NCBI RefSeq assembly: GCF_900199635.1
Contig: NZ_LT962687.1
Coordinates: 1,163,501 to 1,227,500, forward strand
Origin: Anaerotruncus massiliensis (ex Togo et al. 2026)
GTDB taxonomy: Bacteria; Bacillota; Clostridia; Oscillospirales; Ruminococcaceae
DNA: 64,000 nt
Direction: 5' to 3'
Shown piece by piece: positions 1-64,000 of this stretch (positions within the stretch are counted from its first letter, which is position 1; every line of letters begins with the position of its first letter). A program made the translations under genes and the position numbers. The notes under the pieces were generated by a model. It had not been told where the DNA came from and did no database searches. It saw only the letters and a program-made list of their open reading frames with translations.

Positions 1-1
1 C

Positions 2-460
2 TACGCAAAACGGACGCTGGAACGGCTGGTTCCGGAAGGGGACGACCGGAAGATGATCGACGTCGTCAGCAAATACCTCTATGGTAACGCCACCATCCAG
101 TTGTTCGACGCCTACGCGAAGGCGGGCCGCGGAAACAGACTCTACCTTTACCGTCTGGATTGGGATAAGATGCCGATGCGGGCGCACCACGGCATCGACA
201 GCGCCTTTGTCATGGGCGACGACAAGGAATGGCCGGGCGTAGAGACGTACGAAGGCTTTGAAGAGCTGTCGGCCACGATGCTCGGGGCGTGGAAAACGTT
301 CATCAAAGACGCTTACCCGCAGGCGCCCGGCATGCCCGAGTGGCCCGTATACACGGCGGACGATAAGCGTCTGATGCGCTTTGATACGACGGTCGAGGTG
401 ATCGACGCACCCAAAATCGATCTGGACCCGGATATCCCGCACCAGATCTTCGCACTTTGA
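2..460 (+). CDS. Carboxylesterase type B, C-terminal fragment
   Basis: The reading frame is open from the left edge, so only the last 152 residues are present. The fragment fits the C-terminal third of a type-B carboxylesterase (alpha/beta hydrolase; para-nitrobenzyl esterase group). It has the AHHGIDSAFVMGD stretch, where the family's catalytic histidine region HG(x)ELPFVF lies, followed by a typical tail with WPVYTADDKRLMRFD. The nucleophile serine and the acid residue would lie upstream of the window. It ends 27 bases before a strong terminator, so it is the last gene of its transcript. The family assignment is fairly secure; the substrate is unknown. Confidence 0.75.
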   Translation, partial: YAKRTLERLVPEGDDRKMIDVVSKYLYGNATIQLFDAYAKAGRGNRLYLYRLDWDKMPMRAHHGIDSAFVMGDDKEWPGVETYEGFEELSATMLGAWKTFIKDAYPQAPGMPEWPVYTADDKRLMRFDTTVEVIDAPKIDLDPDIPHQIFAL

Positions 461-487
461 AACTGCCGGTGGAGAGTGAGCATACAT

Positions 488-530
488 ACGGCCGGGAGGA
501 CCCGCTTGCGGGTCCTCCCGGCCGTTTTTT
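488..530 (+). terminator. Factor-independent terminator after the esterase
   Basis: An 18-bp perfect GC-rich stem (488-505 with 508-525, closed by TT) is followed by a run of six T. Confidence 0.9.
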
Positions 531-658
531 GCGTGCATGTTTTGCTTTTGTTGTTACCGGGTATTTATAGAAATGGAATGAGAATCTCATTTATCTGTAA
601 AAAACACTAAAAAACCCACCTGAAAATCGTGATAGTTTATAGAAAATCCAAAAAGGGA

Positions 659-687
659 TTGACCGGCGAATGGTATAATGGTATATT
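659..687 (+). promoter_or_regulatory. Sigma-A-type promoter of the GntR-family regulator
   Basis: TTGACC (659-664) and TATATT (682-687) are separated by 17 bp. A second TATAAT at 674-679 is too close to the -35 to pair with it. The operator-like palindrome at 686-698 overlaps the -10. Confidence 0.6.
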
Positions 688-698
688 GGTCTTACCAA
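686..698. promoter_or_regulatory. FadR/PdhR-type operator palindrome
   Basis: TTGGTCTTACCAA is a perfect TTGGT-N3-ACCAA inverted repeat. It matches the TGGTNNNACCA core known for FadR, PdhR and LldR of the GntR family. It overlaps the -10 element and the AAAGGAGGG SD-like sequence (697-705) of the regulator gene, so repression of its own gene is the simplest reading (inference). Confidence 0.65.
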
Positions 699-756
699 AG
701 GAGGGAGTGTTATCTTTAGTAAAATTCAAGCGGGACCAAAGATCCCGGAGTTAGTA

Positions 757-1416
757 ATGAAAACCCTGCTGGACGCGATCTCGAGCGGGAAAATCCGGAT
801 CAACGAGGAATTGCCGCCCGAACGGGAGCTTGCGGAAAACCTGGGAATTGGGCGCGGCTCCCTGCGGGAGAGCTTGGCGGTACTGGAATTCCTGGGTGTC
901 ATTGAGAGCCGTGGAAACCGCAAGGTCGTCATCAAAGGCGCGGAATATTTTGAAAAGGCGATCTCGATGATCCGCATTTCGGACCAGGATGATATCATGT
1001 TTGATTTCATCGAGTTCAGGCGGATGCTGGAGTCCACGATCGTACGGCTTGCCTGCGAGCGCGGCTTGGAGGAGGATATCCGGCGAATTGAAGCTGCGGT
1101 GGAAAAGCAGCGCATGGACCCTGAAGACGTCGCAATCGACCACGAGTTCCACATGGGACTGGCCGAGGCAAGCCACAACGCGTTTATGGTGGCGGTTGAG
1201 GATTTCGTGGTGAGCATGCTCGCCGACATCCGCGCCAGAGGACTGGCGGTGGAAGGCAGAGCTGCCAAAATCGTGGAGGAGCACGACGGGATCCTGCAGG
1301 CGGTGCGCGGCCGCGACAAGGCCTTGGCGAAAGAGCGTATCTGCGCCCATCTGGACAACATTGAAATGATCGTCCGGATGGACCCTCAGACGAACCGCAA
1401 GCACGGGCGGGAATAA
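757..1416 (+). CDS. GntR-family regulator, FadR/FCD subgroup
   Basis: 219 residues from the ATG. An N-terminal winged helix (PPERELAENLGIGRGSLRESLAVLEFLGVIESRG, split here only as a motif) is followed by an all-helical FCD ligand domain with the acidic and histidine residues that bind metal in this group. Members sense small organic acids such as lactate, pyruvate or gluconate. The start is uncertain. The ATG at 757 has GGAG 6 bases upstream, but the frame stays open upstream through codons reading IFSKIQAGPKIPELV, which complete the first helix. A stronger SD (697-705) lies 6 bases before an ATC at 712. It precedes the oxoacid dehydrogenase/TRAP block and is the obvious candidate regulator. 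Confidence 0.85.
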   Translation: MKTLLDAISSGKIRINEELPPERELAENLGIGRGSLRESLAVLEFLGVIESRGNRKVVIKGAEYFEKAISMIRISDQDDIMFDFIEFRRMLESTIVRLACERGLEEDIRRIEAAVEKQRMDPEDVAIDHEFHMGLAEASHNAFMVAVEDFVVSMLADIRARGLAVEGRAAKIVEEHDGILQAVRGRDKALAKERICAHLDNIEMIVRMDPQTNRKHGRE

Positions 1417-1470
1417 ACCGCCGCGGCGTTTGATGTAGCGCAGTACATGTTGAATCAGAACGTTTTGTTT

Positions 1471-1487
1471 TATTGCGCCCGGCAATA
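1471..1487. promoter_or_regulatory. Inverted repeat upstream of the dehydrogenase operon
   Basis: TATTGC-GCCCG-GCAATA is a perfect 6-5-6 dyad in the gap between the regulator and E1alpha. It is a possible operator. It does not match the TTGGT-N3-ACCAA site at 686. Confidence 0.35.
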
Positions 1488-1537
1488 AGGCTTGTTTCTT
1501 ATACGCATTTTTAAGGGAATCGGTCCTTTTTTCAAAA

Positions 1538-1578
1538 TTGACATCGTGGGTTTCGTCTTATTGCATGCCGAATGCAAT
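1538..1578 (+). promoter_or_regulatory. Possible promoter -35 and dyad before E1alpha
   Basis: TTGACA (1538-1543) is followed 17 bp later by TTGCAT, a poor -10. The -10 position sits inside a perfect 7-5-7 dyad, ATTGCAT-GCCGA-ATGCAAT (1560-1578). The arrangement suggests an activator- or repressor-controlled operon promoter, but the -10 is weak, so the promoter call is tentative. The rest of 1417-1803 holds no convincing gene; an ATG at 1714 with an SD opens an in-frame N-terminal extension of E1alpha. Confidence 0.4.
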
Positions 1579-1803
1579 GGGATAGATTCGTTGTACCCAA
1601 AAACAGGCTGGAATTATGGTAAGCAAGGTGAAATTGTGCGCACAAGGGAGCCTTCGTTATAAACGTGCTGCCCCTCGGGACAGGACAGACGAACTGGGAG
1701 GGATGAAATCACAATGAGCAATGTGTGCCACGGTGGAAGAACGATCGAGATGATTGAAACGGCGGCCAGCCACACCCGCACGGAGCGGGACCGGAGGGAA
1801 ATC

Positions 1804-2772
1804 ATGCAGGGGATTTCAAAGGAAACCCTGCGCCGGATGTATGTCGATATGGTCCGCACAAGAACGCTGGATGAAAAGATCAAGGAGATGCTGAATCGGG
1901 GATTTTCCATCTCCGAACACTCCACGCTGGGTCAGGAAGCGGGCCCGATCGGCGCCTGCGCCGCGCTCGCGGAGAGCGATTACATCATGCCCTATCACCG
2001 GGGATGGGCTTGGGCGATCGGGAAAGGAATGAAGCCGCACATCCTGCTTGCCGAGCTGCTGGGAAAAAAGACGGGCTACAACCGGGGAAAGGGCGGTCCG
2101 CATTTGGGCTGCTACGAGCTTGGAATTCTGGGTCGGCCGGGAGTCCAGGCGGCGCACCTGCCGATTGCGGCGGGCGTCGGGCTGAGTATGCGGATGCAGG
2201 GGCTTGACCGGGTGTGCGTCGCATTTTTTGGGAACGGCGCGAGCAACAACGCCAATTTTCACGAGGGGCTCAACCTGGCCGGAGTCTGGAAAGCACCGGT
2301 GATCTATTTCTGTGAAAACAACCTCTATCAGATCACCTGCACGATGGAGGAGACGACTGCCTGCGAGGATATCGCGGACCGCGCGGCGGGTTATGGGATG
2401 CCCGGCTATATCGTCGACGGAAACGATGCGATTGCGGTCTATGACGTCACCCGGCAGGCGGTCGAGCGTGCACGCGCCGGGAAAGGTCCGACGCTGATTG
2501 AGACAAAGACCTACCGTTGGGAAGGCCACAACCCGATTGACCGGAACGCGATGGGAGGGTACCGTACGCTGGAAGAGATCGAGGAATGGAAACAGAAATG
2601 CCCCATCCGCCTGATGGAGGAAAGCCTGCTCGAGTTCGGCTGCCTGAAGGAGGCGGAAATCGCGGTGATCAAAGCGGACGCCGTCGCCGAAATGGAAAAG
2701 GCCGCGCAGTTTGCAATCGAAAGCCCTTACCCGGAACGGGAGGAATACTATCAGGACGTTTACGCCGATTGA
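1804..2772 (+). CDS. acoA: Acetoin/pyruvate dehydrogenase E1 alpha subunit (TPP-dependent)
   Basis: 322 residues from ATG 1804, which has GGAGGG 5 bases upstream and gives the family-typical beginning MQGISKETLRRMYVDMVRTR. An upstream in-frame ATG at 1714 (352 residues) also has an SD but adds sequence unlike the family. The thiamine diphosphate motif GNGASNN...ENN is clear. With E1beta it decarboxylates a 2-oxoacid or cleaves acetoin and passes the acyl group to lipoyl-E2. The separate alpha and beta chains and the neighbours resemble acetoin dehydrogenase clusters (acoABCL), but pyruvate or branched-chain oxoacids cannot be excluded from sequence alone. It is the first gene of a tight operon. 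Confidence 0.85.
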   Translation: MQGISKETLRRMYVDMVRTRTLDEKIKEMLNRGFSISEHSTLGQEAGPIGACAALAESDYIMPYHRGWAWAIGKGMKPHILLAELLGKKTGYNRGKGGPHLGCYELGILGRPGVQAAHLPIAAGVGLSMRMQGLDRVCVAFFGNGASNNANFHEGLNLAGVWKAPVIYFCENNLYQITCTMEETTACEDIADRAAGYGMPGYIVDGNDAIAVYDVTRQAVERARAGKGPTLIETKTYRWEGHNPIDRNAMGGYRTLEEIEEWKQKCPIRLMEESLLEFGCLKEAEIAVIKADAVAEMEKAAQFAIESPYPEREEYYQDVYAD

Positions 2773-2785
2773 GGAGGGATATGCA

Positions 2786-3760
2786 GTGGGCAGGATCATC
2801 ACATTTTCCAATGCGCTCAAAGAGGCGCTGTCCGAAGAGATGGCGCGGGATGAAAGGGTTTACCTGATCGGACAGGATTTAAAATACAACGTTTGGGGGG
2901 TCACAAACGGCCTGAATCAGAAGTTCGGAGACGGACGCGTCCTGCACGCGCCGATTTCCGAAAATGGCTTCGTCAGCTCGGCGCTGGGGTCCGCGCTTGT
3001 CGGAAGCAGACCGGTCGTGGAGCTGATGTACAGCGATTTCCTTCTGCTGGCGGCGGACGCGGTGGCAGACGAAGCGGCGAAATACCGCTATATGAACGGC
3101 GGCGGGGCATTTCGGGTCCCCATGACGATCCGGGCGGCCGGATGCGGCGTCGGTTCCGGCTCGGGCGCGCACCACGCGCAGGATTTGGAGGCCACCTTCA
3201 TCCACTTCCCGGGCCTTAAAATCGTGATCCCCTCCACGCCCTACGATGCGAAGGGCCTGCTGAAAACCGCGATCCGCGACAACAACCCGGTGATTTTCTT
3301 CGAGCATAAGCTGCTCTACGGGACAAAGGGCGAGGTCCCGGAGGAGGAATACACCATCCCCTTCGGACAAGCGGCCGTCCGAAGGGAGGGCGCGGACGTG
3401 ACGATCGTGTCGTGGGGATATCCGCTGAAAAAGTCGCTCGAGGCCGCGGAGCTCCTGCAAAAGGAGGGGATCGAGGCGGAGGTGTTGGATCCGAGGACGC
3501 TGGTCCCCTTTGACAAGGAGGCGCTGCGCGCCTCCCTCTCCAAAACAGGACGGCTCGTCGTGGTTGAGGACGGCGTGAAGCGGGGCGGCGTCGGCGGAGA
3601 GATCGCCGGGATCGCGGCGGAAGAGATGCTCGACTGCCTCGACGCGCCTGTGCGCAGGCTCGGTGCGGTGGACGCGCCGCTCCCCGCGGGGCGCTATGGG
3701 GAGAAGATGATGGTTCCCTCGGTCGAGGAGATCGTCGGGGCGGTTAAAGAGATCGTATGA
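2786..3760 (+). CDS. acoB: Acetoin/pyruvate dehydrogenase E1 beta subunit
   Basis: 324 residues from GTG 2786, chosen because GAGGAGGG lies 7 bases upstream and the product then begins MGRIITFSNALKEALSEEM, as in the family. It shows the N-terminal pyrimidine-binding transketolase-like domain (the ISENGFVSSALGSAL region carries the conserved TPP-contacting Glu) and the C-terminal transketolase domain (VVVEDGVKRGGVGGEIAG). It forms the alpha2beta2 E1 with the preceding gene, from which it is separated by 13 bases. In E1beta chains the histidine near GSGSGAHHAQD lies at the active site. Function is secure at family level; the exact oxoacid is not. Confidence 0.88.
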   Translation: MGRIITFSNALKEALSEEMARDERVYLIGQDLKYNVWGVTNGLNQKFGDGRVLHAPISENGFVSSALGSALVGSRPVVELMYSDFLLLAADAVADEAAKYRYMNGGGAFRVPMTIRAAGCGVGSGSGAHHAQDLEATFIHFPGLKIVIPSTPYDAKGLLKTAIRDNNPVIFFEHKLLYGTKGEVPEEEYTIPFGQAAVRREGADVTIVSWGYPLKKSLEAAELLQKEGIEAEVLDPRTLVPFDKEALRASLSKTGRLVVVEDGVKRGGVGGEIAGIAAEEMLDCLDAPVRRLGAVDAPLPAGRYGEKMMVPSVEEIVGAVKEIV

Positions 3761-3773
3761 GGAGGAATGGAAT

Positions 3774-4961
3774 GTGTCTGTGGAAGTGACGCTGCCGAGC
3801 CTGGGCGTGGCCATTTTGGAGGCGACGGTCGTGAAATGGCTCAAGGAGGAGGGCCAGCCGGTGGCGAAGGAGGAACCCATCGCGGAGGTCGAGTCGGATA
3901 AGGTGTCGTTTGAAGTGGTATCTCCGATGGACGGCGTCCTGCTCAAAAGGCTCTGCGAGGTCAGCGGGATCGTCAAAGTGAACGAGGCGCTCGCGGTCGT
4001 GGGCGCGGTGGGAGAACGCTATGCCGGCAGGGCGGAAGGCGGACGCGCGGCGTCCGAAGCTGCGCCGGAACCCGTCCGCGCGCAAAAGCCCGAACCCGCG
4101 GCCAGGGTCCGGGCGACCCCCGCGGCCAAGGCGCTTGCCAAAAAGCAGGGAATCGATCTCGCGCGGGTTCGCGGATCGGGGCCGGACGGCGTGGTGACGA
4201 AGGAGGACGTGGCGGCGTATCAGGAAACGCCGCCGGAGGTGCAGGCGGTTTCCGCCGCCGAGGAACGGATCCCCTTCTCGGGCGTTCGGAAGAAGACCGC
4301 CGACAAGCTGGCGCGGAGCCGGAGCGAAATGGTGCAGGTGACGACGGCGGTCGAGGTGGATATGACCGAGGCGGACCTCCTGCGTAAAAAATGGAAAGAC
4401 ACGCTGGCGCAGCGGCTCGGAATCAGGCTCACCTTCATGCCCTTCTTCATCCGGGCGGCCGTGATGGCGGTCCGCGAATACCCGGTGCTCAACTCCGCGC
4501 TGGAGGGAGACGAAATCGTGATCCGGCGGAATGTCGATTTCGGGATCGCGGTCCAGAGCGAACGCGGCCTGATCGTCCCGGTTGTCAAGGGCGCGCAGGA
4601 TCAGGCTTTCTGGGAGCTGGCGCGGGAGCTGGACGCCCTGACCGGACAGGCCCGGGAGGGCGTCACGGACCCCCGATATGTCGGCGGTGCGACAATCACC
4701 CTTTCCAACGCCGGCGCATATGGGTCGGTGATCTCCACCCCGGTGATCTCCTCCCCGCAGAGCGCGCTCATCTGGACGGGCGCGATTTTGGAGAAACCGG
4801 CCGTGAAGGAGGGCGCGATCGTGGCCCGAAAACTCATGAATCTCTGCGTCTCCTACGACCACAGGATCATGGACGGGGCGACCGTGGCGCGGTTTTTGGG
4901 CAGGATGAAGAATCTGCTGGAGGAGCCGATGCTGCTGGCGATGGATGAGAGGGGGATGTAA
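3774..4961 (+). CDS. acoC: Dihydrolipoamide acyltransferase E2
   Basis: 395 residues from GTG 3774, with GGAGGAATGG just upstream. Three domains are visible: a lipoyl domain (1-80) with the lipoylation lysine K43 in VESDKVSFEV; a peripheral E1/E3-binding domain at about 105-143 (ATPAAKALAKKQGIDL...DGVVTKEDV); and a CoA-acyltransferase domain with the catalytic VSYDHRIMDG near the C terminus. It carries the acyl group from E1 to CoA and forms the core of the complex. The lipoate-protein ligase at 12064 probably modifies K43. It overlaps neither neighbour, and the next gene starts directly after its stop. Confidence 0.92.
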   Translation: MSVEVTLPSLGVAILEATVVKWLKEEGQPVAKEEPIAEVESDKVSFEVVSPMDGVLLKRLCEVSGIVKVNEALAVVGAVGERYAGRAEGGRAASEAAPEPVRAQKPEPAARVRATPAAKALAKKQGIDLARVRGSGPDGVVTKEDVAAYQETPPEVQAVSAAEERIPFSGVRKKTADKLARSRSEMVQVTTAVEVDMTEADLLRKKWKDTLAQRLGIRLTFMPFFIRAAVMAVREYPVLNSALEGDEIVIRRNVDFGIAVQSERGLIVPVVKGAQDQAFWELARELDALTGQAREGVTDPRYVGGATITLSNAGAYGSVISTPVISSPQSALIWTGAILEKPAVKEGAIVARKLMNLCVSYDHRIMDGATVARFLGRMKNLLEEPMLLAMDERGM

Positions 4962-5990
4962 ATGAAAAGCAGAGCGGTTGTGGTTGGCCGGTTCCCCGAT
5001 TACACGGTGCGGGAGTTCGAGGTGCCCGCCTGCGGCGCGGAGGGACTGATCGTCAAGGTCGCCGCGGCGCCCTTCGGGAGGCGTGGCCTCGTCGATCTAC
5101 GGCTGGACGGCGCGATGGACGGCCGGCTGCGGGACTTTATCCCGGGCGGCGAGATCATCGGGCGGGTGGTTTCCGCCCCGCCCGCTGCGGCGGAAACCTG
5201 GAAGGTCTCGGAGGGGGATATGGTCTATATCGAGCCGAACATCGTCTGCGGCTTCTGCAAGCCCTGCCTGACGGGGAACTATTCCGTTTGCCGGGAACAG
5301 CTCCGCTACGGCTCCTTCCCCCTCGCGGAGCGCCCGGAGCTTTTGGCCGGAGGGTTCAGCGAATATGTGTCGGTGCTCCCGAATTCCCGCGTACATAAGC
5401 TCCCCGAGGACCTGCCGCTGGAATCGGCCGTGCTGCTCGGAACGGCGGAGCGGGCCCTGCGCGCCGTCATCAAGCGCGGCGAAGGCGGCCTGGGAAAACG
5501 GATGCTGGTGCTGGGGCTTGACCTGTTTGCCGTTCTTGCCTGCCTCGCGGCAGAGGGGGTCGGAATGGAAGCCGCCGAGATTTACGCTCCGGACGCTTTG
5601 GAAACGGACCGTGCGGCCGCCGAAGCCTGCGGCTGCGTTTTTACCGGGGAGGTCGCGGCGGGAGGGTATGACATCGTTCTCGTGTCGGACGCGGCCCGTG
5701 AAAATGTGGAACGGGCGTGGCGCGCCCCCTGTCCGCAGGGACGGCTCGTTTTCGCGGTTCCCCCGGAGCTGGCGGACCTGCCCGCCGGGCAGCTTCTGCA
5801 CCATGAAATGACGGTCACCGGCGTCGGGAATGCGTCGTGGGATTACGAGAGGGCGCTGCGGCTGGTCGTGCAGAACGCAAAACGTCTGTCGGCGGTCAGG
5901 ACCCGCTGGATCGACGCGGCGGATTTTTCGGCGGCGGTGGAAGCAGCGGAAGAAAAGATGACGGCCGCGGCCGCGCGGTGGGATCTTTGA
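4962..5990 (+). CDS. Medium-chain dehydrogenase/reductase homologue with lost catalytic residues
   Basis: 342 residues, starting on the base after the E2 stop codon. The fold matches zinc-type medium-chain dehydrogenases (MDR), and the structural-zinc lobe is intact (C-G-F-C-K-P-C plus C at NYSVC). Three functional motifs are missing. The first catalytic-zinc cysteine (normally CG(S/T)D) is replaced by FGRRGLVD, the GHE motif reads GGE, and the NAD-binding GxGxxG reads LGLDLFAVLA. It is therefore unlikely to be an ordinary zinc alcohol dehydrogenase. The intact MDR follows directly, so a heteromeric or regulatory partner role is possible (inference). The frame is undamaged. Confidence 0.7.
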   Translation: MKSRAVVVGRFPDYTVREFEVPACGAEGLIVKVAAAPFGRRGLVDLRLDGAMDGRLRDFIPGGEIIGRVVSAPPAAAETWKVSEGDMVYIEPNIVCGFCKPCLTGNYSVCREQLRYGSFPLAERPELLAGGFSEYVSVLPNSRVHKLPEDLPLESAVLLGTAERALRAVIKRGEGGLGKRMLVLGLDLFAVLACLAAEGVGMEAAEIYAPDALETDRAAAEACGCVFTGEVAAGGYDIVLVSDAARENVERAWRAPCPQGRLVFAVPPELADLPAGQLLHHEMTVTGVGNASWDYERALRLVVQNAKRLSAVRTRWIDAADFSAAVEAAEEKMTAAAARWDL

Positions 5991-6004
5991 AAGGGGGAAA
6001 CCGC

Positions 6005-7099
6005 ATGGAAAAATGTTATGCGATGGTGCTGGAGGAACCCGGCAAATTTGTAAAAAAGGAGTTCCCGATTCCCGAGCCCGGCGACCGGGATCTCCTGCTG
6101 CGGGTCGAGATGGTTTCCATCTGCGGAAGCGACCGGCTCCTCTACCGTGGGAGCCACCGGCTCTCCTCCTTCCCGAAGATTCTCGGGCATGAGGTCGTCG
6201 GCTATGTCGACAGGCTCGGAGCGGCCGCTAAACGGGAGTACGGCGTGGACGTCGGCGACCGGGTCACGGTGGAGCCCTATATCGCCTGTAACAAATGTGA
6301 GTACTGCCTGACCGGCCTCTATCAGGCGCACCTGCCCCATATGACCTATGGGGTCGCGCTGAACTGTGACAAGCCGCCCTACCTGTGGGGGGCGTACAGC
6401 CAGTATCTCTTTGTGGCGCCCGGGAGCAGGCTCCACCGGATCGCGCCGGAGGTCCCCGCGGAGGCCGCCTGCCTCTCCTCGGTCATCGGAAACGGCGTCC
6501 GGTGGGTGCGCACCAAGGGCGAGGTCCGGTATGGGGAGAGCGTCGCGATCGTCGGCGCGGGCGCGCAGGGGCTGGCCTCGGTGGTCGCGGCAAAGGAGTC
6601 CGGGGCATACCCGATCATGGTGATCGGCCTTACCAAGGACCGCGTCAAGTTTGAGGTCGCTCGGGAATTCGGCGCGGATTTCATCATCGACCTGCAAAAA
6701 ACCGACCCAGCGGAAGAGGTCCGCAGGATTACGGGTGGGAAAATGGCGGACGTCGTCATTGAATGCGCCGGCGTGCCCGCGTCTGTGCAGACGGCCTTTC
6801 GGCTCCCGCGGGACTGCGGACGGGTTGTGCTGGCGGGCGTCAACGGCGGCAGGGAGGTCCCGCTCAAGACGGACGTGATCGTCAACAACGAGCTGGTGGT
6901 CCGGGGCGGCCACGGGCAGTCGTGGGACGTCGGGGAGGCGGCGGCGCTCATCAACAGCCGGAAATATGCCGTGGAAAAGATGATTTCCCACAGATTCCCG
7001 CTGGAAAAGGCGGAGGAGGCGATGCGGCTTTTTCTGGAGGGACCGGAGGACTGCATCCGAATCGGGCTGGTGCCTGAATCAGGGCCCCGTAAAGTGTAG
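6005..7099 (+). CDS. Zinc-dependent medium-chain dehydrogenase (sorbitol/butanediol dehydrogenase-like)
   Basis: 364 residues from ATG 6005, behind GAAAGGGGGAAACC. Catalytic-zinc ligands are present (SICGSD, the GHEVVG Glu-His pair), as is the NAD(P) Rossmann motif VGAGAQGLA. The structural-zinc lobe begins CNKCEYC but lacks the fourth cysteine. The family oxidises secondary alcohols or diols to ketones. Next to an acetoin-type dehydrogenase it could make acetoin from butanediol, or a 2-oxoacid from a hydroxyacid brought in by the TRAP system; both are inferences from context. It is the intact partner of the degenerate homologue upstream. Confidence 0.82.
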   Translation: MEKCYAMVLEEPGKFVKKEFPIPEPGDRDLLLRVEMVSICGSDRLLYRGSHRLSSFPKILGHEVVGYVDRLGAAAKREYGVDVGDRVTVEPYIACNKCEYCLTGLYQAHLPHMTYGVALNCDKPPYLWGAYSQYLFVAPGSRLHRIAPEVPAEAACLSSVIGNGVRWVRTKGEVRYGESVAIVGAGAQGLASVVAAKESGAYPIMVIGLTKDRVKFEVAREFGADFIIDLQKTDPAEEVRRITGGKMADVVIECAGVPASVQTAFRLPRDCGRVVLAGVNGGREVPLKTDVIVNNELVVRGGHGQSWDVGEAAALINSRKYAVEKMISHRFPLEKAEEAMRLFLEGPEDCIRIGLVPESGPRKV

Positions 7100-7143
7100 G
7101 AAGAGAACAGAAACCGACGACCTGGAAGGAATGGGTAGAAAAG

Positions 7144-8181
7144 ATGAAAAAGCTATTTTGCATCGGTTTGGCCGTCTGTATGGTTTGTCTCATTGCATTC
7201 AGCGGTTGTGGGAAACAGTCGGATTTGCCGGCGGGCAGTCCGTCGGCGCAGGCCGCCGGGGAGAACGGAGGCGGCGTGATCGTCGCAAAGTTTGCACATG
7301 CGCTTTCTCCGCAGTCTCCCTATCAGACGGGAGCGGAAAAGTTCAAGGAGCTGGTGGAAGAGAAAACGGGCGGGAAGGTCGTCATTGAAATCTATCCGAA
7401 CGGGCAGCTCGGCGCGGAACGGGACCTCTTTGAGGGGCTCAAGCTCGGGACGGTCGAATTCGCCGTGGGCGGCATGGGCGTGCTTTCGCAGGCGTACGAG
7501 CCGAAGCTCGAGGTGTTCGGGCTCCCATTTATGTTTGAGAGCCGCGAGGAGGTTTATGAGGTCCTCGACGGTCCGGTCGGGCAGGAGCTTTACAAGCCGC
7601 TGCTTGAGAACCAGATCGAGATCGTCGGAAATTTTGAGGCGGGCTTCCGGCAGCTCAGCAATTCCAAACGCCCGGTCAATTCGATCGACGACGTGAAGGG
7701 CCTTAAAATCCGGACTCCGGAGGGCAGCGTCTACATCAACACCTGGAACGCGCTGGGCGCCAGTCCCACGCCGATCGCGTGGAACGAACTCTACAGCGCC
7801 CTGCAGACCGGCGTCGTGGACGGCGCTGAGGTGCCGATCAGCAATTTCGCGACCTCCGGCTTTGGCGAGGTGCAGAAGTATTACGGCTGGATCAACTACA
7901 TGTACGATTCCATCCCGTTCGGTGCGAGCAAATCCTTTATGGACAGCCTGAGCCCCGAGCTTCAGGAGGCGGTCCGCGAAGCCGCGAAGGAGGCGTGCGA
8001 TTTCGAGCGGCAGACCGTCAAGGAGATGGAGGCGCAGCTTCAGGCGGAGCTGGAGGGACAGGGCGTCCAGTTCACGACGCCCGATCTGGAGCCCTTCCGC
8101 GCGGCCGTGCAGCCGATCTATGACAATTACGCCGACAAGGAAACGCTGGGCAAGGTGCAGGCCGCGCTCGGCCGCCAGTGA
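7144..8181 (+). CDS. dctP: TRAP transporter substrate-binding lipoprotein (DctP family)
   Basis: 345 residues. A signal peptide ends in a lipobox (IAFSGC), so the mature protein should be a lipid-anchored binding protein on the outer face of the membrane. The DctP family core is clear: the FAHALSPQSPYQTGAEKF start, the PNGQLG motif, and the conserved substrate-carboxylate arginine in LKIRTPEG. It delivers a small organic acid to the DctQM permease encoded at 8854-10631. The HD-domain gene follows 12 bases later. Which acid it binds cannot be read from the sequence. Confidence 0.93.
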   Translation: MKKLFCIGLAVCMVCLIAFSGCGKQSDLPAGSPSAQAAGENGGGVIVAKFAHALSPQSPYQTGAEKFKELVEEKTGGKVVIEIYPNGQLGAERDLFEGLKLGTVEFAVGGMGVLSQAYEPKLEVFGLPFMFESREEVYEVLDGPVGQELYKPLLENQIEIVGNFEAGFRQLSNSKRPVNSIDDVKGLKIRTPEGSVYINTWNALGASPTPIAWNELYSALQTGVVDGAEVPISNFATSGFGEVQKYYGWINYMYDSIPFGASKSFMDSLSPELQEAVREAAKEACDFERQTVKEMEAQLQAELEGQGVQFTTPDLEPFRAAVQPIYDNYADKETLGKVQAALGRQ

Positions 8182-8193
8182 GAGGGTGCGCTT

Positions 8194-8766
8194 ATGGACG
8201 GCGGAAAACAGAGGGACAAATCGAAGATCGCGGAACTGTTCCCGATCATACGCGAGATTCGGAATCAGGATCTGGCGGACAGGATCGCCGCGGTCTGGCT
8301 GCGCGCGTGGGGAATGAGCAAATGGGAGCGCCTCGAGGACGCCTGCTTCAACCCCGATATCCAGGAGAGGGACTGCCGCCTTGTCGACCATGTCAACGTG
8401 ACGACGATCGCTTCCCTTCAGATGGCGAAGCTGATCGAGCGGTATCAGGGGGAATCGTTCAATTACGAACGGATTTTGACGATCGGCCTGCTGCACGACG
8501 TGAGTAAGCTGCTGGAATATGAGCCGGACGGGAAGGGCGGCTATCGGAGGTCGTTCATCGGAGAAAAGCTGCAGCACGGCTTTTACGGCGCGGTACTGGC
8601 GCGGGAGGAGGGCTTCACCGAGGAGACGCTCCATCTCATCCTTACCCATACACCGCAGTCGAAGATGAAGCCGCAATATAAGGAAGCGATCCTGTTTTCT
8701 TACATGGACCTCTGCGACGCGGACATGGTTTTTTACGAACGCGGGCTTCCGCTTTTCGCAGAGTGA
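8194..8766 (+). CDS. HD-domain metal-dependent phosphohydrolase-like protein
   Basis: 190 residues, lying between the TRAP binding-protein and permease genes. The HD-superfamily pattern is visible: DHVN near residue 65, the LLHDVSKLLEY metal-binding His-Asp, and a later ILTHTPQSK histidine. HD proteins hydrolyse phosphate esters of nucleotides or small metabolites using divalent metals. An HD protein inside a TRAP operon suggests it acts on the imported compound or a derivative (inference). No further domain is present. Confidence 0.7.
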   Translation: MDGGKQRDKSKIAELFPIIREIRNQDLADRIAAVWLRAWGMSKWERLEDACFNPDIQERDCRLVDHVNVTTIASLQMAKLIERYQGESFNYERILTIGLLHDVSKLLEYEPDGKGGYRRSFIGEKLQHGFYGAVLAREEGFTEETLHLILTHTPQSKMKPQYKEAILFSYMDLCDADMVFYERGLPLFAE

Positions 8767-8789
8767 ACCGGAACGAATCTATGTGTGTG

Positions 8790-8817
8790 CGCGGCGCCGT
8801 CACGGGGCGGCGCCGCG
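8790..8817 (+). other. Intercistronic hairpin between the HD gene and dctQ
   Basis: A 9-bp perfect stem, CGCGGCGCC with GGCGCCGCG, has a 10-base loop and no T run. It is more likely an RNA-processing or 3'-end-stabilising element that sets different levels for binding protein and permease than a terminator. Confidence 0.5.
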
Positions 8818-8853
8818 GGCCGCGCAAAGGGCGCGGCGAAAGGGAGGAAAAGA

Positions 8854-9357
8854 ATGGGCCTTATCAAGAAGACGAACGAAGCCGCCGACAGGCTTTGTCA
8901 AATTCTGCTGATCGCTTTGTTCACACTGATCATCGTCTCCTCTTTCCTGCAGGTATTTTCCCGTTTTGTCCTTGGAAAGGCGTTTGTCTGGACCGATGAA
9001 TTGAGCCGCTACGGACTGGTCTGGCTGACCTTTGTGGCGGCGGGGCTCGGCTTCCGGAGGAAATCCCATGTGGCGATCGACGTCGTGATCGGCCTGTTCC
9101 CGGAAAAGCAAAAGCAGGCGGCCGCCGGGGTCCAGTCGGTGCTGGTCGCGGCGATGGCCGTGTTCCTTCTGGTCAAGGGCGTCCAGCTGGCGGGCATGAC
9201 GATGGGGCAGGATTCCCCCGCGATGGGGATCCCCATGGGGATCGTCTATGCCGCAATTCCCTTTTTCAGCCTGCTGACGCTGCTGTTTTCCCTGGAGGAC
9301 CTCTGCGGGCGGCTGGTCCCGCAGAAGGACTGTGAAAGGAAGGAGGGATCCCTGTGA
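8854..9357 (+). CDS. dctQ: TRAP transporter small permease (DctQ family)
   Basis: 167 residues from ATG 8854, behind GGGAGGAAAAGA. Four hydrophobic segments are visible (about 15-40, 50-66, 87-105, 125-147), with the DctQ hallmark FSRFVLGKAFVWTDELSRYGLVWLTF around the first two. It pairs with DctM in the membrane and docks the loaded DctP protein. It overlaps dctM by four bases (GTGA), consistent with translational coupling and equal amounts of both subunits. Confidence 0.92.
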   Translation: MGLIKKTNEAADRLCQILLIALFTLIIVSSFLQVFSRFVLGKAFVWTDELSRYGLVWLTFVAAGLGFRRKSHVAIDVVIGLFPEKQKQAAAGVQSVLVAAMAVFLLVKGVQLAGMTMGQDSPAMGIPMGIVYAAIPFFSLLTLLFSLEDLCGRLVPQKDCERKEGSL

Positions 9358-10631
9358 CGCTGGCGATATTGCTGATAACTTTTATCGTTCTGCTGCTCTT
9401 TGGAATGCCGATCGCAGCGGGAATCGGCATTTCCTCGATTCTGGCGCTGGTTGCGAAGGCTTCGCTTCCGCTCACGATCGTTCCCCAGCGCCTGCTGGTC
9501 GCCGTCGATTCCTTCCCGCTGCTGGCGGTGCCGTTCTTCGTGCTGGCGGGGGATATCATGTTGATGGGGGGAATCTCCGGGCGGCTGGTCAAGCTGGCGA
9601 AGGTGCTGGTGGGCAGGGCGAAGAGCGGGCTTGCCTATGTGACGATCGTGGCTTCCGCCTTTTTCGGCGCGATATCCGGTTCCGCCGCCGCGACGACGGC
9701 CGCAATCGGAGGAATGATGTACCCTGAAATGATCAAGGGAAACTATAAACCCGACTTCGCATCATTCCTGGGTGCGCTGAGTGGGACGCTCGGCCTGCTG
9801 ATCCCGCCGAGCATTGCGCTCATCATCTACGGTACACAGACGAATTCCTCGGTTGGAAGCCTGTTTATGGTGAGCGCCGTCGCGGGGATCATTACGACGG
9901 TGGTCTATATGCTGACCGCGAAGCTCTCCCGAAGAGGCGGACAGGCGGCCCCGCAGGAAAAATCCGGGGAATCCGACGAAAAGTTAGGACTATGGAAAGC
10001 GGTCAAGGAAGCGTTCTGGGGCCTGCTCTCCCCGGTCATTATTCTGGGAGGCATCTATTCCGGGACCTTTACCGCCACGGAGGCCGCTGTAATCGCGGTG
10101 CTCTACTCGCTGATCGTCGGCTTTTTCATCTATCGGGAGCTGACCCTCAAAAAGCTCAAGGAGGCGTTTGTCAATTCCGCGTTGACAACGGGTATGGTCC
10201 TGTTGCTGGTGGCGGTCGCGTCCCTGTTCAGCTGGATTCTGACCATTGAAAACGTCGGGCGGATGCTGGGGGACGTCGTGGTTTCCTTCGGGCTGACGAC
10301 AGTCGCCTTTTTCATCACCGTGAACCTGCTCTATCTGGTCCTTGGAATGTTCATTGAAACGATCCCCATCATCATCCTGACAACCCCGATCTTTTACCCC
10401 ATCGCGCTCACTCTGGGGATCGATCCGATCCATTTCGGTGTGATCACCGTCTTTAACCTTGCGTTCGGGATGGTGACGCCGCCCTTCGGGCTGGACCTCT
10501 TTGTGGCGGCGGGCTATTCCAAAAGGCCGATCCAGCGAATGGTGGCTTCGGGGAAATACTTCTTTGCCGCGGGCATTGGGCTGATCTTCTTATTCAGCTT
10601 TTTCCCGCAGCTCATCATGTGGATTCTTTAG
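9354..10631 (+). CDS. dctM: TRAP transporter large permease (DctM family)
   Basis: 425 residues from GTG 9354, with AAGGAGGG upstream. About twelve hydrophobic segments span the protein. Family signatures include FGMPIAAGIGISS at the start, SGSAAATTAAIGGMMYPEM, and GLLIPPSIALIIYGTQTNSSVG. It is the sodium- or proton-coupled transport subunit that works with DctQ and DctP. The E3 gene starts 18 bases downstream, so transport and oxidation genes appear to be co-transcribed. Confidence 0.94.
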   Translation: MTLAILLITFIVLLLFGMPIAAGIGISSILALVAKASLPLTIVPQRLLVAVDSFPLLAVPFFVLAGDIMLMGGISGRLVKLAKVLVGRAKSGLAYVTIVASAFFGAISGSAAATTAAIGGMMYPEMIKGNYKPDFASFLGALSGTLGLLIPPSIALIIYGTQTNSSVGSLFMVSAVAGIITTVVYMLTAKLSRRGGQAAPQEKSGESDEKLGLWKAVKEAFWGLLSPVIILGGIYSGTFTATEAAVIAVLYSLIVGFFIYRELTLKKLKEAFVNSALTTGMVLLLVAVASLFSWILTIENVGRMLGDVVVSFGLTTVAFFITVNLLYLVLGMFIETIPIIILTTPIFYPIALTLGIDPIHFGVITVFNLAFGMVTPPFGLDLFVAAGYSKRPIQRMVASGKYFFAAGIGLIFLFSFFPQLIMWIL

Positions 10632-10649
10632 GCGGGGAGGGAGAGAAAC

Positions 10650-12035
10650 GTGAGAAAGGTTTTAGTGATCGGCGCGGGTCCGGCGGGTTATGTCGCGGCC
10701 CTGCGTGCGGCCCAGTTAGGCGGCGAGGTGACGCTTGTCGAGCGTGCGCAGGTGGGCGGCACCTGCCTGAACCGGGGCTGCATCCCGACGAAAACCTATT
10801 TGAAGAGCGCCGAGATATATCGGCAGGTTCGGTCCGCGGCGGCCTACGGGATCGGAACGGGCGGTCCTGCGGTGGATTTCCCGTCGATCCGGGCGCGCAA
10901 GGACGCGGTTATCCGGCAACTGGGCCGAGGGATTCAAATGCTTTTGAAAAAAAGCGGCGTGCGGCTTGTGGAGGGGACGGCCTGCTTCCTCTCGCCGGGG
11001 GAGGTACGGGTAACGGGAACGGCAGGGGATTTCGTCTGCACGGCAGACGAAATCCTGATCGCCACGGGTTCCCGCCCGTCGGTGCCCCCGATTCCTGGAT
11101 TGGAGGGAGCGGGGGTGTTTGACAGCGACCGCGTTTTTGATTTTCCCGGACTTCCGAAGAGCATCCTGATCGTCGGCGGAGGCGTGATCGGCATGGAGTT
11201 TGCGAGCTTTTACGCTTCGCTCGGGACGGATGTGACGGTGGTGGAGCTGCTGGACCGTCTGCTCCCGGGCACGGACAGGGAGATTTCCGGGCTGGTACGA
11301 AAAAAGCTGGAAGGGGAGGGGGTAACCTTCCGCCTGGGGAGCAGGCTTCTTCAGGTGGAAAGCGACTTTGACGGGACGGTGGCTACGGTTGAGGGCGACG
11401 AGGGGACGGAGGAGCTGCTGACGGACATGGTGCTGGTGGCGGCGGGCAGGCGCGCGAATTGCGAAGGGCTGCGCCCCGAGGCCGCAGGCCTCCGGACTGA
11501 GCGGGGATGCCTTGTGACGGACGAAAAGGGCCGCACAAACGTTCCGCACATCTATGCGGCCGGTGATGTGACCGGCAAGATTCAGCTTGCGCACGCCGCC
11601 TCACGGGAAGCGGAGATCGCGGTGGAGGAGATGTTCGGCCTGGATACCGGGCTGACGCTCGGCGCTGTCCCGGGCTGCATCTTCACCCATCCGGAGATCG
11701 CCTTCGCCGGGCTCACGGAGGAGGACGCCCAAAAGGCCGGTTATCAAACGCGGATCGGCCGCTTTCCGTTTGCCGCAAACGGGAAGGCGCTCATTGAAGG
11801 GGAACCGGACGGTTTTGTGAAGGTGGTCGCGGACGCGGTCAGCGGGACGCTGCTGGGAGTCCATATCGTCGGCCCGCAGGCAAGCAATCTGATTGGCGCG
11901 GGCGCCGTGGCGCTGTCCGCCCACATGACAGTTGGAGAGTTCGCCAATACGGTGTTTGCGCATCCGACGCTGGGGGAGGCGCTCCACGAAGCGGCGCTGG
12001 ACGCTGAAAAGCGGGCGCTGCACATACCAAACTGA
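10650..12035 (+). CDS. lpdA: Dihydrolipoamide dehydrogenase E3
   Basis: 461 residues from GTG 10650, behind GGGGAGGGAG. It has the FAD-binding GAGPAGYVAAL, the redox disulfide in GGTCLNRGCIPTK, a second Rossmann motif (VGGGVIGMEFASF) for NAD, and the C-terminal HPTLGEALHEA with the catalytic His-Glu pair. It reoxidises the dihydrolipoyl arm of the E2 at 3774. There is no N-terminal lipoyl domain, unlike some clostridial E3s. The separation of E3 from E1/E2 by the transporter genes suggests the whole 1804-13729 stretch is one functional unit. Confidence 0.95.
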   Translation: MRKVLVIGAGPAGYVAALRAAQLGGEVTLVERAQVGGTCLNRGCIPTKTYLKSAEIYRQVRSAAAYGIGTGGPAVDFPSIRARKDAVIRQLGRGIQMLLKKSGVRLVEGTACFLSPGEVRVTGTAGDFVCTADEILIATGSRPSVPPIPGLEGAGVFDSDRVFDFPGLPKSILIVGGGVIGMEFASFYASLGTDVTVVELLDRLLPGTDREISGLVRKKLEGEGVTFRLGSRLLQVESDFDGTVATVEGDEGTEELLTDMVLVAAGRRANCEGLRPEAAGLRTERGCLVTDEKGRTNVPHIYAAGDVTGKIQLAHAASREAEIAVEEMFGLDTGLTLGAVPGCIFTHPEIAFAGLTEEDAQKAGYQTRIGRFPFAANGKALIEGEPDGFVKVVADAVSGTLLGVHIVGPQASNLIGAGAVALSAHMTVGEFANTVFAHPTLGEALHEAALDAEKRALHIPN

Positions 12036-12063
12036 CCGTGGCGGCGCGGAGAGGGGGAGGGCA

Positions 12064-13047
12064 ATGCTGCTCGTTGAAAATTTTTCGATTGACCCCTATT
12101 ACAACCTGGCAGCGGAGGAATACTTCCTAAAAAAGGTTCCCGATGACGTGGTCATGCTGTGGCGCAACGACCGGGCGGTTGTTGTGGGAAAGAATCAGAA
12201 TTCCACCGAGGAAATCGACGCCGCATATGTCGAGGACAGGAAAATCGCGGTCGTCCGCAGGTTGACGGGCGGGGGCGCGGTTTTTCACGACCTCGGAAAC
12301 GTCAACTTCACCATCATCAGCGAGGACCGCGCGGGGGAGCAATTCAATGACTACGCCCTTTTTACCAAGCCCGTGCGCCTCTTTCTGGAGACTCTGGGAA
12401 TCCGGACGGAGCTGTCCGGGCGCAACGACCTGCTGGTTGACGGACGCAAATTTTCCGGAAACGCCCAGGCGCGGTATGGCGGCCGGATGCTCCATCATGG
12501 GACGATCCTCTTTGATTCCAATATGGGGGATTTGGCGGGCGCGCTGAATCCAGGTCCGCTGAAGCTCGAGAGCAAAGCGGTCAAATCGACAAAATCCCGG
12601 GTGGAAAATCTGATTTCCCACCTGCCGGAGCCAATGACGGTGGAACGGTTCTGCGCGGAGCTCCGCCGTTTTTTCCTCACGTACTTCCCGCAGGCTTCCC
12701 CCTATGGGATCGGCCCGGCGGACGACGCGGAGATCCGGGCGCTGGTCCGTCAAAAATATGGAACGTGGGAGTGGAATTATGGGGAGTCGCCGCCATATAC
12801 CTTCCGCAATGTAAAAAGATTTCCATTCGGGATTGTGGACCTCCGCATGGAGGTCGTGGAGGGCAGAATCCAAAACGCCCGCTTTTTCGGCGATTTTTTC
12901 GGACGCCGGGAGATCGACGGACTGGAACGGGCCCTGAAAGGCGTCCGCCACAGCCGGGACGCGCTGGAGGACCTTCTGCGGGGAATCCCGGTCGGGGAAT
13001 ACCTCTCCGGCTGCTCCCGGGCGGAGCTTTCTGGGCTCTTCTTTTAG
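12064..13047 (+). CDS. lplA: Lipoate-protein ligase A
   Basis: 327 residues from ATG 12064 (GGGGGAGGGCA upstream). The LplA/LipB-fold catalytic domain shows RRLTGGGAVFHDLGN and KFSGNAQARYGG...HHGTIL, and there is a C-terminal accessory domain (about 245-327). It activates lipoate with ATP and attaches it to the lipoyl lysine, here most likely K43 of the E2 encoded at 3774. Having a dedicated ligase in the operon suggests salvage of external lipoate; I see no lipoate synthase in the window. Confidence 0.92.
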   Translation: MLLVENFSIDPYYNLAAEEYFLKKVPDDVVMLWRNDRAVVVGKNQNSTEEIDAAYVEDRKIAVVRRLTGGGAVFHDLGNVNFTIISEDRAGEQFNDYALFTKPVRLFLETLGIRTELSGRNDLLVDGRKFSGNAQARYGGRMLHHGTILFDSNMGDLAGALNPGPLKLESKAVKSTKSRVENLISHLPEPMTVERFCAELRRFFLTYFPQASPYGIGPADDAEIRALVRQKYGTWEWNYGESPPYTFRNVKRFPFGIVDLRMEVVEGRIQNARFFGDFFGRREIDGLERALKGVRHSRDALEDLLRGIPVGEYLSGCSRAELSGLFF

Positions 13048-13057
13048 ATGGCGCGCG

Positions 13058-13729
13058 ATGATAAAAATAACGCTGCTTGCCAACGCGGGCCTGCTGCTCG
13101 AGGCGCCGGGAGCGAGGCTGCTCGTGGACGCGCTGTTTTCGCTCCCGGCGCCCGGCTTCAGCGCGCCTTCCGGGCAGATGCTGGATTCGGCCCTCCGCGG
13201 CGGGGTGGACTGCCTGCTGGTTACCCACCGCCATCCCGACCATTTTTCAGAGGAACTGGCAGAACGGTACGCCGCCCACGGGGATTTGGCAGAGATTCTG
13301 CTCCCGGAGACGGAACCGGGACAGACGGTCAGCCGGCCAGGCTGGTCGGTCGAAGTCATACGAACAGGGCATCTGGCTGGTGGGAATGCGTTTGGCGCTG
13401 TTCCCCATAACTGTTACCTGATTGATCTTTTTGGCGTTCGGCTGCTCATTACAGCTGATGCGGAATTTCGGGTTCCAAAGGCCGCCAAGGCGTTTTGCAA
13501 TGCGCGGGCCGACGTGATTTTTGTTAATCCGGTTTTCTTCTCAAACTCCGTGGGGCAGCGAATTCTGCGGGACTGTGCGCCGCGCTTGGTGTGCGTCTAT
13601 CACGTCCCGTTCCTGAAGGACGATATCGGGGGGCTGCGGCGGCTTGCCGCCGGGAGCTTGAGGCGGTTCGGCAGCGCGCATAATCGAGTGGAGGCACTGA
13701 TGGAGGAAAGCCAAACATTGTTTTACTGA
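13058..13729 (+). CDS. Metallo-beta-lactamase-fold hydrolase (UlaG-like)
   Basis: 223 residues. The metal-binding HRHPDHF motif (HxHxDH) near residue 57 is preceded by the usual strand-rich start and followed by further candidate ligands (the aspartate in LLITADAEF and the histidine in VYHVPFL). The closest general type is the UlaG/YtnP-like group of small MBL hydrolases. It is the last gene of the catabolic block, 10 bases after lplA, so it may act on an intermediate or side product; the substrate is unknown. An alternative frame across its stop stays open to 13787 (reading LSWLKSPDGYTPELLKYQ), so the true C terminus should be checked. Confidence 0.7.
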   Translation: MIKITLLANAGLLLEAPGARLLVDALFSLPAPGFSAPSGQMLDSALRGGVDCLLVTHRHPDHFSEELAERYAAHGDLAEILLPETEPGQTVSRPGWSVEVIRTGHLAGGNAFGAVPHNCYLIDLFGVRLLITADAEFRVPKAAKAFCNARADVIFVNPVFFSNSVGQRILRDCAPRLVCVYHVPFLKDDIGGLRRLAAGSLRRFGSAHNRVEALMEESQTLFY

Positions 13730-13833
13730 GCTGGCTGAAAAGCCCCGACGGTTATACCCCCGAGCTCCTGAAATATCAATAGCGGAATAGCTTCAAACCG
13801 CAGGTCACAAAATATCCCCAAATCACTTCCCGC

Positions 13834-13884
13834 AAAAAAGCGAACCCGGGACCGATCAAAGATCGGTCCCGGGTTCGCTTTTTT
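13834..13884. terminator. Bidirectional terminator closing the catabolic block
   Basis: An extended perfect stem (A-run and GCGAACCCGGGACCGATC at 13834-13857, loop AAA, mirrored to the T-run ending at 13884) ends transcription after the MBL-fold gene. It works in either direction by symmetry. Confidence 0.9.
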
Positions 13885-14143
13885 GGGCATGAATGGGAAA
13901 AATGGATCGGTTTCAAAAGGTACACATTATAAAACATGGGGGAAATCTCTATTGTTCCCACATAATAAGGGAATAATTTTTTAATAAGGAAATTGTTGTT
14001 AAGAGTATATCATTTTTTCCTGCGGTTGACAACCAAAAATTTTTATAAATTCTTAGATATTATTTTATTTTACAGGTCACAAAAAGCGTACTTTTTGAGA
14101 CATTTTTGAGCATCAAGTCCAGTAATAAATCGGAGGATCGGAT
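13885..14143 (+). promoter_or_regulatory. AT-rich leader of the giant surface-protein locus
   Basis: No gene is visible. The base composition drops sharply to AT-rich from about 13960 to 14110. A TTGACA at 14026-14031 is the likely -35 of the locus, but no well-spaced -10 is evident (TATAAA begins 12 bases downstream, TTAGAT 21 bases). CAGGTCACAAAA occurs at 14073-14084 and again at 13801-13812. A good SD (GGAGG) sits just before ATG 14144. A region this AT-rich suggests a strongly regulated or curved promoter (inference). Confidence 0.45.
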
Positions 14144-14713
14144 ATGGCAAAGAGGTCCAGGCAGCAGTTGGGGAACGTCCCCGTGACCATGATATGCGTG
14201 AATGCGGTGACGGAAACCACGATCAGCGGCTGTTTTGGAGAGGGGGCCCTGGCGGACAGCGTGCCCCTGCGGACGGCGAGCGGGGAATTTTATAACGGCG
14301 GCTTTGCGGAGAAGCTGCCTTTCACCGGATTTTACGACCTGGTCATGAAGCTGGACGCCGTCTTCGACTATTTCTCCTTCCCCCAGCGGGGCACTCAGCT
14401 GCGCACGGCCGGGAAACCGGGCCCGGCGGCGCGGTTCGTGCAAATGAAGGAGGACGTCCTGCCCCGGCTGACGCAGCAGTGGAACGAACGGGTGATGCAG
14501 AATGGCTGGGGGAGGTGCGCAACCTTCTCGGTGCATGTGTACGCACGGCAGAACAGCAGCTGGCAGGGGCGCGTGAGGTGGCTGGAAGGGAAGCGGGAGG
14601 AGAACTTTCGGAGCGTGCTGGAACTCATGTGTTTTCTGGAGAGCGTATTGGATATTGAGGAGCGATCCTTGCGGATAGAAGAGACAGGAAGACATGGAGG
14701 GACGAAAGAATGA
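14144..14713 (+). CDS. Conserved uncharacterised protein coupled to the giant surface protein
   Basis: 189 residues; I do not recognise a named domain. There is no signal peptide or membrane segment, so it should be cytoplasmic. The C-terminal half (about 120-170) reads WGRCATFSVHVYARQNSSWQ followed by GRVRWLEGKREENFRSVLEL. I recall similar RQN-WQG-V-W-EGK-E-NFRS-LEL patterns in other uncharacterised clostridial proteins (from memory, not searched). Its stop overlaps the start of the 3,679-aa protein (ATGA), so the two are translationally coupled. Possible roles are a regulator or assembly factor for the surface locus; both are guesses from position. Confidence 0.6.
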   Translation: MAKRSRQQLGNVPVTMICVNAVTETTISGCFGEGALADSVPLRTASGEFYNGGFAEKLPFTGFYDLVMKLDAVFDYFSFPQRGTQLRTAGKPGPAARFVQMKEDVLPRLTQQWNERVMQNGWGRCATFSVHVYARQNSSWQGRVRWLEGKREENFRSVLELMCFLESVLDIEERSLRIEETGRHGGTKE

Positions 14714-17700
14714 AAACGTTGTGGAGGAATAAAGAACACAGCGGGAAGCGGTATACGGCGCTGCTTTTGGCGGTGCTGATGCTGATGAGTACGATCCCGG
14801 TCTTTACATACGCGGAGGATATCGTCGGGGGAGCTTCCGGAGAGGGGAGCGCGCCGGCGAGCGAAGCCGCGCCCGCGGAGGAGAGCAAACCGGATGGGGA
14901 GCAGCCTCCCGAGAGCGGGACCGCAAGCGGCGAAAGCCCGTCCGAGGAGCGCCGCCACAACGAGGACGACAAGGGGAGCACGGACGAATACAGCCTGACG
15001 GCGACGCAGGAGGAGGTCTTCACGGAGGACGGCCTCGCGGTGGAGATCACGGCGGTGTCGACCTTCCCCTTCACGCGGAACTTACATATCGAGGCGAAGG
15101 ACGGCGGAAAGGCCGAGGGCGCCACGGAGGGCGCGGAGAAGGTCACGGGGGACCCGGAGGCGGTTTCGTCCGAGGCGTCCGGCCCGGAGGAGAACGGTTC
15201 GGAAGCTTCGGGCGTCCCGGAGGAATCCACAAGCTCGGAAGCGGCAAGCTCGGAAGCGAGCAGCGTTCCGGAAGTGAGCAGCGCTCCGGAAGAGAGTGCA
15301 TCGAGCGAAGAGAGCAAACCGGAGGAGACGCCGGAGAGCGGAAAACCGGAGGAGAACGGCAAACCCGGCGGGGCGGAGGACTCGTCGAATCCCATCAGTG
15401 AACTTGCAGAGGCTGCGGCAAGCGCGCGGATCAATCTGGTGCGGGTGCTGTCGGCGGAGATCACGGCGGAGGAGATCGTGCCGTTGCCGGAGAGCGGCGT
15501 GTCGGAGCCGAAACCGGAGAGCAGCACAGCGGAGTCAAAACAGGAGAGCAAGCCGGAGGACCCGACGGCGGATACGAGCACCGGGGAGGAGAAGGCCCCG
15601 GCCCCGGATGGGAGCAGTTCGGAGAATCCCGCGCCGGGCGGGGAGAGCGAGGCCGCGTCCTCTTCCGGGACGGGCCCGGAGGATACCGGTTCTGAAAATG
15701 CGGGTTCCGAGGTGAGCTCAGATGCTTCCGGTTCGGAGGCCGCGAGCTCTAATTCGTCGGGCACGGACGAGACGATGAGCGAGGGCAGGGTGACGGTGAA
15801 CGGGGAAGGGGAGCCGTTCCGGTTCCAGCGGAAGTTCACGGTGACGAAGAACGGGACGTATGTTATCCGGATCTATGACGGCGAGGGGCCGCTGGAGGAG
15901 CGCTCCTTCTACACGGAAGTGGAAGTGACCTCGCTGGGAGAGCTGACGGCGGAGATCGCGCCGGGAAGCAATGGACAGTACGAGGTGGCGATGGCGTCGA
16001 CCTATCCGGGGACGGAGCGGTTCACGGTGGAGTTCGTGCCGGCGGTGCGGGCAATGGCCCGGTCGCGGAGCGCGGAGCCCGCGGAGGGGGAAGCGGTGGA
16101 GCTGCCCGTGGAGGATGTGACGGTCAAGAGCGGCGAAGAAAACGGCCACGAAGAAAACGCCCCGTCGGAGGTGACGGAGGCGAGCACCGCCGTGCCCGCG
16201 AGCGCGGACGGGGTGTACACCGTCAAGGCGTTCCGCGGCGAAAACCTGCTGACCACGATGTCCCTGGACGCGCCTGAAATCGAGCTGCACAGCCGGGACG
16301 TCGTCTATTGGAACCCCGACCCCGAAACGAAGAGCAACGCGGACGGCACGGCGACGATCTGGGGCGGAAGCGACGACAACCGGGGTGATGAGAACGCGCC
16401 GGTGCGTTCCTTCGAGCAGGCGCTGGAACTGGCCGCTCCGGGCGGCACGATCTACTGCATGAATCCCGCGGCGGAGAGCGCGGATTATCTGAAACGCAAT
16501 TCCCAGATGTCGCCGGGAGACCTTGCTTTCAGCGGCGTCTTTGCGGGCCTCGCGCAAACGCCCGTGCGGGTGGCGCGTCATGAAAACCACCCTTCCGGGG
16601 CGATCTTTACCCTTGGAGAGGGCGTTGCGATGACCCTGTCGGAGATCGAGATTTCCGGGGCGGACGTCCAGACGGACGAGCTAATCCGTCTCGCGGGCGG
16701 CATTTTGAAGATCGGGACCGGGCTGCGCCTCTCCGGCGGACAGATTCTCTTCGAGCACCCGGATACGGCGCAGGCGGTCGAACTGCTCGCGCTGCCGGAG
16801 GACACGCTGGTGCTCTCCTTCGCGGCGGGCGAAAACGGCTTTAAAGCGTCGTTTGACGCGGCGCGCGCCGCCGAGGGGGTCTCCATGCGGGACGCGCTGG
16901 CAAAGCTTGCCCTGACCCAATCGTTACAGGCTGCGACTCCCGCCTGGAGCCTGACGGTCCGCGCGGACGACGCGAGCGTCGTCCAGGCGCGCCCGGCGGT
17001 GGTCTACAACGGAGCGGTCTATCTCTCGGGCGCGGGGGACGACGTGAATACCGGCGCCGCGGAGAACGACCCGGTGCGCACCTTCGCGCGCGCAAAGGAA
17101 CTTCTGCTCAACGAGCTGTCCGGACAGGGGGAGATCCGCATCTGCGGGACCGTCCCGGTGGAAGGGGACGAAACCTGGTCCGGAGCGACCGTTTCCCGCA
17201 GCGGAAGCGGTAATAACGAGTTGATCAATGTGACCGGCAGCCTCACGCTGGATGGGATCATCCTGCATGGCGGCAGGCCGGGCGACAGCGGAAATATTTC
17301 CGTTTCCGGAGGAACGCTGACCGTCACCGGGGGAAGCTCGCTTTCTGGCGGCAAGGGCGGCAGTTCCGGTTCCGCCTTTGAGGTGCCGATGATCCGCGTC
17401 TCCGCGGGCAGTATGGTTCTGCGGGATGGAACCGTCAGCGGGACGGATGTCGGCGTGGAGATTGTCCGCAACGGCAGGTTTACAATGGAGAACGGAACCG
17501 TTTCGAACGTCCTGCGGGGGGTGGAAGTCGGCGAGGACAGCGCCTTCCGGATGGACGGCGGCTCGATCTCTGCGACGCAGACGGGCGTTGTCACGAAAGG
17601 GGAGTTCGTCCTGTCGGCGGGGTCTGTGGCCGCGCCGGACGGCGGCTTCGCCGTTTCGGTCGACCGTTCGACTTCCGCAACAAAGGCGGCCTTTTTGCTG

Positions 17701-20700
17701 AACGGCCCGGCCGCCGCACTCACGGGAAAAATCCGGCTCGAAAGCCCGGAGGAAACGATCACCCTGACCGGCGCGCCCGGGGCGGGGAAGGTCTTTGCGG
17801 TCGAACTGAGCGGCAGCCACCGCCCGGGCAACGTCATCGTACAGCCCGGCGGGACGCTGGCGTCGGCGGCGGATTACGCAGACGCGTTCACGCTGAGCGG
17901 GACGGCGTATCCGCTGGCGGGCTATCAAAACAATCTGGTGCTGATGGGCGGCGTCTATCTGGACGGCGCCGCCGCCGCGGACGGCAGCGGCGCTTCGCCC
18001 GATTCGCCGGTCCGTACGTTTGAAAAAGCGATGGCAATCCTCTCGAAGAGCGGCGGCGCAATCCCGGCGAAGGTCATCCTCTGCGGCCCCGTGACCGTGA
18101 GCGGTACCGAGACCTGGTCCTCCCCGCTTGATGAGACGGTCGAAGTGACCCGCTGGGATGATTCCGCCCTTACGCTCAATCAGTTTGTCACCGTTGCGGA
18201 CGGCGGCAGCCTGACGCTGGAAAACGTCGCTCTGGACGGCCTCTACGGCGAGGCCGAAACATCTGTCAATACGATCGTGTCGGTCGCGGCGGGCGGCAGC
18301 CTGACGCTGGCGGACGGGGCGGCCGTCCGCGGCAGCGCGGGCAGCGGCGTCAGCGTCGCCGGCGGTTCGGTGACGCTGGCGGGCGGCGAAATTTCCGGCA
18401 ACAAGGGCCGGGGCATCAACGCCACGGGCGCATCCACTGTCAAAGTCGTCTCCGGAAGAATCACCGGGAACGGTAGAAACGGCGTGTACCTCGATGGGGG
18501 CAGCATGACCATGTCCGGCGGCGAAATCTCCGGAAACTACGCCGTTGTGGAAGGGACGGAAAGATACGCGGTGCACCGCGGCGGCGGCGTCTGGATCGCC
18601 GGCGGCGGCTTTACGATGAGCGGCGGTAAAATCTCCGGGAACCTCTGCGACGACATCCTTGACCGCGGCGGCGAAGCGCTCGGCGGCGGGGTCTATTTTG
18701 CCGGCGATAGGATGTTCATGAACGGAAGCGCGGAAATCAGCGGCAATACGGCCACCAAGGGCGGCGGCGTCTATCTCGCCGGCACCAGCAGCATGGAGAT
18801 GGGCGGGAACGCGTCGATCAGCGGGAACCATGTGCACGAGGCATACCCGGAGGAGGAGAGCCGCCATGAGGACGGCTCGCTCGGCGGCGGCGTCTATGTG
18901 GCGGGCGGCGATTTCGTCATGAGTGACTCCGCCTCGATCACGAATAACGAAGCGAAATCCGTGAGGGGCAGGCGGACCTCGACGGGCGGCGGCGTCTACA
19001 TCGCGCCGGGGCTCGCGATGCTCCAGATCGAGGAAAGCGTGACGGTCAGCGGGAACACCGCGCAGCGCGGGGCGGGCGTGGCCCATGAGGGCGCGTACTT
19101 CAACCTGGGCGGGACCGGCGTAACGATCCCTGACGAAATCTTCATCGACATGGAGCAGAATTCCGAGGTGAAGAAATCACCGATCAGCCTGTTGGCTCCG
19201 TTGGATACCAGTAAAAAATTCCAGCTCCGTGTCCCGGATACCTATATTGGAAAAACGGTGGTCGCTGGAGCGGCCGGGTATAACGCCGCGTCCTATCTGG
19301 AACAGGGCGTGTTTACCCTGGTTGATATGGGCGGCGGCCTGACGCTGGCCGGCGAAGGCAATAACATCGTCGGCCGGGGCGGTCTCTACGTCTACCTCAG
19401 CGGGTCTGGCAACGACGTTAACAACGGTACCAGCCCGGACGACGCGGTTCGTACCTTTGCGCGCGCGAAGGAGCTGCTGAAATCCCGCTCCGCGGGAACC
19501 AACATCCTCATCAGCGCCACCGTGGTGGTTCGGGAAGACGAGACCTGGTCCCTCCCGGAGATGACGGACAACGCGGGGGAGACCTGGCGGCCGGAGATCC
19601 GCACAATGGCGGACGGGTCTTATACCTTCGCGCCGATTTTCATCTCCCGTGAGGGCGCCGGCAGCGTGGTGGAGTATCCCAACGCGAAGCTGACGCTGAA
19701 GGACGTCGTCGTCAACGGAAATGGAACCCCCATCGTGTCGGGCACCACCCAGAGCCGCTACGGAACGGGCCTGATCCAGGTCAGCGGCGGCGCGGCGCTG
19801 GTGCTGGGCGAGGGAACGGTCATCGAAAACGGCACGGGCCCCGGCGTTGTGCCCACGCGCGGTACCTGCACGATTGACGGCGCGATCATCCGCAACAACG
19901 CGGGCCCCGGCCTGCACACCCCCTCCGACCACATGACGATTACGATGAACAGCGGCTCTGTGACGGGCAACCAGATGGGCGGCGTCATCATTGAGGGGAA
20001 TACCCACAAGTTCATCCTGAACGGCGGAACCATTTCGGACAACACGCACGGGGAAAGCGGGCTTACGGGCGATTCGGTCAGCGGGCTCGGCGGCGGCGTC
20101 TGCATCCGGGCGACCGGCTCCTCCTTCGAGATGAGCGGCGGCACAATCAGCGGCAACACGGCCTCCGGCAGCGGCGGCGGCGTTTACCTCAGCGCAACAT
20201 CTGGAAGCATTCCCTCTTGTGTCATCACCGGGGGTAAAATTACCGGGAACCAGGCGGGTGCGGATGGCGGCGGCGTCTACAGTGGTACCAACAGCAGCCG
20301 AAGCACCGTCGTGGTGAGCGGGGACACGGAAATCTCCGGCAACACGGCCGGGCGATACGGCGGCGGCGTTTACGGCGAACTGACGCTGGAGAGTGGCGCG
20401 ATCAATAGCAATGCCGCAAAAACCGGCGGTGGCGGTGTGGATGGCAACGTGACCATGCGGAACGGATCCATCTCAGACAATACGGCGGAGGCTGGCGGCG
20501 GAATTAACGCTTTTGGAAATATAACTGCACTCTACGGCGGCGAGATCAGCGGAAACACCGCTCTCTTTGGCGGCGGCATCCTTGTGAGAGGCGGGACTGT
20601 CCTTGTGGACGGCGGGTCGATCACGGGCAACCACGCGACCGGAACGGACTACGTGGTAAAGACGGGCGGCGGCGCCATCGGGACTGGGATGACCAGTTCT

Positions 20701-23700
20701 ATTACCATCCGCAGCGGAACCATCTCGGGCAACACGTCGGCAACAAACGGCGGCGCCATCATGATGGGGATGGTGGGCAGGTCTTTCACAGTTGAGGGCG
20801 GCGTAATCAGCGGCAACGAGGCGGCTTGGGACGGCGGCGGAATCTACCTGTTTTCGTGCACGAATTTTACCATGTCGGGCGGCAGCGTCTCCGGCAACCG
20901 CGCGGGAGGCAGCGGCGGCGGCATTGGGATCAGCGATAGTACGACCAAGCAGGTCTACAGCGGCGGCAGCATTACGGGAAATACGGCGGCGGCGAACGGC
21001 GGCGGCATCGATCTGGTGGGCAACGCCACGTTCAACGGCGTCACCGTCTCGGACAATACCGCCCTGGCGGGCGGCGGCGTCCGGGTCTCAGGCGAAAAGA
21101 GCACCCTCACGATCAACGCGGGCGGCGTCACCGGAAACAGGACGACGGCGGCCGGTGTGACCGGCGGTGCGGGCGTCTACGTCGACGGCGGCACGGTCAC
21201 GGCGGCGGGCGGACAGATCTCCGGCAACGCCCTCGGAAACAGCACGCAGCATGGCGGGAGCGTCTATGTCGCGGACGGCAGCTTTGTCCTGAACGGCGGG
21301 CGGACCGCGATCGACGGGACCATCCATCTGAATACCACCGCGTCTCCCGTCCGGGTTTCGGCGGCGATCACCCAGAACCGAAAGTACCGCCTGACCATGA
21401 ACATGGGCGGCGGCGACACGCAGTATCAATCCGGAAGCGCGGTGGTCAGCCCGTTAAGCGGCAGCGCCGTATCGGACGCGTCCGCCTACCTGCGGTATTT
21501 CCAGGCGGACACGGAGGCCCTGCTGCTCGATAAGGCGTCCCCCAACATCGTGCTGCGCAAGATCGTCTTCCTGGACGGTGAAAACGGCGGCACGAGCGAG
21601 TGGTACGACGGCTCGACCCCGGCGCGCGCCTTCAAGACCTTTGAATCGGCAAAGGCCGCCCTGGCCGGGGAACCGGGCGCGATCTACGTGACCGGAACCG
21701 TGACGGTGACCGAACCGGGGACGGGCTGGACCCTTGCGGACGGCCAGTACCTGCGCCGGTATAGCGGCTTTGAAGTCTCGGGGCAGAAGACCTACGACGC
21801 CTTCGCGGGCGACCTTGTCCGCGTGGCGGACGGCGGAACGCTCACGCTCGGCGGCATTTCGATCGAGGGCAGGCGCAGCGCGGAGGACAGCTATACCGCC
21901 GCGGGCACGCTGGTGCGCGTCGCGCGCGGCGGCAGCCTGACGATGGGCGAGAACACGGTGCTTTGCAACAACAAGACCTCCGGCGACGGCGGGGCCGTCG
22001 TTGTGGAACCGGACGGCATCTTCGCGTTCAACGGCGGCGCGATCTCCAACACGCAGGCGGCGCGCGGGGACGCGGTCCACCAGAACGGCACGATGAGCGT
22101 CAACGGGAACCCCACGGCCGAGGGATCCGTATACCTCGCGGCCGGAAGGACGGTCGATGCCGTAACGGGATTTGCCGGGACGCTGACGGTGGACGTGGCG
22201 GATCCCTACGCGGGCCGTGAAGTGGTCGCCTATCAGGGCGTGCTGGTTTCTCCCGCTCCCGAGCTTGCCAAATTCACGCTCGCGGAGGCGGTCGCGGCCC
22301 AGTACCGGCTGGTGCACGGCACGGTCGGAAGCGGGCCCGACGGCGGGCACAGCGTGCTCAAGCTGGGCGAAAAGGGCTTCGTCTATGTGGACGGCTCCCT
22401 GTCGGCGGATGCGGGCGACGGCGCGACCCCGGACGGGGCCTTCGCGACGCTGAATAAGGCGTATAGCAGCCTGAAGGCGGACGGCGGCGGCACGATCTAT
22501 ATCGTCAACCCGGTGAAGATTACCGGCTCGGTCAAGATCAATTCCGACAGCTACATCTTCAACGTCACCGGTGCGGGCGCAGTCACGATCAAAGGCGGCC
22601 CGGTCGCCATCAAGCGCTACTCCAAGCCGGTTTCGCCGCTGCCCGGGTACGGCAAGGCGTCCAACACGGCGGAGCTTTTCATTGTTGAAAACGGCGGCAC
22701 CCTCCAGGTCGCGGGCACGACGCTTGACGGCCACAGCGAGGCGGTGACGCAGGGCGCGGAGGCGCTGGCCGCGCCCGCGGTCGAGGCGCAGGCGCCGCTC
22801 GTGACGGTGCGGTCCGGCGGAAGCTTCCATACCGACGACGGCGCGGTCCTGCGCAACAACCGGAATGCTTCGGCAGACGGACAGGGCGGCGCGGTGTATA
22901 TCGCGGAGGGCGGAACATACAAGCTCTACGGCGGTTCCACGATTGCAAACACCCACGCGGAGGAGGGTTCGGCGGTCTACCAGGCCGGCCAGCTGATGAT
23001 CTCCTCGGCGGCGGGCACGGATGAGGATCTGTCGGTCGAGGGAGAGGTCTTCCTCGGGACGGAAAAATATATCGAAACCTTCAACGCCTTTGCACCGAGG
23101 GGGGCCCTGAAGATCGACCTGGCAGACGCCTACAAAGGCAGGACGATCATCACCTATGACGCGCAGAATCCGGATACGATCGTTGTCGACCCGTCGAAGG
23201 CCGCGCTGTCCGGCCGGGTATCGGCGGGCTTCACCGCCGGAAAGCGGGAGGGCGGGAACGTCCTCGAGCTGCAGGCGAAGGGCGCGGTCTATATCGACGG
23301 CATAAACGGCAGCGACGATAGGGACGGCGGATCGCCCGCCCAGGCGGTCAAGACCCTCGCGAAGGCGTATGAAAAGCTCGCCGCGCAAAAGGGCGGCACC
23401 CTCTACGTGGTGGGAGAAGTTGCGATCCCGGAGGGCCAGAACATCACGCTGAGCGGACAGGAGCTCTATGGAATGGGCTATGTGGACGCGGGCGGTCCGG
23501 TGACGATCATGCGCTATTCCCAGCCGGAGGCGCACGAAAGCCTCGGAGATAACTACGCGGTAGCAAGCAACAGCGGTTCCATCTTTACAGTTGACGGCGG
23601 CAGCCTGACGCTGGAGGAGATCACCGTCGACGGGCACCGCCACGGTGTGACCGGAGCCGCGGAGATCGCCTCGCCGGGCATCGGCGGCGAAGCCGCCATC

Positions 23701-25749
23701 ACCGTGAACAAAGGAAGCCTGATCCTGAACGAGGGGGCGGTCTTGCAAAACAACGCCTCGAAGCTACCCGGCGGGGCAATCGCCACACCTCTGTCGGCCA
23801 TGGACAAGTCGATCGAGATCGAAATCAACGGCGGCAAGATTACCGGAAACCTTGGTATGAGCGGAACTGATACTAATAGCGTCGGCGCAATCTTCGTAGG
23901 CCAGGGAGCTTCCCTGAAAATGACGGACGGGGAGATCTCCGATAACGAGGGAGGCGAGGCGCAGTACATGATCGGCGGCATCGCGACGTTTGGCGGGCAG
24001 GTTGAAATTACCGGCGGAAGCATCCGGGAGAACCGAGGCATGGGCCTCTGGCTCAGGCTGGGGAACGCCTCGCTGAAAAACTGCTTGATCGCGGACAACA
24101 CGGGCGCCCAGTACGCGGGCGGTGTCGGAATCGCCGGAAGTACGGTGGTGGCGGAAAATCTGACGCTTTCGGGCAACACGGTCACCGGCGGCAGCGGCGG
24201 CAACGGAATCTACCAGAACGGCACGCTGCGCCTGCGCGGCAGGGCGACCTCCTTCGGCGCAGACCAGTACGTCTACCTGCCGAAGGGAAAAGTCATCAAC
24301 GTGGACGGGGCGCTTCCGGATTCCGCGGCGATCCCGGTGGACATGGACCGCGCGGACGTTGACACGGACTACGGCCCCGGCCGTAACGTCGCCGTCTATT
24401 TAAACGGCGTCGTGGAGGACGTCGCGGACGAAACCGCGAAGTTCCTGCTCGCGGAGAGCATCGATTACACGCTGGCGAAATCCACCACGGAAGCAAATAC
24501 CCTGGAGCTGGGCGAGCCCTTCCACTTCATGGACCTGGAGCGGGACTTCCTGAAACAGGCGGGCGTCCCGGCGACGATCATGGCGGAGGTGTCCTCCGAC
24601 GACGTGGTCAGCTGCGAACTCTATCGTGGAACAAATAAGATCGACACGTCGTTTGGCGGCGTGGTCAATTCGGGCAACGGGGGCAAAGCATCGGTTTCGG
24701 TCACCTTTACGCCGAACTGGGGCGATGACGGAGTTTACCACCTGGAAGCCACGGACGCCAACGGGACTGTCGCGAAAAGCGGTTCGTTCAGCCTTTCACT
24801 TTGGAAGGTACAGTACAGTACGGGCGACCGCACTGCGGTGCAGACCTCGACGCTCGGCGCGGATGATTCCGGCCCCAACGACACGGCGTCGATCGTCATA
24901 GCCATCCAGCAGCCGTTGGCCGGCGGCACTTCGACATCGCTTTCCGTGGGCATTGGAAGCTATACGATGGAGAGCGCCGACGCGGATTACGCCCCGCAGC
25001 TTGTCAGCAAGGAGGCCGTCACGGCCGGACGCACGGAGTGGGGCCGCAATGACGCCATGAATAAGTTTGCATGGACGAGGCCCTACGAGGGTACGGAATA
25101 TCCGGTCAGCCAGACACGCGGGTGGAACCAGACGGTTACTCTCCCATTCAATTTTTACAATGCGAATGCCATCAGCGAATCCCGGGACGGCTGGCTGTCG
25201 ATGAAGATATCCCTGCTTGAGCGTGGCGCGGCAAACGCCTACGCGGACGACATGGCGCGGATTCCGTTCCATACGAACCCGGTCTCGATCGACGCGACGG
25301 TGCCCCTGTGGGTGTGCATGTACGGCTACGGCGGGGACGGCAAGGTCGTCACGCCGGAGGAGGGGAGCTACGTCATCAAGAACAACTCCCTCTTCCCGGT
25401 GCAGGTCACCGGAATGTCGGTGAGACCGATGGGAAACTGGTCGTTCGTACAGCCCCCGGCAGGCGGGTTCCTCACGAACGGGAGCTACGACGTCTCCAGG
25501 AACAACCTCTCCGCCGGTCAGGCGGCGCTCCGGCTGGATACCCAGTGGGTTTCGGCGGACGCGGGCGCGGACTGGACGGCGGCGGATAAAACCGGCCCGC
25601 TCTTCAAGCCCATCGGGGCGGCGGCGGAACGCGCGGTGCCCGTCGAATGTTACATCCCCGAGGGGGGCGTGACGGCGGACGGGGAGACCCAGATCGCCGC
25701 CGTGACCTATACGGTGGGCATCAGCGGCGCGGCCGGTGACGGGGGGTGA
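14710..25749 (+). CDS. Giant secreted right-handed beta-helix surface protein
   Basis: 3,679 residues. The signal peptide (1-35) ends at VFTYA. Two Ser/Glu/Pro-rich low-complexity stretches (about 37-95 and 125-355) may form an extended stalk. Seven modules follow, each opening with a variant of VYLSGSGNDVNNGTSPDDAV and then RTFARAKELL, at about residues 527, 770, 1081, 1560, 2285, 2557 and 2859. They contain runs of beta-helix coils of the type GGxISGNTAxxGGGVY, most regular in module 4. A beta-sandwich-like region (about 3270-3525) leads to a C-terminal domain from I3527 (VPLWVCMYGYGGDG) shared with the protein at 26384. There is no LPXTG motif, C-terminal membrane helix or cell-wall repeat, so attachment probably depends on partners. 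Probable adhesin or polysaccharide-binding filament; ligand unknown. Confidence 0.85.
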   Translation: MKTLWRNKEHSGKRYTALLLAVLMLMSTIPVFTYAEDIVGGASGEGSAPASEAAPAEESKPDGEQPPESGTASGESPSEERRHNEDDKGSTDEYSLTATQEEVFTEDGLAVEITAVSTFPFTRNLHIEAKDGGKAEGATEGAEKVTGDPEAVSSEASGPEENGSEASGVPEESTSSEAASSEASSVPEVSSAPEESASSEESKPEETPESGKPEENGKPGGAEDSSNPISELAEAAASARINLVRVLSAEITAEEIVPLPESGVSEPKPESSTAESKQESKPEDPTADTSTGEEKAPAPDGSSSENPAPGGESEAASSSGTGPEDTGSENAGSEVSSDASGSEAASSNSSGTDETMSEGRVTVNGEGEPFRFQRKFTVTKNGTYVIRIYDGEGPLEERSFYTEVEVTSLGELTAEIAPGSNGQYEVAMASTYPGTERFTVEFVPAVRAMARSRSAEPAEGEAVELPVEDVTVKSGEENGHEENAPSEVTEASTAVPASADGVYTVKAFRGENLLTTMSLDAPEIELHSRDVVYWNPDPETKSNADGTATIWGGSDDNRGDENAPVRSFEQALELAAPGGTIYCMNPAAESADYLKRNSQMSPGDLAFSGVFAGLAQTPVRVARHENHPSGAIFTLGEGVAMTLSEIEISGADVQTDELIRLAGGILKIGTGLRLSGGQILFEHPDTAQAVELLALPEDTLVLSFAAGENGFKASFDAARAAEGVSMRDALAKLALTQSLQAATPAWSLTVRADDASVVQARPAVVYNGAVYLSGAGDDVNTGAAENDPVRTFARAKELLLNELSGQGEIRICGTVPVEGDETWSGATVSRSGSGNNELINVTGSLTLDGIILHGGRPGDSGNISVSGGTLTVTGGSSLSGGKGGSSGSAFEVPMIRVSAGSMVLRDGTVSGTDVGVEIVRNGRFTMENGTVSNVLRGVEVGEDSAFRMDGGSISATQTGVVTKGEFVLSAGSVAAPDGGFAVSVDRSTSATKAAFLLNGPAAALTGKIRLESPEETITLTGAPGAGKVFAVELSGSHRPGNVIVQPGGTLASAADYADAFTLSGTAYPLAGYQNNLVLMGGVYLDGAAAADGSGASPDSPVRTFEKAMAILSKSGGAIPAKVILCGPVTVSGTETWSSPLDETVEVTRWDDSALTLNQFVTVADGGSLTLENVALDGLYGEAETSVNTIVSVAAGGSLTLADGAAVRGSAGSGVSVAGGSVTLAGGEISGNKGRGINATGASTVKVVSGRITGNGRNGVYLDGGSMTMSGGEISGNYAVVEGTERYAVHRGGGVWIAGGGFTMSGGKISGNLCDDILDRGGEALGGGVYFAGDRMFMNGSAEISGNTATKGGGVYLAGTSSMEMGGNASISGNHVHEAYPEEESRHEDGSLGGGVYVAGGDFVMSDSASITNNEAKSVRGRRTSTGGGVYIAPGLAMLQIEESVTVSGNTAQRGAGVAHEGAYFNLGGTGVTIPDEIFIDMEQNSEVKKSPISLLAPLDTSKKFQLRVPDTYIGKTVVAGAAGYNAASYLEQGVFTLVDMGGGLTLAGEGNNIVGRGGLYVYLSGSGNDVNNGTSPDDAVRTFARAKELLKSRSAGTNILISATVVVREDETWSLPEMTDNAGETWRPEIRTMADGSYTFAPIFISREGAGSVVEYPNAKLTLKDVVVNGNGTPIVSGTTQSRYGTGLIQVSGGAALVLGEGTVIENGTGPGVVPTRGTCTIDGAIIRNNAGPGLHTPSDHMTITMNSGSVTGNQMGGVIIEGNTHKFILNGGTISDNTHGESGLTGDSVSGLGGGVCIRATGSSFEMSGGTISGNTASGSGGGVYLSATSGSIPSCVITGGKITGNQAGADGGGVYSGTNSSRSTVVVSGDTEISGNTAGRYGGGVYGELTLESGAINSNAAKTGGGGVDGNVTMRNGSISDNTAEAGGGINAFGNITALYGGEISGNTALFGGGILVRGGTVLVDGGSITGNHATGTDYVVKTGGGAIGTGMTSSITIRSGTISGNTSATNGGAIMMGMVGRSFTVEGGVISGNEAAWDGGGIYLFSCTNFTMSGGSVSGNRAGGSGGGIGISDSTTKQVYSGGSITGNTAAANGGGIDLVGNATFNGVTVSDNTALAGGGVRVSGEKSTLTINAGGVTGNRTTAAGVTGGAGVYVDGGTVTAAGGQISGNALGNSTQHGGSVYVADGSFVLNGGRTAIDGTIHLNTTASPVRVSAAITQNRKYRLTMNMGGGDTQYQSGSAVVSPLSGSAVSDASAYLRYFQADTEALLLDKASPNIVLRKIVFLDGENGGTSEWYDGSTPARAFKTFESAKAALAGEPGAIYVTGTVTVTEPGTGWTLADGQYLRRYSGFEVSGQKTYDAFAGDLVRVADGGTLTLGGISIEGRRSAEDSYTAAGTLVRVARGGSLTMGENTVLCNNKTSGDGGAVVVEPDGIFAFNGGAISNTQAARGDAVHQNGTMSVNGNPTAEGSVYLAAGRTVDAVTGFAGTLTVDVADPYAGREVVAYQGVLVSPAPELAKFTLAEAVAAQYRLVHGTVGSGPDGGHSVLKLGEKGFVYVDGSLSADAGDGATPDGAFATLNKAYSSLKADGGGTIYIVNPVKITGSVKINSDSYIFNVTGAGAVTIKGGPVAIKRYSKPVSPLPGYGKASNTAELFIVENGGTLQVAGTTLDGHSEAVTQGAEALAAPAVEAQAPLVTVRSGGSFHTDDGAVLRNNRNASADGQGGAVYIAEGGTYKLYGGSTIANTHAEEGSAVYQAGQLMISSAAGTDEDLSVEGEVFLGTEKYIETFNAFAPRGALKIDLADAYKGRTIITYDAQNPDTIVVDPSKAALSGRVSAGFTAGKREGGNVLELQAKGAVYIDGINGSDDRDGGSPAQAVKTLAKAYEKLAAQKGGTLYVVGEVAIPEGQNITLSGQELYGMGYVDAGGPVTIMRYSQPEAHESLGDNYAVASNSGSIFTVDGGSLTLEEITVDGHRHGVTGAAEIASPGIGGEAAITVNKGSLILNEGAVLQNNASKLPGGAIATPLSAMDKSIEIEINGGKITGNLGMSGTDTNSVGAIFVGQGASLKMTDGEISDNEGGEAQYMIGGIATFGGQVEITGGSIRENRGMGLWLRLGNASLKNCLIADNTGAQYAGGVGIAGSTVVAENLTLSGNTVTGGSGGNGIYQNGTLRLRGRATSFGADQYVYLPKGKVINVDGALPDSAAIPVDMDRADVDTDYGPGRNVAVYLNGVVEDVADETAKFLLAESIDYTLAKSTTEANTLELGEPFHFMDLERDFLKQAGVPATIMAEVSSDDVVSCELYRGTNKIDTSFGGVVNSGNGGKASVSVTFTPNWGDDGVYHLEATDANGTVAKSGSFSLSLWKVQYSTGDRTAVQTSTLGADDSGPNDTASIVIAIQQPLAGGTSTSLSVGIGSYTMESADADYAPQLVSKEAVTAGRTEWGRNDAMNKFAWTRPYEGTEYPVSQTRGWNQTVTLPFNFYNANAISESRDGWLSMKISLLERGAANAYADDMARIPFHTNPVSIDATVPLWVCMYGYGGDGKVVTPEEGSYVIKNNSLFPVQVTGMSVRPMGNWSFVQPPAGGFLTNGSYDVSRNNLSAGQAALRLDTQWVSADAGADWTAADKTGPLFKPIGAAAERAVPVECYIPEGGVTADGETQIAAVTYTVGISGAAGDGG
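20040..21280 (+). repeat. Tandem beta-helix coil repeats inside the giant gene
   Basis: Imperfect repeats of roughly 60-75 bases encode coils of the form GG-x-I-SGN-x-A...GGG(V/I). The unit recurs with variation in module 3 (18380-19080) and most densely here in module 4. The GGCGGCGGC-type glycine codons make this stretch prone to recombination and to assembly collapse, so copy number may differ between strains (inference). Confidence 0.75.
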
Positions 25750-25755
25750 TAAGCG

Positions 25756-26286
25756 ATGAATGAAACGGAAAGCGCGGCCCCGAAAAAGGGCCGCGGGAAA
25801 CTGCTCTTGCTTCTGCTGCTCCTGATCCTGCTGATCGCGGCGGGCGTGGGAGGCTGGTACTGGTGGCAGAGCCAGCAGGACACCTTCTTCGACGTGGCGG
25901 CCATGACCGGCCACCTCCCGGGCAAAACGGAGGAGGAGATCCAGGCGGAGCTCAACCGCGTGGTGGAAGAGGGCATGTTCAACATTGCGATTAACACCTA
26001 TCTCATTTTCCCGGACGGGAACGGCGAAGGGCTCGCGAACATCGAGAACATCGCCGCCAACCGCTACAACATGACGGTCCAGATCACGCTCGACAGCACG
26101 GGCGAAACGGTCTACCAATCCAAAGGTATCAGGCCCGGACAGTACATCCAGTATATCAGGCTGTCCGAGGACCTGCCGGCGGGTGTCTATAACGCGACCG
26201 CGGTCTTCACCGCGCACATGCCGGACGACGAACATTCGATCGCCGGGCAGGCGGGCGCGAAGCTGGTCCTCGAGGTAGAAAACTGA
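25756..26286 (+). CDS. Membrane-anchored partner protein 1 of the surface locus
   Basis: 176 residues. A basic N terminus, one transmembrane helix (about 19-38, ending GGWYWW) and an extracellular domain of about 130 residues. The domain begins with a charged helix, GKTEEEIQAELNRVVEEGMF, followed by a beta-rich sandwich ending AGAKLVLEVEN. It lies six bases after the giant gene. It is a clear paralogue of the protein at 27195, sharing the helix and the strands NIAINT, IENIAANRY, ITLDSTGETVYQS and ATAVFTAH. In the WxL surface system a membrane-anchored Ig-like protein (DUF916 type) holds the secreted partner; an equivalent role here is inference. Confidence 0.7.
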   Translation: MNETESAAPKKGRGKLLLLLLLLILLIAAGVGGWYWWQSQQDTFFDVAAMTGHLPGKTEEEIQAELNRVVEEGMFNIAINTYLIFPDGNGEGLANIENIAANRYNMTVQITLDSTGETVYQSKGIRPGQYIQYIRLSEDLPAGVYNATAVFTAHMPDDEHSIAGQAGAKLVLEVEN

Positions 26287-26383
26287 ATGCGGCCGCAGAA
26301 CTGAGGAGGGGGTATGTGAGCGAATCACTTTTTATAAGGTTTCAAAACAATCCCAATACAAAACATCTTAGGAGGTCAAAACA

Positions 26384-27040
26384 ATGAAAAAACTGTTAGC
26401 GGTTCTCTTGGCAATCACGATCGTCATGTCCATGGGCGTTGTCGCGTTCGCGGCGCACGATGGCGGTACACACGGCATTGACTCCGAAGCTGCGGTCGGC
26501 GAGCAGAAGGAATTGGCCACCAGCGGCGGAAGCCAGTTCGGCAAGACGGATTTCTACCTGAACATCGATAAAAACGCCGTGTCCGGGGATACCCAGATCA
26601 GCGCGACGATCCCGCTGTGGGTCTGCATGTACGCCTACGGCGGCGACGGCATGGTTGTTACGCCGGCCGACGCGTACAAAATCCTCAACACCGGAACGGA
26701 TACGGACATCAAGGTCTATGCCATGCGGGCGCTGCCGCAGGAGGGCTGGACGTTCAACACCTTCGATAGCAGCGTTTACAGCGGCGGCGGCTATGTCCGT
26801 GCGAACAACACGCTGACCGCGGCAAAGACGATGGCGATGACGGTCAACGGCGTGGACCTTTCCACGATTTCCGACAGTGAAAACACGGATTTGGCCGCCC
26901 CCTGGAAGGTCGTTAAAAATAACGGTACCACCGACGGCGAGCTGAAACTCCCCCTGCAGGCGTATATTGCCCCCGGCGGCGTGAACGAAGGCGACGACAC
27001 CAACGTTGTGAACGTGATGTATTTTGTCACGGCGGCTTAA
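26384..27040 (+). CDS. Small secreted protein sharing the giant protein's C-terminal domain
   Basis: 218 residues. Signal peptide 1-23/24 (GVVAFA-AH). From residue 72 it matches the giant protein's end: ISATIPLWVCMYAYGGDG here against IDATVPLWVCMYGYGGDG there, then VVTP, a glycine-tryptophan strand (GWTF/NWSF), and a closing YIAPGGV / YIPEGGV before an aliphatic strand. W79 and C81 align with W3534 and C3536. Residues 28-62 also resemble the small sortase-substrate protein at 27761. It has no anchor. It may compete with or cap the giant protein on the shared membrane partner type (inference). A strong SD (TTAGGAGGTC) and a 97-base gap suggest its own promoter and high expression. Confidence 0.7.
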   Translation: MKKLLAVLLAITIVMSMGVVAFAAHDGGTHGIDSEAAVGEQKELATSGGSQFGKTDFYLNIDKNAVSGDTQISATIPLWVCMYAYGGDGMVVTPADAYKILNTGTDTDIKVYAMRALPQEGWTFNTFDSSVYSGGGYVRANNTLTAAKTMAMTVNGVDLSTISDSENTDLAAPWKVVKNNGTTDGELKLPLQAYIAPGGVNEGDDTNVVNVMYFVTAA

Positions 27041-27055
27041 TTTCTTCCTTAACAT

Positions 27056-27082
27056 CCCGCGCGGGGAACTCCCCCGCGCGGG
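27056..27082 (+). other. Hairpin without T-run between paired modules
   Basis: CCCGCGCGGGG pairs perfectly with CCCCGCGCGGG (11 bp, loop AACTC) just after the secreted-protein gene. Without a following T tract it is more likely an mRNA 3'-end stabiliser or partial attenuator, making the upstream protein more abundant than its membrane partner. Confidence 0.55.
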
Positions 27083-27194
27083 GGCCTTCGGGCCCTGCAG
27101 GACATCCACCCGAGCCCGCGGAGCGATCCGCGCCCCAACAAGGAAACAAACGGCGCAAGCCTTGAAATAGAAACAAAATAAGGCGGGATGGACG

Positions 27195-27743
27195 ATGAAC
27201 GGAGAAAAGACGGAGGAGCGGGCGAACGCAACCCGGGACGGCGGCAAAAAGCTGCTCGCCGCGGCGTGCGTCCTGCTGCTGCTCGTGCTGGGAATCCTGG
27301 CGTTTCTGCTGCTGCGCGCGCCCAAGGCGGGGCCGTCCGGCCTCGCGCGGGAAGCGGCGGCGCTCGCCGGGCAGCTCGAGGGCAAGACGGAGGAGGAAAT
27401 CCAGGCTGAGCTCAACCGGATCGTGGAAGAGGGCATGTTCAATATCTCGATCAACACGGCGCCCACCTTTGAAAACGGAAAGGCCGAGGGCCCGCTCCAG
27501 ATCGAAAACGTGCCGGGCAACCGGTATCTCATGCAGGTGCTGATCACGCTGGACGACACGGGCGAGCTGATCTACGAAACGGGGCTCATCGAGCCCAACC
27601 ACCACATCCAGTCGGCGAAGCTGGATGTGGAGCTGGAAAAGGGCGAATACCTCGCGACGGCGGTCTTTAACGCATACGACCCCGAGACGGAAGAATATAT
27701 CGGGTCGGCTGGCGCGAAATTGACGATCACCGTCTTAAGCTGA
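27195..27743 (+). CDS. Membrane-anchored partner protein 2 of the surface locus
   Basis: 182 residues. Short cytoplasmic N terminus, one transmembrane helix (about 19-42), then an extracellular domain paralogous to the protein at 25756: the helix GKTEEEIQAELNRIVEEGMF is almost identical, followed by NISINT, IENVPGNRYLMQV, ITLDDTGELIYETG and YLATAVFNAYDPET, ending GSAGAKLTITVLS. It follows the small secreted protein just as its paralogue follows the giant one. That suggests two cognate secreted/membrane pairs created by duplication (inference). The SD is weak (AAGGCGGG). Confidence 0.7.
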   Translation: MNGEKTEERANATRDGGKKLLAAACVLLLLVLGILAFLLLRAPKAGPSGLAREAAALAGQLEGKTEEEIQAELNRIVEEGMFNISINTAPTFENGKAEGPLQIENVPGNRYLMQVLITLDDTGELIYETGLIEPNHHIQSAKLDVELEKGEYLATAVFNAYDPETEEYIGSAGAKLTITVLS

Positions 27744-27760
27744 TCACGGGAGGGACAAGG

Positions 27761-28258
27761 ATGAAACGGATGAACAGGGTTCTGGCGGCGCTTCTGGGGT
27801 GCGTGCTGGCGCTGTGCATGGGAATCACGGCGCTGGCGGCGGAAACGGACACCGGGGAGCCGATGGGCGCGCCCTCCCACGCGGAAAGCGGCGGGCACGG
27901 GACGAAGGAGGCGGCGGCGGTCGGCGGCCTCGCGGACTTCGAAAGGAATCCCGGGAACAGCTTCAGCGCGTCGACGCGGTTTTACCTGCGGATCGAAAAC
28001 TCCCCCTACATCGGCCCGTCGGGCGGCGGTGGGGGCGGCGATTCGGTGCGGGTGCTCGTGCCGCTCGACCTTCCGGACGACCTCAAGCTCATCGATGACC
28101 TGCCCATCCCGCTGTCGATCCCGAACACGGGCGACGGCCCGCTGCCCACTGCGGCGTTTGCGCTGCTGGCGGTTTCCGCCGCCCTGATCGCGGCCGCCGG
28201 GTATCAGAGCGGCGGAAAATCCCACCGCGGACGGGAGGACCGGACGCCACCCAAGTGA
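27761..28258 (+). CDS. Small sortase-substrate surface protein
   Basis: 165 residues. Signal peptide 1-26 (GITALAA). A middle segment (GHGTKEAAAVGGLADFE...STRFYLRIEN) resembles the start of the mature 26384 protein. A Gly-rich linker and a Pro/Leu/Asp-rich stretch follow. The C terminus is a classical cell-wall sorting signal: IPNTG at 120-124, a hydrophobic segment, and a basic tail (KSHRGRED). It is therefore probably linked to peptidoglycan by a sortase encoded elsewhere. Small LPXTG proteins of this kind are regular members of WxL/Csc clusters. It is the last gene of the surface locus, 83 bases before a terminator. Confidence 0.75.
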   Translation: MKRMNRVLAALLGCVLALCMGITALAAETDTGEPMGAPSHAESGGHGTKEAAAVGGLADFERNPGNSFSASTRFYLRIENSPYIGPSGGGGGGDSVRVLVPLDLPDDLKLIDDLPIPLSIPNTGDGPLPTAAFALLAVSAALIAAAGYQSGGKSHRGREDRTPPK

Positions 28259-28341
28259 TGAATGAAGCCCCCCGCGTCAACAGGCTGCACGATTGACGCC
28301 GGCCCGCTCGGCCGGCGTAATTGTGGCGGGCGGATATACGG

Positions 28342-28382
28342 AAGGCCGGGGAGCGGTGAAAAACCGCTCCCCGGCCTTTTTC
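28342..28382 (+). terminator. Terminator of the surface locus
   Basis: A 16-bp stem, AAGGCCGGGGAGCGGT (28342-28357) with ACCGCTCCCCGGCCTT (28363-28378), is followed by a T run. The remaining bases to 28571 hold a probable weak promoter (TATACT 28545-28550) and the direct repeat TTCGACA (28530-28536, 28550-28556) before the first XRE regulator, but no gene. Confidence 0.9.
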
Positions 28383-28571
28383 GACCCTCCCGGAGGAAAG
28401 CGCGCGGCGATTTTCAAAACCTTCCCTGCAAGTATGGCGGCTGGCGGCGGTTCACGCATCCAAAAGCAAAGGGAACGGGGCGGCTTTTGAATGCGCACCA
28501 TAATTGCAGAATTACAGTTATTTCCATTCTTCGACAAAATCCCCTATACTTCGACATAGGGAGTGATGTCA

Positions 28572-28922
28572 ATGACGGTACAGGTTCTGGGACAGAAGAT
28601 CAGGTATCTCAGGCGGAGAGAGGGCCTTTCACAGGAGGAGTTTGCGGCCAGGGCGGGCGTCAGCCACCGGAAGCTCAGCGACATCGAGTGCGGAAACGGG
28701 AACCCCACCTTTGATACGATGGACTGCATCGCCGCGGCGTTCGGCCTCCAGATCGAGGAGCTGCTTCAGCCGGATATCGAGGTCGACCTGCTGCCCAGAA
28801 GAGAGCTTTCCCGCCTGCAGCCCATGGTCGACCGCCTTCCCGAGGCGTGGCAGGAGCTGTTTGTCCGGGGGGCGGAGGGCGCTCTGGCCATGTGGCTCGA
28901 GACCGTCCGCGGGCGGGAATAG
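28572..28922 (+). CDS. XRE-family transcriptional regulator A
   Basis: 116 residues from ATG 28572, chosen because GGGAG lies 8 bases upstream and the start then matches its neighbour at 29097 (MTVQVLGQKIRYLR / MTVANLGQIIKARR). A helix-turn-helix of the Cro/C1 type spans about 7-60 (LSQEEFAARAGVSHRKLSDIECGNGNPTFDT kept as a motif). The remaining 55 residues are helical and could dimerise or bind a ligand. It sits just after the surface locus. Together with its paralogue it may control that locus or the pair's own genes (inference). Confidence 0.85.
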   Translation: MTVQVLGQKIRYLRRREGLSQEEFAARAGVSHRKLSDIECGNGNPTFDTMDCIAAAFGLQIEELLQPDIEVDLLPRRELSRLQPMVDRLPEAWQELFVRGAEGALAMWLETVRGRE

Positions 28923-29043
28923 GAAAGCGCCGGTTTTTTGCTCGCGGGCCGGCGGCCGCGTGAGGCGCTGTCATGAAAATGAGAAAAAATGGGTATCAAC
29001 TGAAGTTATGTGACTGGTAAAATAGTACGCGTAACATGGTTTA

Positions 29044-29072
29044 TTCAGAAAATCTGCGATTTTACCTATAAT
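29044..29072 (+). promoter_or_regulatory. Promoter of XRE regulator B
   Basis: TTCAGA (29044-29049), a 17-bp spacer and a perfect TATAAT (29067-29072) lie 25 bases before the start codon, giving a very short leader. Confidence 0.6.
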
Positions 29073-29096
29073 TTTATAAAAAGGGGAGAATCGCCG

Positions 29097-29444
29097 ATGA
29101 CAGTCGCAAATCTGGGACAGATCATCAAGGCCCGCAGAGAGCGGATGAAGATCAATCAGGAAAACCTTGCGGCCTGCGCGGGAATCAGCACAAAGCTGCT
29201 CAGCGACATCGAATGCGGCAGAGCGAACCCGACCTTTGAAACGATGGACCTTGTGGCGGCCGCGCTGGGCGTGGAGCTGGAGGAGCTGCTCCAGCCCGAG
29301 CAGGTGATCGACCTGCTTCCCAAAAACGATCTCGCGCGGTACCAGCAGATGCTCGACCGCCTTCCTCCGTTCGCGCAGGAGATGGTCATCGCGGGACTTG
29401 AGGGCGCGATCTCCCAATGTCTTCAGGTCTCCAAGGAATGGTAA
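29097..29444 (+). CDS. XRE-family transcriptional regulator B
   Basis: 115 residues from ATG 29097, with AAAGGGGAG upstream. HTH domain at about 6-60 (INQENLAACAGISTKLLSDI, then ECGRANPTFETMDLVAAALG) and the same helical tail as regulator A (EELLQPEQVIDLLPKNDLARYQ). The two proteins are clear paralogues with separate promoters. The recognition-helix residues differ (SHRKLSDIE versus STKLLSDIE), so their operators may overlap or differ slightly. Its stop codon forms part of the following terminator stem. Confidence 0.85.
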   Translation: MTVANLGQIIKARRERMKINQENLAACAGISTKLLSDIECGRANPTFETMDLVAAALGVELEELLQPEQVIDLLPKNDLARYQQMLDRLPPFAQEMVIAGLEGAISQCLQVSKEW

Positions 29445-29471
29445 TGGCCGCCCAACGGGCGGCCATTTTTT
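29444..29471 (+). terminator. Terminator after XRE regulator B
   Basis: ATGGCCGCCC / GGGCGGCCAT stem with a 3-base loop and six T. Confidence 0.9.
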
Positions 29472-29492
29472 GATTTTAAAGGCTCGGAACGC

Positions 29493-30242
29493 TTATTTGG
29501 TCCGCCGCTGCATGTGCCAGCAGAGACGCGCGGCGAACGGCTCGGACGCGAAATGCGCGGCCAGCTTGGCGGCTTTCATCAGCCCGCCGGGGATGATGAG
29601 CGCGCGGCGGGCGAAGATCCCGTCGACGGCGCGGCGTGCGGCCTCCAGGCTCGGCATCCCGCCGACGGCGAACCGCACGTCGGCGGTCCTGCTGAAGGCG
29701 GTATCCACCGGGCCGGGACAGAACGCCCCGAGATAGACGCGGCTCCCCCGGCGGCGCAGCTCCTCCCGCACGCCGAGCGTCAGCCGCATGACATAGGCCT
29801 TGGAGGCGTAGTAGGCGGCCATCTGCGGGCCGGGAAAGAAGGCCGCCGACGAGGCGACGTTGAGGATGTAGCCGCTGTCCCGCGCGATGAAGTCCCGCAG
29901 GAAGAGCTTGGTGAGGATGTGCACCGCGCGGATATTCGTATCGATCAGCCGCAGCTCGGCGTCGAGGTCGGTTTTGTCGAACATGCCGCACAGCCCGAAC
30001 CCGGCGTTGTTGACGAGGATGTCGATCTTCTCCGCGCGCAGCTGCTCGTAGAGGCGGCGGCATTCCTTCTCGTCCGAGAGGTCCGCGCAGACGACCTGCG
30101 CGCCGCCGGGCAGCGTTTTGGCGAGCGCCTCCAGCTTGTCGCGGCTGCGTGCCGTCAGGATCAGTTTGCATCCCCGCGCGGCCAGTACCCGTGCGATATC
30201 CCGCCCGAGCCCGGAGCTCGCGCCCGTCACCAATGCTTTCAT
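29493..30242 (-). CDS. Short-chain dehydrogenase/reductase
   Basis: 249 residues. The classical SDR pattern is present: cofactor motif TGASSGLG at 7-14, NNAG, and the catalytic YYASK (Tyr-x-x-x-Lys) preceded by the active-site serine in NVASSAAFF. The residues after the second strand (TARSRDKL) fit an NADP(H) preference. Substrate unknown; this subgroup (YqjQ/DltE-like) acts on a broad range of carbonyl compounds. It is a single gene on the minus strand, convergent with the XRE genes, with its own promoter at 30271-30298. Confidence 0.88.
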   Translation of the reverse strand: MKALVTGASSGLGRDIARVLAARGCKLILTARSRDKLEALAKTLPGGAQVVCADLSDEKECRRLYEQLRAEKIDILVNNAGFGLCGMFDKTDLDAELRLIDTNIRAVHILTKLFLRDFIARDSGYILNVASSAAFFPGPQMAAYYASKAYVMRLTLGVREELRRRGSRVYLGAFCPGPVDTAFSRTADVRFAVGGMPSLEAARRAVDGIFARRALIIPGGLMKAAKLAAHFASEPFAARLCWHMQRRTK

Positions 30243-30270
30243 GCCGACTCCTCCATACTGCTTTTTCAAT

Positions 30271-30298
30271 AGTATACCAAATTTTCGCCGTTTCACAA
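30271..30298 (-). promoter_or_regulatory. Promoter of the minus-strand short-chain dehydrogenase
   Basis: Read on the minus strand, TTGTGA (30298-30293), a 16-bp spacer and TATACT (30276-30271). Confidence 0.55.
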
Positions 30299-30384
30299 GG
30301 CCGGAATCCGCGGGGGAGAAAATCAACAAAAATTGAATTCTCATATCTCCCGGGCCATGATAAAATGAAGCAACAGGAACATGG

Positions 30385-30429
30385 CAAAGCGGGGCCCCGC
30401 TTTGTGCTGCGCCGCTGTGCGGCGCAGCA
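30385..30429 (+). other. Perfect 20-bp palindrome followed by an 11-bp hairpin in a 5' leader
   Basis: CAAAGCGGGGCCCCGCTTTG (30385-30404) is a perfect palindrome. Immediately after it TGCTGCGCCGC pairs with GCGGCGCAGCA (loop TGT, 30405-30429). No T run follows either. They lie 45 bases before the secreted-protein start at 30474 and could protect the mRNA 5' end or bind a dimeric regulator. Confidence 0.6.
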
Positions 30430-30473
30430 ATTCCCTTTGCCGGGGGGCCGCGAAGACAAAAGGAGGAGAATAC

Positions 30474-31706
30474 ATGAAAAAGCTGATGGCACTCACCCTG
30501 GCGCTGGTACTGGCGCTCTCCCTCGGCGTAACCGCCCTTGCGAAGGACGCCCCGATCCCCGAGGGCGCGAAGGTGGTCCGGGAAATCCACCTGCGCGCGG
30601 ACGGCGTCTTCTTTTACGACATGCGGGGAAATTACTATGAGGAAGAAGTCCCCACGACCGCGAAAATCTACCTGATTCCCGATATGGGGGAAGAAAACAG
30701 CCCGGACGATTATTCGGACGCGGTCGCGGACGACGGCTCGACGATCTCGGCCGATGATCTCTACTATTCAGACCTGTATGAATATCTTGGCTGCGATAGG
30801 GACGTGACCGACTTCTTCACCGCGAAGTTCAAGAAGGAGGAGGGCGCGAAAGCAATCAAATCGCTCAAGCTCGTCTCGAAAAAGATCGGTGATGTGGTCA
30901 GCAATGGCAGCTTTTACTTTGACGGCGCCGCTGAGCGTTGGGGCTTTATCGAGGGAGAGATGAAGGAGGGCTTCACCGGCGACGAGACGAAGATCGGGCT
31001 GACCGCCACCTATAAGGCGAAGGACAATCTCGACATCACCCCGTGGAACTGGGGTGAAGGCGCTCTGTATCTCGCGAAGAACGGCAAGGTCATCGTGGAC
31101 TTCAAGTTCTACGTCAAAAACGACGAGCGCGGCGCGGACGCCGACTTCAAGGCGGGCGACGGCGGCGTGGTCGTGAAGCCGCAGAAGAACGAGGACAACG
31201 AGATCACCTGGGAGAGTGAAAACGACACGCTGGCGTGGCTCGCCTTCACGAGCGACGACAACGCGGCAAAGTTCTACCCGAAGATGACCACCAAATGGAG
31301 CGACCAGGATTACACGGACTATTTCGCGGATCAGGACGCCTATCTCTATGACTTCATCGGCAATCCGCAGATCGCCTCGACGAGCCGCGCGACCCTTGAC
31401 CTGCGGTATCCGTTCGTGGACGAAGACGGCGAGCTGACCGTCGACCCGGAGAACGCGGTCGTCTACACGATCGGCGAGGACGGAGAGCCGGTCGATATCA
31501 CCTCCGAGTTCCAGTTCGTTGAGACGGACGACGGCGACTACGTCCTGCGCACGAAGACCCGCCGGCTCGGCACCTATATCATCGCCGGGAAGCCGGCCGC
31601 ATCGGATGCGGAAGCGGCCGGGGCCCCCGCGGAAACCGCCGGGGAAGCGCCCGCCGGGGAGCCCGCCGCTCCCGTAAAGGCATTCCTGCCCTCCTTTGCG
31701 AAATAG
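30474..31706 (+). CDS. Secreted acidic protein of unknown function
   Basis: 410 residues from ATG 30474 (AAAGGAGGAGAATAC upstream). Signal peptide 1-22 (LGVTALA-KD). The mature protein is rich in Asp, Glu and Lys and looks like a series of beta-rich segments: about 35-75 (HLRADGVFFYDMRGNYYEEE), 110-180, 190-250 (WGEGALYLAKNGKVIVDF) and a C-terminal region near 345-375 (TKTRRLGTYIIAGKP) of a type seen at the end of many clostridial secreted proteins. The last 35 residues are Ala/Pro/Glu-rich. No anchor is visible. I do not recognise the family. Confidence 0.65.
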   Translation: MKKLMALTLALVLALSLGVTALAKDAPIPEGAKVVREIHLRADGVFFYDMRGNYYEEEVPTTAKIYLIPDMGEENSPDDYSDAVADDGSTISADDLYYSDLYEYLGCDRDVTDFFTAKFKKEEGAKAIKSLKLVSKKIGDVVSNGSFYFDGAAERWGFIEGEMKEGFTGDETKIGLTATYKAKDNLDITPWNWGEGALYLAKNGKVIVDFKFYVKNDERGADADFKAGDGGVVVKPQKNEDNEITWESENDTLAWLAFTSDDNAAKFYPKMTTKWSDQDYTDYFADQDAYLYDFIGNPQIASTSRATLDLRYPFVDEDGELTVDPENAVVYTIGEDGEPVDITSEFQFVETDDGDYVLRTKTRRLGTYIIAGKPAASDAEAAGAPAETAGEAPAGEPAAPVKAFLPSFAK

Positions 31707-31711
31707 GCGGA

Positions 31712-31758
31712 TCAAAAATCGGGAGGACCCGCGGGCCGACGGCCCGCGGGTCCTCTTT
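31712..31758. terminator. Bidirectional terminator between convergent genes
   Basis: A 15-bp stem (31723-31737 with 31741-31755, loop GAC) is flanked by TTT on the right and by an A run on the left, so it can serve the secreted-protein gene and the convergent minus-strand MATE gene. Confidence 0.85.
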
Positions 31759-31769
31759 GCGTCCTCCGC

Positions 31770-33113
31770 TCAGGAGACAAGCCTTTTGCGCCTCCAGCGT
31801 CCGGAACGGAAATAAAGGATCCCGAACACGAAGGGGAGCAGGGGGGAGAGGCATTCGCCCCAGCAGAGCCCGGCGAAGCCGAGCCCCAGCGGGACGCTGA
31901 GCAGCCAGCTGAGCGACAGGCGCATCACCACGGAATGGAGCATCGCGTTGAGCATGGCGAAGAGGGAGTCGCCCGCGCCGGTCGCGAAGGAATCGAAGGT
32001 GTACATGACCGCGTAGACGAGGCTGTTGAAGGAGCAGCAGACGCGCAGGTAGAAGACGCCCTCCCGCACGACCTCGGGGTCGGTGTTGAAGAGCCCGATG
32101 ATCCGCGCGGTGAAGAGCTGTACCGCGAGGATGCTCGCCGCCGTGACGAGCAGGGCGAGGCGCAGGCCGCTCTTGGCGGTCTCTTCCGCCCGGCCGGTAT
32201 CCCCCGCGCCGAGGTTCTGCCCGGCCATCGTGGTGACCGCCTGGCCGACCGCCCAGCAGGGCATGGCGGCGAAGGAGTTGACCTTGAGGCCCACCCCCGC
32301 CGCCGCGGCCACCGCCACGCCGTAGCCGTTGAGCATGCCGGTGACGAGCAGGTAGGAGAGGTTGAGCACGGTCATCTGCACGGCGGTGGGAAAGCCGATG
32401 CGCAGGATGGCGCGGCAGGTCTTGGGCGCGGTGCGGAAATAGGAGGGGGAGAAGTCGAGGGGGAGCCCCCGCCGCCGCAGGACAAACACGGCGGTCAAAA
32501 AGGAGACGCCCTGCGACGCGGCGGTTGCGATCGCCGCGCCTTCCGTGCCGAGGCCGAGCGGCCCGACGAGCAGCAGGTCGAGCAGGATGTTGACGGCGGT
32601 GGCGACCGCCACGAAGAAGAGGGGGCTTTTGGAGTCGCCCAGCCCGCGCAGCACCGAGCAGACCGCGTTGTAGCCAAAGACAAAGACGGTGCCGAGGCAG
32701 ATGACCCGCATGTAGCGGAGCGCGTGGGGCAGCGCCTCGGCGGGCAGGTTCATGAGGGAAAAGACGGGGCGGTAGGCGAGCAGGCCCGCCGCGGTGACGA
32801 GCAGGGCGGCCAGCGCCGACACCGAAAAGAGCGCGCCGGTCGTTTCCCGCTGGCCGCGCGTGTCGCGCGCGCCCTTATACTGCGCGATGAGCACCGCGCC
32901 GCCCGTGGTGACGCCGGTGCAGACCGACTGGATGATAAAGCTGAGCATGGCGGCGCTGCTGACCGCCGCGAGCCCCGCGCTGCCGACGAACCGGCCGACC
33001 ACGGCCATGTCCACGATGCTGTAGAGGGATTGCAGCAGGTTTGCGAGAAAGAGGGGCGCCGCGAAGGAGAGAAGCTGTTTCGGCACGCTGCCGACGGTGA
33101 GATCGCGTTCCAT
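31770..33113 (-). CDS. MATE-family multidrug exporter A
   Basis: 447 residues from the ATG at 33113, preferred because GAGG lies about 9 bases upstream; an in-frame ATG at 33134 has no SD. Twelve hydrophobic segments and the MATE/NorM arrangement are visible (VPKQLLSFAAPLFLANLLQSLYSIVDMAVVGRF as the first-helix region, split here as a motif, and the equivalent repeat in the second half). It exports cationic drugs or metabolites using a sodium or proton gradient. Two intrinsic terminators and a leader ORF separate it from the nearest promoter, implying attenuation control. Confidence 0.9.
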   Translation of the reverse strand: MERDLTVGSVPKQLLSFAAPLFLANLLQSLYSIVDMAVVGRFVGSAGLAAVSSAAMLSFIIQSVCTGVTTGGAVLIAQYKGARDTRGQRETTGALFSVSALAALLVTAAGLLAYRPVFSLMNLPAEALPHALRYMRVICLGTVFVFGYNAVCSVLRGLGDSKSPLFFVAVATAVNILLDLLLVGPLGLGTEGAAIATAASQGVSFLTAVFVLRRRGLPLDFSPSYFRTAPKTCRAILRIGFPTAVQMTVLNLSYLLVTGMLNGYGVAVAAAAGVGLKVNSFAAMPCWAVGQAVTTMAGQNLGAGDTGRAEETAKSGLRLALLVTAASILAVQLFTARIIGLFNTDPEVVREGVFYLRVCCSFNSLVYAVMYTFDSFATGAGDSLFAMLNAMLHSVVMRLSLSWLLSVPLGLGFAGLCWGECLSPLLPFVFGILYFRSGRWRRKRLVS

Positions 33114-33143
33114 GGTAAAATTCCTCGTTTCCATAAAATGAAA

Positions 33144-33174
33144 GGGGAGGCGGGGGCATGGCCCCCGCCTCCCC
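33144..33174 (-). terminator. Second leader terminator before MATE exporter A
   Basis: On the minus strand GGGGAGGCGGGGGC pairs perfectly with its mirror (14 bp, loop CAT) and is followed by TTTCATTTT. It lies 30 bases before the MATE start codon, leaving no room for a separate promoter downstream. Confidence 0.75.
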
Positions 33175-33197
33175 TGCGCATACCGCGCGGAAGACGC

Positions 33198-33228
33198 AAA
33201 AAGCCGCGGACGAAACATCGTCCGCGGC
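33198..33228 (-). terminator. First leader terminator before MATE exporter A
   Basis: On the minus strand GCCGCGGACGA pairs with TCGTCCGCGGC (11 bp, loop TGTT), followed by TTTTTGCG. A further 9-bp hairpin (33269-33290) lies upstream in the same leader and could form alternative pairings with it through its GTCCG/CGGAC segments. Confidence 0.8.
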
Positions 33229-33302
33229 AAAATCGATCCGCATCATCCGGCGGGCACGCAGAACCGGACGGGTCCGTCCGAACGGACCCGCCGGGGAACT
33301 GT

Positions 33303-33386
33303 CTATCCGCCGATGAAATCGTAAAGCTCCGCACAATGTTTCATCGTTTCCAATTGCCCGGAGCGGCTTATGATACAGAGCTTCAT
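33303..33386 (-). CDS. 27-residue leader ORF upstream of MATE exporter A
   Basis: MKLCIISRSGQLETMKHCAE continuing LYDFIGG, stop TAG. The SD-like GAAAGGA lies about 9 bases before the ATG. A near-ideal promoter (33418-33446) drives it, and two terminators follow before the exporter gene. It could be an independent small protein or a regulatory leader peptide, where a drug-stalled ribosome allows read-through into the exporter; the layout favours the latter. I do not recognise the peptide. Confidence 0.5.
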   Translation of the reverse strand: MKLCIISRSGQLETMKHCAELYDFIGG

Positions 33387-33417
33387 GACAAAGCGTCCTT
33401 TCTGCTTTCTGAGGTCC

Positions 33418-33446
33418 ATTATAGTCGGCGGGAGGCCGCCTGTCAA
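33418..33446 (-). promoter_or_regulatory. Strong promoter of the leader ORF/MATE A transcript
   Basis: On the minus strand TTGACA (33446-33441), exactly 17 bp, TATAAT (33423-33418): a full match to the sigma-A consensus. It starts 11 bases past the stop codon of the Lrp-family gene. Confidence 0.85.
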
Positions 33447-33456
33447 GAAGGCCCGG

Positions 33457-33915
33457 TCAGAGCCGCAGGCCCTTGACGTCCTTTTTGCGGGAGAGGATGA
33501 TGTTGCAGCTGAGCTTTACGACGCCGGGCAGGCGGTAGAGGAACTCCTGCAAAAACCGTTCCATCTCCTCGCTGCTGGCGGCGACGGCGTGGACGTGCAG
33601 CTTGCTGCTGCCCGACACGAAGTAGATCTGCGTGACGGTGTCGCAGCGGTCGAGCGCCTCCGCGACCGGCTGGAGCTGCGCGGGCTCGGTCTCGATCTCA
33701 AAGTAGGCGGAGACGGCGCTGCCGATCTTCTGCGGGTTGATGATCGTCGTGTAGCCCTCGATGACGCCGCGCTTTTCCAGCGCGTCGATGCGGGCCCGCA
33801 CCGCCACGCGGGAGACGCCCACCGCCTCGCCGATATCGGAATAGGACATCCGCGCGTTTTCGGTGAGCAGGGCGACGATTTTGCGGTCGAGCTCGTCCAG
33901 TCCCTTGAGATACAT
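33457..33915 (-). CDS. Lrp/AsnC-family transcriptional regulator
   Basis: 152 residues from ATG 33915, with AAAGGGG 9 bases upstream; a TTG at 33924 is a less likely start. An N-terminal helix-turn-helix (LDRKIVALLTENARMSYSDI, then GEAVGVSRVAVRARIDALEKRG) is joined to an RAM ligand-binding beta-alpha-beta domain (VSAYFEIET..., ending LPGVVKLSCNIIL). Such proteins form octamers and sense amino acids. Its position just upstream of the MATE leader promoter suggests it could regulate MATE A or its own gene (inference). Confidence 0.88.
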   Translation of the reverse strand: MYLKGLDELDRKIVALLTENARMSYSDIGEAVGVSRVAVRARIDALEKRGVIEGYTTIINPQKIGSAVSAYFEIETEPAQLQPVAEALDRCDTVTQIYFVSGSSKLHVHAVAASSEEMERFLQEFLYRLPGVVKLSCNIILSRKKDVKGLRL

Positions 33916-33938
33916 GCCGGTCAACCCCTTTCCCCGTT

Positions 33939-33967
33939 ATTCTACCGCATTTTCCGCCGGAAAACAA
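33939..33967 (-). promoter_or_regulatory. Promoter of the Lrp-family gene
   Basis: On the minus strand TTGTTT (33967-33962), 17 bp, TAGAAT (33944-33939). Confidence 0.55.
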
Positions 33968-33990
33968 GGCGGAACTTTCTTTTTGCAGGA

Positions 33991-34019
33991 TTGACATTTC
34001 CGGCAGTGCGTGATAAACT
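33991..34019 (+). promoter_or_regulatory. Promoter of MATE exporter B
   Basis: TTGACA (33991-33996), 17 bp, TAAACT (34014-34019). The predicted transcript start falls at the beginning of the direct repeats at 34028. Confidence 0.7.
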
Positions 34020-34027
34020 GTCGTTAG

Positions 34028-34061
34028 TTACATAACGGAATTATAATATTACATAACGGAA
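34028..34061. repeat. Two 13-bp direct repeats 21 bp apart in the MATE B leader
   Basis: TTACATAACGGAA occurs at 34028-34040 and 34049-34061, exactly two helical turns apart, with TTATAATA between them. This arrangement is typical of a regulator binding the same DNA face twice just downstream of the transcription start. The regulator is unknown. Confidence 0.7.
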
Positions 34062-34074
34062 GAAGGGGAAGTGC

Positions 34075-35430
34075 TTGGCAGGGGACATGACCGAGGGCGG
34101 GACGACCGGCGCGATCGTGCGCTTTTCGCTGCCCATGATGGGCGGCGCACTGCTCCAGCAGCTCTATAACGTCGTCGACACGCTGATCGTCTCCCACTTC
34201 ATCGGCGCGGGGGCGCTGGCGGCGGTCGGCTCCTCCTATACGCTGATGGTCTTTCTCACCTCGGTGGTGCTCGGACTCTGCATGGGGAGCGGCGTCATCT
34301 TTTCGATCTTTTTCGGCGCGCGGGAGCCCGACGCCCTCCGGCGCGGCATCTTCAACGCCTTCCTCTTCATCGCGGCGGTCTCCTTCGCGATCTTCCTGCT
34401 CGCGGCGGGCAATCTCGACCGCATCCTGACGCTGCTGCACATCCCAGCGGACATCCGGGCGGACACCCGCGATTACCTGCGGATCATCTTCTGGGGAATC
34501 GGCTTCACCTTCCTCTACAACTTCTTTGCCGCCGCGCTGCGCAGCATCGGCAATTCCGCCGTCCCGCTCGCCGCGCTCGCCGTGGCGGCGGCCGCAAACG
34601 TGGCGCTCGACCTGCTCTTCGTGCTGCCGTTCGGCATGGGGGTCGCGGGGGCCGCGCTGGCCACCGTGCTCGCGCAGGCGCTATCCGCGCTGATCGTGAC
34701 CGTCTACAGCCTGCTGCGCGTACCCGCCTTCCGCCTGGAGCGCGCCGATCTCCGGCTCGACGGGCGGCTGATGGTCCGCATCATGAAATGCTCGGTCCTC
34801 TCGAGTATCCAGCAGTCGGTCATGAACTTCGGCATCCTGATGATCCAGGGGCTGGTCAACAGTTTCGGCGTGGCGGTGATGGCCGCCTTTGCCGCCGGGG
34901 TCAAGATCGACTCCTTCGCCTACCTGCCGGTGCAGGAGTTCGGCAACGCCTTCTCGACCTTTGTGGCGCAGAACTACGGCGCGGGCAAGCGGGAACGGAT
35001 CCGCGCCGGACTGCGCGCGTCGGTGGCGGGGGCGGCCGCCTTCTGTCTGGCGATCTCCGCGCTGGTGGCGGCCTTCGCCCGCCCGCTCATGGAGATCTTC
35101 GTGCCGGCGGGGGAGACGGAGATCCTGGCGGTCGGGATCCAATACCTGCGCATCGAGGGCAGCTGCTACATCGGGATCGGGCTGCTCTTCCTGCTCTACG
35201 GGCTCTACCGGGGCCTTGAGCGGGCGCAGATGTCCATCCTGCTGACCGTCGTGTCCCTCGGCGTGCGCGTGGCGCTGGCCTACGCGCTCGCGCCCATCCC
35301 GCGGATCGGCCTGCAGGGCATCTGGTGGGCGATCCCCATCGGGTGGCTGCTGGCGGACCTGGCCGGCTTCCTCTGGTACGGCCTGCGGCGGGAACGGCTG
35401 CTCTCCCCGCTGGCGCGGCCGGAACAATAG
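34075..35430 (+). CDS. MATE-family multidrug exporter B
   Basis: 451 residues from TTG 34075, with AGAAGGGG 7 bases upstream; ATG 34087 lacks a well-placed SD. Twelve transmembrane segments and the MATE pattern (FSLPMMGGALLQQLYNVVDT and the pseudo-repeat beginning MKCSVLSSIQQSVMNFGILM). It carries the QNYGAGK signature common in this family. It differs clearly from MATE A and C in the window, so the three are not recent duplicates. Single-gene transcript ending at a terminator; control probably acts through the direct repeats in its leader. Confidence 0.9.
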   Translation: MAGDMTEGGTTGAIVRFSLPMMGGALLQQLYNVVDTLIVSHFIGAGALAAVGSSYTLMVFLTSVVLGLCMGSGVIFSIFFGAREPDALRRGIFNAFLFIAAVSFAIFLLAAGNLDRILTLLHIPADIRADTRDYLRIIFWGIGFTFLYNFFAAALRSIGNSAVPLAALAVAAAANVALDLLFVLPFGMGVAGAALATVLAQALSALIVTVYSLLRVPAFRLERADLRLDGRLMVRIMKCSVLSSIQQSVMNFGILMIQGLVNSFGVAVMAAFAAGVKIDSFAYLPVQEFGNAFSTFVAQNYGAGKRERIRAGLRASVAGAAAFCLAISALVAAFARPLMEIFVPAGETEILAVGIQYLRIEGSCYIGIGLLFLLYGLYRGLERAQMSILLTVVSLGVRVALAYALAPIPRIGLQGIWWAIPIGWLLADLAGFLWYGLRRERLLSPLARPEQ

Positions 35431-35440
35431 GACTGGTTTT

Positions 35441-35474
35441 GCGAGCCTCCCCGCAGAGCGGGGAGGCTCGCTTT
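35441..35474 (+). terminator. Terminator after MATE exporter B
   Basis: 14-bp stem GCGAGCCTCCCCGC / GCGGGGAGGCTCGC, loop AGA, then TTT. Confidence 0.85.
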
Positions 35475-35535
35475 GCAATTATGCATAGAAATTTAAGCCG
35501 CCCTTTGTGGGATTGGCAGAACTTTACCCGTGGGC

Positions 35536-35571
35536 TTGACTTTTCCTGCGAAAACAGTTATTACTAATAAC
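35536..35571 (+). promoter_or_regulatory. Promoter with PerR/Fur-like box before the flavin reductase-rubredoxin gene
   Basis: TTGACT (35536-35541), 17 bp, TATTAC (35559-35564). The -10 is embedded in the perfect 7-1-7 palindrome GTTATTACTAATAAC (35557-35571), close to the PerR consensus TTATAATNATTATAA. A second dyad, AATAGTTACTATT, follows at 35575-35587. Peroxide-responsive repression is the natural prediction for this product. Confidence 0.65.
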
Positions 35572-35607
35572 AGTAATAGTTACTATTATAAAATTAGGAG
35601 GATTTCA

Positions 35608-36237
35608 ATGCTGGATTTGAAGGCGTTCCAGAAGATTACCTATGGGGTATACCTTGTGTCGTCCCGGTGCGGGGACATCTCGTCCGGCTGCGTGGTCAAC
35701 ACGCTGACCCAGGTGACGACCTCGCCCGCGCAGGTGACCATCGCGATCAACAAGCAGAACTACACGACCGAAATCATCCGGAAATCGGGCCGCTTCACGG
35801 CGGTGGTGCTCTCCCAGTCGGCCATGATGGAGCTGATCGGCAGGTTCGGGTTCCACTGCAGCCGCGACACCGAAAAATTTGAGTCCTTCCGCACCCGCGT
35901 CGACGAGAGCGGCGTTCCCTTCGTCTGCGAGCAGGCCTCCGCGCGCTTCAGCTGCAAGGTGGTAAGCAGCATGGACGCGGGCACCCACATCATCTTCCTC
36001 GGGGAGGTGGAGGCCGCCGAGGTGCTCGACTCCACCGGCCCGATGAGCTACGCCTACTACCACCAGATCAAAAACGGCGTCACACCGCCCAGGGCCTCGG
36101 TCTACCAGCCCGAGCCGGCAAAGGGCTACCGCTGCAGGATCTGCGGCTACGTGCTGGATTCCGACACGGTTCCGGACGACTTTGTCTGCCCGATCTGCGG
36201 GCGGGGCAAAGAACATCTGGAAAAGATCACGGGCTGA
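35608..36237 (+). CDS. Flavin reductase-rubredoxin fusion (high-molecular-weight rubredoxin)
   Basis: 209 residues from ATG 35608 (TTAGGAGGATTTC upstream). Residues 1-155 form an FMN-binding flavin reductase-like domain (YGVYLVSSRCGDISSGCVVN). Residues 165-209 form a rubredoxin with the two iron-binding pairs C-R-I-C-G and C-P-I-C-G. In Moorella and clostridia such proteins pass electrons from NAD(P)H to flavodiiron proteins that reduce oxygen or nitric oxide. No flavodiiron gene is in the window. The PerR-like box in its promoter fits a role in oxidative-stress defence. Confidence 0.9.
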   Translation: MLDLKAFQKITYGVYLVSSRCGDISSGCVVNTLTQVTTSPAQVTIAINKQNYTTEIIRKSGRFTAVVLSQSAMMELIGRFGFHCSRDTEKFESFRTRVDESGVPFVCEQASARFSCKVVSSMDAGTHIIFLGEVEAAEVLDSTGPMSYAYYHQIKNGVTPPRASVYQPEPAKGYRCRICGYVLDSDTVPDDFVCPICGRGKEHLEKITG

Positions 36238-36251
36238 GAGGGGGGCGCGGA

Positions 36252-37007
36252 ATGAAGATGCAGGGTAAAACGGTCATCGTTACCGGCGGCGGCCGGGGCA
36301 TCGGCTTCGGCATCGCGACCGCCTTTGCCAGGGAGGGCGCGAACATCGCGATCACCAACCTGAACGAGCAGGGCCTCGAGGAGGCCAAAAAGGCGCTGGA
36401 AGGGTATGGCGCGCAGGTGCTGACCGTCGTGGCGGACGGCGCGGACGAGCGCGCGGTGGCCTCGGCCGTCAAGCAGACGGCCGACCGGTTCGGCGGCATC
36501 GACGTGGTGGTCAACAACGCGCAGGCCTCCAAATCGGGGGTGCTGCTCGTCGACCACACGACCGCCGACTTCGAGCTCGCGCTCCACAGCGGCCTCTACG
36601 CCGCCTTCTACTACATGCGGGCCGCCTTTCCCTACCTCAAGCGGGCGAAGGGGCTCGTCATCAACCTCGCGTCGGGCGCGGGGCTGTCGGGCAAATCGGG
36701 CCAGTCCTCCTACGCGGCCGCCAAGGAGGGCATCCGCGGCCTCTCCCGCGTGGCGGCGACCGAGTGGGGAGAATTCGGCGTGCGCGTCAACGTCGTCTGC
36801 CCGCTCGTGATGACGCAGGCGCTGGAACAGTGGAGCAGGGACTACCCGCAGCTCTACCGGGATACGATCAAGCATATCCCCCTCCAGCGATTCGGCGACG
36901 CCGAAAAGGACATCGGGCGGCTGTGCGTCTTCCTCGCGTCGGAGGACGCCTCCTACATCACCGGACAGACGATCGAAATCCAGGGCGGCACCGACCTGCG
37001 GCCCTGA
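36252..37007 (+). CDS. SDR-family oxidoreductase
   Basis: 251 residues, 14 bases after the rubredoxin fusion and probably co-transcribed. It has the cofactor motif TGGGRGIGFGIA, NNAQ in place of NNAG, the catalytic serine in LASGAG, and SSYAAAKEG with Tyr-x-x-x-Lys, plus the C-terminal EDASYITGQTIEIQGG typical of 3-oxoacyl-ACP reductase-like SDRs. Substrate unknown. If the operon is PerR-regulated, it may detoxify carbonyls formed under oxidative stress (inference). Confidence 0.87.
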   Translation: MKMQGKTVIVTGGGRGIGFGIATAFAREGANIAITNLNEQGLEEAKKALEGYGAQVLTVVADGADERAVASAVKQTADRFGGIDVVVNNAQASKSGVLLVDHTTADFELALHSGLYAAFYYMRAAFPYLKRAKGLVINLASGAGLSGKSGQSSYAAAKEGIRGLSRVAATEWGEFGVRVNVVCPLVMTQALEQWSRDYPQLYRDTIKHIPLQRFGDAEKDIGRLCVFLASEDASYITGQTIEIQGGTDLRP

Positions 37008-37020
37008 CGGCGGATGCCGA

Positions 37021-37049
37021 ATCCCCCGGCGAAAGCCGGGGGATTTTTT
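37021..37049 (+). terminator. Terminator after the SDR gene
   Basis: ATCCCCCGGC-GAAA-GCCGGGGGAT with a T run to 37049. Confidence 0.92.
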
Positions 37050-37088
37050 GCGTCGCCGGGGCCGCGCGCGGGAAAATTTCGCGCCGGC

Positions 37089-37116
37089 TTGCATCGCGGC
37101 GCTTTTCCGGTATACT
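37089..37116 (+). promoter_or_regulatory. Promoter of the TetM-like/NYN gene
   Basis: TTGCAT (37089-37094), 16 bp, TATACT (37111-37116). Confidence 0.55.
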
Positions 37117-37171
37117 AGATAGCGGGACATGCACCGTCCCGCCAAGAGACCAAAGCGATTGGAACGATGAG

Positions 37172-39769
37172 ATGAAACGGCTGGTAATCGGGATTCTGGC
37201 GCACGTGGACGCGGGCAAGACGACCCTTTCGGAGGGGATGCTCTACCGCGCGGGGGAGACCCGCCGGCTCGGACGGGTGGACCACGGGGACGCCTTTCTG
37301 GATACCTACGCGCTCGAACGGGAGCGGGGCATCACGATCTTTTCCAAGCAGGCGCTGCTGCACCTGGACGGGGCGGAGATCACCCTGCTGGACACCCCGG
37401 GGCATGTGGATTTTTCCACCGAGATGGAGCGGACGCTCCAGGTGCTGGACTACGCGGTCCTCGTTGTCAGCGGCACCGACGGGGTGCAGAGCCATACCGA
37501 AACGCTCTGGCGGCTGCTCGAGCGTTACCGCGTCCCGACCTTCCTCTTTGTGAATAAGCTCGACCTGCCGGGCGCGGGCCGCGGGGCGCTTCTGGCGGAA
37601 GTGCAGGCGCGGCTGGACGGCGGCTGCGCCGACTTCGGCGCGGACCGCCCGCGCGGCGCGCTGGAGGAGTCCGTCGCCCTCTGCTCGGAGGAGCTGATGG
37701 AGCGGTATCTCGAGGCGGGCGCGCTCGAAGACGGGGAGATTGCGGAGGCCGTCGCGAAGCGGCGGGTGTTCCCCTGCTTTTTCGGCTCGGCGCTCAGGCT
37801 CGAGGGGGTGGACGCGTTCCTCGCGGGGCTCGCGCGCTATACCCGCGAGCCCCCGCGCCGGGAGGCGTTCGGCGCGAAGGTCTACAAGATCGGCTGGGAC
37901 GAGCAGGGCGTCCGGCTCACCTACCTGAAGGTCACCGGCGGCAGCCTCCGGGTCAAGGCGGCGGTTTCCGGAAGCCGGGAGGGGGAGCCGTGGGAGGAGA
38001 AGGTCAACCAGCTGCGCGTCTATACGGGGGCGAAGTTCCGGACGGTGGAGGAGGCGCTCCCCGGCATGGTGTGCGCCGCCGCGGGGCTTTCCTGCACCCG
38101 TCCCGGGGAGGGCCTCGGCGCGGAGCCGGATTCCGGGCTCCCGTCGCTGCGCCCGGTGCTCGGCTACCGGGTGGAACTGCCGCGGGGAGTGGACGCGCAC
38201 ACCGCGCTCACCCGTTTCCGCCAGCTTGAGGAGGAGGACCCGCAGCTGCACGTCGTGTGGAACGAGGCGCTCCAGGAGCTCCACGTGCAGCTCATGGGCG
38301 AGGTGCAGCTCGAGGTGCTGGGCAGCCTCGTCCGGGAACGGTTCGGGATGGAGGTCGGCTTCGGGCAGGGCAGCATCCTCTACCGGGAGACGATCGCCTC
38401 GACGGTGGAGGGGGTCGGGCACTACGAGCCGCTCCGCCACTACGCCGAGGTGCACCTGCTGCTCGAGCCGGGGGAGCGGGGAAGCGGGCTGCGGTTCGCC
38501 TCCGCCTGCCGCGAGGACGACCTCGACCGCAACTGGCAGCGGCTCATCCTGACCCATCTGGAGGAGAAGACCCATCCGGGCGTGCTGACAGGCGCGCCCA
38601 TCACCGACATGAAAATCACGCTGGCGGCGGGGCGCGCCCACCAGAAGCACACCGAGGGGGGCGATTTCCGCCAGGCGACCTACCGCGCGGTGCGGCAGGG
38701 CCTGCGGCGGGCCGAAAGCGTCCTGCTCGAGCCGTGGTACGACTTCCGGCTGGAACTGCCGTCCGAGGCGGTGGGCCGGGCGATGTCCGATCTGCAGCGG
38801 ATGGGGGGCTCCTTCGCGCCGCCCGAGACGGAGGGGGACCGGTCGGTGCTGACCGGCAGCGCCCCCGTGTCCGAAATACGGGGCTACCAGATGGAGGTCA
38901 CCGGGTACACGCGCGGCAGAGGGCGGCTCTCCTGCTCCCTCAGGGGCTACGAGCCCTGCCACAACGCCGAAGAGGTGATTGCCGCCGCAGGCTACGACTG
39001 CGACGCGGATTTGGACAACCCGGCGGATTCGGTCTTCTGCGCCCATGGGGCGGGCTTCCTCGTCAAATGGGACGAAGTGCCGGCGCACATGCACCTCGAA
39101 AGCGTTCTCGGCGCGCCGAAGGAACCTGCCGGCGTCCCCGGGGAGCGCGCCGCCGAGCGGCGGGCGGCCGATTACTGCGCGATGGTGGCGGAGGACCGGG
39201 AGCTGCTGGAGATTTTCGAGCGCACCTACGGCCCCATCCGCCGGGACCCGCGCAAGGCGTTCCGCCCGGTCAGGAGGGAGCCCGCCCGGCGGCCCCCCTC
39301 CCAGCCCCCCAAGGGACTCGATGGGCCGGAATACCTGCTGGTGGACGGCTACAACATCATCTTCGCGTGGGACGACCTGAACGCCCTCGCGCAGGAGAAC
39401 CTGGACGCGGCGCGCGGGCGGCTGGTCGACCTGCTCTGCAACTACCGTGGCTTCCGGCAGTGCGAGGTGATCGTAGTGTTCGACGCCTACCGGGTGAAGG
39501 GGAACCCGGGGGAGGTCGAGCGGGTGCACAACATCAGCGTGGTGTATACGAAGGAGGCCGAGACGGCCGACATGTATATCGAGAAGGTCACCCGCGAGCT
39601 CGGAAAGCACAACCGGGTGCGGGTGGCGACCTCCGACGCGCTCGAACAGCTCATCATCCTCGGGCACGGCGCGCTGCGGATTTCCGCCGACGCCTTCCGC
39701 GAGGAGGTGGCGCAGGTGGAACAGGCCATCCGCGAATACCTCGAATCGGGCGGTCCCGCCGCCCGGTAG
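37172..39769 (+). CDS. TetM-like ribosomal GTPase fused to a C-terminal NYN (YacP/Rae1-like) nuclease domain
   Basis: 865 residues from ATG 37172. Residues 1 to about 690 follow EF-G/TetM: P-loop AHVDAGKTT (10-18), ERERGIT switch, DTPGHVDF, NKLDLPG, then domains II-V. In domain IV, where Tet(M) has YYSPVSTPADFR at the drug-dislodging tip, this protein reads AHQKHTEGGDFR, so tetracycline resistance should not be assumed. After a basic linker, residues 717-865 are an NYN/PIN-like domain (YLLVDGYNIIFAWDDL, VVFDAYRVKGNPG, TKEAETADMYIEKV, VRVATSDALEQLIILGHGA). It resembles B. subtilis YacP (Rae1), an endonuclease that cuts mRNA in the ribosomal A site. The fusion suggests a GTPase that delivers or gates an A-site nuclease (inference). 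Confidence 0.88.
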   Translation: MKRLVIGILAHVDAGKTTLSEGMLYRAGETRRLGRVDHGDAFLDTYALERERGITIFSKQALLHLDGAEITLLDTPGHVDFSTEMERTLQVLDYAVLVVSGTDGVQSHTETLWRLLERYRVPTFLFVNKLDLPGAGRGALLAEVQARLDGGCADFGADRPRGALEESVALCSEELMERYLEAGALEDGEIAEAVAKRRVFPCFFGSALRLEGVDAFLAGLARYTREPPRREAFGAKVYKIGWDEQGVRLTYLKVTGGSLRVKAAVSGSREGEPWEEKVNQLRVYTGAKFRTVEEALPGMVCAAAGLSCTRPGEGLGAEPDSGLPSLRPVLGYRVELPRGVDAHTALTRFRQLEEEDPQLHVVWNEALQELHVQLMGEVQLEVLGSLVRERFGMEVGFGQGSILYRETIASTVEGVGHYEPLRHYAEVHLLLEPGERGSGLRFASACREDDLDRNWQRLILTHLEEKTHPGVLTGAPITDMKITLAAGRAHQKHTEGGDFRQATYRAVRQGLRRAESVLLEPWYDFRLELPSEAVGRAMSDLQRMGGSFAPPETEGDRSVLTGSAPVSEIRGYQMEVTGYTRGRGRLSCSLRGYEPCHNAEEVIAAAGYDCDADLDNPADSVFCAHGAGFLVKWDEVPAHMHLESVLGAPKEPAGVPGERAAERRAADYCAMVAEDRELLEIFERTYGPIRRDPRKAFRPVRREPARRPPSQPPKGLDGPEYLLVDGYNIIFAWDDLNALAQENLDAARGRLVDLLCNYRGFRQCEVIVVFDAYRVKGNPGEVERVHNISVVYTKEAETADMYIEKVTRELGKHNRVRVATSDALEQLIILGHGALRISADAFREEVAQVEQAIREYLESGGPAAR

Positions 39770-39774
39770 GGTCG

Positions 39775-39803
39775 AATCCCGCCGCCCGCGCGGCGGGATT
39801 TTT
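39775..39803 (+). terminator. Terminator after the TetM-like/NYN gene
   Basis: AATCCCGCCG pairs with CGGCGGGATT (loop CCCGCG), followed by TTT. Confidence 0.85.
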
Positions 39804-39854
39804 GCGCGCTGGGCCGCGGCGGCGAATATTCCTGTGCGGGAAAAAATTTTCTTC

Positions 39855-39884
39855 TTACATCCCGGCGGCTTTTTGTGGTAAAAT
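39855..39884 (+). promoter_or_regulatory. Promoter of carD
   Basis: TTACAT (39855-39860), 18 bp, TAAAAT (39879-39884), leaving a leader of about 105 bases before the start codon in which I see no strong structure. Confidence 0.55.
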
Positions 39885-39996
39885 ATAGATGCGGCGCGCG
39901 GCGGACAGCCATGCGAAAGCGCGGATCGCGAAGAACTGCTGCGACGGCTCACGCCCCCGGGCGGAGCGGGCAAGAGGACCTCGGAGGTAATCGGAA

Positions 39997-40530
39997 ATGT
40001 ATCAGGTTGGAGATTTGGTCTTTTACGGAGGAACGGGCGTCTGCGAGGTGGCGGACATCGCCATGCGGAAGGTGCCGGGCGCGTCGGGGGAGCAGCCCTA
40101 CTACACGATGAAGCCGCTCTATCAGGAGTGCGTCATCCGCACCCCGGTGAACGGCAACAAGGTGTTCATGCGGCCGATCCTCACAAAGAAGGAGGCGGAG
40201 GAGCTGGTCGACAGCATCCCCACCGTACAGGCGAAGGCTTATTACAGCCGGGTGCTGGGAGAGCTGGCCGAGCACTACGCGAACGCCCTCAAAACCTATG
40301 ACAGCGCGGAACTGGTCGAGCTGACCATGTCGATCTACGCGAAAAAGCGGGAGCTGGAGGGCCAGCGCCAAAAGTTCGGCACGGTGGACGAACGGTTCAT
40401 GAAGCGCGCCGAGGAGCTCCTCTTCGGGGAGCTGGCCGCCGCGCTGGGCATCCCCAGGGAGGAGGTGCCGCGCTATATCGAAGCGCGGCTGGAACGCCCC
40501 GGGGAGGACGGCGGGGACGCGGAGGCATAA
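39997..40530 (+). CDS. CarD-family transcriptional regulator
   Basis: 177 residues. The N-terminal CarD/TRCF RNA-polymerase-interacting domain is clear (MYQVGDLVFYGGTGVCEVAD, YYTMKPLYQECVIRTPVNGN). It is followed by a helical DNA-contacting region (KRELEGQRQKFGTVDERFMKRAEELLFGELAAALGI, given as a motif). CarD proteins bind the polymerase beta subunit and stabilise open promoter complexes, notably at rRNA promoters. Single-gene unit between its own promoter and terminator. The acidic C-terminal ten residues are low complexity. Confidence 0.92.
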   Translation: MYQVGDLVFYGGTGVCEVADIAMRKVPGASGEQPYYTMKPLYQECVIRTPVNGNKVFMRPILTKKEAEELVDSIPTVQAKAYYSRVLGELAEHYANALKTYDSAELVELTMSIYAKKRELEGQRQKFGTVDERFMKRAEELLFGELAAALGIPREEVPRYIEARLERPGEDGGDAEA

Positions 40531-40538
40531 GAGGAATC

Positions 40539-40573
40539 AACGGGGGCCGGTCGCAGGACCGGCCCCCGTTTTT
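40539..40573 (+). terminator. Terminator after carD
   Basis: AACGGGGGCCGGTC / GACCGGCCCCCGTT stem, loop GCAG, and a T run. Confidence 0.92.
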
Positions 40574-40663
40574 CAGGCTCGGAGAGAATCCCCGCGCCGC
40601 CGACGCGGCCGTCCGGCCCGGCGATTCGATCCCGCGCGGGGCCGCCGCCCGTCCGCTTTCCGG

Positions 40664-40692
40664 TTGAAAAGGGCGCGCGGGTAACGTATAAT
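40664..40692 (+). promoter_or_regulatory. Promoter of deoD
   Basis: TTGAAA (40664-40669), 17 bp, TATAAT (40687-40692). Confidence 0.75.
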
Positions 40693-40756
40693 GGGGACAG
40701 GCAATGCGGCCAATTTTCGGAAACGGACGGATCACAGACATAAAGGAGGCAGTCAA

Positions 40757-41458
40757 ATGAGTATCCACATCGGAGCAAAGCCGGGCGAGATCGCCGACCG
40801 GGTGCTGATGCCGGGCGACCCGCTGCGGGCGAAGCATATCGCGGAGACCTTTCTGGAGGGCGCGGTCTGCTATACCCAGGTGCGCGGGATGTACGGATTC
40901 ACCGGCACCTACAAGGGCAAGCGCGTCTCGGTGCAGGGCAGCGGCATGGGGATGCCGTCGATGCACATCTACGCCAGCGAGCTCATGCAGGAGTACGGCG
41001 CCAAACGGATCATCCGCGTCGGCACCTGCGGCGGCCTGCGGGCGGAACTGAAGCTCAAGGACGTCGTGATCGCATCCGCGGCCTCCACCGATTCCAACAT
41101 CAACAAATGTCGGTTCGGGCCGATCTCCTTCGCGCCGTCGGCGGATTTTGAACTGCTGCTGGGCGCCTATCAGACGGCGCGGGAGAGGGGGATGCGCGCC
41201 ACCGTCGGGCCGATCTTCACGAGCGACCGCTTCTATTCCGACGACCTGCCCGAAAAGACGAAGATGCTCGCGGACTACGGCATCCTCGCGGTTGAGATGG
41301 AGACCTGCGAGCTCTATACGCTGGCCGCGAAGCACCACATCCAGGCGCTCACCCTGCTGACGGTGAGCGATAACGTCGTCACCGACGAGATCACCTCGCC
41401 GGAGGAACGGCAGACGAGCTTCAACGACATGGTCGAGCTGGCGCTCGAAATCGTCTGA
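40757..41458 (+). CDS. deoD: Purine-nucleoside phosphorylase (DeoD type)
   Basis: 233 residues from ATG 40757, behind AAAGGAGGC. It carries the hexameric-type PNP signatures [42 protein letters not shown] and the base-recognising [12 protein letters not shown], with the catalytic aspartate in TVSDN. It splits purine (deoxy)ribonucleosides with phosphate into base and (deoxy)ribose-1-phosphate for salvage. The length is normal for the family (about 235). A hairpin follows before the nitroreductase gene, so the two may be only partly co-expressed. Confidence 0.96.
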
Positions 41459-41462
41459 GCCT

Positions 41463-41493
41463 GACGGGATGCGGCGAAAGCCGCATCCCGTTT
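41463..41493 (+). terminator. Terminator or attenuator between deoD and the nitroreductase gene
   Basis: CGGGATGCGGC-GAAA-GCCGCATCCCG with only three T following. It is a strong stem with a short U tract, so partial read-through into the nitroreductase, 18 bases downstream, is likely. Confidence 0.7.
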
Positions 41494-41510
41494 GCGGGAA
41501 AGGAGCCCCC

Positions 41511-42248
41511 ATGAACGAGATCATCGAAAGCCTGCTTTCGCGCAGGTCGGTCCGCGCCTTTGAGGAGCGGGCAGTCCCCGCGGCGGAAAAGGAGGCCATC
41601 CTGCTCGCGGCGGTCAACGCCCCCACGGCGGGCTGCCAGCAGCTCTACACCATCCTCGACGTCACCGACCCGGAGCTCAAGGCGCGGCTCGCCGAAAGCT
41701 GCGACCACCAGCCGTTTATCGCGAAGGCCCCGCTCGTGCTGGTCTTCTGCGCCGACTGCCAGAAGTGGTACGACGCCTTCCTGGCGGGCGGGTGCGCGCC
41801 GCGCCTGCCGGGCGCGGGGGACCTGCTGCTCGCGGTGGACGACAGCCTCATCGCGGCGCAGAACGCCGTGACCGCGGCGTGGAGCCTCGGCGTCGGCTCC
41901 TGCTACATCGGGGACGTGATGGAGCGGTGCGAGGAGCACCGGGCGCTGCTCGGCCTGCCGGACTATGTCTTCCCGGCGGCGATGGTGGTGTTCGGTTATC
42001 CGACCGCCGGGCAGAAGGCCCGCAAAAAACCGGAACGGTGCGCGATGGAGCGGATCGTGCAGGAGAACCGCTACCGCCGGATGGGGGCGGACGAGCTGCG
42101 GGATATGCTCGCCCCGAAATCGGGCGCGGACGGCTATGAGGCGTGGCTCGCGGCCTTCTGCGGGCGCAAGTATAACTCCGCCTTTTCCCGCGAGATGACC
42201 CGTTCGGTGGAGGCCTACCTCGCGGCCTTCCGCCGGGAGGAGCCGTGA
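41511..42248 (+). CDS. Nitroreductase-family FMN oxidoreductase
   Basis: 245 residues from ATG 41511 (GGGAAAGGAG upstream). The start SLLSRRSVRAFEERAVP has the FMN-phosphate-binding RRSVR motif, and NAPTAGCQQLYTI and LGVGSCYIGDVMER follow the family plan. It should form a flavin-containing dimer that reduces nitro compounds, quinones or similar acceptors with NAD(P)H; the natural substrate is unknown. The C-terminal 45 residues (EAWLAAFCGRKYNSAFSREM) resemble the tail of clostridial ferredoxin-linked nitroreductases, but no iron-sulfur motif is present. Confidence 0.87.
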   Translation: MNEIIESLLSRRSVRAFEERAVPAAEKEAILLAAVNAPTAGCQQLYTILDVTDPELKARLAESCDHQPFIAKAPLVLVFCADCQKWYDAFLAGGCAPRLPGAGDLLLAVDDSLIAAQNAVTAAWSLGVGSCYIGDVMERCEEHRALLGLPDYVFPAAMVVFGYPTAGQKARKKPERCAMERIVQENRYRRMGADELRDMLAPKSGADGYEAWLAAFCGRKYNSAFSREMTRSVEAYLAAFRREEP

Positions 42249-42349
42249 GGCGGACGGCCGCCCCGGGACAAAAGCGGGGCGAAGAGCCCCTTCCCGCCCT
42301 CCCGTCCGACCGGCTGGCGCGGCCCGGCGGAAGGGAGCAATCAAACGGC

Positions 42350-42380
42350 AAGGGCCGGAGGCGACCGCCTCCGGCCCTTT
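42350..42380. terminator. Bidirectional terminator between convergent genes
   Basis: AAGGGCCGGAGGCG pairs with CGCCTCCGGCCCTT around AC. It overlaps the stop codon of the minus-strand MerR gene and serves both directions. Confidence 0.85.
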
Positions 42381-43218
42381 ATCGCTCCGCCCCTTCCGTC
42401 TCATCCAGGCGGATGGAGATTTGCAGGACGTAGTTTTCATATCCGCTGACCGACAGCTCGTCGAGCAGCACGTCCTCGAAGAAGCTGCCCATCAGCGGGA
42501 GCCCCTGCTCCCGCGCATACCGGAGCAGGTCCCGGTAGGTCTCATGCGCCGAGTCGTAGCCGCCGCAGTGGCGGGCGGTGAGGTAGCTGCCCGCCTGCCT
42601 GACGTAGACGGGCAGGCCCCTGGGGGGCGCGTCCAGCTGGGTGTAGAAGTGGGAATAGCGGGTGAAATCCCCCCGCTCGACCTCGGAAAGCCCGATCATC
42701 GAGCCGGTCGCGTAGGGGCTGACGATCTCGTGCTCGTCGCAGAAGCGGACGTGCTCGGCCAGCGACAGGGCGGCGCTGCGCTCGCTGGTGAGGGGCGGCA
42801 CCTGGGTGCGCACGAGGTATTTCTCGGGAAATGGACGGACGCAGGGGCCCTCCGGTCCGGATGCGAGCGCGCTTTCGGTGAGTTCCGCCTTGCGGCGGAT
42901 GAGCTCCTTCATCCGCCGCAGGCGGCGGATCTTTTCGTCGAGCAGGCGCGCCTCCCCCTGGAGCAGCCGGACCAGCTCCTCCGGGCTGCGCCGGTCGAGG
43001 TAGGCCTTGATCTCCCGCAGCGGGATGTCGAGCTCCTTGAGGGTGGAGATCACGAAGAAGACGTCGATCTGCGCCATCGAATAGTAACGGTAGCCGTTTT
43101 CCGCCTTGACGGCGGGGGAGAAGACGCCCAGCTCGTCGTAGTGGAAGAGGGTGTGCTTGCTTACGCCGCACAGCCGCGCGAACTCGCCCGTCGTGAGGTA
43201 CTGCGGATTCTTTCCCAT
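42379..43218 (-). CDS. MerR-family regulator with GyrI-like effector domain (BmrR/BltR type)
   Basis: 279 residues. MerR winged helix at 1-75 ([40 protein letters not shown]), a long coiled coil (about 80-120) and a C-terminal effector-binding domain of about 150 residues (ending [16 protein letters not shown]) like the drug-binding domain of BmrR. It is divergent from MATE exporter C. The intervening promoter has a 19-bp spacer with a centred palindrome, the classic MerR activation site. It is therefore very probably a drug- or metabolite-sensing activator of that exporter. Confidence 0.9.
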
Positions 43219-43233
43219 TTTTTAAATTCCCCC

Positions 43234-43264
43234 TTGACTATCGGGTTACCCGATGGTTTATTAT
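43234..43264 (+). promoter_or_regulatory. MerR-type promoter of MATE exporter C (19-bp spacer with centred dyad)
   Basis: TTGACT (43234-43239) and TATTAT (43259-43264) are 19 bp apart, two longer than optimal. The spacer contains the perfect 7-1-7 palindrome ATCGGGTTACCCGAT (43240-43254). MerR activators untwist exactly this kind of promoter. Confidence 0.85.
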
Positions 43265-43303
43265 AGACCGCAGTGACTTTTTTTACAACAGGAGGTATTT
43301 CTC

Positions 43304-44632
43304 ATGCATCCCGCGATTTCCAGGGAGTTCCACTTCGGATCCCTGCTGCGGTTCGCGCTGCCGACCGTGATTATGATGATCTTCATGTCGATGTATACCA
43401 TTGTGGACGGCATCTTTGTCTCCCGGTTCGTCGGCACCGACGCGCTTTCCGCCACAAACATCGTCTATCCGGCCCTCAACCTCGTGCTGGCGGTGGCCAT
43501 CATGCTCTCCACCGGCGGCAGCGCGATCGTCGCGCGCAAGCTGGGTGAGGGCGACCCGCAGGGCGCCCGGGAGAGCTTCGCCCTCATCGTCGCGGCGGGC
43601 GTGGCGGCGGGCGTCGTCATCGGCGTTCTGGGCCTCGCGTTCCTCGAACCGCTCTGCACGATGCTCGGCGCGAACGGCCGCCTGATGGCCGACTGCAAGG
43701 CCTACCTGGGCACGCTGATGCTCTTCGTGCCCGCCTCGGTGCTTCAGATTCTCTTCCAGAGCTTCTTCGTCACGGCGGGGCGGCCCGGCCTCGGGCTCGG
43801 GCTGACGATCGCGGCGGGGGTCTCCAACGCGGTGCTCGACTATTTGCTCATCGTGCCCGCCGGGATGGGCATCACGGGCGCGGCGGTGGCCACCGCCATC
43901 GGCTGGTGCATCCCCGCTCTGGCGGGGGTCGCCTATTTTCTCTTTTCCCAAAACCCGCTGCGCTTCGCCCGCCCGAAGCTCGACTGGCGGACGCTCGGGG
44001 AGAGCTGCTTCAACGGCTCCTCCGAGATGGTGACCAACATTTCCACCGGCGTGACCACCTTCCTCTTCAACATCCTCATGCTCCGCTACCTCGGGGAGGA
44101 CGGGGTGGCCGCGATCACCATCGTGCTCTACGCGCAGTTTTTGCTGACCGCGCTCTACCTCGGCTTTTCGATGGGGGTCGCGCCGGTCGTCAGCTTCAAC
44201 TACGGAAGCGGGAACACCCTCCAGCTCAAGCGGCTCTTCAAGATCTGCGCCCTGTTCATCGGCGGCTCGTCGGCGGTCGTCTTCGGGGTTTCGCTGCTGC
44301 TGGCGGGGCCCCTTGTGGGGGTCTTTTCCCCGCCCGGCACGGCGGTCTATGAGATCGGGCGGGAGGGCTTCCTGCTCTTTTCCCTGAGCTTCCTCTTCGC
44401 CGGGGTCAATATCTTCGCCTCCGCGTTTTTCACCGCGCTTTCCAACGGGCGGGTTTCCGCCGCCATCTCCTTCCTGCGCACCTTCGGCTTCCTGATCGTT
44501 GCGCTGGTCCTGCTGCCGAAGGCGGTCGGCGTGACGGGGATCTGGCTGGCCGTCCCCTTCGCAGAGCTGGCCACTGCGGGGGTCGCCGCCCTCTTCCTCT
44601 GGCGCAGCCGCGAGGTCTACCGGTACCTGTAA
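43304..44632 (+). CDS. MATE-family multidrug exporter C
   Basis: 442 residues, with CAGGAGG just before the start. Twelve hydrophobic segments with the MATE plan: LLRFALPTVIMMIFMSMYTI, VDGIFVSRFVGTDALSATNI, and in the second half FNGSSEMVTNISTGVTTFLF and VAPVVSFNYGSGN. It resembles the MepA/clostridial branch rather than NorM. Activation by the divergent MerR-family protein is predicted from the promoter. Substrates are unknown but should overlap the ligands of that regulator's effector domain. Confidence 0.92.
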   Translation: MHPAISREFHFGSLLRFALPTVIMMIFMSMYTIVDGIFVSRFVGTDALSATNIVYPALNLVLAVAIMLSTGGSAIVARKLGEGDPQGARESFALIVAAGVAAGVVIGVLGLAFLEPLCTMLGANGRLMADCKAYLGTLMLFVPASVLQILFQSFFVTAGRPGLGLGLTIAAGVSNAVLDYLLIVPAGMGITGAAVATAIGWCIPALAGVAYFLFSQNPLRFARPKLDWRTLGESCFNGSSEMVTNISTGVTTFLFNILMLRYLGEDGVAAITIVLYAQFLLTALYLGFSMGVAPVVSFNYGSGNTLQLKRLFKICALFIGGSSAVVFGVSLLLAGPLVGVFSPPGTAVYEIGREGFLLFSLSFLFAGVNIFASAFFTALSNGRVSAAISFLRTFGFLIVALVLLPKAVGVTGIWLAVPFAELATAGVAALFLWRSREVYRYL

Positions 44633-44657
44633 AGCCGCGTTGATCCCTCCGGCCCTC

Positions 44658-44686
44658 TTGGATTGCCGGGAGGTTTGTGATATACT
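44658..44686 (+). promoter_or_regulatory. Promoter of the GGDEF gene
   Basis: TTGGAT (44658-44663), 17 bp, TATACT (44681-44686), 29 bases before the start codon. Confidence 0.6.
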
Positions 44687-44715
44687 GGAGGCAGTTCGAT
44701 GCTGGAGGGATGGTA

Positions 44716-45924
44716 ATGGCGGACGCGATGGCTCTGGCGGGGGATATCGTCTCCTGCAGCGGGCTGATGCTGCTCTTTTTGCTGCTCACCGAGCCGCGCT
44801 ATCCCATGCGCCGCACCGCGGCCCTGCTATCTGCGGTCTTCGCGGCGACCGCCGCCGCCTATATCGCCGCCGTCCTCGGCCTTGGGCTTACGCCGGGGCA
44901 GGCCTCCCTCGTCTGTTTTTCGATCCCAAGCCTCACGGCCTGCCTGCTGCTCTCCAAATACCGGGACGGGCGGTTCCTCTTTACCTTCTGCACGATCGAC
45001 GTGCTGGGGTTCATGCTGATTGCCGTTTCCCGCATCTCCGCCGTCCTGCTCGGCGGCGACGACTGGGTCAGCCTCCTTTTCCGGCTCGCGTTGATAGGGT
45101 TGCTGGTGGCGCTCTTCCTGCGCATCCGCGGCAATTACCGGCGGGTGATGGCGGAGCATTCGACCGGCTGGGGGATGCTGGCCGCGGTGTCGGTCCTTTT
45201 CTATGCGATGCTCTATCTGCTCGTGACCTATCCGGCCCCGCTGATCGGGCGGAGGGAATACATTCCCGTGGTGCTGTTCTTCTGCGCGACGGTGCTGGCG
45301 ACCTACGTGGTAATCTACCAGGCGATCGTGCGCATGGTGAAGCTCTCCGAGAGCGAGCAGAGCGAACTGCTGCTGCAAACGCGGCTGGAACTGCAAAAGA
45401 GCCAGCTCGAATTGCAGCAGGTCTACTACCGGATGGCTTATGTCGACAGCCTGACCGGGCTTGCCAACCGCGCCTCCTTTGAGCGGCGGCGGAAGGAGAT
45501 CGAGGCGGACCTTGTCCACAACCGGCCGGTATGGTGCGTGTCGGCGGACCTGAACAACCTCAAGGAGGTCAACGACGCGCGCGGTCACGAATGGGGCGAC
45601 CGCCTGCTCCGCGAGACGGGGCAGCTGCTGACGCGGCTTCTGGGGGAGGCGTTTGAGATCTTCCGGCTGGGCGGGGACGAATTCATACTGCTCTCCTGCG
45701 GCACGCCGTCCGACAAGGTTTCGGCGCTGCTGGGAAACCTCTATCCCGCGATAGAGGCGCACAATGCCGCGGGCAATCTGCCGGTCAGCCTTGCCGCGGG
45801 CTGGGACAGCCTGCGGGAGGGGGAGGACGACCTGGCCCCGCTTATCGCGCGGGTCGACCGGGAGATGTACCGCCGCAAGCGGGAGATGAAGAAGGACGCG
45901 TCCCGTCCGGCTGACGAAATTTGA
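44716..45924 (+). CDS. Membrane-bound diguanylate cyclase (GGDEF)
   Basis: 402 residues from ATG 44716, 6 bases after GGAGGG. Six or seven membrane segments form the N-terminal 205 residues. A coiled-coil linker rich in Gln/Leu/Glu (QTRLELQKSQLELQQVYYRM) leads to a GGDEF domain (about 240-390) with an intact GGDEF signature in LGGDEFILLS and DSLTGLANRASFE. It should make cyclic di-GMP in response to a signal sensed by the membrane part. No EAL or PilZ protein is encoded nearby. An RxxD inhibitory site is not obvious. Confidence 0.9.
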   Translation: MADAMALAGDIVSCSGLMLLFLLLTEPRYPMRRTAALLSAVFAATAAAYIAAVLGLGLTPGQASLVCFSIPSLTACLLLSKYRDGRFLFTFCTIDVLGFMLIAVSRISAVLLGGDDWVSLLFRLALIGLLVALFLRIRGNYRRVMAEHSTGWGMLAAVSVLFYAMLYLLVTYPAPLIGRREYIPVVLFFCATVLATYVVIYQAIVRMVKLSESEQSELLLQTRLELQKSQLELQQVYYRMAYVDSLTGLANRASFERRRKEIEADLVHNRPVWCVSADLNNLKEVNDARGHEWGDRLLRETGQLLTRLLGEAFEIFRLGGDEFILLSCGTPSDKVSALLGNLYPAIEAHNAAGNLPVSLAAGWDSLREGEDDLAPLIARVDREMYRRKREMKKDASRPADEI

Positions 45925-45952
45925 CAAAACACAGAACGGACACAGATTATAA

Positions 45953-45981
45953 TTGAACTGGAAACATTTCCATAGTATAAT
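45953..45981 (+). promoter_or_regulatory. Promoter with a dyad in the spacer, before the secreted protein at 46047
   Basis: TTGAAC (45953-45958), 17 bp, TATAAT (45976-45981). The spacer contains the perfect palindrome TGGAAACATTTCCA (45959-45972), a likely operator. A separate TTGACA at 45921 lies too far from the -10 to pair with it. Confidence 0.75.
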
Positions 45982-46046
45982 GAAAACAGCATCCCGCAGC
46001 GGGCGGGACGGACCCAAACACCAACGTCAACAGAAAAGGGGACAAG

Positions 46047-47204
46047 ATGATGAAACAGCTTGGCAAGAAGTTTACCGCGGTCCTGCTGGCCGCCATGATG
46101 GTGCTGAGCCTCGCCGTGATGGCGAGCGCCGCGACCACCCAGACCGCCGGCACCTACAGCGTCACCGCGCAGGCGGACAAGATTCTCTTCACGCGTAACG
46201 GCGCGTCGGCTTCCTACCCGATCAAAACCGCCAACATCAAGCTGACCACCCATAAGGACGGCGACCTGCTCGTCTGCTTTACCGATTCGACCGGCAAGGC
46301 CCGCAACGTGACGGTCGGCAAACAGACCTCCCTGACGCTCAGCGGCCCGATGGCCTCTCTGACGCTCGCCAAGGAGCTCAACGACGGCGTGGCCGTGACC
46401 CTCGGCGCGACCGCAAACGTCACCACAATGACGGTCGACACCCCGAACCCGGTCGCGATCAACGGCAAGGTCGGCACCCTCAAGGTGACCGCGGCCGCCA
46501 ACATCACGCTGGCCAAGGGCGCGACGGTCACCAAGAAGGACGTCACCTCCAAGACCGCGAAGATCACCACCTCGGCGAACACCGCCGTGACGGCCGCCCC
46601 GACCGCCGCCGCGACGAAGCCTGCGGCGACGAAGCCCGCCGCCTCTTCCTCCGCCTCCACCGGCTCGAAGGGCGACTACCGCGTCAAGATCGATTCGATC
46701 TACTGGGACGAGGATGAAGCGACTCTCGGCGACGTGCTCGACGAGCTCAACGACAACCTCGAGGTCTATGACTACGCCACCCGCACCTACCTCGCGGGCG
46801 ACGCCAGGTGGACCACCTCCAACAACCGTTCGGTCCAGAGCGGAAAGAGCTACACCTTCACCTTCACGCCGGACGACAAGTCCTACGCGCCGGTCGACGG
46901 TTCGGTAAAGATCTATCTCGACGTGGCCTCCGGTGAGATCGACCTCGAGCTCAAGAGCCCGGGCTATCTCGTTGCGAAAGACGACGATGTTAAACTGAAA
47001 TCGCTGCTTAGCGACCTGAAGAAGATGGTCAGGGCTTACGACGACAACGGCGACGAGGTCAAGGGTACTGTTTCCTGGGTCAGTAACGGCAGCAATACCA
47101 TTGACAACGGCCGCTCCTATACTTACAAATTCAAACCGAGCAGCAGCCGCTATGAGTCGGAAGAAGGAAAGGTTTATGTCTACACGGAAGGCAATGAACC
47201 GTAA
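46047..47204 (+). CDS. Secreted Thr/Ala-rich surface protein of unknown function
   Basis: 385 residues. Signal peptide 1-28 (LAVMASA-AT). Residues 30-170 are a Thr-rich repetitive beta region (strands such as TLKVTAAANITLAKGATVT, probably a short beta-helix). Next comes an Ala/Thr/Pro/Ser linker (about 175-210, AATKPAATKPAAS), then two related C-terminal domains of about 85 residues, each with a (Y)TF-F-P-D--Y-P--G-VKIY pattern (FTFTPDDKSYAPVDGSVKIY and YKFKPSSSRYESEEGKVYVY). No sorting signal or membrane anchor is seen. I do not recognise the family; an adhesive or envelope role is plausible. Confidence 0.7.
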   Translation: MMKQLGKKFTAVLLAAMMVLSLAVMASAATTQTAGTYSVTAQADKILFTRNGASASYPIKTANIKLTTHKDGDLLVCFTDSTGKARNVTVGKQTSLTLSGPMASLTLAKELNDGVAVTLGATANVTTMTVDTPNPVAINGKVGTLKVTAAANITLAKGATVTKKDVTSKTAKITTSANTAVTAAPTAAATKPAATKPAASSSASTGSKGDYRVKIDSIYWDEDEATLGDVLDELNDNLEVYDYATRTYLAGDARWTTSNNRSVQSGKSYTFTFTPDDKSYAPVDGSVKIYLDVASGEIDLELKSPGYLVAKDDDVKLKSLLSDLKKMVRAYDDNGDEVKGTVSWVSNGSNTIDNGRSYTYKFKPSSSRYESEEGKVYVYTEGNEP

Positions 47205-47221
47205 GCTGCACTGATTTTAAT

Positions 47222-47256
47222 AAGGTGCGGGTCCCGTTTGGGACCCGCACCTTTTG
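47222..47256 (+). terminator. Terminator after the secreted protein
   Basis: AAGGTGCGGGTCCC / GGGACCCGCACCTT stem, loop GTTT, T run. Confidence 0.92.
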
Positions 47257-47334
47257 TATTTTGTCGCAAATTGTTAAGGGAATTGTAAGAATTTTGTCGA
47301 CCCGCAGGAAAGAACTGTCTGGTATCATCGAAGC

Positions 47335-47363
47335 ATGACGAGAGAGGGGAGGTGTGGTATAAT
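47335..47363 (+). promoter_or_regulatory. Promoter of the two-component system
   Basis: ATGACG (47335-47340), 17 bp, TATAAT (47358-47363). The -35 is weak (4 of 6), as is common for autoactivated response-regulator promoters. Confidence 0.55.
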
Positions 47364-47433
47364 CATGAAAACGAGGGTCGCGGCCGGACGGATTGCGCCG
47401 AGGCCGCAAATCGCCTGCGGGGGGACAAAACGA

Positions 47434-48141
47434 ATGGAAGAGAGACTGAGTGTGCTGGTCGTGGACGACGACCGGGAGATCGTGGAATCGATCGCGATCT
47501 ATCTGAGCAGGGAAAATTTACAGATCTATAAAGCGTACGACGGCCTGCAGGCGCTCGACGTCGTGGCCGGCCACACCATCCACCTGATATTGATGGACGT
47601 GATGATGCCCCGGCTAGACGGCATCAAGGCGATGCTGAAGCTCCGGGAGGAGCACAACATCCCCATCATCCTCGTCTCGGCGAAGAGCGAGGACACCGAC
47701 AAAATTTTTGGGCTGGAGTTCGGCGCGGACGACTACATCACCAAGCCCTTCAACCCCCTTGAGCTGATCGCGCGGGTCAAAAGCCAGCTCCGCCGCTATG
47801 TGCAGCTCGGCACCGCCGCGGACGCGGGCGGCGCGTCGGAGGTGCTGTCGGTGGGCGGGCTCGCCCTCGACGTGCACCAGAAGCGCCTCACCGTCGACGG
47901 CGAGGAGGTCAAGCTCACCCCGATCGAATACAAGATCATGGAGCTGCTCATGCGCAACCAGGGGCGGGTGTTCTCGATCGATGAAATCTACGAACGGGTG
48001 TGGAACGAGCCGAGCTTCGCGCCGGAAAACACCGTCGCGGTCCACATCCGCCGCATCCGCGAGAAGATCGAAATCAATCCGCGGGAACCAAAATATTTGA
48101 AGGTGGTGTGGGGCATTGGCTACAAAATCGAAAAAGCGTAG
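47434..48141 (+). CDS. OmpR-family response regulator
   Basis: 235 residues from ATG 47434, the start that gives a standard receiver beginning (ERLSVLVVDDDREIVESIAI). Receiver domain 1-125 with the acidic DDD, the phospho-acceptor aspartate in LILMDVMMP, and the conserved lysine in YITKPFNP. The DNA-binding winged helix (about 140-235) ends HIRRIREKIEINPREPKYLK, then VVWGIGYKIEK. It overlaps the histidine kinase gene by 26 bases, so the two are coupled. The target genes are unknown. Confidence 0.95.
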   Translation: MEERLSVLVVDDDREIVESIAIYLSRENLQIYKAYDGLQALDVVAGHTIHLILMDVMMPRLDGIKAMLKLREEHNIPIILVSAKSEDTDKIFGLEFGADDYITKPFNPLELIARVKSQLRRYVQLGTAADAGGASEVLSVGGLALDVHQKRLTVDGEEVKLTPIEYKIMELLMRNQGRVFSIDEIYERVWNEPSFAPENTVAVHIRRIREKIEINPREPKYLKVVWGIGYKIEKA

Positions 48142-50218
48142 GCCGGGGCTGTGTTTCTTCCTCTTTTTCCTCAGCCTGTCGATCCTGCTGACGGCGGGGA
48201 TTCTCACGCCGTTCGCGCTGGAAAACGAGGTCGCGGCCGACTACAAGGACACCGCGAGCTACCGCAGGCTGATGGGCTCCCTCATCGGGGACGCCTACGA
48301 CATCGCGCGCGGCAAGCAGGAGGCGGACACCCTGCTGTGGGGGGAGGACAACGTCAGCTTCGACATCTATGACGGGGCCACCCGGGAGAACTGGTCGAAG
48401 AACGCCTCCGGAAACGGGGAGCTGCTCGCCGCCGACCTGCTGGAGCAGGTGGGCGCGGGACAGTACGACCACGTGGTCTACATCAACGGGATCCATATGA
48501 AGGAACGGCTCTTCACCTTCGGCAGCGGCGTTCAGGAGCGCGAATACGACTCCCTTTGGCGCTCCCCTTACGCCGCGAGCTTCTCCTCCGGGGGGCTTGG
48601 GGCCGAATCCCCGACGATCGCCATCGCGGTCAAGGCGCGGGACCAGATGCTCAACTACGGCCCCGTCTACAGCGAATACTACCGCTGGTTCCGGTGGATG
48701 ATGGTGCTTTCCGCCGCGGGCGCCGTCGCGGGGCTCGCCCTGCTGGTGCTGCTCGGCACGCTGATCGCCCACCGCACCCTCGGCGCGGCGCACCGCGCCA
48801 TCGCCTCCGCGATGGGCCGGCTGTGGATGGAGGTCAAGCTCCTCCTCTCGGCCGCCGCGCTCGGCTTCGGCGGGTGGACGCTGTGGGCGACGTTCAGCGG
48901 GGAGCTTGGCCCCGCGCCCGGCATCGCCGTCTTCCTGCTCTGCTTCTGGTGGTGCTGGCTCGTGCTGGCCGACCTTGCCGTCAACGGCAGGGAGTTCTTC
49001 CGGAACAACATCCCCATGTCGGTCGTGCGGTTCATGAGGAGCCTCGAGAGCCCCTATGAGTTCCTCGAGCGGATGAAGACCCGGCTGGCCGTGCTGATCG
49101 GCGTGGAACTCATCCTTCTGGTCGTGTTCGGCGTGCTGATCCTGCTCGGGCCGGTCGGATGGATCCTCGACGTCGGCGTGTTGGCGCTCGGCATCTTCCT
49201 GCTCGCGCGCTTCGTGCTCGAATATAATCGCAACATGGACGAGTTCTCCAAGGTGGTGGACTACACGGCGGGCGTCCGCGGCGGCACGGTCCAGGGGCCG
49301 CTTCTGCTGCGGGGCGACTTCGCCGGGCTGGGGGAGGACCTCAGCGACATCATGAGCGGCGTGAGCCGCGCGGTCGAGGAGCAGGTGCGCAGCGAGCGGA
49401 TGAAGGTCGAACTGGTGACCAACGTCTCCCACGATCTCAAAACGCCGCTCACCTCGATCATCAACTACGCCGACCTGCTCGGGCAGGAAAACCTGACCCC
49501 CGATTTCGCCAACGACTATGTGAAGATCATCGGGCAGAAGGCGGGACGGCTCAGCCACCTCGTGCAGGATCTGTTTGAAATCTCCAAGGCGAACAGCGGC
49601 GCGATCGATCTGGAACCCGAGCGGATCGACGTGGTCGCGCTGGCCGAGCAGACGATCGCCGAGATGGACGAAAGGATGAACCCGTCCGGCGTGGAGATCA
49701 AGGCGCAGCTCGCCCCCCAGCGGCTCTTCGTCTGGGCGGACGGCAGGAAGCTGCACCGCGTCTTTGAAAACCTGCTGGGCAACGCCCTTAAATATTCCCT
49801 CGCCGGCACCCGCGTCTACATCGTCGTGCGGCAGGCGGAGGAGACGGCGGAGATCTCCTTCAAAAACGTGGCGAGCTATGAGATGACCTTCACCGCCGAG
49901 GACATCGTCGAGCGGTTCCAGCGGGGGGACGCCTCCCGCACCGGAGAGGGCAGCGGGCTCGGGCTCGCGATCGCCAAGAGCTTTGTGGAGCTTTCGGGCG
50001 GCGCGCTGTCGATCGAGCTGGACGGCGACCTCTTCAAGGCCACGGTGACGCTGCCCCTCTGCCAGGAGGAGCCGGCCCCGCGGCCGGAGGAACCGGCCCC
50101 CGTTTTGCGGGAGGACGGGGACGCGCCCGGGGATGGCGTACCGGAGGCGGAATATCTGGTTGCGGCGGGCGGCGTGCCGTCCGATGAACAGGCTCCTCCT
50201 GAACCCACGGATGAATAG
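48116..50218 (+). CDS. Sensor histidine kinase
   Basis: 700 residues from a TTG start inside the end of the response-regulator gene. One N-terminal membrane helix (about 9-33), an extracytoplasmic sensor of about 150 residues, then several further hydrophobic segments (about 193-220, 238-290, 320-370), an unusually large membrane part. The dimerisation/phosphoacceptor helix has VTNVSHDLKTPLTSIINYAD. The ATPase domain shows NLLGNALKYSL and RTGEGSGLGLAIAKSFVELSGG. The last 55 residues are Pro/Glu-rich and disordered. The signal is unknown; the size of the membrane region suggests an envelope or membrane-soluble stimulus (inference). Confidence 0.93.
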   Translation: MATKSKKRRPGLCFFLFFLSLSILLTAGILTPFALENEVAADYKDTASYRRLMGSLIGDAYDIARGKQEADTLLWGEDNVSFDIYDGATRENWSKNASGNGELLAADLLEQVGAGQYDHVVYINGIHMKERLFTFGSGVQEREYDSLWRSPYAASFSSGGLGAESPTIAIAVKARDQMLNYGPVYSEYYRWFRWMMVLSAAGAVAGLALLVLLGTLIAHRTLGAAHRAIASAMGRLWMEVKLLLSAAALGFGGWTLWATFSGELGPAPGIAVFLLCFWWCWLVLADLAVNGREFFRNNIPMSVVRFMRSLESPYEFLERMKTRLAVLIGVELILLVVFGVLILLGPVGWILDVGVLALGIFLLARFVLEYNRNMDEFSKVVDYTAGVRGGTVQGPLLLRGDFAGLGEDLSDIMSGVSRAVEEQVRSERMKVELVTNVSHDLKTPLTSIINYADLLGQENLTPDFANDYVKIIGQKAGRLSHLVQDLFEISKANSGAIDLEPERIDVVALAEQTIAEMDERMNPSGVEIKAQLAPQRLFVWADGRKLHRVFENLLGNALKYSLAGTRVYIVVRQAEETAEISFKNVASYEMTFTAEDIVERFQRGDASRTGEGSGLGLAIAKSFVELSGGALSIELDGDLFKATVTLPLCQEEPAPRPEEPAPVLREDGDAPGDGVPEAEYLVAAGGVPSDEQAPPEPTDE

Positions 50219-50230
50219 AGCACCCCGAAA

Positions 50231-50265
50231 GCGAAAGGCCCGCGGCGCTGCCGCGGGCCTTTCGC
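50231..50265 (+). terminator. Terminator after the histidine kinase
   Basis: GCGAAAGGCCCGCGGC / GCCGCGGGCCTTTCGC, loop GCT. The U tract is built into the stem (CCTTTCGC), so termination efficiency may be moderate. Confidence 0.75.
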
Positions 50266-50374
50266 CGTCCGGTGCGGGCGCGGATTAAGATTCCGTTAGA
50301 AATCGGCGCGGGGGCTTTTCTTGGGCGCGCGATATGGTATGATGGGGGCAGAAAAAAGTGGGGGAGGGAACGGG

Positions 50375-50548
50375 ATGTCGGGAAAGAAGCTGTTCCTCGT
50401 CGGGCTGCTCTGCGTCGCCCTGGTCGCGCTCATTCTGCTGGCGCTGACCTCGGCGTATATCGCCGTGTCCTACCGGTGGCTGCTCGTCCCGCTCGGGGTC
50501 TGGGCGGCGGCGATGCTGGTCTTCCATTTCCGCAAAAAGGACGGCTGA
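50375..50548 (+). CDS. Small two-helix membrane protein
   Basis: 57 residues, MSGKKLFLVGLLCVALVALI onward, with two hydrophobic helices (about 5-28 and 34-49) and a basic C terminus (FHFRKKDG). The start at ATG 50375 follows GGGAGGGAACGGG. A TATGAT at 50336-50341 may be the -10 of its promoter. It has its own terminator, so it is probably a real gene. Function unknown. Confidence 0.6.
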   Translation: MSGKKLFLVGLLCVALVALILLALTSAYIAVSYRWLLVPLGVWAAAMLVFHFRKKDG

Positions 50549-50592
50549 GGAGAAAGGCCGGGAGCCCCGCGGGGCTCCCGGCCTTTTCTCCT
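50549..50592. terminator. Bidirectional terminator between the small membrane protein and MerR genes
   Basis: AGGCCGGGAGCCCC pairs with GGGGCTCCCGGCCT around GC, with flanking AGAAA and TTTTCTC, usable from either side. Confidence 0.85.
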
Positions 50593-50996
50593 CACAGCTC
50601 GTCGCAGGGGATGCCGCGGACCGCGTCCTCGGTGCCGGCCTCGCAGGCGATCTCGTAATAGCGGATCTTGTGGTTGATCTTTTCCATGTGCTTTTGAAGC
50701 TGGGAGATCTGCTGCTCGACGATCGACTTCTGCCGCCGGAACATCGCCAGCCGGTCGGCCAGCGTGGAATCGCCCTGCACGCACCAGTCGATGAACTGCC
50801 GGATATCCCGGATGGGCATCCCCGTGCTCTTGAGGCAGGTGATGACCGACAGCCACTCGAAATCGCTCTCCTTGAAGGCGCGGAACCCCGAGGGGGACCG
50901 GTCCACGAAGGGCAGCAGCCCCTCCTTGTCGTAATAGCGTAGCGTGTGCGCAGTCAGCCCCGCGCGCCGCGCCGCCTGCGCGATGGTGTAGCTCAT
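50592..50996 (-). CDS. MerR-family regulator (AdhR/NmlR-like)
   Basis: 134 residues. Winged-helix DNA-binding domain 1-70 (YTIAQAARRAGLTAHTLRYY, DKEGLLPFVDRSPSGFRAF) and a dimerisation coiled coil (about 80-120) with no large effector domain. This small subgroup senses aldehydes or electrophiles and controls aldo-keto reductase and alcohol dehydrogenase genes. The divergent promoter at 51821-51851, with a 19-bp spacer and a CTTNGAG/CTCNAAG dyad, is the matching site. It overlaps the EFR1 gene by four bases and is transcribed with it. Confidence 0.9.
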   Translation of the reverse strand: MSYTIAQAARRAGLTAHTLRYYDKEGLLPFVDRSPSGFRAFKESDFEWLSVITCLKSTGMPIRDIRQFIDWCVQGDSTLADRLAMFRRQKSIVEQQISQLQKHMEKINHKIRYYEIACEAGTEDAVRGIPCDEL

Positions 50997-51775
50997 TCCG
51001 CGTCCTCCTTTTCATTCGACAGGTAGTTTTCGATGCGGCACTGTTCTGTGACTTCCTTCCCGAGGAGGGTGATGGCCTTCCGCGGGCAGAGGCTGATGCA
51101 GCGGTAGCACATGGTGCAGCGGCCGCGCGGCAGGGGCCTTCCGTTTTGTATGGAAAGGTTGCGCATGGGGCAGACCCTTTCGCAGAGGCCGCAGCCGACG
51201 CACGCCCCGCTGAATTTGGGCCCGTCGGAATAGCGCGCCGTCTTGCCGTAAAACCAGAGGCGCTGTCCCAGCAGGCCCGCGATGCGGCGGGAGAGTCCCA
51301 GCCCGTCCCTTGGGAAGTCCCCGGCCAGGATGCGGGCGGCGGCCTCCCGCATCTTTTTTTCCGCCGCTTTGACGATTTTCCGGTTTTCCTCGAGCGGCTT
51401 TTTCAGAAGCCTGCTGTCGCAGACGGAGTCGGGCATGCGCAGGTGCAGGCCGCCGGTGACGGCGGCGCCGCACCTCTTCAGGATTCTGGCGGCGCAGCCC
51501 GCGCCGTCGCCGCTGAACGCGCCCATGGTCGCCAGGCAGAGGACCTGCTTTCCCCGCCAGAGCTCCGCATGGTCCCGGATGAACGCGCGCACCATCAGCG
51601 GGGCGTTGGAGTACTGGATGGGGTACGCCAAAACGATCGAGGAATGCGCCGCGGCCCGTTCGGCGGCGTTTTCCTCCTCGATGGGCACCGCCTCCGCCGT
51701 TTCGTCGAGCAGGCGCAGCAGGTATTCGACGCAGTATCTGGTGTTGCCGGTTCCGCTCAGGTAGAGACCGATCAC
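50993..51775 (-). CDS. EFR1-type flavodoxin-ferredoxin fusion
   Basis: 260 residues. N-terminal flavodoxin-like domain (MIGLYLSGTGNTRYCVEYLL with the phosphate loop SGTGNT). C-terminal 2x[4Fe-4S] ferredoxin domain with CVGCGLCERVCP and CTMCYRCISLCP, each a C-x2-C-x2-3-C-x3-C set. It should transfer electrons between reduced ferredoxin or flavin pools and an unknown acceptor. It is co-transcribed with the aldehyde-responsive MerR gene and divergent from the AKR/ADH operon, so it may supply reductant to that detoxification module (inference). Confidence 0.9.
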   Translation of the reverse strand: MIGLYLSGTGNTRYCVEYLLRLLDETAEAVPIEEENAAERAAAHSSIVLAYPIQYSNAPLMVRAFIRDHAELWRGKQVLCLATMGAFSGDGAGCAARILKRCGAAVTGGLHLRMPDSVCDSRLLKKPLEENRKIVKAAEKKMREAAARILAGDFPRDGLGLSRRIAGLLGQRLWFYGKTARYSDGPKFSGACVGCGLCERVCPMRNLSIQNGRPLPRGRCTMCYRCISLCPRKAITLLGKEVTEQCRIENYLSNEKEDAE

Positions 51776-51820
51776 GCCGGGACGCCTCCTTTCACCGGGG
51801 AAGAATATTTTTTGGGGGTA

Positions 51821-51851
51821 TTGACTTCGAGCATACTCTAAGGTCTATAAT
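51821..51851 (+). promoter_or_regulatory. MerR-type promoter of the aldo-keto reductase/alcohol dehydrogenase operon
   Basis: TTGACT (51821-51826) and TATAAT (51846-51851) are separated by 19 bp. The dyad CTTCGAG-CATA-CTCTAAG (51825-51842, one mismatch between the arms) lies over the -35/spacer. This is the known layout for AdhR/NmlR-type MerR activators. Confidence 0.85.
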
Positions 51852-51924
51852 CATATCGTACCAGAAACGCCGCCGCGGCGCAAGCGGCGGAATATCATCA
51901 GCGGAGAAAGGATGCGGTGAAAGC

Positions 51925-52851
51925 ATGAGAACGATGAAGCTGGGCGCCGCCGGGCCGACCGTTCCGGTCGTCGCGGTCGGCTGTATGCGGATAAACAACC
52001 TCGACGGCCCCGCCGCCGAACGGTTCGTGCAGGCGGCGCTCGATTTGGGCGCGAACTTTTTCGACCACGCGGACATCTACGGGGACGGCGCCTGCGAGGA
52101 GATCTTCGCGAAGGCGGCGCACATGAGCCCGTCGGTGCGGGAAAAACTGATCCTCCAGTCCAAATGCGGCATCGTCAAGAACCCGCGCATGTTCGATTTC
52201 AGCAGGCGGCACATCATCGAGTCGGTCGAGGGCAGCCTGCGCAGGCTCGGGACCGAATACCTGGACGTGCTGCTGCTCCACCGCCCCGACGCGCTGATGG
52301 AGCCCGACGAGGTCGCCGGCGCGTTCGAGGAGCTCGCCGCCGCGGGCAAGGTGCGGCACTTCGGCGTCTCCAACCAGAACCCCGGCCAGATGAAGCTGCT
52401 CCAGCGCGCGATGGGTCCCCGCCCGATCGTGGCCAACCAGCTCCAGCTGAGCATCACCAACTGCAACATGATCTCCAACGGCTTCAACGTCAACATGGAA
52501 AACGACTCCGCCCTCTGCCGCGACGGAAGCGTGCTCGACTTCTGCCGGCTCCACGACATCACGATCCAGCCCTGGTCCCCCTTCCAGTACGGGTTTTTCG
52601 AGGGGGTCTTCCTCGGCAGCGACAAATTCCCCGCGCTCAACCGCGTGATCGACGGGATCGCGGAGCGGCATGGGGTCAGCAATACGACGGTCGCCATCGC
52701 GTGGATCCTCCGCCATCCGGCCCATATGCAGCCGGTCGCGGGCACGATGAATCCCGGGCGGCTCGCGGATATCTGCCGCGCGGCGGACGTCACCCTCTCC
52801 CGTGAGGAGTGGTACGCGATCTATCAGGCGGCGGGCAACGTCCTGCCCTGA
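51925..52851 (+). CDS. Aldo-keto reductase (YdhF-like)
   Basis: 308 residues. The catalytic tetrad is recognisable: Asp and Tyr in NFFDHADIYGDG, Lys in LILQSKCGI, and His in VLLLHRPDAL. The C-terminal NADPH-binding segment (PVAGTMNPGRL) is of the AKR11/YdhF kind. It reduces aldehydes and ketones with NADPH. It is the first gene of an operon with an iron alcohol dehydrogenase under a MerR-type promoter, which fits detoxification of reactive aldehydes such as methylglyoxal; the specific substrate is not determined by sequence. Confidence 0.93.
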   Translation: MRTMKLGAAGPTVPVVAVGCMRINNLDGPAAERFVQAALDLGANFFDHADIYGDGACEEIFAKAAHMSPSVREKLILQSKCGIVKNPRMFDFSRRHIIESVEGSLRRLGTEYLDVLLLHRPDALMEPDEVAGAFEELAAAGKVRHFGVSNQNPGQMKLLQRAMGPRPIVANQLQLSITNCNMISNGFNVNMENDSALCRDGSVLDFCRLHDITIQPWSPFQYGFFEGVFLGSDKFPALNRVIDGIAERHGVSNTTVAIAWILRHPAHMQPVAGTMNPGRLADICRAADVTLSREEWYAIYQAAGNVLP

Positions 52852-52879
52852 TTCAAACGAGATAAAGGAGCGATATCAG

Positions 52880-54049
52880 ATGAAATTCAACTACTACATT
52901 CCCACCCGCATCCTCTTCGGCAAGGGGATGCTGAACCGGCTGTCGCGGCAGGAGCTGCCCGGCAAAAAGGCGCTCATCGTTACGACGGGCGGAACCTCGG
53001 TCAAAAAATACGGTTACCTCGCGCGGGTCGAGGAGCAGCTTGACAAGGCGGGCGCGGAGCACCTGCTCTTCGACAGGATCCTGCCCAACCCGATCAAGGA
53101 CCACGTTATGGAGGGCGCGGCGCTCGCCAAGGCAAACGGCGTGGACTTCGTCGTCGGGCTCGGCGGCGGCAGCGCGATCGACTCCGCCAAGGCGATCGCG
53201 ATCATGGCGGCCAACGAGGGGGACTACTGGGATTATATCTCGGGCGGCACCGGAAAGGGACTCACCCCTCCGAACGACCCGCTTCCCGTCGTCGCGATCA
53301 CGACGACGGCGGGTACCGGCACCGAGGCCGACCCCTGGACGGTGACCACCAAGACCGAGACGAACGAGAAGATCGGCGGCGGCTATGACAAGACCTTCCC
53401 GGTGCTGTCGGTCGTCGACCCCGAGCTGATGCTGACGGTGCCGAAGCGGCTGACCGCCTACCAGGGCTTCGACGCCCTCTTCCACAGCACCGAGGGGTAC
53501 CTCAACTGCACCGCCTACGTGCTCAGCGACCTCTACGCACTCAAGGCGATCGAGCTGATCGGCAAAAGCCTCGCGGCGGCGGTCGCGGACGGCGGCAACC
53601 TCGAGGCGCGCGCCGACGTCGCGCTGGCCAACACGCTGGCAGGCATGGTCGAATCGACCTCCGGCTGCACCTCCGAGCACAGCCTCGCCCACGCAATCAG
53701 CGCCTATCACCCGCAGTTCGAGCACGGCGCAGCGCTCATCTCGGTGAGCCGCGCCTACTATACCCACTGGGCGAAGGCGGGCTGCTGCGACGAGCGGATG
53801 GTCGATATGGCAAAGGCCCTCGGCAGGAAGGACGCGAAGGAGCCGATGGACTTTGTCGCCGCGCTCGAGGAGCTCATGCGCGCCTGCGGCGTGGACGACA
53901 TCAGGATGAGCGGCTACGGCATGAAGCGGGAGGAGCTTGAAAAGTACGCCCGCAACGCGCGGGAGACGATGGGCGGCCTCTACGAGGTCGACCCCGCGCC
54001 TCTCTCCGACGCGGACGCGCTGAAAATTTTGGAGGAGTCCTACCGGTAA
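52880..54049 (+). CDS. Iron-containing alcohol dehydrogenase
   Basis: 389 residues from ATG 52880, behind AAAGGAG. Group III ADH with the NAD-binding GLGGGSAIDSAKAIA, GTGTEADPW, and the metal-binding region GFDALFHSTEGYL and CTSEHSLAHAISAYHPQFEHG, which carries the usual Asp/His ligands. The closest general type is the butanol dehydrogenase/YqhD-like branch that reduces aldehydes to alcohols with NAD(P)H. It works downstream of the same MerR-controlled promoter as the aldo-keto reductase. Confidence 0.94.
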   Translation: MKFNYYIPTRILFGKGMLNRLSRQELPGKKALIVTTGGTSVKKYGYLARVEEQLDKAGAEHLLFDRILPNPIKDHVMEGAALAKANGVDFVVGLGGGSAIDSAKAIAIMAANEGDYWDYISGGTGKGLTPPNDPLPVVAITTTAGTGTEADPWTVTTKTETNEKIGGGYDKTFPVLSVVDPELMLTVPKRLTAYQGFDALFHSTEGYLNCTAYVLSDLYALKAIELIGKSLAAAVADGGNLEARADVALANTLAGMVESTSGCTSEHSLAHAISAYHPQFEHGAALISVSRAYYTHWAKAGCCDERMVDMAKALGRKDAKEPMDFVAALEELMRACGVDDIRMSGYGMKREELEKYARNARETMGGLYEVDPAPLSDADALKILEESYR

Positions 54050-54053
54050 CGGT

Positions 54054-54087
54054 AAAAAGGCCCCGGACATTGTCCGGGGCCTTTTTT
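54054..54087 (+). terminator. Terminator of the AKR/ADH operon
   Basis: GGCCCCGGAC / GTCCGGGGCC, loop ATT, flanked by an A run and a run of six T. Confidence 0.93.
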
Positions 54088-54261
54088 GTCAGATGCCCTG
54101 CCGGGCCGCGCCTCGGAAGAGTTCCGCGCGGCTCTAGGCGCAGGCGTCGAGCCCCGGCGCGCCGCCGTCCAGGACGGCGTGACGGTTGCGCGCCTGCCCC
54201 CGACCCGGCGGAGATTTTGCCGGTTTTTCCTGCGGCCGCGCGGCGCGGGAAAAATTCCCCC

Positions 54262-54290
54262 TTGCATTTTTGCGCGAAATGGGATATGAT
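54262..54290 (+). promoter_or_regulatory. Promoter of a candidate non-coding RNA
   Basis: TTGCAT (54262-54267), 17 bp, TATGAT (54285-54290). The stretch before it (54088-54261) has no supported gene. Confidence 0.65.
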
Positions 54291-54296
54291 ATCTGC

Positions 54297-54502
54297 AAAT
54301 CCTTCCGTTTGATCGGAACATACAGGGAGTAACGCTTGATGTCGGCAATTTATGAGGTGGCTTTCCACTAAAACCGAATAGCCCGGAACGGAGCGGGAGC
54401 GCGGGGAACGCCCGGCGCTTTTGCGACGTTTGCGCCACCTTTCGTGAATACTGTCGCGCAGCAGGCTGCGCAGCGCAGGACACGTTTGGCGTGTCCTTTT
54501 TT
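54297..54502 (+). ncRNA. Candidate structured non-coding RNA (about 205 nt)
   Basis: A transcript from the 54262 promoter would end at an intrinsic terminator (AGGACACG / CGTGTCCT at 54477-54497 plus six T). No ORF with an SD is contained in it. Visible structure: GTGG-CTTT-CCAC near 54357-54368, a long-range pairing AGGTGGC (54355-54361) with GCCACCT (54434-54440) that is mutually exclusive with it, and a perfect hairpin GCGCAGC-AG-GCTGCGC (54456-54471). The size and elongated fold recall 6S RNA, but I cannot confirm a family. A cis-regulatory leader is less likely because rsgA starts 167 bases past the terminator. Confidence 0.45.
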
Positions 54503-54668
54503 GCGCCCTGATCGCGCGCAGCGGCACGCCGGACAATCCCGCGGAGACAGGCTGAAAGGTTCTGTTTCCGCGGGATTTTTGCGTCTTGGTGAGGAAAGCC
54601 CGGATGGAAAGGAGAGGCCGGAACGGCCGAACATTTGGAACCTGTATTTTATTCGGAGGGAACAACAT

Positions 54669-56060
54669 TTGAATATCGAACAATATGGATTTCGCCGGAC
54701 AGACCTGCCGCAGGATGCGCGGGGAATCCCGGCGCGCATAACGGCGGTCCGCCGCGGCTGCTTTGAGATCGTCTGCGACAGGGGCGCCGGCCTCGCGCGC
54801 CTCGCGGCGGACGCCCGCCGCGAGGACGGGGAGACCGGCCCGACGGTCGGGGATTTCGTCCTGCTCGACTGGCGGGAGGACGGGGAAAGCCGCATCCTGG
54901 AGATGCTGCCCCGCAGAACCCGGTTCTCCCGCCGGGACCCCTCCTCGTCCGGGCACGGGGAACAGGCGGTGGCGGCGAACTTCGACTATGTCTTCATTTT
55001 GCAGCCGCTCGGGAGCGGATTTCGCCCGCGCGGGCTGGAGCGGTACCTGTCGCTCGCGTGGCAGTCGGGCGCCGTCCCGGCGGTCCTGCTCACAAAGGCG
55101 GATGCCGTGGAGGACTTCACGGACCAGCTCCGCGCGGCGGAAAAGCTCGCCGCCGGGACGGGGGTCTTCGCGGTCAGCGCCCGCACGGGGTACGGCCTCG
55201 ACCAGCTCGCCGGCTACCTGAAGCCGGGCAGGACGGTCGTCTTCCTCGGCCCGTCGGGCGCGGGAAAGTCGACCCTTGTGAACGCGCTGGCGGGCGGGGA
55301 GGTCATGCGCACCTCCGGCATCCGCGAAAAGGACGGGCGGGGCAGGCACACGACCACCCACCGCCAGCTGCTCCTGCTGGAAAACGGCGTGCTGGCGATC
55401 GACACGCCCGGCATGCGCGAGCTCGGGATGTGGGAGGCGGAGGAGGGGATCTCCCGCGGCTTCCCCGACGTCGAGGAGCACCTCGGGCACTGCCGGTTCA
55501 GCGACTGCCGCCACCAGGGGGAACCCGGCTGCGCGGTGGCGGAGGCGATCCGGCGCGGCGAGCTTTCGCCCGAACGCTGGGAGTCCTACCGGAAGCTCCG
55601 GGAGGAATCGCGGCTTTCCGGAAGCAAGGCGGATTTCCTGCGGGAAAAGCAGCGCCGGCAGAAGGAGCTCTCCAAGACCCTGCGGCAGTGGAAGAAGGCG
55701 GACTACCGCCATGAGCCCTGCATGGAGAGCTTCACCTGCAAGGTCTGCGGCGCTCTGGTGACGCCGGAGGACGCCGGGAGCCGCCACCGCAACCACTGTC
55801 CCCGCTGCCTGTCGAGCGTCCATGTCGACAACCGCCCGGGGGACCGGGCGTCGCTCTGCGGGGGCACGATGGACCCCATCGGCGTCTGGGTGCGCAAGGA
55901 CGGGGAGTGGGCCCTCATCCACCGCTGCCGGGCGTGCGGCGCGCTCAGCTCGAACCGGATCGCGGCGGACGACAACCCCGCCCTGCTCATGTCCATCGCG
56001 GTGAAGCCGCTGGCGGAGCCGCCCTTCCCGCTCTGGCAAGCCGCCCCGGAGAAGCCGTAG
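54669..56060 (+). CDS. rsgA: RsgA ribosome-assembly GTPase with C-terminal RNHCP domain
   Basis: 463 residues from TTG 54669, with GGAGGG 8 bases upstream. An OB-fold domain (about 20-85) is followed by the circularly permuted GTPase (G4 LLTKADAV before P-loop FLGPSGAGKSTLVNALAG and DTPGMRELG) and the RsgA zinc segment (C-R-F-S-D-C-R-H...C). Residues 350-457 add an RNHCP domain: CKVCGALVTPEDAG, HRNHCPRCLSSVHVD, CGGTMDPIGVWV and HRCRACG form probable zinc pairs. RsgA helps complete the 30S decoding centre and releases by GTP hydrolysis. The extra zinc domain suggests additional rRNA or nucleic-acid contact (inference). Confidence 0.9.
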   Translation: MNIEQYGFRRTDLPQDARGIPARITAVRRGCFEIVCDRGAGLARLAADARREDGETGPTVGDFVLLDWREDGESRILEMLPRRTRFSRRDPSSSGHGEQAVAANFDYVFILQPLGSGFRPRGLERYLSLAWQSGAVPAVLLTKADAVEDFTDQLRAAEKLAAGTGVFAVSARTGYGLDQLAGYLKPGRTVVFLGPSGAGKSTLVNALAGGEVMRTSGIREKDGRGRHTTTHRQLLLLENGVLAIDTPGMRELGMWEAEEGISRGFPDVEEHLGHCRFSDCRHQGEPGCAVAEAIRRGELSPERWESYRKLREESRLSGSKADFLREKQRRQKELSKTLRQWKKADYRHEPCMESFTCKVCGALVTPEDAGSRHRNHCPRCLSSVHVDNRPGDRASLCGGTMDPIGVWVRKDGEWALIHRCRACGALSSNRIAADDNPALLMSIAVKPLAEPPFPLWQAAPEKP

Positions 56061-56077
56061 GCGGAGATTGGGAAAAT

Positions 56078-56107
56078 GAAAAGCAGCCGCGTAAGCGGCT
56101 GCTTTTC
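56078..56107. terminator. Bidirectional terminator between rsgA and the YHYH gene
   Basis: GAAAAGCAGCCGC-GTAA-GCGGCTGCTTTTC: A-run and T-run flanks serve both convergent genes. Confidence 0.9.
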
Positions 56108-56129
56108 TGCGGCGCGGGACGCTGCCCGC

Positions 56130-56576
56130 TCAGTGGCATTTCGTGCAGGCGGTGTAACCCATCGCCTCGGCGTTCGCCGTGTTGTAGGCCACAAAGCCCG
56201 CCGTCTCGTCAAAGTCGGTGCAGCCGAGCCTGTGGTAGACGGTGGAGCCCTCCCCCTGGATGAGCGCGATATAGGTGTCGAGGAAGAGCGCCTTCTCGGC
56301 GTCCGTCTTGCCGGTCACGGCCGGCGCGGCCGCCGCCGCGGGGGCGGAGGCCTCGGCGGGCGCGGAAGCGGCGGGGACCGCCGGCGCGCTCTCGTAGGGG
56401 CAGACGCCGTTCGGATGCAGGTGCGCGGGATAGCCGTGGTGGTAGTGGTAGGGGCCGAGCCCGCTGACGTTTTTGTTGTCGTGGTGGCCGCCGGCGGAAT
56501 CGGTGCGCCCCGAATGGGCGGAAACCGGCAGCGAAAGCAGCAGGACGGACAGCAGGACGCAGAGCATTTTTTTCAT
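56130..56576 (-). CDS. Secreted YHYH-motif protein
   Basis: 148 residues. Signal peptide 1-20 (LPVSA-HS). The mature start has a histidine-rich motif, GRTDSAGGHHDNKNVSGLGP followed by YHYHHGYPAHLHPNGVCPY, known from YHYH-domain proteins and likely to bind metal. An Ala/Pro linker and a C-terminal segment with two cysteine pairs (HRLGC...YTACTKCH) follow. The C-terminal half resembles tails seen on clostridial cell-surface proteins. SD AGGAGG lies upstream on the minus strand. Function unknown; zinc or copper binding outside the cell is plausible. Confidence 0.75.
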   Translation of the reverse strand: MKKMLCVLLSVLLLSLPVSAHSGRTDSAGGHHDNKNVSGLGPYHYHHGYPAHLHPNGVCPYESAPAVPAASAPAEASAPAAAAAPAVTGKTDAEKALFLDTYIALIQGEGSTVYHRLGCTDFDETAGFVAYNTANAEAMGYTACTKCH

Positions 56577-56737
56577 GGGACAACACCTCCTGCACCCATT
56601 GTACCCTCCGGAAAATACTGGGAATGTCGAAATCTGTCGAACGGCGGAGGAAAAACCATCCGCGCCGCGGCTGCGCGGCGTGATCAAAAAGCCGTCCGTT
56701 GTAAAGGCAATTTTTCCAACAAATTCTCTTTTTCACC

Positions 56738-56771
56738 TTGACATTCCCGCATCAATATGGTAAGGTATAAT
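56738..56771 (+). promoter_or_regulatory. Promoter of tRNA-Leu
   Basis: TTGACA (56738-56743). The hexamer 17 bp downstream is TAAGGT (56761-56766); a perfect TATAAT lies 22 bp downstream (56766-56771). Which -10 is used is unclear. Confidence 0.5.
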
Positions 56772-56820
56772 TCGTCGAGTGAAGCTCGGCTTTTGATTTG
56801 CCCTCGGTCCTGATGGACAT

Positions 56821-56903
56821 GCGGTGGTGCTGGAATCGGCAGACAGGCACGTTTGAGGGGCGTGTGCGCGAGCGTGTGGGTTCAAGTCCCATCCACCGCA
56901 CCA
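56821..56903 (+). tRNA. tRNA-Leu (anticodon GAG)
   Basis: 83 nt with the CCA end encoded. Acceptor stem GCGGTGG / CCACCGC, D arm CTGGAATCGGCAGACAG, anticodon stem CACGT / GCGTG around the loop TTGAGGG (anticodon GAG, reads CUC/CUU), a long variable arm (TGCGCGAGC), and T arm GTGGG-TTCAAGT-CCCAT. The long variable arm and anticodon identify a leucine tRNA. A single isolated tRNA gene with its own promoter and terminator. Confidence 0.95.
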
Positions 56904-56909
56904 AAAAAG

Positions 56910-56939
56910 ACACCAGTCGCTGCGGCGGCTGGTGTTTTT
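56910..56939 (+). terminator. Terminator of the tRNA-Leu transcript
   Basis: ACACCAGTCGC pairs with GCGGCTGGTGT (one G-T pair, loop TGCG), followed by TTTTT. Confidence 0.85.
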
Positions 56940-56983
56940 ATTTTTGTCCGGCGCGCCGGGCGTCGAATAGAGGAGGCTTTTCC

Positions 56984-57649
56984 TTGAGACGGAGACTGCG
57001 TTTTGACATTTGGCTTTCCTTGCTGCTGGCTCTGCCGATCATGCTGGGGATCGTCTGGCTCTTCAACCACGCCGTTTTCCCCGCGCTCTACGAGTCCTAC
57101 GCCGCTTCCAACGCGGGCGGGGCGGGGACGGTGGGCGCGCCCGCCGCCGGGGACACCTTCCGGGCGCGCACGCTGGACGAGATGCTGGAGCACGGGACGT
57201 TCACCTTCGGCGGCGACCTGTACGCCGTCCTCAACAACGGCGGCCCCTTCTACAAAAGCCGGCGGTGGGAGGCGCTCGAACTGGAGGACGGCAGCCGGAT
57301 CGCGGCGAGGATCAACCATGACGCGATCCGGGACGACGGGGAACCAGGCCTCTACAGCCACGACATCCTCCTGCCGGTGGGGACGATCGTCCATGGGGAG
57401 CTGCCGGCGGAGCTTGTCGAGGGATTCGCCCCCTACGGCGGGCTCACCCGCACCGACCTGATGGTGGACATGGAGGGCGGGCACGCCGTTTACGGCTACG
57501 ACACCCTCAACGGATACATCGTCGTCCCGATGCAGCTCGTCCTGCTGGTCGGGTTCGCGCTGCTCTTCCACCGCATCGGCGTGAAAATGGGGCTGTTCCC
57601 GCCGATCCTCCCCCGCCGCGTGCGGGAAAAGACGGAGGCCGCCGAATAG
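56984..57649 (+). CDS. Two-helix membrane protein with an extracytoplasmic domain
   Basis: 221 residues from TTG 56984, with AGAGGAGG upstream; no better start exists in frame downstream. One membrane helix at about 10-32, an extracellular domain of about 135 residues (SGGDLYAVL-type beta segments, TLDEMLEHGTFTFGGDLYAV, SHDILLPVGTIVHGELPAEL) and a second helix at about 178-198 with a basic tail. I do not recognise the domain. Single-gene unit with its own terminator. Confidence 0.65.
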   Translation: MRRRLRFDIWLSLLLALPIMLGIVWLFNHAVFPALYESYAASNAGGAGTVGAPAAGDTFRARTLDEMLEHGTFTFGGDLYAVLNNGGPFYKSRRWEALELEDGSRIAARINHDAIRDDGEPGLYSHDILLPVGTIVHGELPAELVEGFAPYGGLTRTDLMVDMEGGHAVYGYDTLNGYIVVPMQLVLLVGFALLFHRIGVKMGLFPPILPRRVREKTEAAE

Positions 57650-57671
57650 CGGCGCTCTTCCGGACATGCCG

Positions 57672-57703
57672 AAAATCCGGACGCAAAGCGTCCGGATTTT
57701 TTT
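57672..57703 (+). terminator. Terminator after the two-helix membrane protein
   Basis: AAAATCCGGACGC-AAA-GCGTCCGGATTTTTTT. Confidence 0.93.
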
Positions 57704-58185
57704 GCCTTCCCGCACCGGAGGCACCGCGATGGAAAAAAGCGGGCGCGGTGTGCAGGAATCCGGTTAGATTTTGACACGTAAGGGGTGTATGACTTCAAGT
57801 ATAATCCTTTTTCCGGACAGCCGCCGCCCTTCATTGGCGGACAAATGCATGTATATTTTCCGCGCCCCGGACGAATATACAGTGGATAAGCTGTTGAAAC
57901 GACGGGGGAGAAGGGGGCCGTCTCGCTGATTACGGGGAAACGGTCCTGTGGAAAACTCGGTGGAAAGTGTTTATAACTTTGTGTATATTCTGTGAACCGT
58001 TTGCCGCAGTCACGGAAATGGGGCGGAACGCCCCTGCTTTCGCCGGTTTTGCAACCTTTTGTGCGCTGCAGGCATCCATTTTCTGGCTTTACAAGGCAAA
58101 TGCCGATGTTGTATAATAAGCACGTTACCGCGGCCGGAGGGGCGGCGGGGGGACGGACGGAATACGCGCCGTTAGGAGTAAAGGG
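57704..58185 (+). other. Intergenic region with DnaA-box-like 9-mers and a promoter
   Basis: No gene is supported here. Between 57881 and 57988 there are four same-strand 9-mers related to the DnaA box TGTGGATAA: AGTGGATAA (57881), TGTGGAAAA (57947), GGTGGAAAG (57959) and TGTGTATAT (57980), in a locally AT-richer segment. A promoter for the SGNH hydrolase follows: TTTACA (58088-58093), 18 bp, TATAAT (58112-58117). Confidence 0.4.
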
Positions 58186-59037
58186 ATGTTTGAAAAGAAA
58201 CCGCCCAAGGTGATTCGCGGGCACAATCGGAATATGCTCTGGCCGGTGCTCGGCCTGCTGGCGTTCGCGCTGGTTTTTTCGCTGGCCGTGGCCGGGATTT
58301 GGCAGAAGGTGGCCGCCGAACCGGAGGAGAGCGCGCCCTCCGTGGCGGAAAGCGCCGCGCCGGAATCGAGCGAGCCGGAGGCGTCCTCCTCCGAGCCGGA
58401 GGAGAGCAGCGAACCGGAGGCGCCGGAGAAGCCCGCGCTGCCCGATGGGGCGGTCCCCGAATCGGAGCGGGTGATGGGCACCTACTTTGACGACGCGGCG
58501 TTCGTCGGGGATTCGATCACCGAGGGGATCGGCCTCTACGGGCTCATGTCCAACACCACGGTGCTCGCGGGCACCAGCGTCAACCTCGACACCGTCTACA
58601 CGCGCGAGGTCGTCAAGACGGAGGAGGGGCGCATCACGATCATGGACGCGCTCGGGCAGAAGCCCTATGCCAAACTCTACATCATGCTGGGCGGGAACGA
58701 GGCCCGGGAGGACACCGCGACCTTCATCGCCCGTTACGGCAAGCTGCTCGACGACATCAAGGCGCTCCAGCCGAACGCGCTGATCTACGTCCAGTCGATC
58801 CTTCCGGTGACGCCGGACAACATCTACAACCTGGACAACAGCCATATCGACGCCTTCAACGCGGCGCTGCTCGAGCTCAGCAAGGAGAAGGGCGTCTACT
58901 TCGTCAACGTGGCCGAGGCGCTCAAGAACGACAGGGGCGAACTGCCCGAGGAGGCCTCCCCGACCGACGGGATGCACTTTGGGCCGGAATATTACACCAA
59001 GTGGTTTGAATACCTCAAAACCCACACCGTATCATAA
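58186..59037 (+). CDS. Membrane-anchored SGNH/GDSL hydrolase
   Basis: 283 residues. A single N-terminal helix (about 18-40) with a basic cytoplasmic start, a Ser/Glu/Pro linker (about 45-92), then an SGNH hydrolase: block I FVGDSITEG with the nucleophile serine, block III LGGNEA with the asparagine, and block V DGMHFGPEYY with the Asp-x-x-His pair. The active site should face outward and remove acyl groups, for example acetyl groups from cell-wall polymers or glycans (family-based inference). The next gene, a DUF4358 lipoprotein, starts 16 bases later; this pairing suggests a shared envelope function. Confidence 0.88.
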   Translation: MFEKKPPKVIRGHNRNMLWPVLGLLAFALVFSLAVAGIWQKVAAEPEESAPSVAESAAPESSEPEASSSEPEESSEPEAPEKPALPDGAVPESERVMGTYFDDAAFVGDSITEGIGLYGLMSNTTVLAGTSVNLDTVYTREVVKTEEGRITIMDALGQKPYAKLYIMLGGNEAREDTATFIARYGKLLDDIKALQPNALIYVQSILPVTPDNIYNLDNSHIDAFNAALLELSKEKGVYFVNVAEALKNDRGELPEEASPTDGMHFGPEYYTKWFEYLKTHTVS

Positions 59038-59053
59038 ATAAGGAGCTGTCATC

Positions 59054-59527
59054 ATGAAACGTATTTTAGCAGTCCTGCTCGCATCGCTGGCGGTCCTCTC
59101 GCTGGCGGCGTGCGGCAAGCAGGCGGATTCCGGAAAGCAGCCCGCGGCGGCGGACGTTGTCGCGGCGGTGGCCGGTGGCCTCGACCTCAAGGACCAGATG
59201 GTCACGGCGGACGAGACGGTCTTCTACAGCCTTTACAGTTCGCTCGACAAGGAGAAGGTTGCGGACGCGTCGATGTACATGAGCGGCACCCGCTCGACCG
59301 CTGAGGAGGTCACCGTCATCAAGGCGAAGGACGCGGCGGACGTGCAGCATATCAAGGACGCGATCGATGTGCGCATCGAGGACCAGAAGTTCTCCTACGA
59401 GGACTACAAGCCCGAGGAGATGACCAAGATTGGCGGCGCGCTCGTGCTGACCCACGGGAACTATGTCCTGCTCGTCATGGCGGACGACACCTCCTCCGTG
59501 GAAAAGACCTTTGAAGCGCAGTTCTGA
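59054..59527 (+). CDS. DUF4358 lipoprotein
   Basis: 157 residues. Lipoprotein signal with lipobox LSLAAC (Cys19-20 region), then a domain of the DUF4358 type: DLKDQMVTADETVFYSLYSS, TAEEVTVIKAKDAADVQHIK, and the closing HGNYVLLVMADDTSS. These proteins occur in clostridia next to acyltransferase or hydrolase genes that modify envelope polymers; their molecular role is not known. Here the gene is co-transcribed with the SGNH hydrolase, and a terminator follows. Confidence 0.85.
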   Translation: MKRILAVLLASLAVLSLAACGKQADSGKQPAAADVVAAVAGGLDLKDQMVTADETVFYSLYSSLDKEKVADASMYMSGTRSTAEEVTVIKAKDAADVQHIKDAIDVRIEDQKFSYEDYKPEEMTKIGGALVLTHGNYVLLVMADDTSSVEKTFEAQF

Positions 59528-59536
59528 CTGCCGGAC

Positions 59537-59574
59537 GCCCCCGTGGGAACGTACCGTTCCCGCGGGGGCTTTCT
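59537..59574 (+). terminator. Terminator of the hydrolase-lipoprotein operon
   Basis: GCCCCCGTGGGAACG pairs with CGTTCCCGCGGGGGC (one G-T pair, loop TAC), followed by TTTCT. Confidence 0.85.
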
Positions 59575-59691
59575 CGCGGTCCAGTTTTACGCAATTTTGA
59601 CGGTATTGACCCGGATTTTCGGAAATCAGGCCGATTTGGACGGTTTTTGCGCGGCTAGGCGGAAGAGGGTCCGGATTGCGGGAATTTGCGC

Positions 59692-59719
59692 TTGCAATCG
59701 GGGAATCATGTGCTATAAT
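59692..59719 (+). promoter_or_regulatory. Promoter of the corA leader transcript
   Basis: TTGCAA (59692-59697), 16 bp, TATAAT (59714-59719). Transcription would begin near 59726, giving a 5' leader of about 170 bases before corA. Confidence 0.65.
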
Positions 59720-59785
59720 GGGAAAGGCGTCAAACGGGCGCCGGATATGGAATTTGAACCGATCAAACAGTTTGGAGGTGCCGAT

Positions 59786-59872
59786 GTGAACCCTGACCCG
59801 GGAAGTACCCGCTGGTGGAAGCTCTGTGTCAAAAAACACAATATCGTCAGGGGCGCATCCCACCGTGCTTAG
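59786..59872 (+). CDS. Leader ORF upstream of corA (28 residues, Pro-Asp-Pro start)
   Basis: From GTG 59786, with TTGGAGGTG upstream, the frame reads MNPDPGSTRWWKLCVKKHNI followed by VRGASHRA and TAG. It ends 25 bases before corA. Its PDP near the start followed by basic residues resembles the MgtL leader of the Salmonella/E. coli mgtA gene, which begins MEPDPTPLP. Its codons 21-23 contain one strand of the RNA switch described at 59847. An in-frame ATG at 59747 (42 residues, poor SD) and an out-of-frame ATG-TGA at 59784 are alternatives. Coding has not been tested. Confidence 0.5.
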   Translation: MNPDPGSTRWWKLCVKKHNIVRGASHRA

Positions 59873-59891
59873 AAGCCCCTGAGAAAGGGGC
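59847..59891 (+). promoter_or_regulatory. Possible RNA switch controlling corA translation
   Basis: GCCCCT (59875-59880) can pair with AGGGGC (59886-59891), a 6-bp hairpin that buries the corA SD (AAAGGGG 59884-59890). Alternatively GCCCCTGA (59875-59882) pairs perfectly with TCAGGGGC (59847-59854) inside the leader ORF, freeing the SD. The two structures exclude each other, so the position of the translating ribosome could decide corA expression. Confidence 0.55.
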
Positions 59892-59897
59892 CATTCT

Positions 59898-60833
59898 ATG
59901 CTGAATTTCTATAAGACGGTGGACAACCGCATCCTCAAGATCGACGCGCCCGAGCCGGGCTGCTGGATTTCGGTCGTCAGCCCCACCGAGGCGGAGGTCG
60001 CCTACCTGACCGGCGACCTCGGCGTGGAGCCCGATTTCGTCCGGGCCGCGCTCGACGAGGAGGAGAGCTCGCGCATCGAGAGCGAGGAGGACCAGACCCT
60101 CGTCATCGTCGACTATCCCTCCGCCGAGGAGCAGACCGACGAGAACAAGACGCTGCTCTACACCACCCTGCCGATGGGCATCATCATCACGCGGGACTAT
60201 GTCATCACCGTCTGCCTCAACGACAACCTCACGATCATGGACATGGCGGAGGGCCGCGTCAAGGGGCTGCAGACCTCCCTCAAGACCCGCTTTCTGCTGC
60301 TGACGCTGCTGCGCATCGCCGCGCGCTTCCTCATCTACCTCAAGCAGATCGACAAGCTCTCCTCCACCACCGAGAGCCGCCTGCACCAGTCGATGCGCAA
60401 CAAGGAGCTCATCCAGCTGCTCGGGCTGGAAAAGTCGCTCGTCTATTTCTCCACCTCCCTCAAATCGGACGAGGTCACGCTCGAAAAAATCCTGCGCGGC
60501 CGTATCATCAAGCTCTACGAGGAGGACGAGGACCTGCTCGAGGACGTGCTGATCGAGGTCAAGCAGGCCATCGAGATGTGCAATATCTATTCGGGCATCC
60601 TCTCGGGCATGATGGACGCCTTCGCGTCGGTCATCTCCAACAACCTCAACATCGTCATGAAGGTGCTCACCGCCATCACGATCGTCATGGCCATCCCCAA
60701 TATGGTGTTCAGCTTCTACGGCATGAACGTTTCGGGGCTGCCGTTCCCCGTCTGGTGGGTGCCGATCGTCATCTCGCTGATCATTGCCGGCATCGGCACC
60801 TTCATCCTCGTCAAGAAGGATATGTTCCACTGA
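59898..60833 (+). CDS. corA: CorA-type magnesium transporter
   Basis: 311 residues. A long acidic and helical cytoplasmic part (1-245) leads to two C-terminal membrane helices (about 250-272 and 283-303). The CorA selectivity signature YGMNVSG sits between them. It should form a homopentameric Mg2+ channel closed by bound Mg2+. The SD AAAGGGG is 7 bases upstream and lies in a hairpin. Family length and motif are normal. The structured leader suggests post-transcriptional control, possibly by magnesium. Confidence 0.95.
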   Translation: MLNFYKTVDNRILKIDAPEPGCWISVVSPTEAEVAYLTGDLGVEPDFVRAALDEEESSRIESEEDQTLVIVDYPSAEEQTDENKTLLYTTLPMGIIITRDYVITVCLNDNLTIMDMAEGRVKGLQTSLKTRFLLLTLLRIAARFLIYLKQIDKLSSTTESRLHQSMRNKELIQLLGLEKSLVYFSTSLKSDEVTLEKILRGRIIKLYEEDEDLLEDVLIEVKQAIEMCNIYSGILSGMMDAFASVISNNLNIVMKVLTAITIVMAIPNMVFSFYGMNVSGLPFPVWWVPIVISLIIAGIGTFILVKKDMFH

Positions 60834-60850
60834 ACGTCCGCCGCAAGGCA

Positions 60851-60882
60851 GAAAAAGAGCCGCCCAGATGGGCGGCTCTTTC
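60851..60882. terminator. Bidirectional terminator between corA and nifU
   Basis: AAAGAGCCGCCC-AGAT-GGGCGGCTCTTT serves the two convergent genes. Confidence 0.92.
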
Positions 60883-60891
60883 AATTCTCGT

Positions 60892-61320
60892 TTACAGCCC
60901 GTGGCAGGCCTCGCACTCGGTGATCGTCCCGACGATCGGGTCGGGGTCGACGCCGTTTTTGCGGTAGTAGTCGGCGAGCGCCGCCTTGACCGCCTGCTCG
61001 GCCAGCACCGAGCAGTGGATTTTGCTCGCGGGCAGGCCGTCGAGCGCCTCGACCACCGCCTGATTGGAGAGCTTCAGAGCGTCTTCGATGGTCGAGCCCT
61101 TGATCATGTCGGTGGCCATCGAGCTGGTCGCGATCGCCGCGCCGCAGCCGAAGGTCTTGAACTTCGCGTCCTCGATGACGCCGTCCTTGATTTTGAGGTA
61201 CATCTTCATGATGTCGCCGCATTTGGCGTTGCCGACCTCGCCCACGCCGTCCGCGTCGGGGATTTCTCCGACGTTGTGGGGGTTGGCGAAATGCTCGAGC
61301 ACCTTATCCGAATATAACAT
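60892..61320 (-). CDS. nifU: Iron-sulfur cluster scaffold NifU (IscU-like)
   Basis: 142 residues. Typical scaffold start (MLYSDKVLEHFANPHNVGEI) with the three cluster-ligand cysteines C34, C59 and C103 and the aspartate D36 in AKCGD. The C-terminal tail adds CEACH, as often in clostridial NifU-like scaffolds. It accepts sulfur from the cysteine desulfurase encoded 23 bases upstream in the same operon and assembles clusters for transfer to apoproteins. Confidence 0.95.
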   Translation of the reverse strand: MLYSDKVLEHFANPHNVGEIPDADGVGEVGNAKCGDIMKMYLKIKDGVIEDAKFKTFGCGAAIATSSMATDMIKGSTIEDALKLSNQAVVEALDGLPASKIHCSVLAEQAVKAALADYYRKNGVDPDPIVGTITECEACHGL

Positions 61321-61343
61321 TCTGCATCCAGTCCTTTCTATGC

Positions 61344-62537
61344 TTAGACCTTAAAGGCTTTTTTACCGGTTTGGATATCCTCCCACAGCGGGGACATCGC
61401 GCGGGTGCGTTCCACGACCGATTTGACCGCCGCGATGATCTGCTCGACGTCGTCGGGGGTGGTCCAGTCGGTGATCGTCAGGCGCAGCGAGCCGTGGGCG
61501 ACCTCGTGGCAGAGTCCCAGCGAGAGGAGCACGTGGCTCGGGTCGAGGGAGCCGGTCGTACAGGCGGAGCCGGAGGAGGCGCACACCCCCAGCATGTCGA
61601 GTCCCAGCAGGAGCGCCTCGCCCTCCGCGCCGACGAAGGAGAGGTTCGCGTTGCCCGCGAGCCGCCGTTCCCGGTCGCCGTTGAGGCGGGAGAGGGGAAG
61701 GGTGAGCAGCTCGTCGATGATGCGGTTGCGCAGCGGGGTGACCTTGGCGATCTTGGCGGGGATGTCGGCGCAGGCGATTTCCATCGCGCGGCCGAGTCCG
61801 ATGATCGACGCGACGTTTTCGGTGCCGGCGCGGCGTCCGCGCTCCTGCTCGCCGCCGTCGATGAGGTTGGGCAGCAGGATGCCCTTCCTGATGTAGAGGG
61901 CACCGATCCCCTTGGGGGCGTGGATCTTGTGGCCGGAGAGGGAGAGCATGTCGATCTTCTGGGCCTGCACGTCGATCGGAACGTTGCCGACCGCCTGCAC
62001 CGCGTCGGTGTGGAACCAGACGCCCCGTTCGCGGCAGAGCTCGCCGATCTCGGGGATCGGCAGGATGGTGCCGATCTCGTTATTCGCGTACATGATCGTC
62101 ACGAGCGCCGTGTCGGGGCGGATGGCGTCCGCGACCTGCTTCGCCGTGACGAGGCCCCGCTCGTCCACCGGCAGGTAGGTGACCTCGAAGCCCTCCTTTT
62201 CGAGTGCCGCGCAGGTGTGCAGCACCGCATGGTGCTCGAACACCGTCGTGACGATGTGTTTTTTGCCCTTGGCGGCGAGCTTGTGCGCCGCACCCTTGAT
62301 CGCCCAGTTGTCGCTCTCCGAGCCGCAGCCGGTGAAGTAGATCTCGTTCGGCTGGGCGCCGAGCGCGGCGGCGGCCTTTTTGCGCGCATCCTCGATGGCG
62401 AAGCCCGCGCTGCGCCCGAGCTCGTAGATGCTCGACGGGTTGCCGTAGCCCTCGGTGAGCCAGGGCATCATCGCCTCGAGCACCTCAGGGGAAATCTGTG
62501 TCGTCGCGGCGTTGTCCGCGTATACAAACCGTTTCAT
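61344..62537 (-). CDS. nifS: Cysteine desulfurase NifS
   Basis: 397 residues. Fold-type I PLP enzyme: the [16 protein letters not shown] start, the PLP-aldimine lysine in [13 protein letters not shown], the PLP contact H-T-D-A-V-Q, and the catalytic cysteine on the loop [15 protein letters not shown]. It takes sulfur from cysteine and passes it as a persulfide to the NifU scaffold. The nifS-nifU order without iscR or hscA is usual for clostridia. The promoter at 62592-62620 contains a TATAC-N7-GTATA dyad. Confidence 0.96.
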
Positions 62538-62591
62538 TCGCTTACCACCATTCTATCCGGAAATGTAAGGGTTGTTTTTGATTACGCCTCT

Positions 62592-62620
62592 ATTGTATAC
62601 CGATAAAGTATATTTTGCAA
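62592..62620 (-). promoter_or_regulatory. Promoter of nifS-nifU with a dyad
   Basis: On the minus strand TTGCAA (62620-62615), 17 bp, TACAAT (62597-62592). The inverted repeat TATAC-N7-GTATA (62596-62612) lies in the spacer and may bind an iron-sulfur-sensing regulator; none is encoded nearby. Confidence 0.55.
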
Positions 62621-62636
62621 GGGGTTCCGCGAAAAA

Positions 62637-63086
62637 TCACGGATTTTCCCGCACCTTTTCGATCGCGGCGACCGCGAGCGCGTCGCACCGCTCGTTTTCG
62701 GGATGCCCGTTGTGCCCGCGCACCCAGCGGAAGGTCACGTCGTGCTCCGCGAGGAGCGCGAGCAGCCGCTTCCACAGGTCGGGGTTCTTGACCGGCTCGC
62801 CGGGGGCGCGCATCCAGTTTTTCTTCTGCCAGCCGTAGACCCAGCCCTTGGAGACCGCGTCCGCGACGTATTTGGAATCGGTGGTGATCGTGACAGTGCA
62901 GGGCTCCTTGAGCGCCGATAGCGCCATGATCACCGCCGTGAGCTCCATGCGGTTGTTGGTGGTCTGCATTTCGCCGCCCGAGAGCTCCTTCTCGTGCCGC
63001 CCGAACCGCAGGACCGCCCCCCAGCCGCCCGCGCCGGGATTGCCGGAGCAGGCGCCGTCGGTAAAGATTTCGACCTGTTTACGCAT
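62637..63086 (-). CDS. rnhA: Ribonuclease HI
   Basis: 149 residues. The catalytic carboxylates are in place: D10 ([13 protein letters not shown]), E48 (NNRMELTAV), D70 (TTDSKYV) and D135 (NERCDALA), plus the active-site histidine H125 in [11 protein letters not shown] basic protrusion (GWQKKNW) as in E. coli RNase HI is present. It degrades the RNA strand of RNA-DNA hybrids. The gene lies upstream of the nifS promoter on the same strand, with a 16-base gap to that promoter. Confidence 0.97.
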
Positions 63087-63274
63087 CCGTTCCTCCGTGC
63101 CGTGAAACTGCCGGTTTCCCAGCGATAGACACCGGAAAATATTGTAGACGATTTTGCTCTTTTTTACAAGGGGCGCGGCCGTTTTTTTGCGCCCGGACGG
63201 CCGGGAAAGTGTAAAGATGGGGGATTTCGTCCATACTAGCGGTAAATCTGTTTGTACGGAGGGTTCCCCATCTG

Positions 63275-64000
63275 ATGAAAGCGGTCATTATGGCGGGCGG
63301 ACAGGGCTCGCGCCTGCGCCCGCTCACGGAAAACGTCCCCAAACCGATGGCGCGGCTGTGCGGCCGCCCCGTCGTGGAATACATCCTCGAGCTGCTCGCG
63401 GAAAACGGGATCTTTGAGAGCGTGCTCACCCTGCAGTACCTGCCCGAGCGGCTCACCGGCCATTTTGAGGGCGCGGAGTTCGCGGGGGTGAAGCTCTCCT
63501 TCTGCGAGGAGGAGGCGCCGCTCGGCACGGCGGGCAGCGTCAAAAACGCGCTCGGCGCGCCCGACGGCCCCGCGCTCGTCATCAGCGGCGACGCGCTCTG
63601 CGACTTCCCGCTGCGTCAGGCGGCGGAGGCGCACCGGGAGAGCGGCGCGGCGGTCACCATCGTGACCGCGAAGGTGGACGACCCGCGTGAATACGGGCTG
63701 GTCGTGGCGGACAAAACCGACCGGATCACCGGCTTCGTGGAAAAGCCCTCCTACGCGCAGGCGACGAGCGAGCTTGCCAACACCGGCATCTATATCCTGT
63801 CCCCCGAGGCGGTCAATATGATTCCCGAGGGCCGGAAATTCGACTTTGCATCCGATCTCTTCCCCGCGATGCTCGAGCGGGGGATGCTCCTCAAAAACTG
63901 CACCCTGTCGGGCTACTGGTGCGACATCGGAGATCTCGGGGCCTACCGGCGCGCGCAGGCGGACCTGCTCGCGGGGCGGGTGCGCTGCCGTCTGCGCGGG
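63275..64000 (+). CDS. Sugar nucleotidyltransferase (mannose-1-phosphate guanylyltransferase-like), 5' part
   Basis: 242 residues are visible and the frame runs off the right edge. The start [20 protein letters not shown] has the NTP-binding GGxGxRLxP loop, followed by [20 protein letters not shown], the metal-binding aspartate region ISGDALCDF, and the substrate segment GFVEKPS...[11 protein letters not shown]. It transfers a nucleoside monophosphate to a sugar-1-phosphate for glycan synthesis. Clostridial relatives often continue into a left-handed hexapeptide domain and a phosphomannomutase domain; the window ends too early to tell. GGAGGG lies 11 bases before the ATG. Confidence 0.88.

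Follow-up and report, generated by a model that had tools for sequence, protein, structure and literature searches.

Csc clusters comprise four kinds of component: CscA, the WxLIP protein (DUF916-DUF3324), CscB, a small WxL protein, CscC, a large WxL protein, and CscD, a short LPXTG protein. The WxL domain (PF13731) carries two Trp-x-Leu motifs, and the membrane helix of WxLIP is placed at its C-terminus. One passage of PMC1534035 reports that no csc genes were found in clostridia, and another leaves the part of the short LPXTG protein in Csc to 'as yet unknown interactions'.

A 64,000-nt stretch of the Anaerotruncus massiliensis genome (contig NZ_LT962687.1; hereafter the window) contains a gene cluster that an earlier note, made from the sequence alone, had likened in its logic to WxL/Csc clusters while describing its sequences as different. 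The comparison is borne out by the present analysis, as the locus type is recurrent, its domains co-occur and no convincing domain match to WxL was obtained. In both systems the secreted proteins, one large and one small, have a common C-terminal domain, a membrane protein has an Ig-like outer part (modelled here), a short sortase-anchored protein belongs to the cluster (with IPNTG, IPDTG and LPNTG as the motifs of the three copies in this genome), several clusters occur per genome and the hosts are of gut type. The locus differs from Csc in that the membrane helix is N-terminal and not C-terminal, as the earlier note had pointed out, in having one Ig-like domain instead of two, two membrane proteins per cluster and a giant of 3,500 aa instead of 500-1,000 aa, and in its occurrence in Clostridia and Eggerthellaceae. 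We lean, by a modest balance of judgement, towards a noncovalent multi-protein surface complex that would follow Csc/WxL-type logic with other protein families.

Two further systems are close in part. Chaperone-usher pili also have an Ig-like partner (the modelled fold matches DraB, SafB and CsuC) and a short strand at the N-terminus that subunits may exchange, whereas the present locus belongs to a Gram-positive envelope, its partner is membrane-tethered with an outer part of one domain and not a periplasmic two-domain chaperone, and the TM-scores are below 0.5. No usher was found among the ORFs of the operon and, on the models, the likeness is one of structural class only. Sortase-anchored single-protein beta-helix adhesins likewise expose a large protein with an extended beta helix at the surface, but the giant described here is unanchored and the anchor motif is carried by another protein.

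Results and discussion

The ORF check of the window confirmed six consecutive genes at the positions given in the earlier note; they and all features described below lie on the forward strand. The genes encode, in order, a cytoplasmic protein without signal peptide (14144..14713, 189 aa), a giant secreted protein (14710..25749, 3,679 aa), the membrane protein TM1 (25756..26286, 176 aa), a small secreted protein (26384..27040, 218 aa), TM2, a second membrane protein of the TM1 family (27195..27743, 182 aa), and a last protein (27761..28258, 165 aa). Since the intergenic gaps range from -4 to 154 nt (-4, 6, 97, 154 and 17 nt in order) and purine-rich stretches are found upstream of the starts of the six genes, the sequence makes it likely that they form one operon. 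The five proteins other than the giant stayed below every curated cut-off of Pfam and NCBIfam, no Rfam element was found in the locus, and the viral contigs searched contained no relative of it.

The cytoplasmic gene overlaps the start of the giant gene by 4 nt. Among the three copies in this genome it is intact only in the window. A near-full relative with an internal stop adjoins the second cluster, whereas next to the third no relative was detected. The genome encodes four relatives of greater distance, two of which (L014 and L017) adjoin genes for secreted proteins. Judged by gene content, the cytoplasmic gene is an accessory and not a core part of the cluster.

The giant protein consists of a signal peptide, an E/S/P-rich stalk, a right-handed beta-helix region that matches Pfam Beta_helix (E 4.7e-18, 6 stretches), a penultimate domain and a C-terminal domain (CTD). 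The earlier observation that it lacks an anchor of its own was correct for the entire 3,679-aa sequence. A 5-strand cassette pattern run on the beta helix found few starts. The penultimate region (24850..25248, boundaries approximate) contains the motif N[AG]NA[IL], read as FYNANAI in the window, which is present in 7 of 9 aligned giants, takes the variant form ANTI in L018 and is absent from L019. The stalk and the beta helix may reach outward and serve as an adhesin or carbohydrate binder.

Part of the stalk is encoded by a block (14867..16248) that is about 99% identical to the giant genes of the two other clusters of this genome. The identity to the giant of copy 3 is 98.8% over 1,382 nt, and to that of copy 2 it is 95-100% per 100 columns; the edges are sharp, with flanks mostly below 60% aligned identity. 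The block is present at exactly three places in the genome and was not found in 10 congeneric genomes. As far as sequence comparison goes, such a sharp-edged 1.4-kb block in three giants is a signature of gene conversion.

The CTD of the giant (25249..25728, profile E 1.2e-34) is common to the small secreted protein, in which it follows a signal peptide, a linker and a strand-like stretch. The small protein aligns with the C-terminus of the giant (32% over 146 aa, E 7.2e-17); the earlier note had described it as made mostly of this domain. The motifs PLWVCMY and GYGGDG, proposed earlier as markers of this domain, turned out to be local: the third copy in the genome reads VPMTVTF..AKDG instead. 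The model of the small protein's CTD (mean pLDDT 79.2, pTM 0.73) had no significant match in the PDB, the best E being 0.047.

The gene logic is the same as in Csc clusters, a strand precedes the domain at the N-terminal side and an aromatic end strand (TITYTIG here, LVWTLSD in WxL) is seen by eye in both domains; moreover, one of the 21 CTD rows touches Pfam WxLIP_PGBD (E 0.028). The CTD could therefore be taken for a very distant WxL domain and the cluster for a divergent true Csc cluster. Against this, comparison of the CTD with six WxL proteins by hhalign gave a probability of 0.2% and an E of 0.39, an alignment of six only, for which a remote link is possible. At E <= 10 the genome gave no hit to PF13731 or PF06030, two genuine WxL clusters yielded no convincing hit to the CTD and membrane profiles (best E 1.9), and the helix of the membrane partner is at the opposite end. 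Profile comparison of the membrane domain with WxL, like that of the CTD with the membrane domain, gave nothing, and TM1 and TM2 had no Pfam match over the cut-off. A true Csc origin is in our opinion very unlikely. Pfam, NCBIfam, the PDB and WxL profiles offered no convincing match to the CTD or to the outer domain of the membrane proteins, and the cluster is thus, by sequence, one that works like a Csc cluster without being a member.

TM1 and TM2 each have, at the N-terminal end, a basic stretch and then a single hydrophobic helix (by eye), followed in TM1 by the outer domain with the motif LNRVVEEGMFNIAI, and they are 46% identical. The earlier note was right to call them paralogues, but they are not redundant copies. 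One branch (94/98) separates TM1 from TM2 and is present in 94% of bootstrap trees, none of 500 label shuffles gave as low a value, and the proteins encoded behind the giant and those behind the small protein fall on separate branches across two phyla; the tree covers both types, and one further analysis TM2 only. On this phylogenetic evidence, TM1 and TM2 are an old, position-fixed duplication. The membrane-near motif L[NDS]xx..EGM occurs in 24 of 66 membrane proteins (24/24 at CTD loci), with 17 of these 24 having come from a scan that used the motif itself. Pairing of TM1 with the giant and of TM2 with the small protein was also sought in distance correlations over 9 loci and found no support there, all six pairings of the four protein types being alike (0.71-0.78).

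The outer part of TM1 was modelled as a single domain (mean pLDDT 86.7, pTM 0.77) with the appearance of an Ig-like sandwich. Its best PDB matches include the fimbrial chaperones DraB, SafB and CsuC (E 3e-3 to 1e-2), with TM-scores of 0.29-0.49 for the Ig-like fold matches. The membrane proteins might on these grounds be export or assembly chaperones that hold the CTDs during secretion and do not stay in the surface complex, with wall binding left to the last protein or to the CTD itself; their N-terminal helix holds the domain near the membrane and far from the outer wall, and two chaperone copies would each be encoded behind the client gene. However, Ig-like sandwiches match many unrelated proteins, with CopC and a dextranase domain ranking as high as the fimbrial chaperones, and a passage of PMC10599100 takes the view that the Ig-like partner known from WxL systems remains in the complex. 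We regard the chaperone role as unlikely. According to the preferred reading of a noncovalent complex, the giant, which has no anchor, would be kept on the cell through binding of its CTD to the Ig-like domain of TM1, and TM2 would in turn bind the CTD of the small protein.

The last protein has a signal peptide, a linker, a short strand-like stretch and a Gly-rich spacer, and ends with IPNTG (28118..28132), a hydrophobic stretch and a basic tail. It matches NCBIfam LPXTG_double with an E of 9e-4 and 19.2 bits, under the cut-off of 48. Its identification as a sortase substrate holds for the three copies of this genome, that of the window included, all with a sorting motif, but not throughout: L018-L020 have a longer last protein with a C-terminal membrane helix in place of the short LPXTG protein, and no C-terminal anchor is visible in the last protein of L021, L024 and L027. 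Three sortase matches are located elsewhere in the genome of the window, and in two tested loci the last gene has a dedicated sortase gene as its neighbour. In the proposed complex the last protein, usually wall- or membrane-anchored, would fix the assembly to the wall.

The stretch STRFYLRIE of the last protein (27971..27997, residue 71 on) resembles by eye the stretch TDFYLNID directly before the CTD of the small protein (26546..26569), a part with pLDDT below 50 in the monomer model. In a test devised after this pattern had been seen, the N-terminal stretches of the two proteins were alike beyond at least 193 of 200 shuffles in 11 of 13 loci, with L019 and L027 failing, and the two proteins of one locus matched each other better than permuted pairs did (p 5e-5, and 7.5e-4 for permutation within lineage groups). 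The best-scoring 10-mer pair of the window lies upstream, in the linker and not in the strand. The same-strand test gave 63, 36 and 22 of 1,000 for three pairs from Enterococcaceae, and 262, 978, 399 and 288 of 1,000 for four pairs from WxL clusters with two short LPXTG proteins; as the latter are not above shuffles, the strand idea was not extended to WxL.

The resemblance may mean that the last protein offers a short beta strand like that preceding the CTD of the small protein, allowing donor-strand-like exchange. Taken to its end, this idea describes a Gram-positive donor-strand assembly in which the small and last proteins offer interchangeable N-terminal strands of locus-specific sequence to the CTD/Ig-like partners, a strand code of each cluster in the cell prevents mixing of its parts with those of the others and a fibre of about 3,500 aa becomes locked to the wall noncovalently; we put it forward tentatively and think it unlikely as a whole. 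The alike stretches could also stem from common descent, judging from the sequences. It is distinctly improbable that they constitute instead a secretion, sorting or processing signal with one reader: in both proteins they are close to the N-terminus of the mature form, and they covary by locus, but hydrophobic and polar residues take turns in the stretch as in a beta strand, it stands directly before the CTD, and a processing enzyme was not detected among the genes of the operon.

The same genome contains two further giant-membrane-small-membrane-anchor sets, and 10 related loci were found in other species. A full-length small-protein profile (A3) was rejected, as it matched 77 of 297 genomes with most rows by the signal-peptide part only, and the domain-only profile A5 was used in its place. 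Searched at E <= 0.001 in 297 genomes of the family, the CTD profile gave 17 matches in 6 genomes (6 in the window's own genome and 11 in 5 others). All 17 have a membrane-protein match at a distance of at most about 13 kb, so that the domains do co-occur across genomes, the point on which the earlier note had first staked its proposal. The converse search agrees, a CTD gene being present beside the membrane gene in 10/10 loci fetched by the membrane protein alone. Membrane-family matches occur in 89 genomes, and as 83 of them have no CTD match, the wider family has other roles.

Of the 13 core loci, 9 have the order giant-TM-small-TM. Clostridia, Eggerthellaceae and plasmids of Enterococcaceae all contain related loci, and the cluster is thus not confined to Clostridia, the group in which the earlier note had suggested a survey. 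Some copies adjoin relaxase and mobilisation genes and some are on plasmids, which might be read as joint spread of neighbouring surface-protein genes on mobile elements with no physical complex. That reading is hard to reconcile with a gene order that is fixed, and with paralogues that keep to their positions, in two phyla, and with the locus-specific matching between two of the proteins, and we consider it highly improbable.

Conclusions

Searches of the open-licence PMC literature brought up no account of this cluster; the duplication of the TM genes, the Ig-like model, the likeness between stretches of the small and last proteins and the 1.4-kb block of the giants are new here. The locus-wise resemblance of the anchor's N-terminus to the stretch before the CTD of the small protein makes the role of the short LPXTG protein a binding question. 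The three copies of the gene set probably build a giant surface fibre and fix it to the cell through partners of no described family. If true, this would explain how unanchored giant proteins are retained on the cell and would assign a function to two domains that Pfam and NCBIfam do not list. It would be a second, sequence-unrelated system with Csc logic, in Clostridia, Eggerthellaceae and Enterococcaceae plasmids, and would mean that the fixing of large proteins to the wall by this logic arose or diversified more than once.

Organization of the operon and its copies in the genome

The six ORFs that the earlier note had placed at 14144-28258 were confirmed on the plus strand by ORF reading of the window, with intergenic spacing of -4, 6, 97, 154 and 17 nt. 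They encode a cytoplasmic protein, a giant of 3,679 aa, a membrane protein (TM1), a small secreted protein sharing the C-terminal domain (CTD) of the giant, a paralogous membrane protein (TM2) and a last protein with an IPNTG motif. The giant matched Pfam Beta_helix (E 4.7e-18) and, judged by its sequence, is without an anchor. None of the remaining five proteins passed a curated cut-off of Pfam or NCBIfam; the last protein scored 19.2 bits against NCBIfam LPXTG_double, below the cut-off of 48.

Own-genome searches that used the small, a membrane and the cytoplasmic protein as queries revealed two more clusters about 1 Mb away, giving three in total. In both, the giant (3,540 aa and, as an open frame, about 3,590 aa) is followed by a small CTD protein with a membrane protein on either side, and then by a short protein with IPDTG or LPNTG. 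A relative of the cytoplasmic gene, interrupted by an internal stop, precedes the second giant; none was found upstream of the third in the own-genome search. Membrane-family matches at E <= 1e-3 numbered seven, two per cluster and a lone distant member (L012, G000:C7:1920887-1921378) that lacks the membrane-near motif and has no CTD neighbour. The three sortase matches of the genome all lie away from the clusters.

The product of 14144-14713 had no Pfam or NCBIfam match and belongs to a small-protein family whose C-terminal motif resembles FRQNATWQGxVxW...FRSxLEL, seen also at L014, L015, L016 and L017. The own genome holds four distant members, two of them adjoining secreted-protein genes; the L014 relative sits behind two such genes and the L017 relative overlaps the start of an 836-aa one. 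Two HTH regulators are encoded downstream of the operon (28563-28922 and 29010-29444), and the sole Rfam match in the window is a uup RNA (RF03060, 33326-33373, minus strand, 42.6 bits).

Co-occurrence of the CTD and the membrane family

The expected co-occurrence of the two domains in other genomes held. When only the membrane protein was used as the query against named species, 10 loci were obtained, in Oscillospiraceae, Eubacteriaceae, other Clostridia, Syntrophomonadaceae and the Eggerthellaceae Gordonibacter and Adlercreutzia, and a CTD gene adjoined the membrane gene in all 10 (the L025 copy, E 6.9e-7, is cut by a contig end). The order giant-TM-small-TM was present in nine of the 13 core loci, which comprise the three of the own genome and these 10; L022, L023 and L025 show it partially, owing to contig ends or an upstream ORF without a CTD match, and L026 has the small and TM genes only. 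Among 297 genomes of the family the CTD profile gave 17 matches in six genomes, each no more than about 13 kb from a membrane-family match. The own genome accounts for six of them, which were used in building the profile, and five genomes for the other 11. The membrane profile matched 89 of the 297. Since one genome (G212) has strong membrane matches and no CTD match, and distant members mostly stand alone (the L012-like kind in many other genomes), the membrane family extends beyond the system. Several lone members adjoin nicotinate-phosphoribosyltransferase-like genes, as seen by eye in 1.5-kb flanks.

In a tree of 28 membrane proteins labelled by place only (TM1 behind the giant, TM2 behind the small CTD protein), with a third membrane protein at each of L021, L024 and L027 excluded, the two types fell on two sides of one branch (support 94/98; 94 % of 200 bootstrap trees), and none of 500 label shuffles scored as low. 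After the addition of four rows, three of them from Enterococcaceae, TM2 still formed one group (85/98) and TM1 needed two changes, as if TM2 had been derived from TM1. The CTDs group by lineage, not by place. After nine duplicate loci had been dropped, 24 of 66 membrane proteins had a membrane-near motif of LNRVVEEGMFNIS type, and every one of these lies at a CTD locus; 17 of the 24 came from a scan using the motif itself and seven are unbiased.

Predicted structures and relation to WxL/Csc clusters

AlphaFold2 modelled the outer part of the membrane protein as one helix and seven strands (mean pLDDT 86.7, pTM 0.77) and the CTD with a mean pLDDT of 79.2 and pTM of 0.73. Foldseek against PDB matched the outer part to Ig-like domains, best to CopC (E 1.0e-3), followed by a dextranase domain, Brr2, the three fimbrial chaperones DraB, SafB and CsuC, and also MSP, with query-normalised TM-scores of 0.29-0.49 among the 50 matches listed; as modelled, the outer domain is Ig-like. 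For the CTD nothing significant was found in PDB by Foldseek (best E 0.047), and sequence searches of PDB gave no relative of either domain (best E 0.1 and 1.1). Row-by-row Pfam/NCBIfam scans gave scattered weak matches only: membrane-protein rows reached 2e-6, the match in the one row shown falling within the membrane helix, and one of 21 CTD rows touched WxLIP_PGBD (E 0.028).

The earlier note had proposed a locus type analogous to WxL/Csc clusters. The likeness lies in the logic of the locus and the difference in the protein families, so the locus is filed apart from the Csc clusters and not as a member. PF13731 and PF06030 had no match in the own genome at E <= 10, and PF13731 exceeded its cut-off in two of 398 genomes of the phylum. 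Compared by hhalign with six WxL proteins, the CTD reached a probability of 0.2 % at E 0.39, and in two real WxL clusters the membrane profile reached E 1.9 at best and the CTD profile found nothing. In Csc clusters, WxLIP is believed to supply a strand that completes the sandwich of the WxL domain (PMC10599100), and the short LPXTG protein was proposed to anchor the other proteins through unknown interactions (PMC1534035).

Near its mature N-terminus the last protein carries a stretch resembling the pre-CTD stretch of the small protein: DTQFKVID/STQFKVMT (L011), DTNVDILV/STSVDILV (L020), TEIWLQVDAD/TEIYLLVDAD (L021) and TMSTDVLAYY/TMSTSVYAYY (L023). In a test devised after the pattern was seen, on loci that are not independent, 11 of 13 loci having both proteins showed a best ungapped 10-mer that scored above at least 193 of 200 residue shuffles; L019 (68/200 shuffles as high) and L027 (34/200) failed. 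L105, a near copy, and L022, L025, L026 and L101, having no pair, were left out. Own-locus pairing was better than permuted pairing (p 5e-5; 7.5e-4 within four lineage groups). At four loci (the window's own, L102, L103 and L104) the best-scoring 10-mer falls within the linker, ahead of the strand; the strand, too, matches by eye. For three Enterococcaceae pairs taken up later, 63, 36 and 22 of 1,000 shuffles were as high; none of four WxL pairs stood out from its shuffles. The window's CTD model places this stretch in a region of pLDDT <50, as would be expected of a strand needing a partner, and also of an alignment as shallow as 17 rows.

The genes, their order, the common domain, the placement of the paralogues and the lack of an anchor on the giant are shown at the sequence level. 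In the complex we propose, the CTD would bind the Ig-like domain of the membrane protein, strand exchange with the last protein would occur, and the beta helix would be adhesive.

Plasmid and possible mobile-element versions

Tblastn against plasmids gave six records, two from Enterococcus and four from Melissococcus. The three that were read, large plasmids of E. gilvus (pCR1A, L112), Melissococcus (pMP1, L113) and E. raffinosus (L115), carry a minimal four-gene version in the order large (about 760 aa), membrane, small and 80-90-aa protein, the last with an anchor-like C-terminus and no visible signal peptide. The membrane profile matched their membrane proteins at E 1.2e-26 to 4.3e-32. With the CTD profile, two of the large proteins were found, at E 1.8e-7 and 1e-6, that of Melissococcus being missed, while the three small ones all gave weak matches (E 1.7e-4 to 1.2e-3).

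The set is likewise present (E 3e-34 and 3.6e-11) on an unannotated 6.6-kb contig from human faeces filed as phage (MT837548, L114). There it comprises one large and two small CTD proteins and a membrane protein, next to replication-like genes, and the contig is probably no phage but a plasmid or element. A sortase gene follows the last gene in L102 and L103. Relaxase and MobC genes lie near the L103 cluster and a weak TrbL at L104 (24.6 bits against a cut-off of 25); L103, L104 and L105 (genomes G137 and G025) may represent a conjugative element that bears a surface fibre of its own.

A shared block in the giant genes

The three giant genes of the own genome share a block (14867-16248 in copy 1, that of the window; L099 and L100 in the others), with copies up to about 1.1 Mb apart. 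Pairs with copy 3 are 98.8-99.3 % identical over 1,382 nt, and copies 1 and 2 show 95-100 % identity per 100 columns. The edges are sharp, the aligned identity outside being mostly <60 % except towards 5' in copies 1 and 2. The own genome has exactly three copies of the block and 10 congeneric genomes have none, so that this genome stands alone among 11 of the genus. Several sites differ between the copies, which are therefore not assembly duplicates of one sequence. The simplest reading of these alignments is recent gene conversion, which would keep the stalk alike while the beta helix and the CTD diverge.
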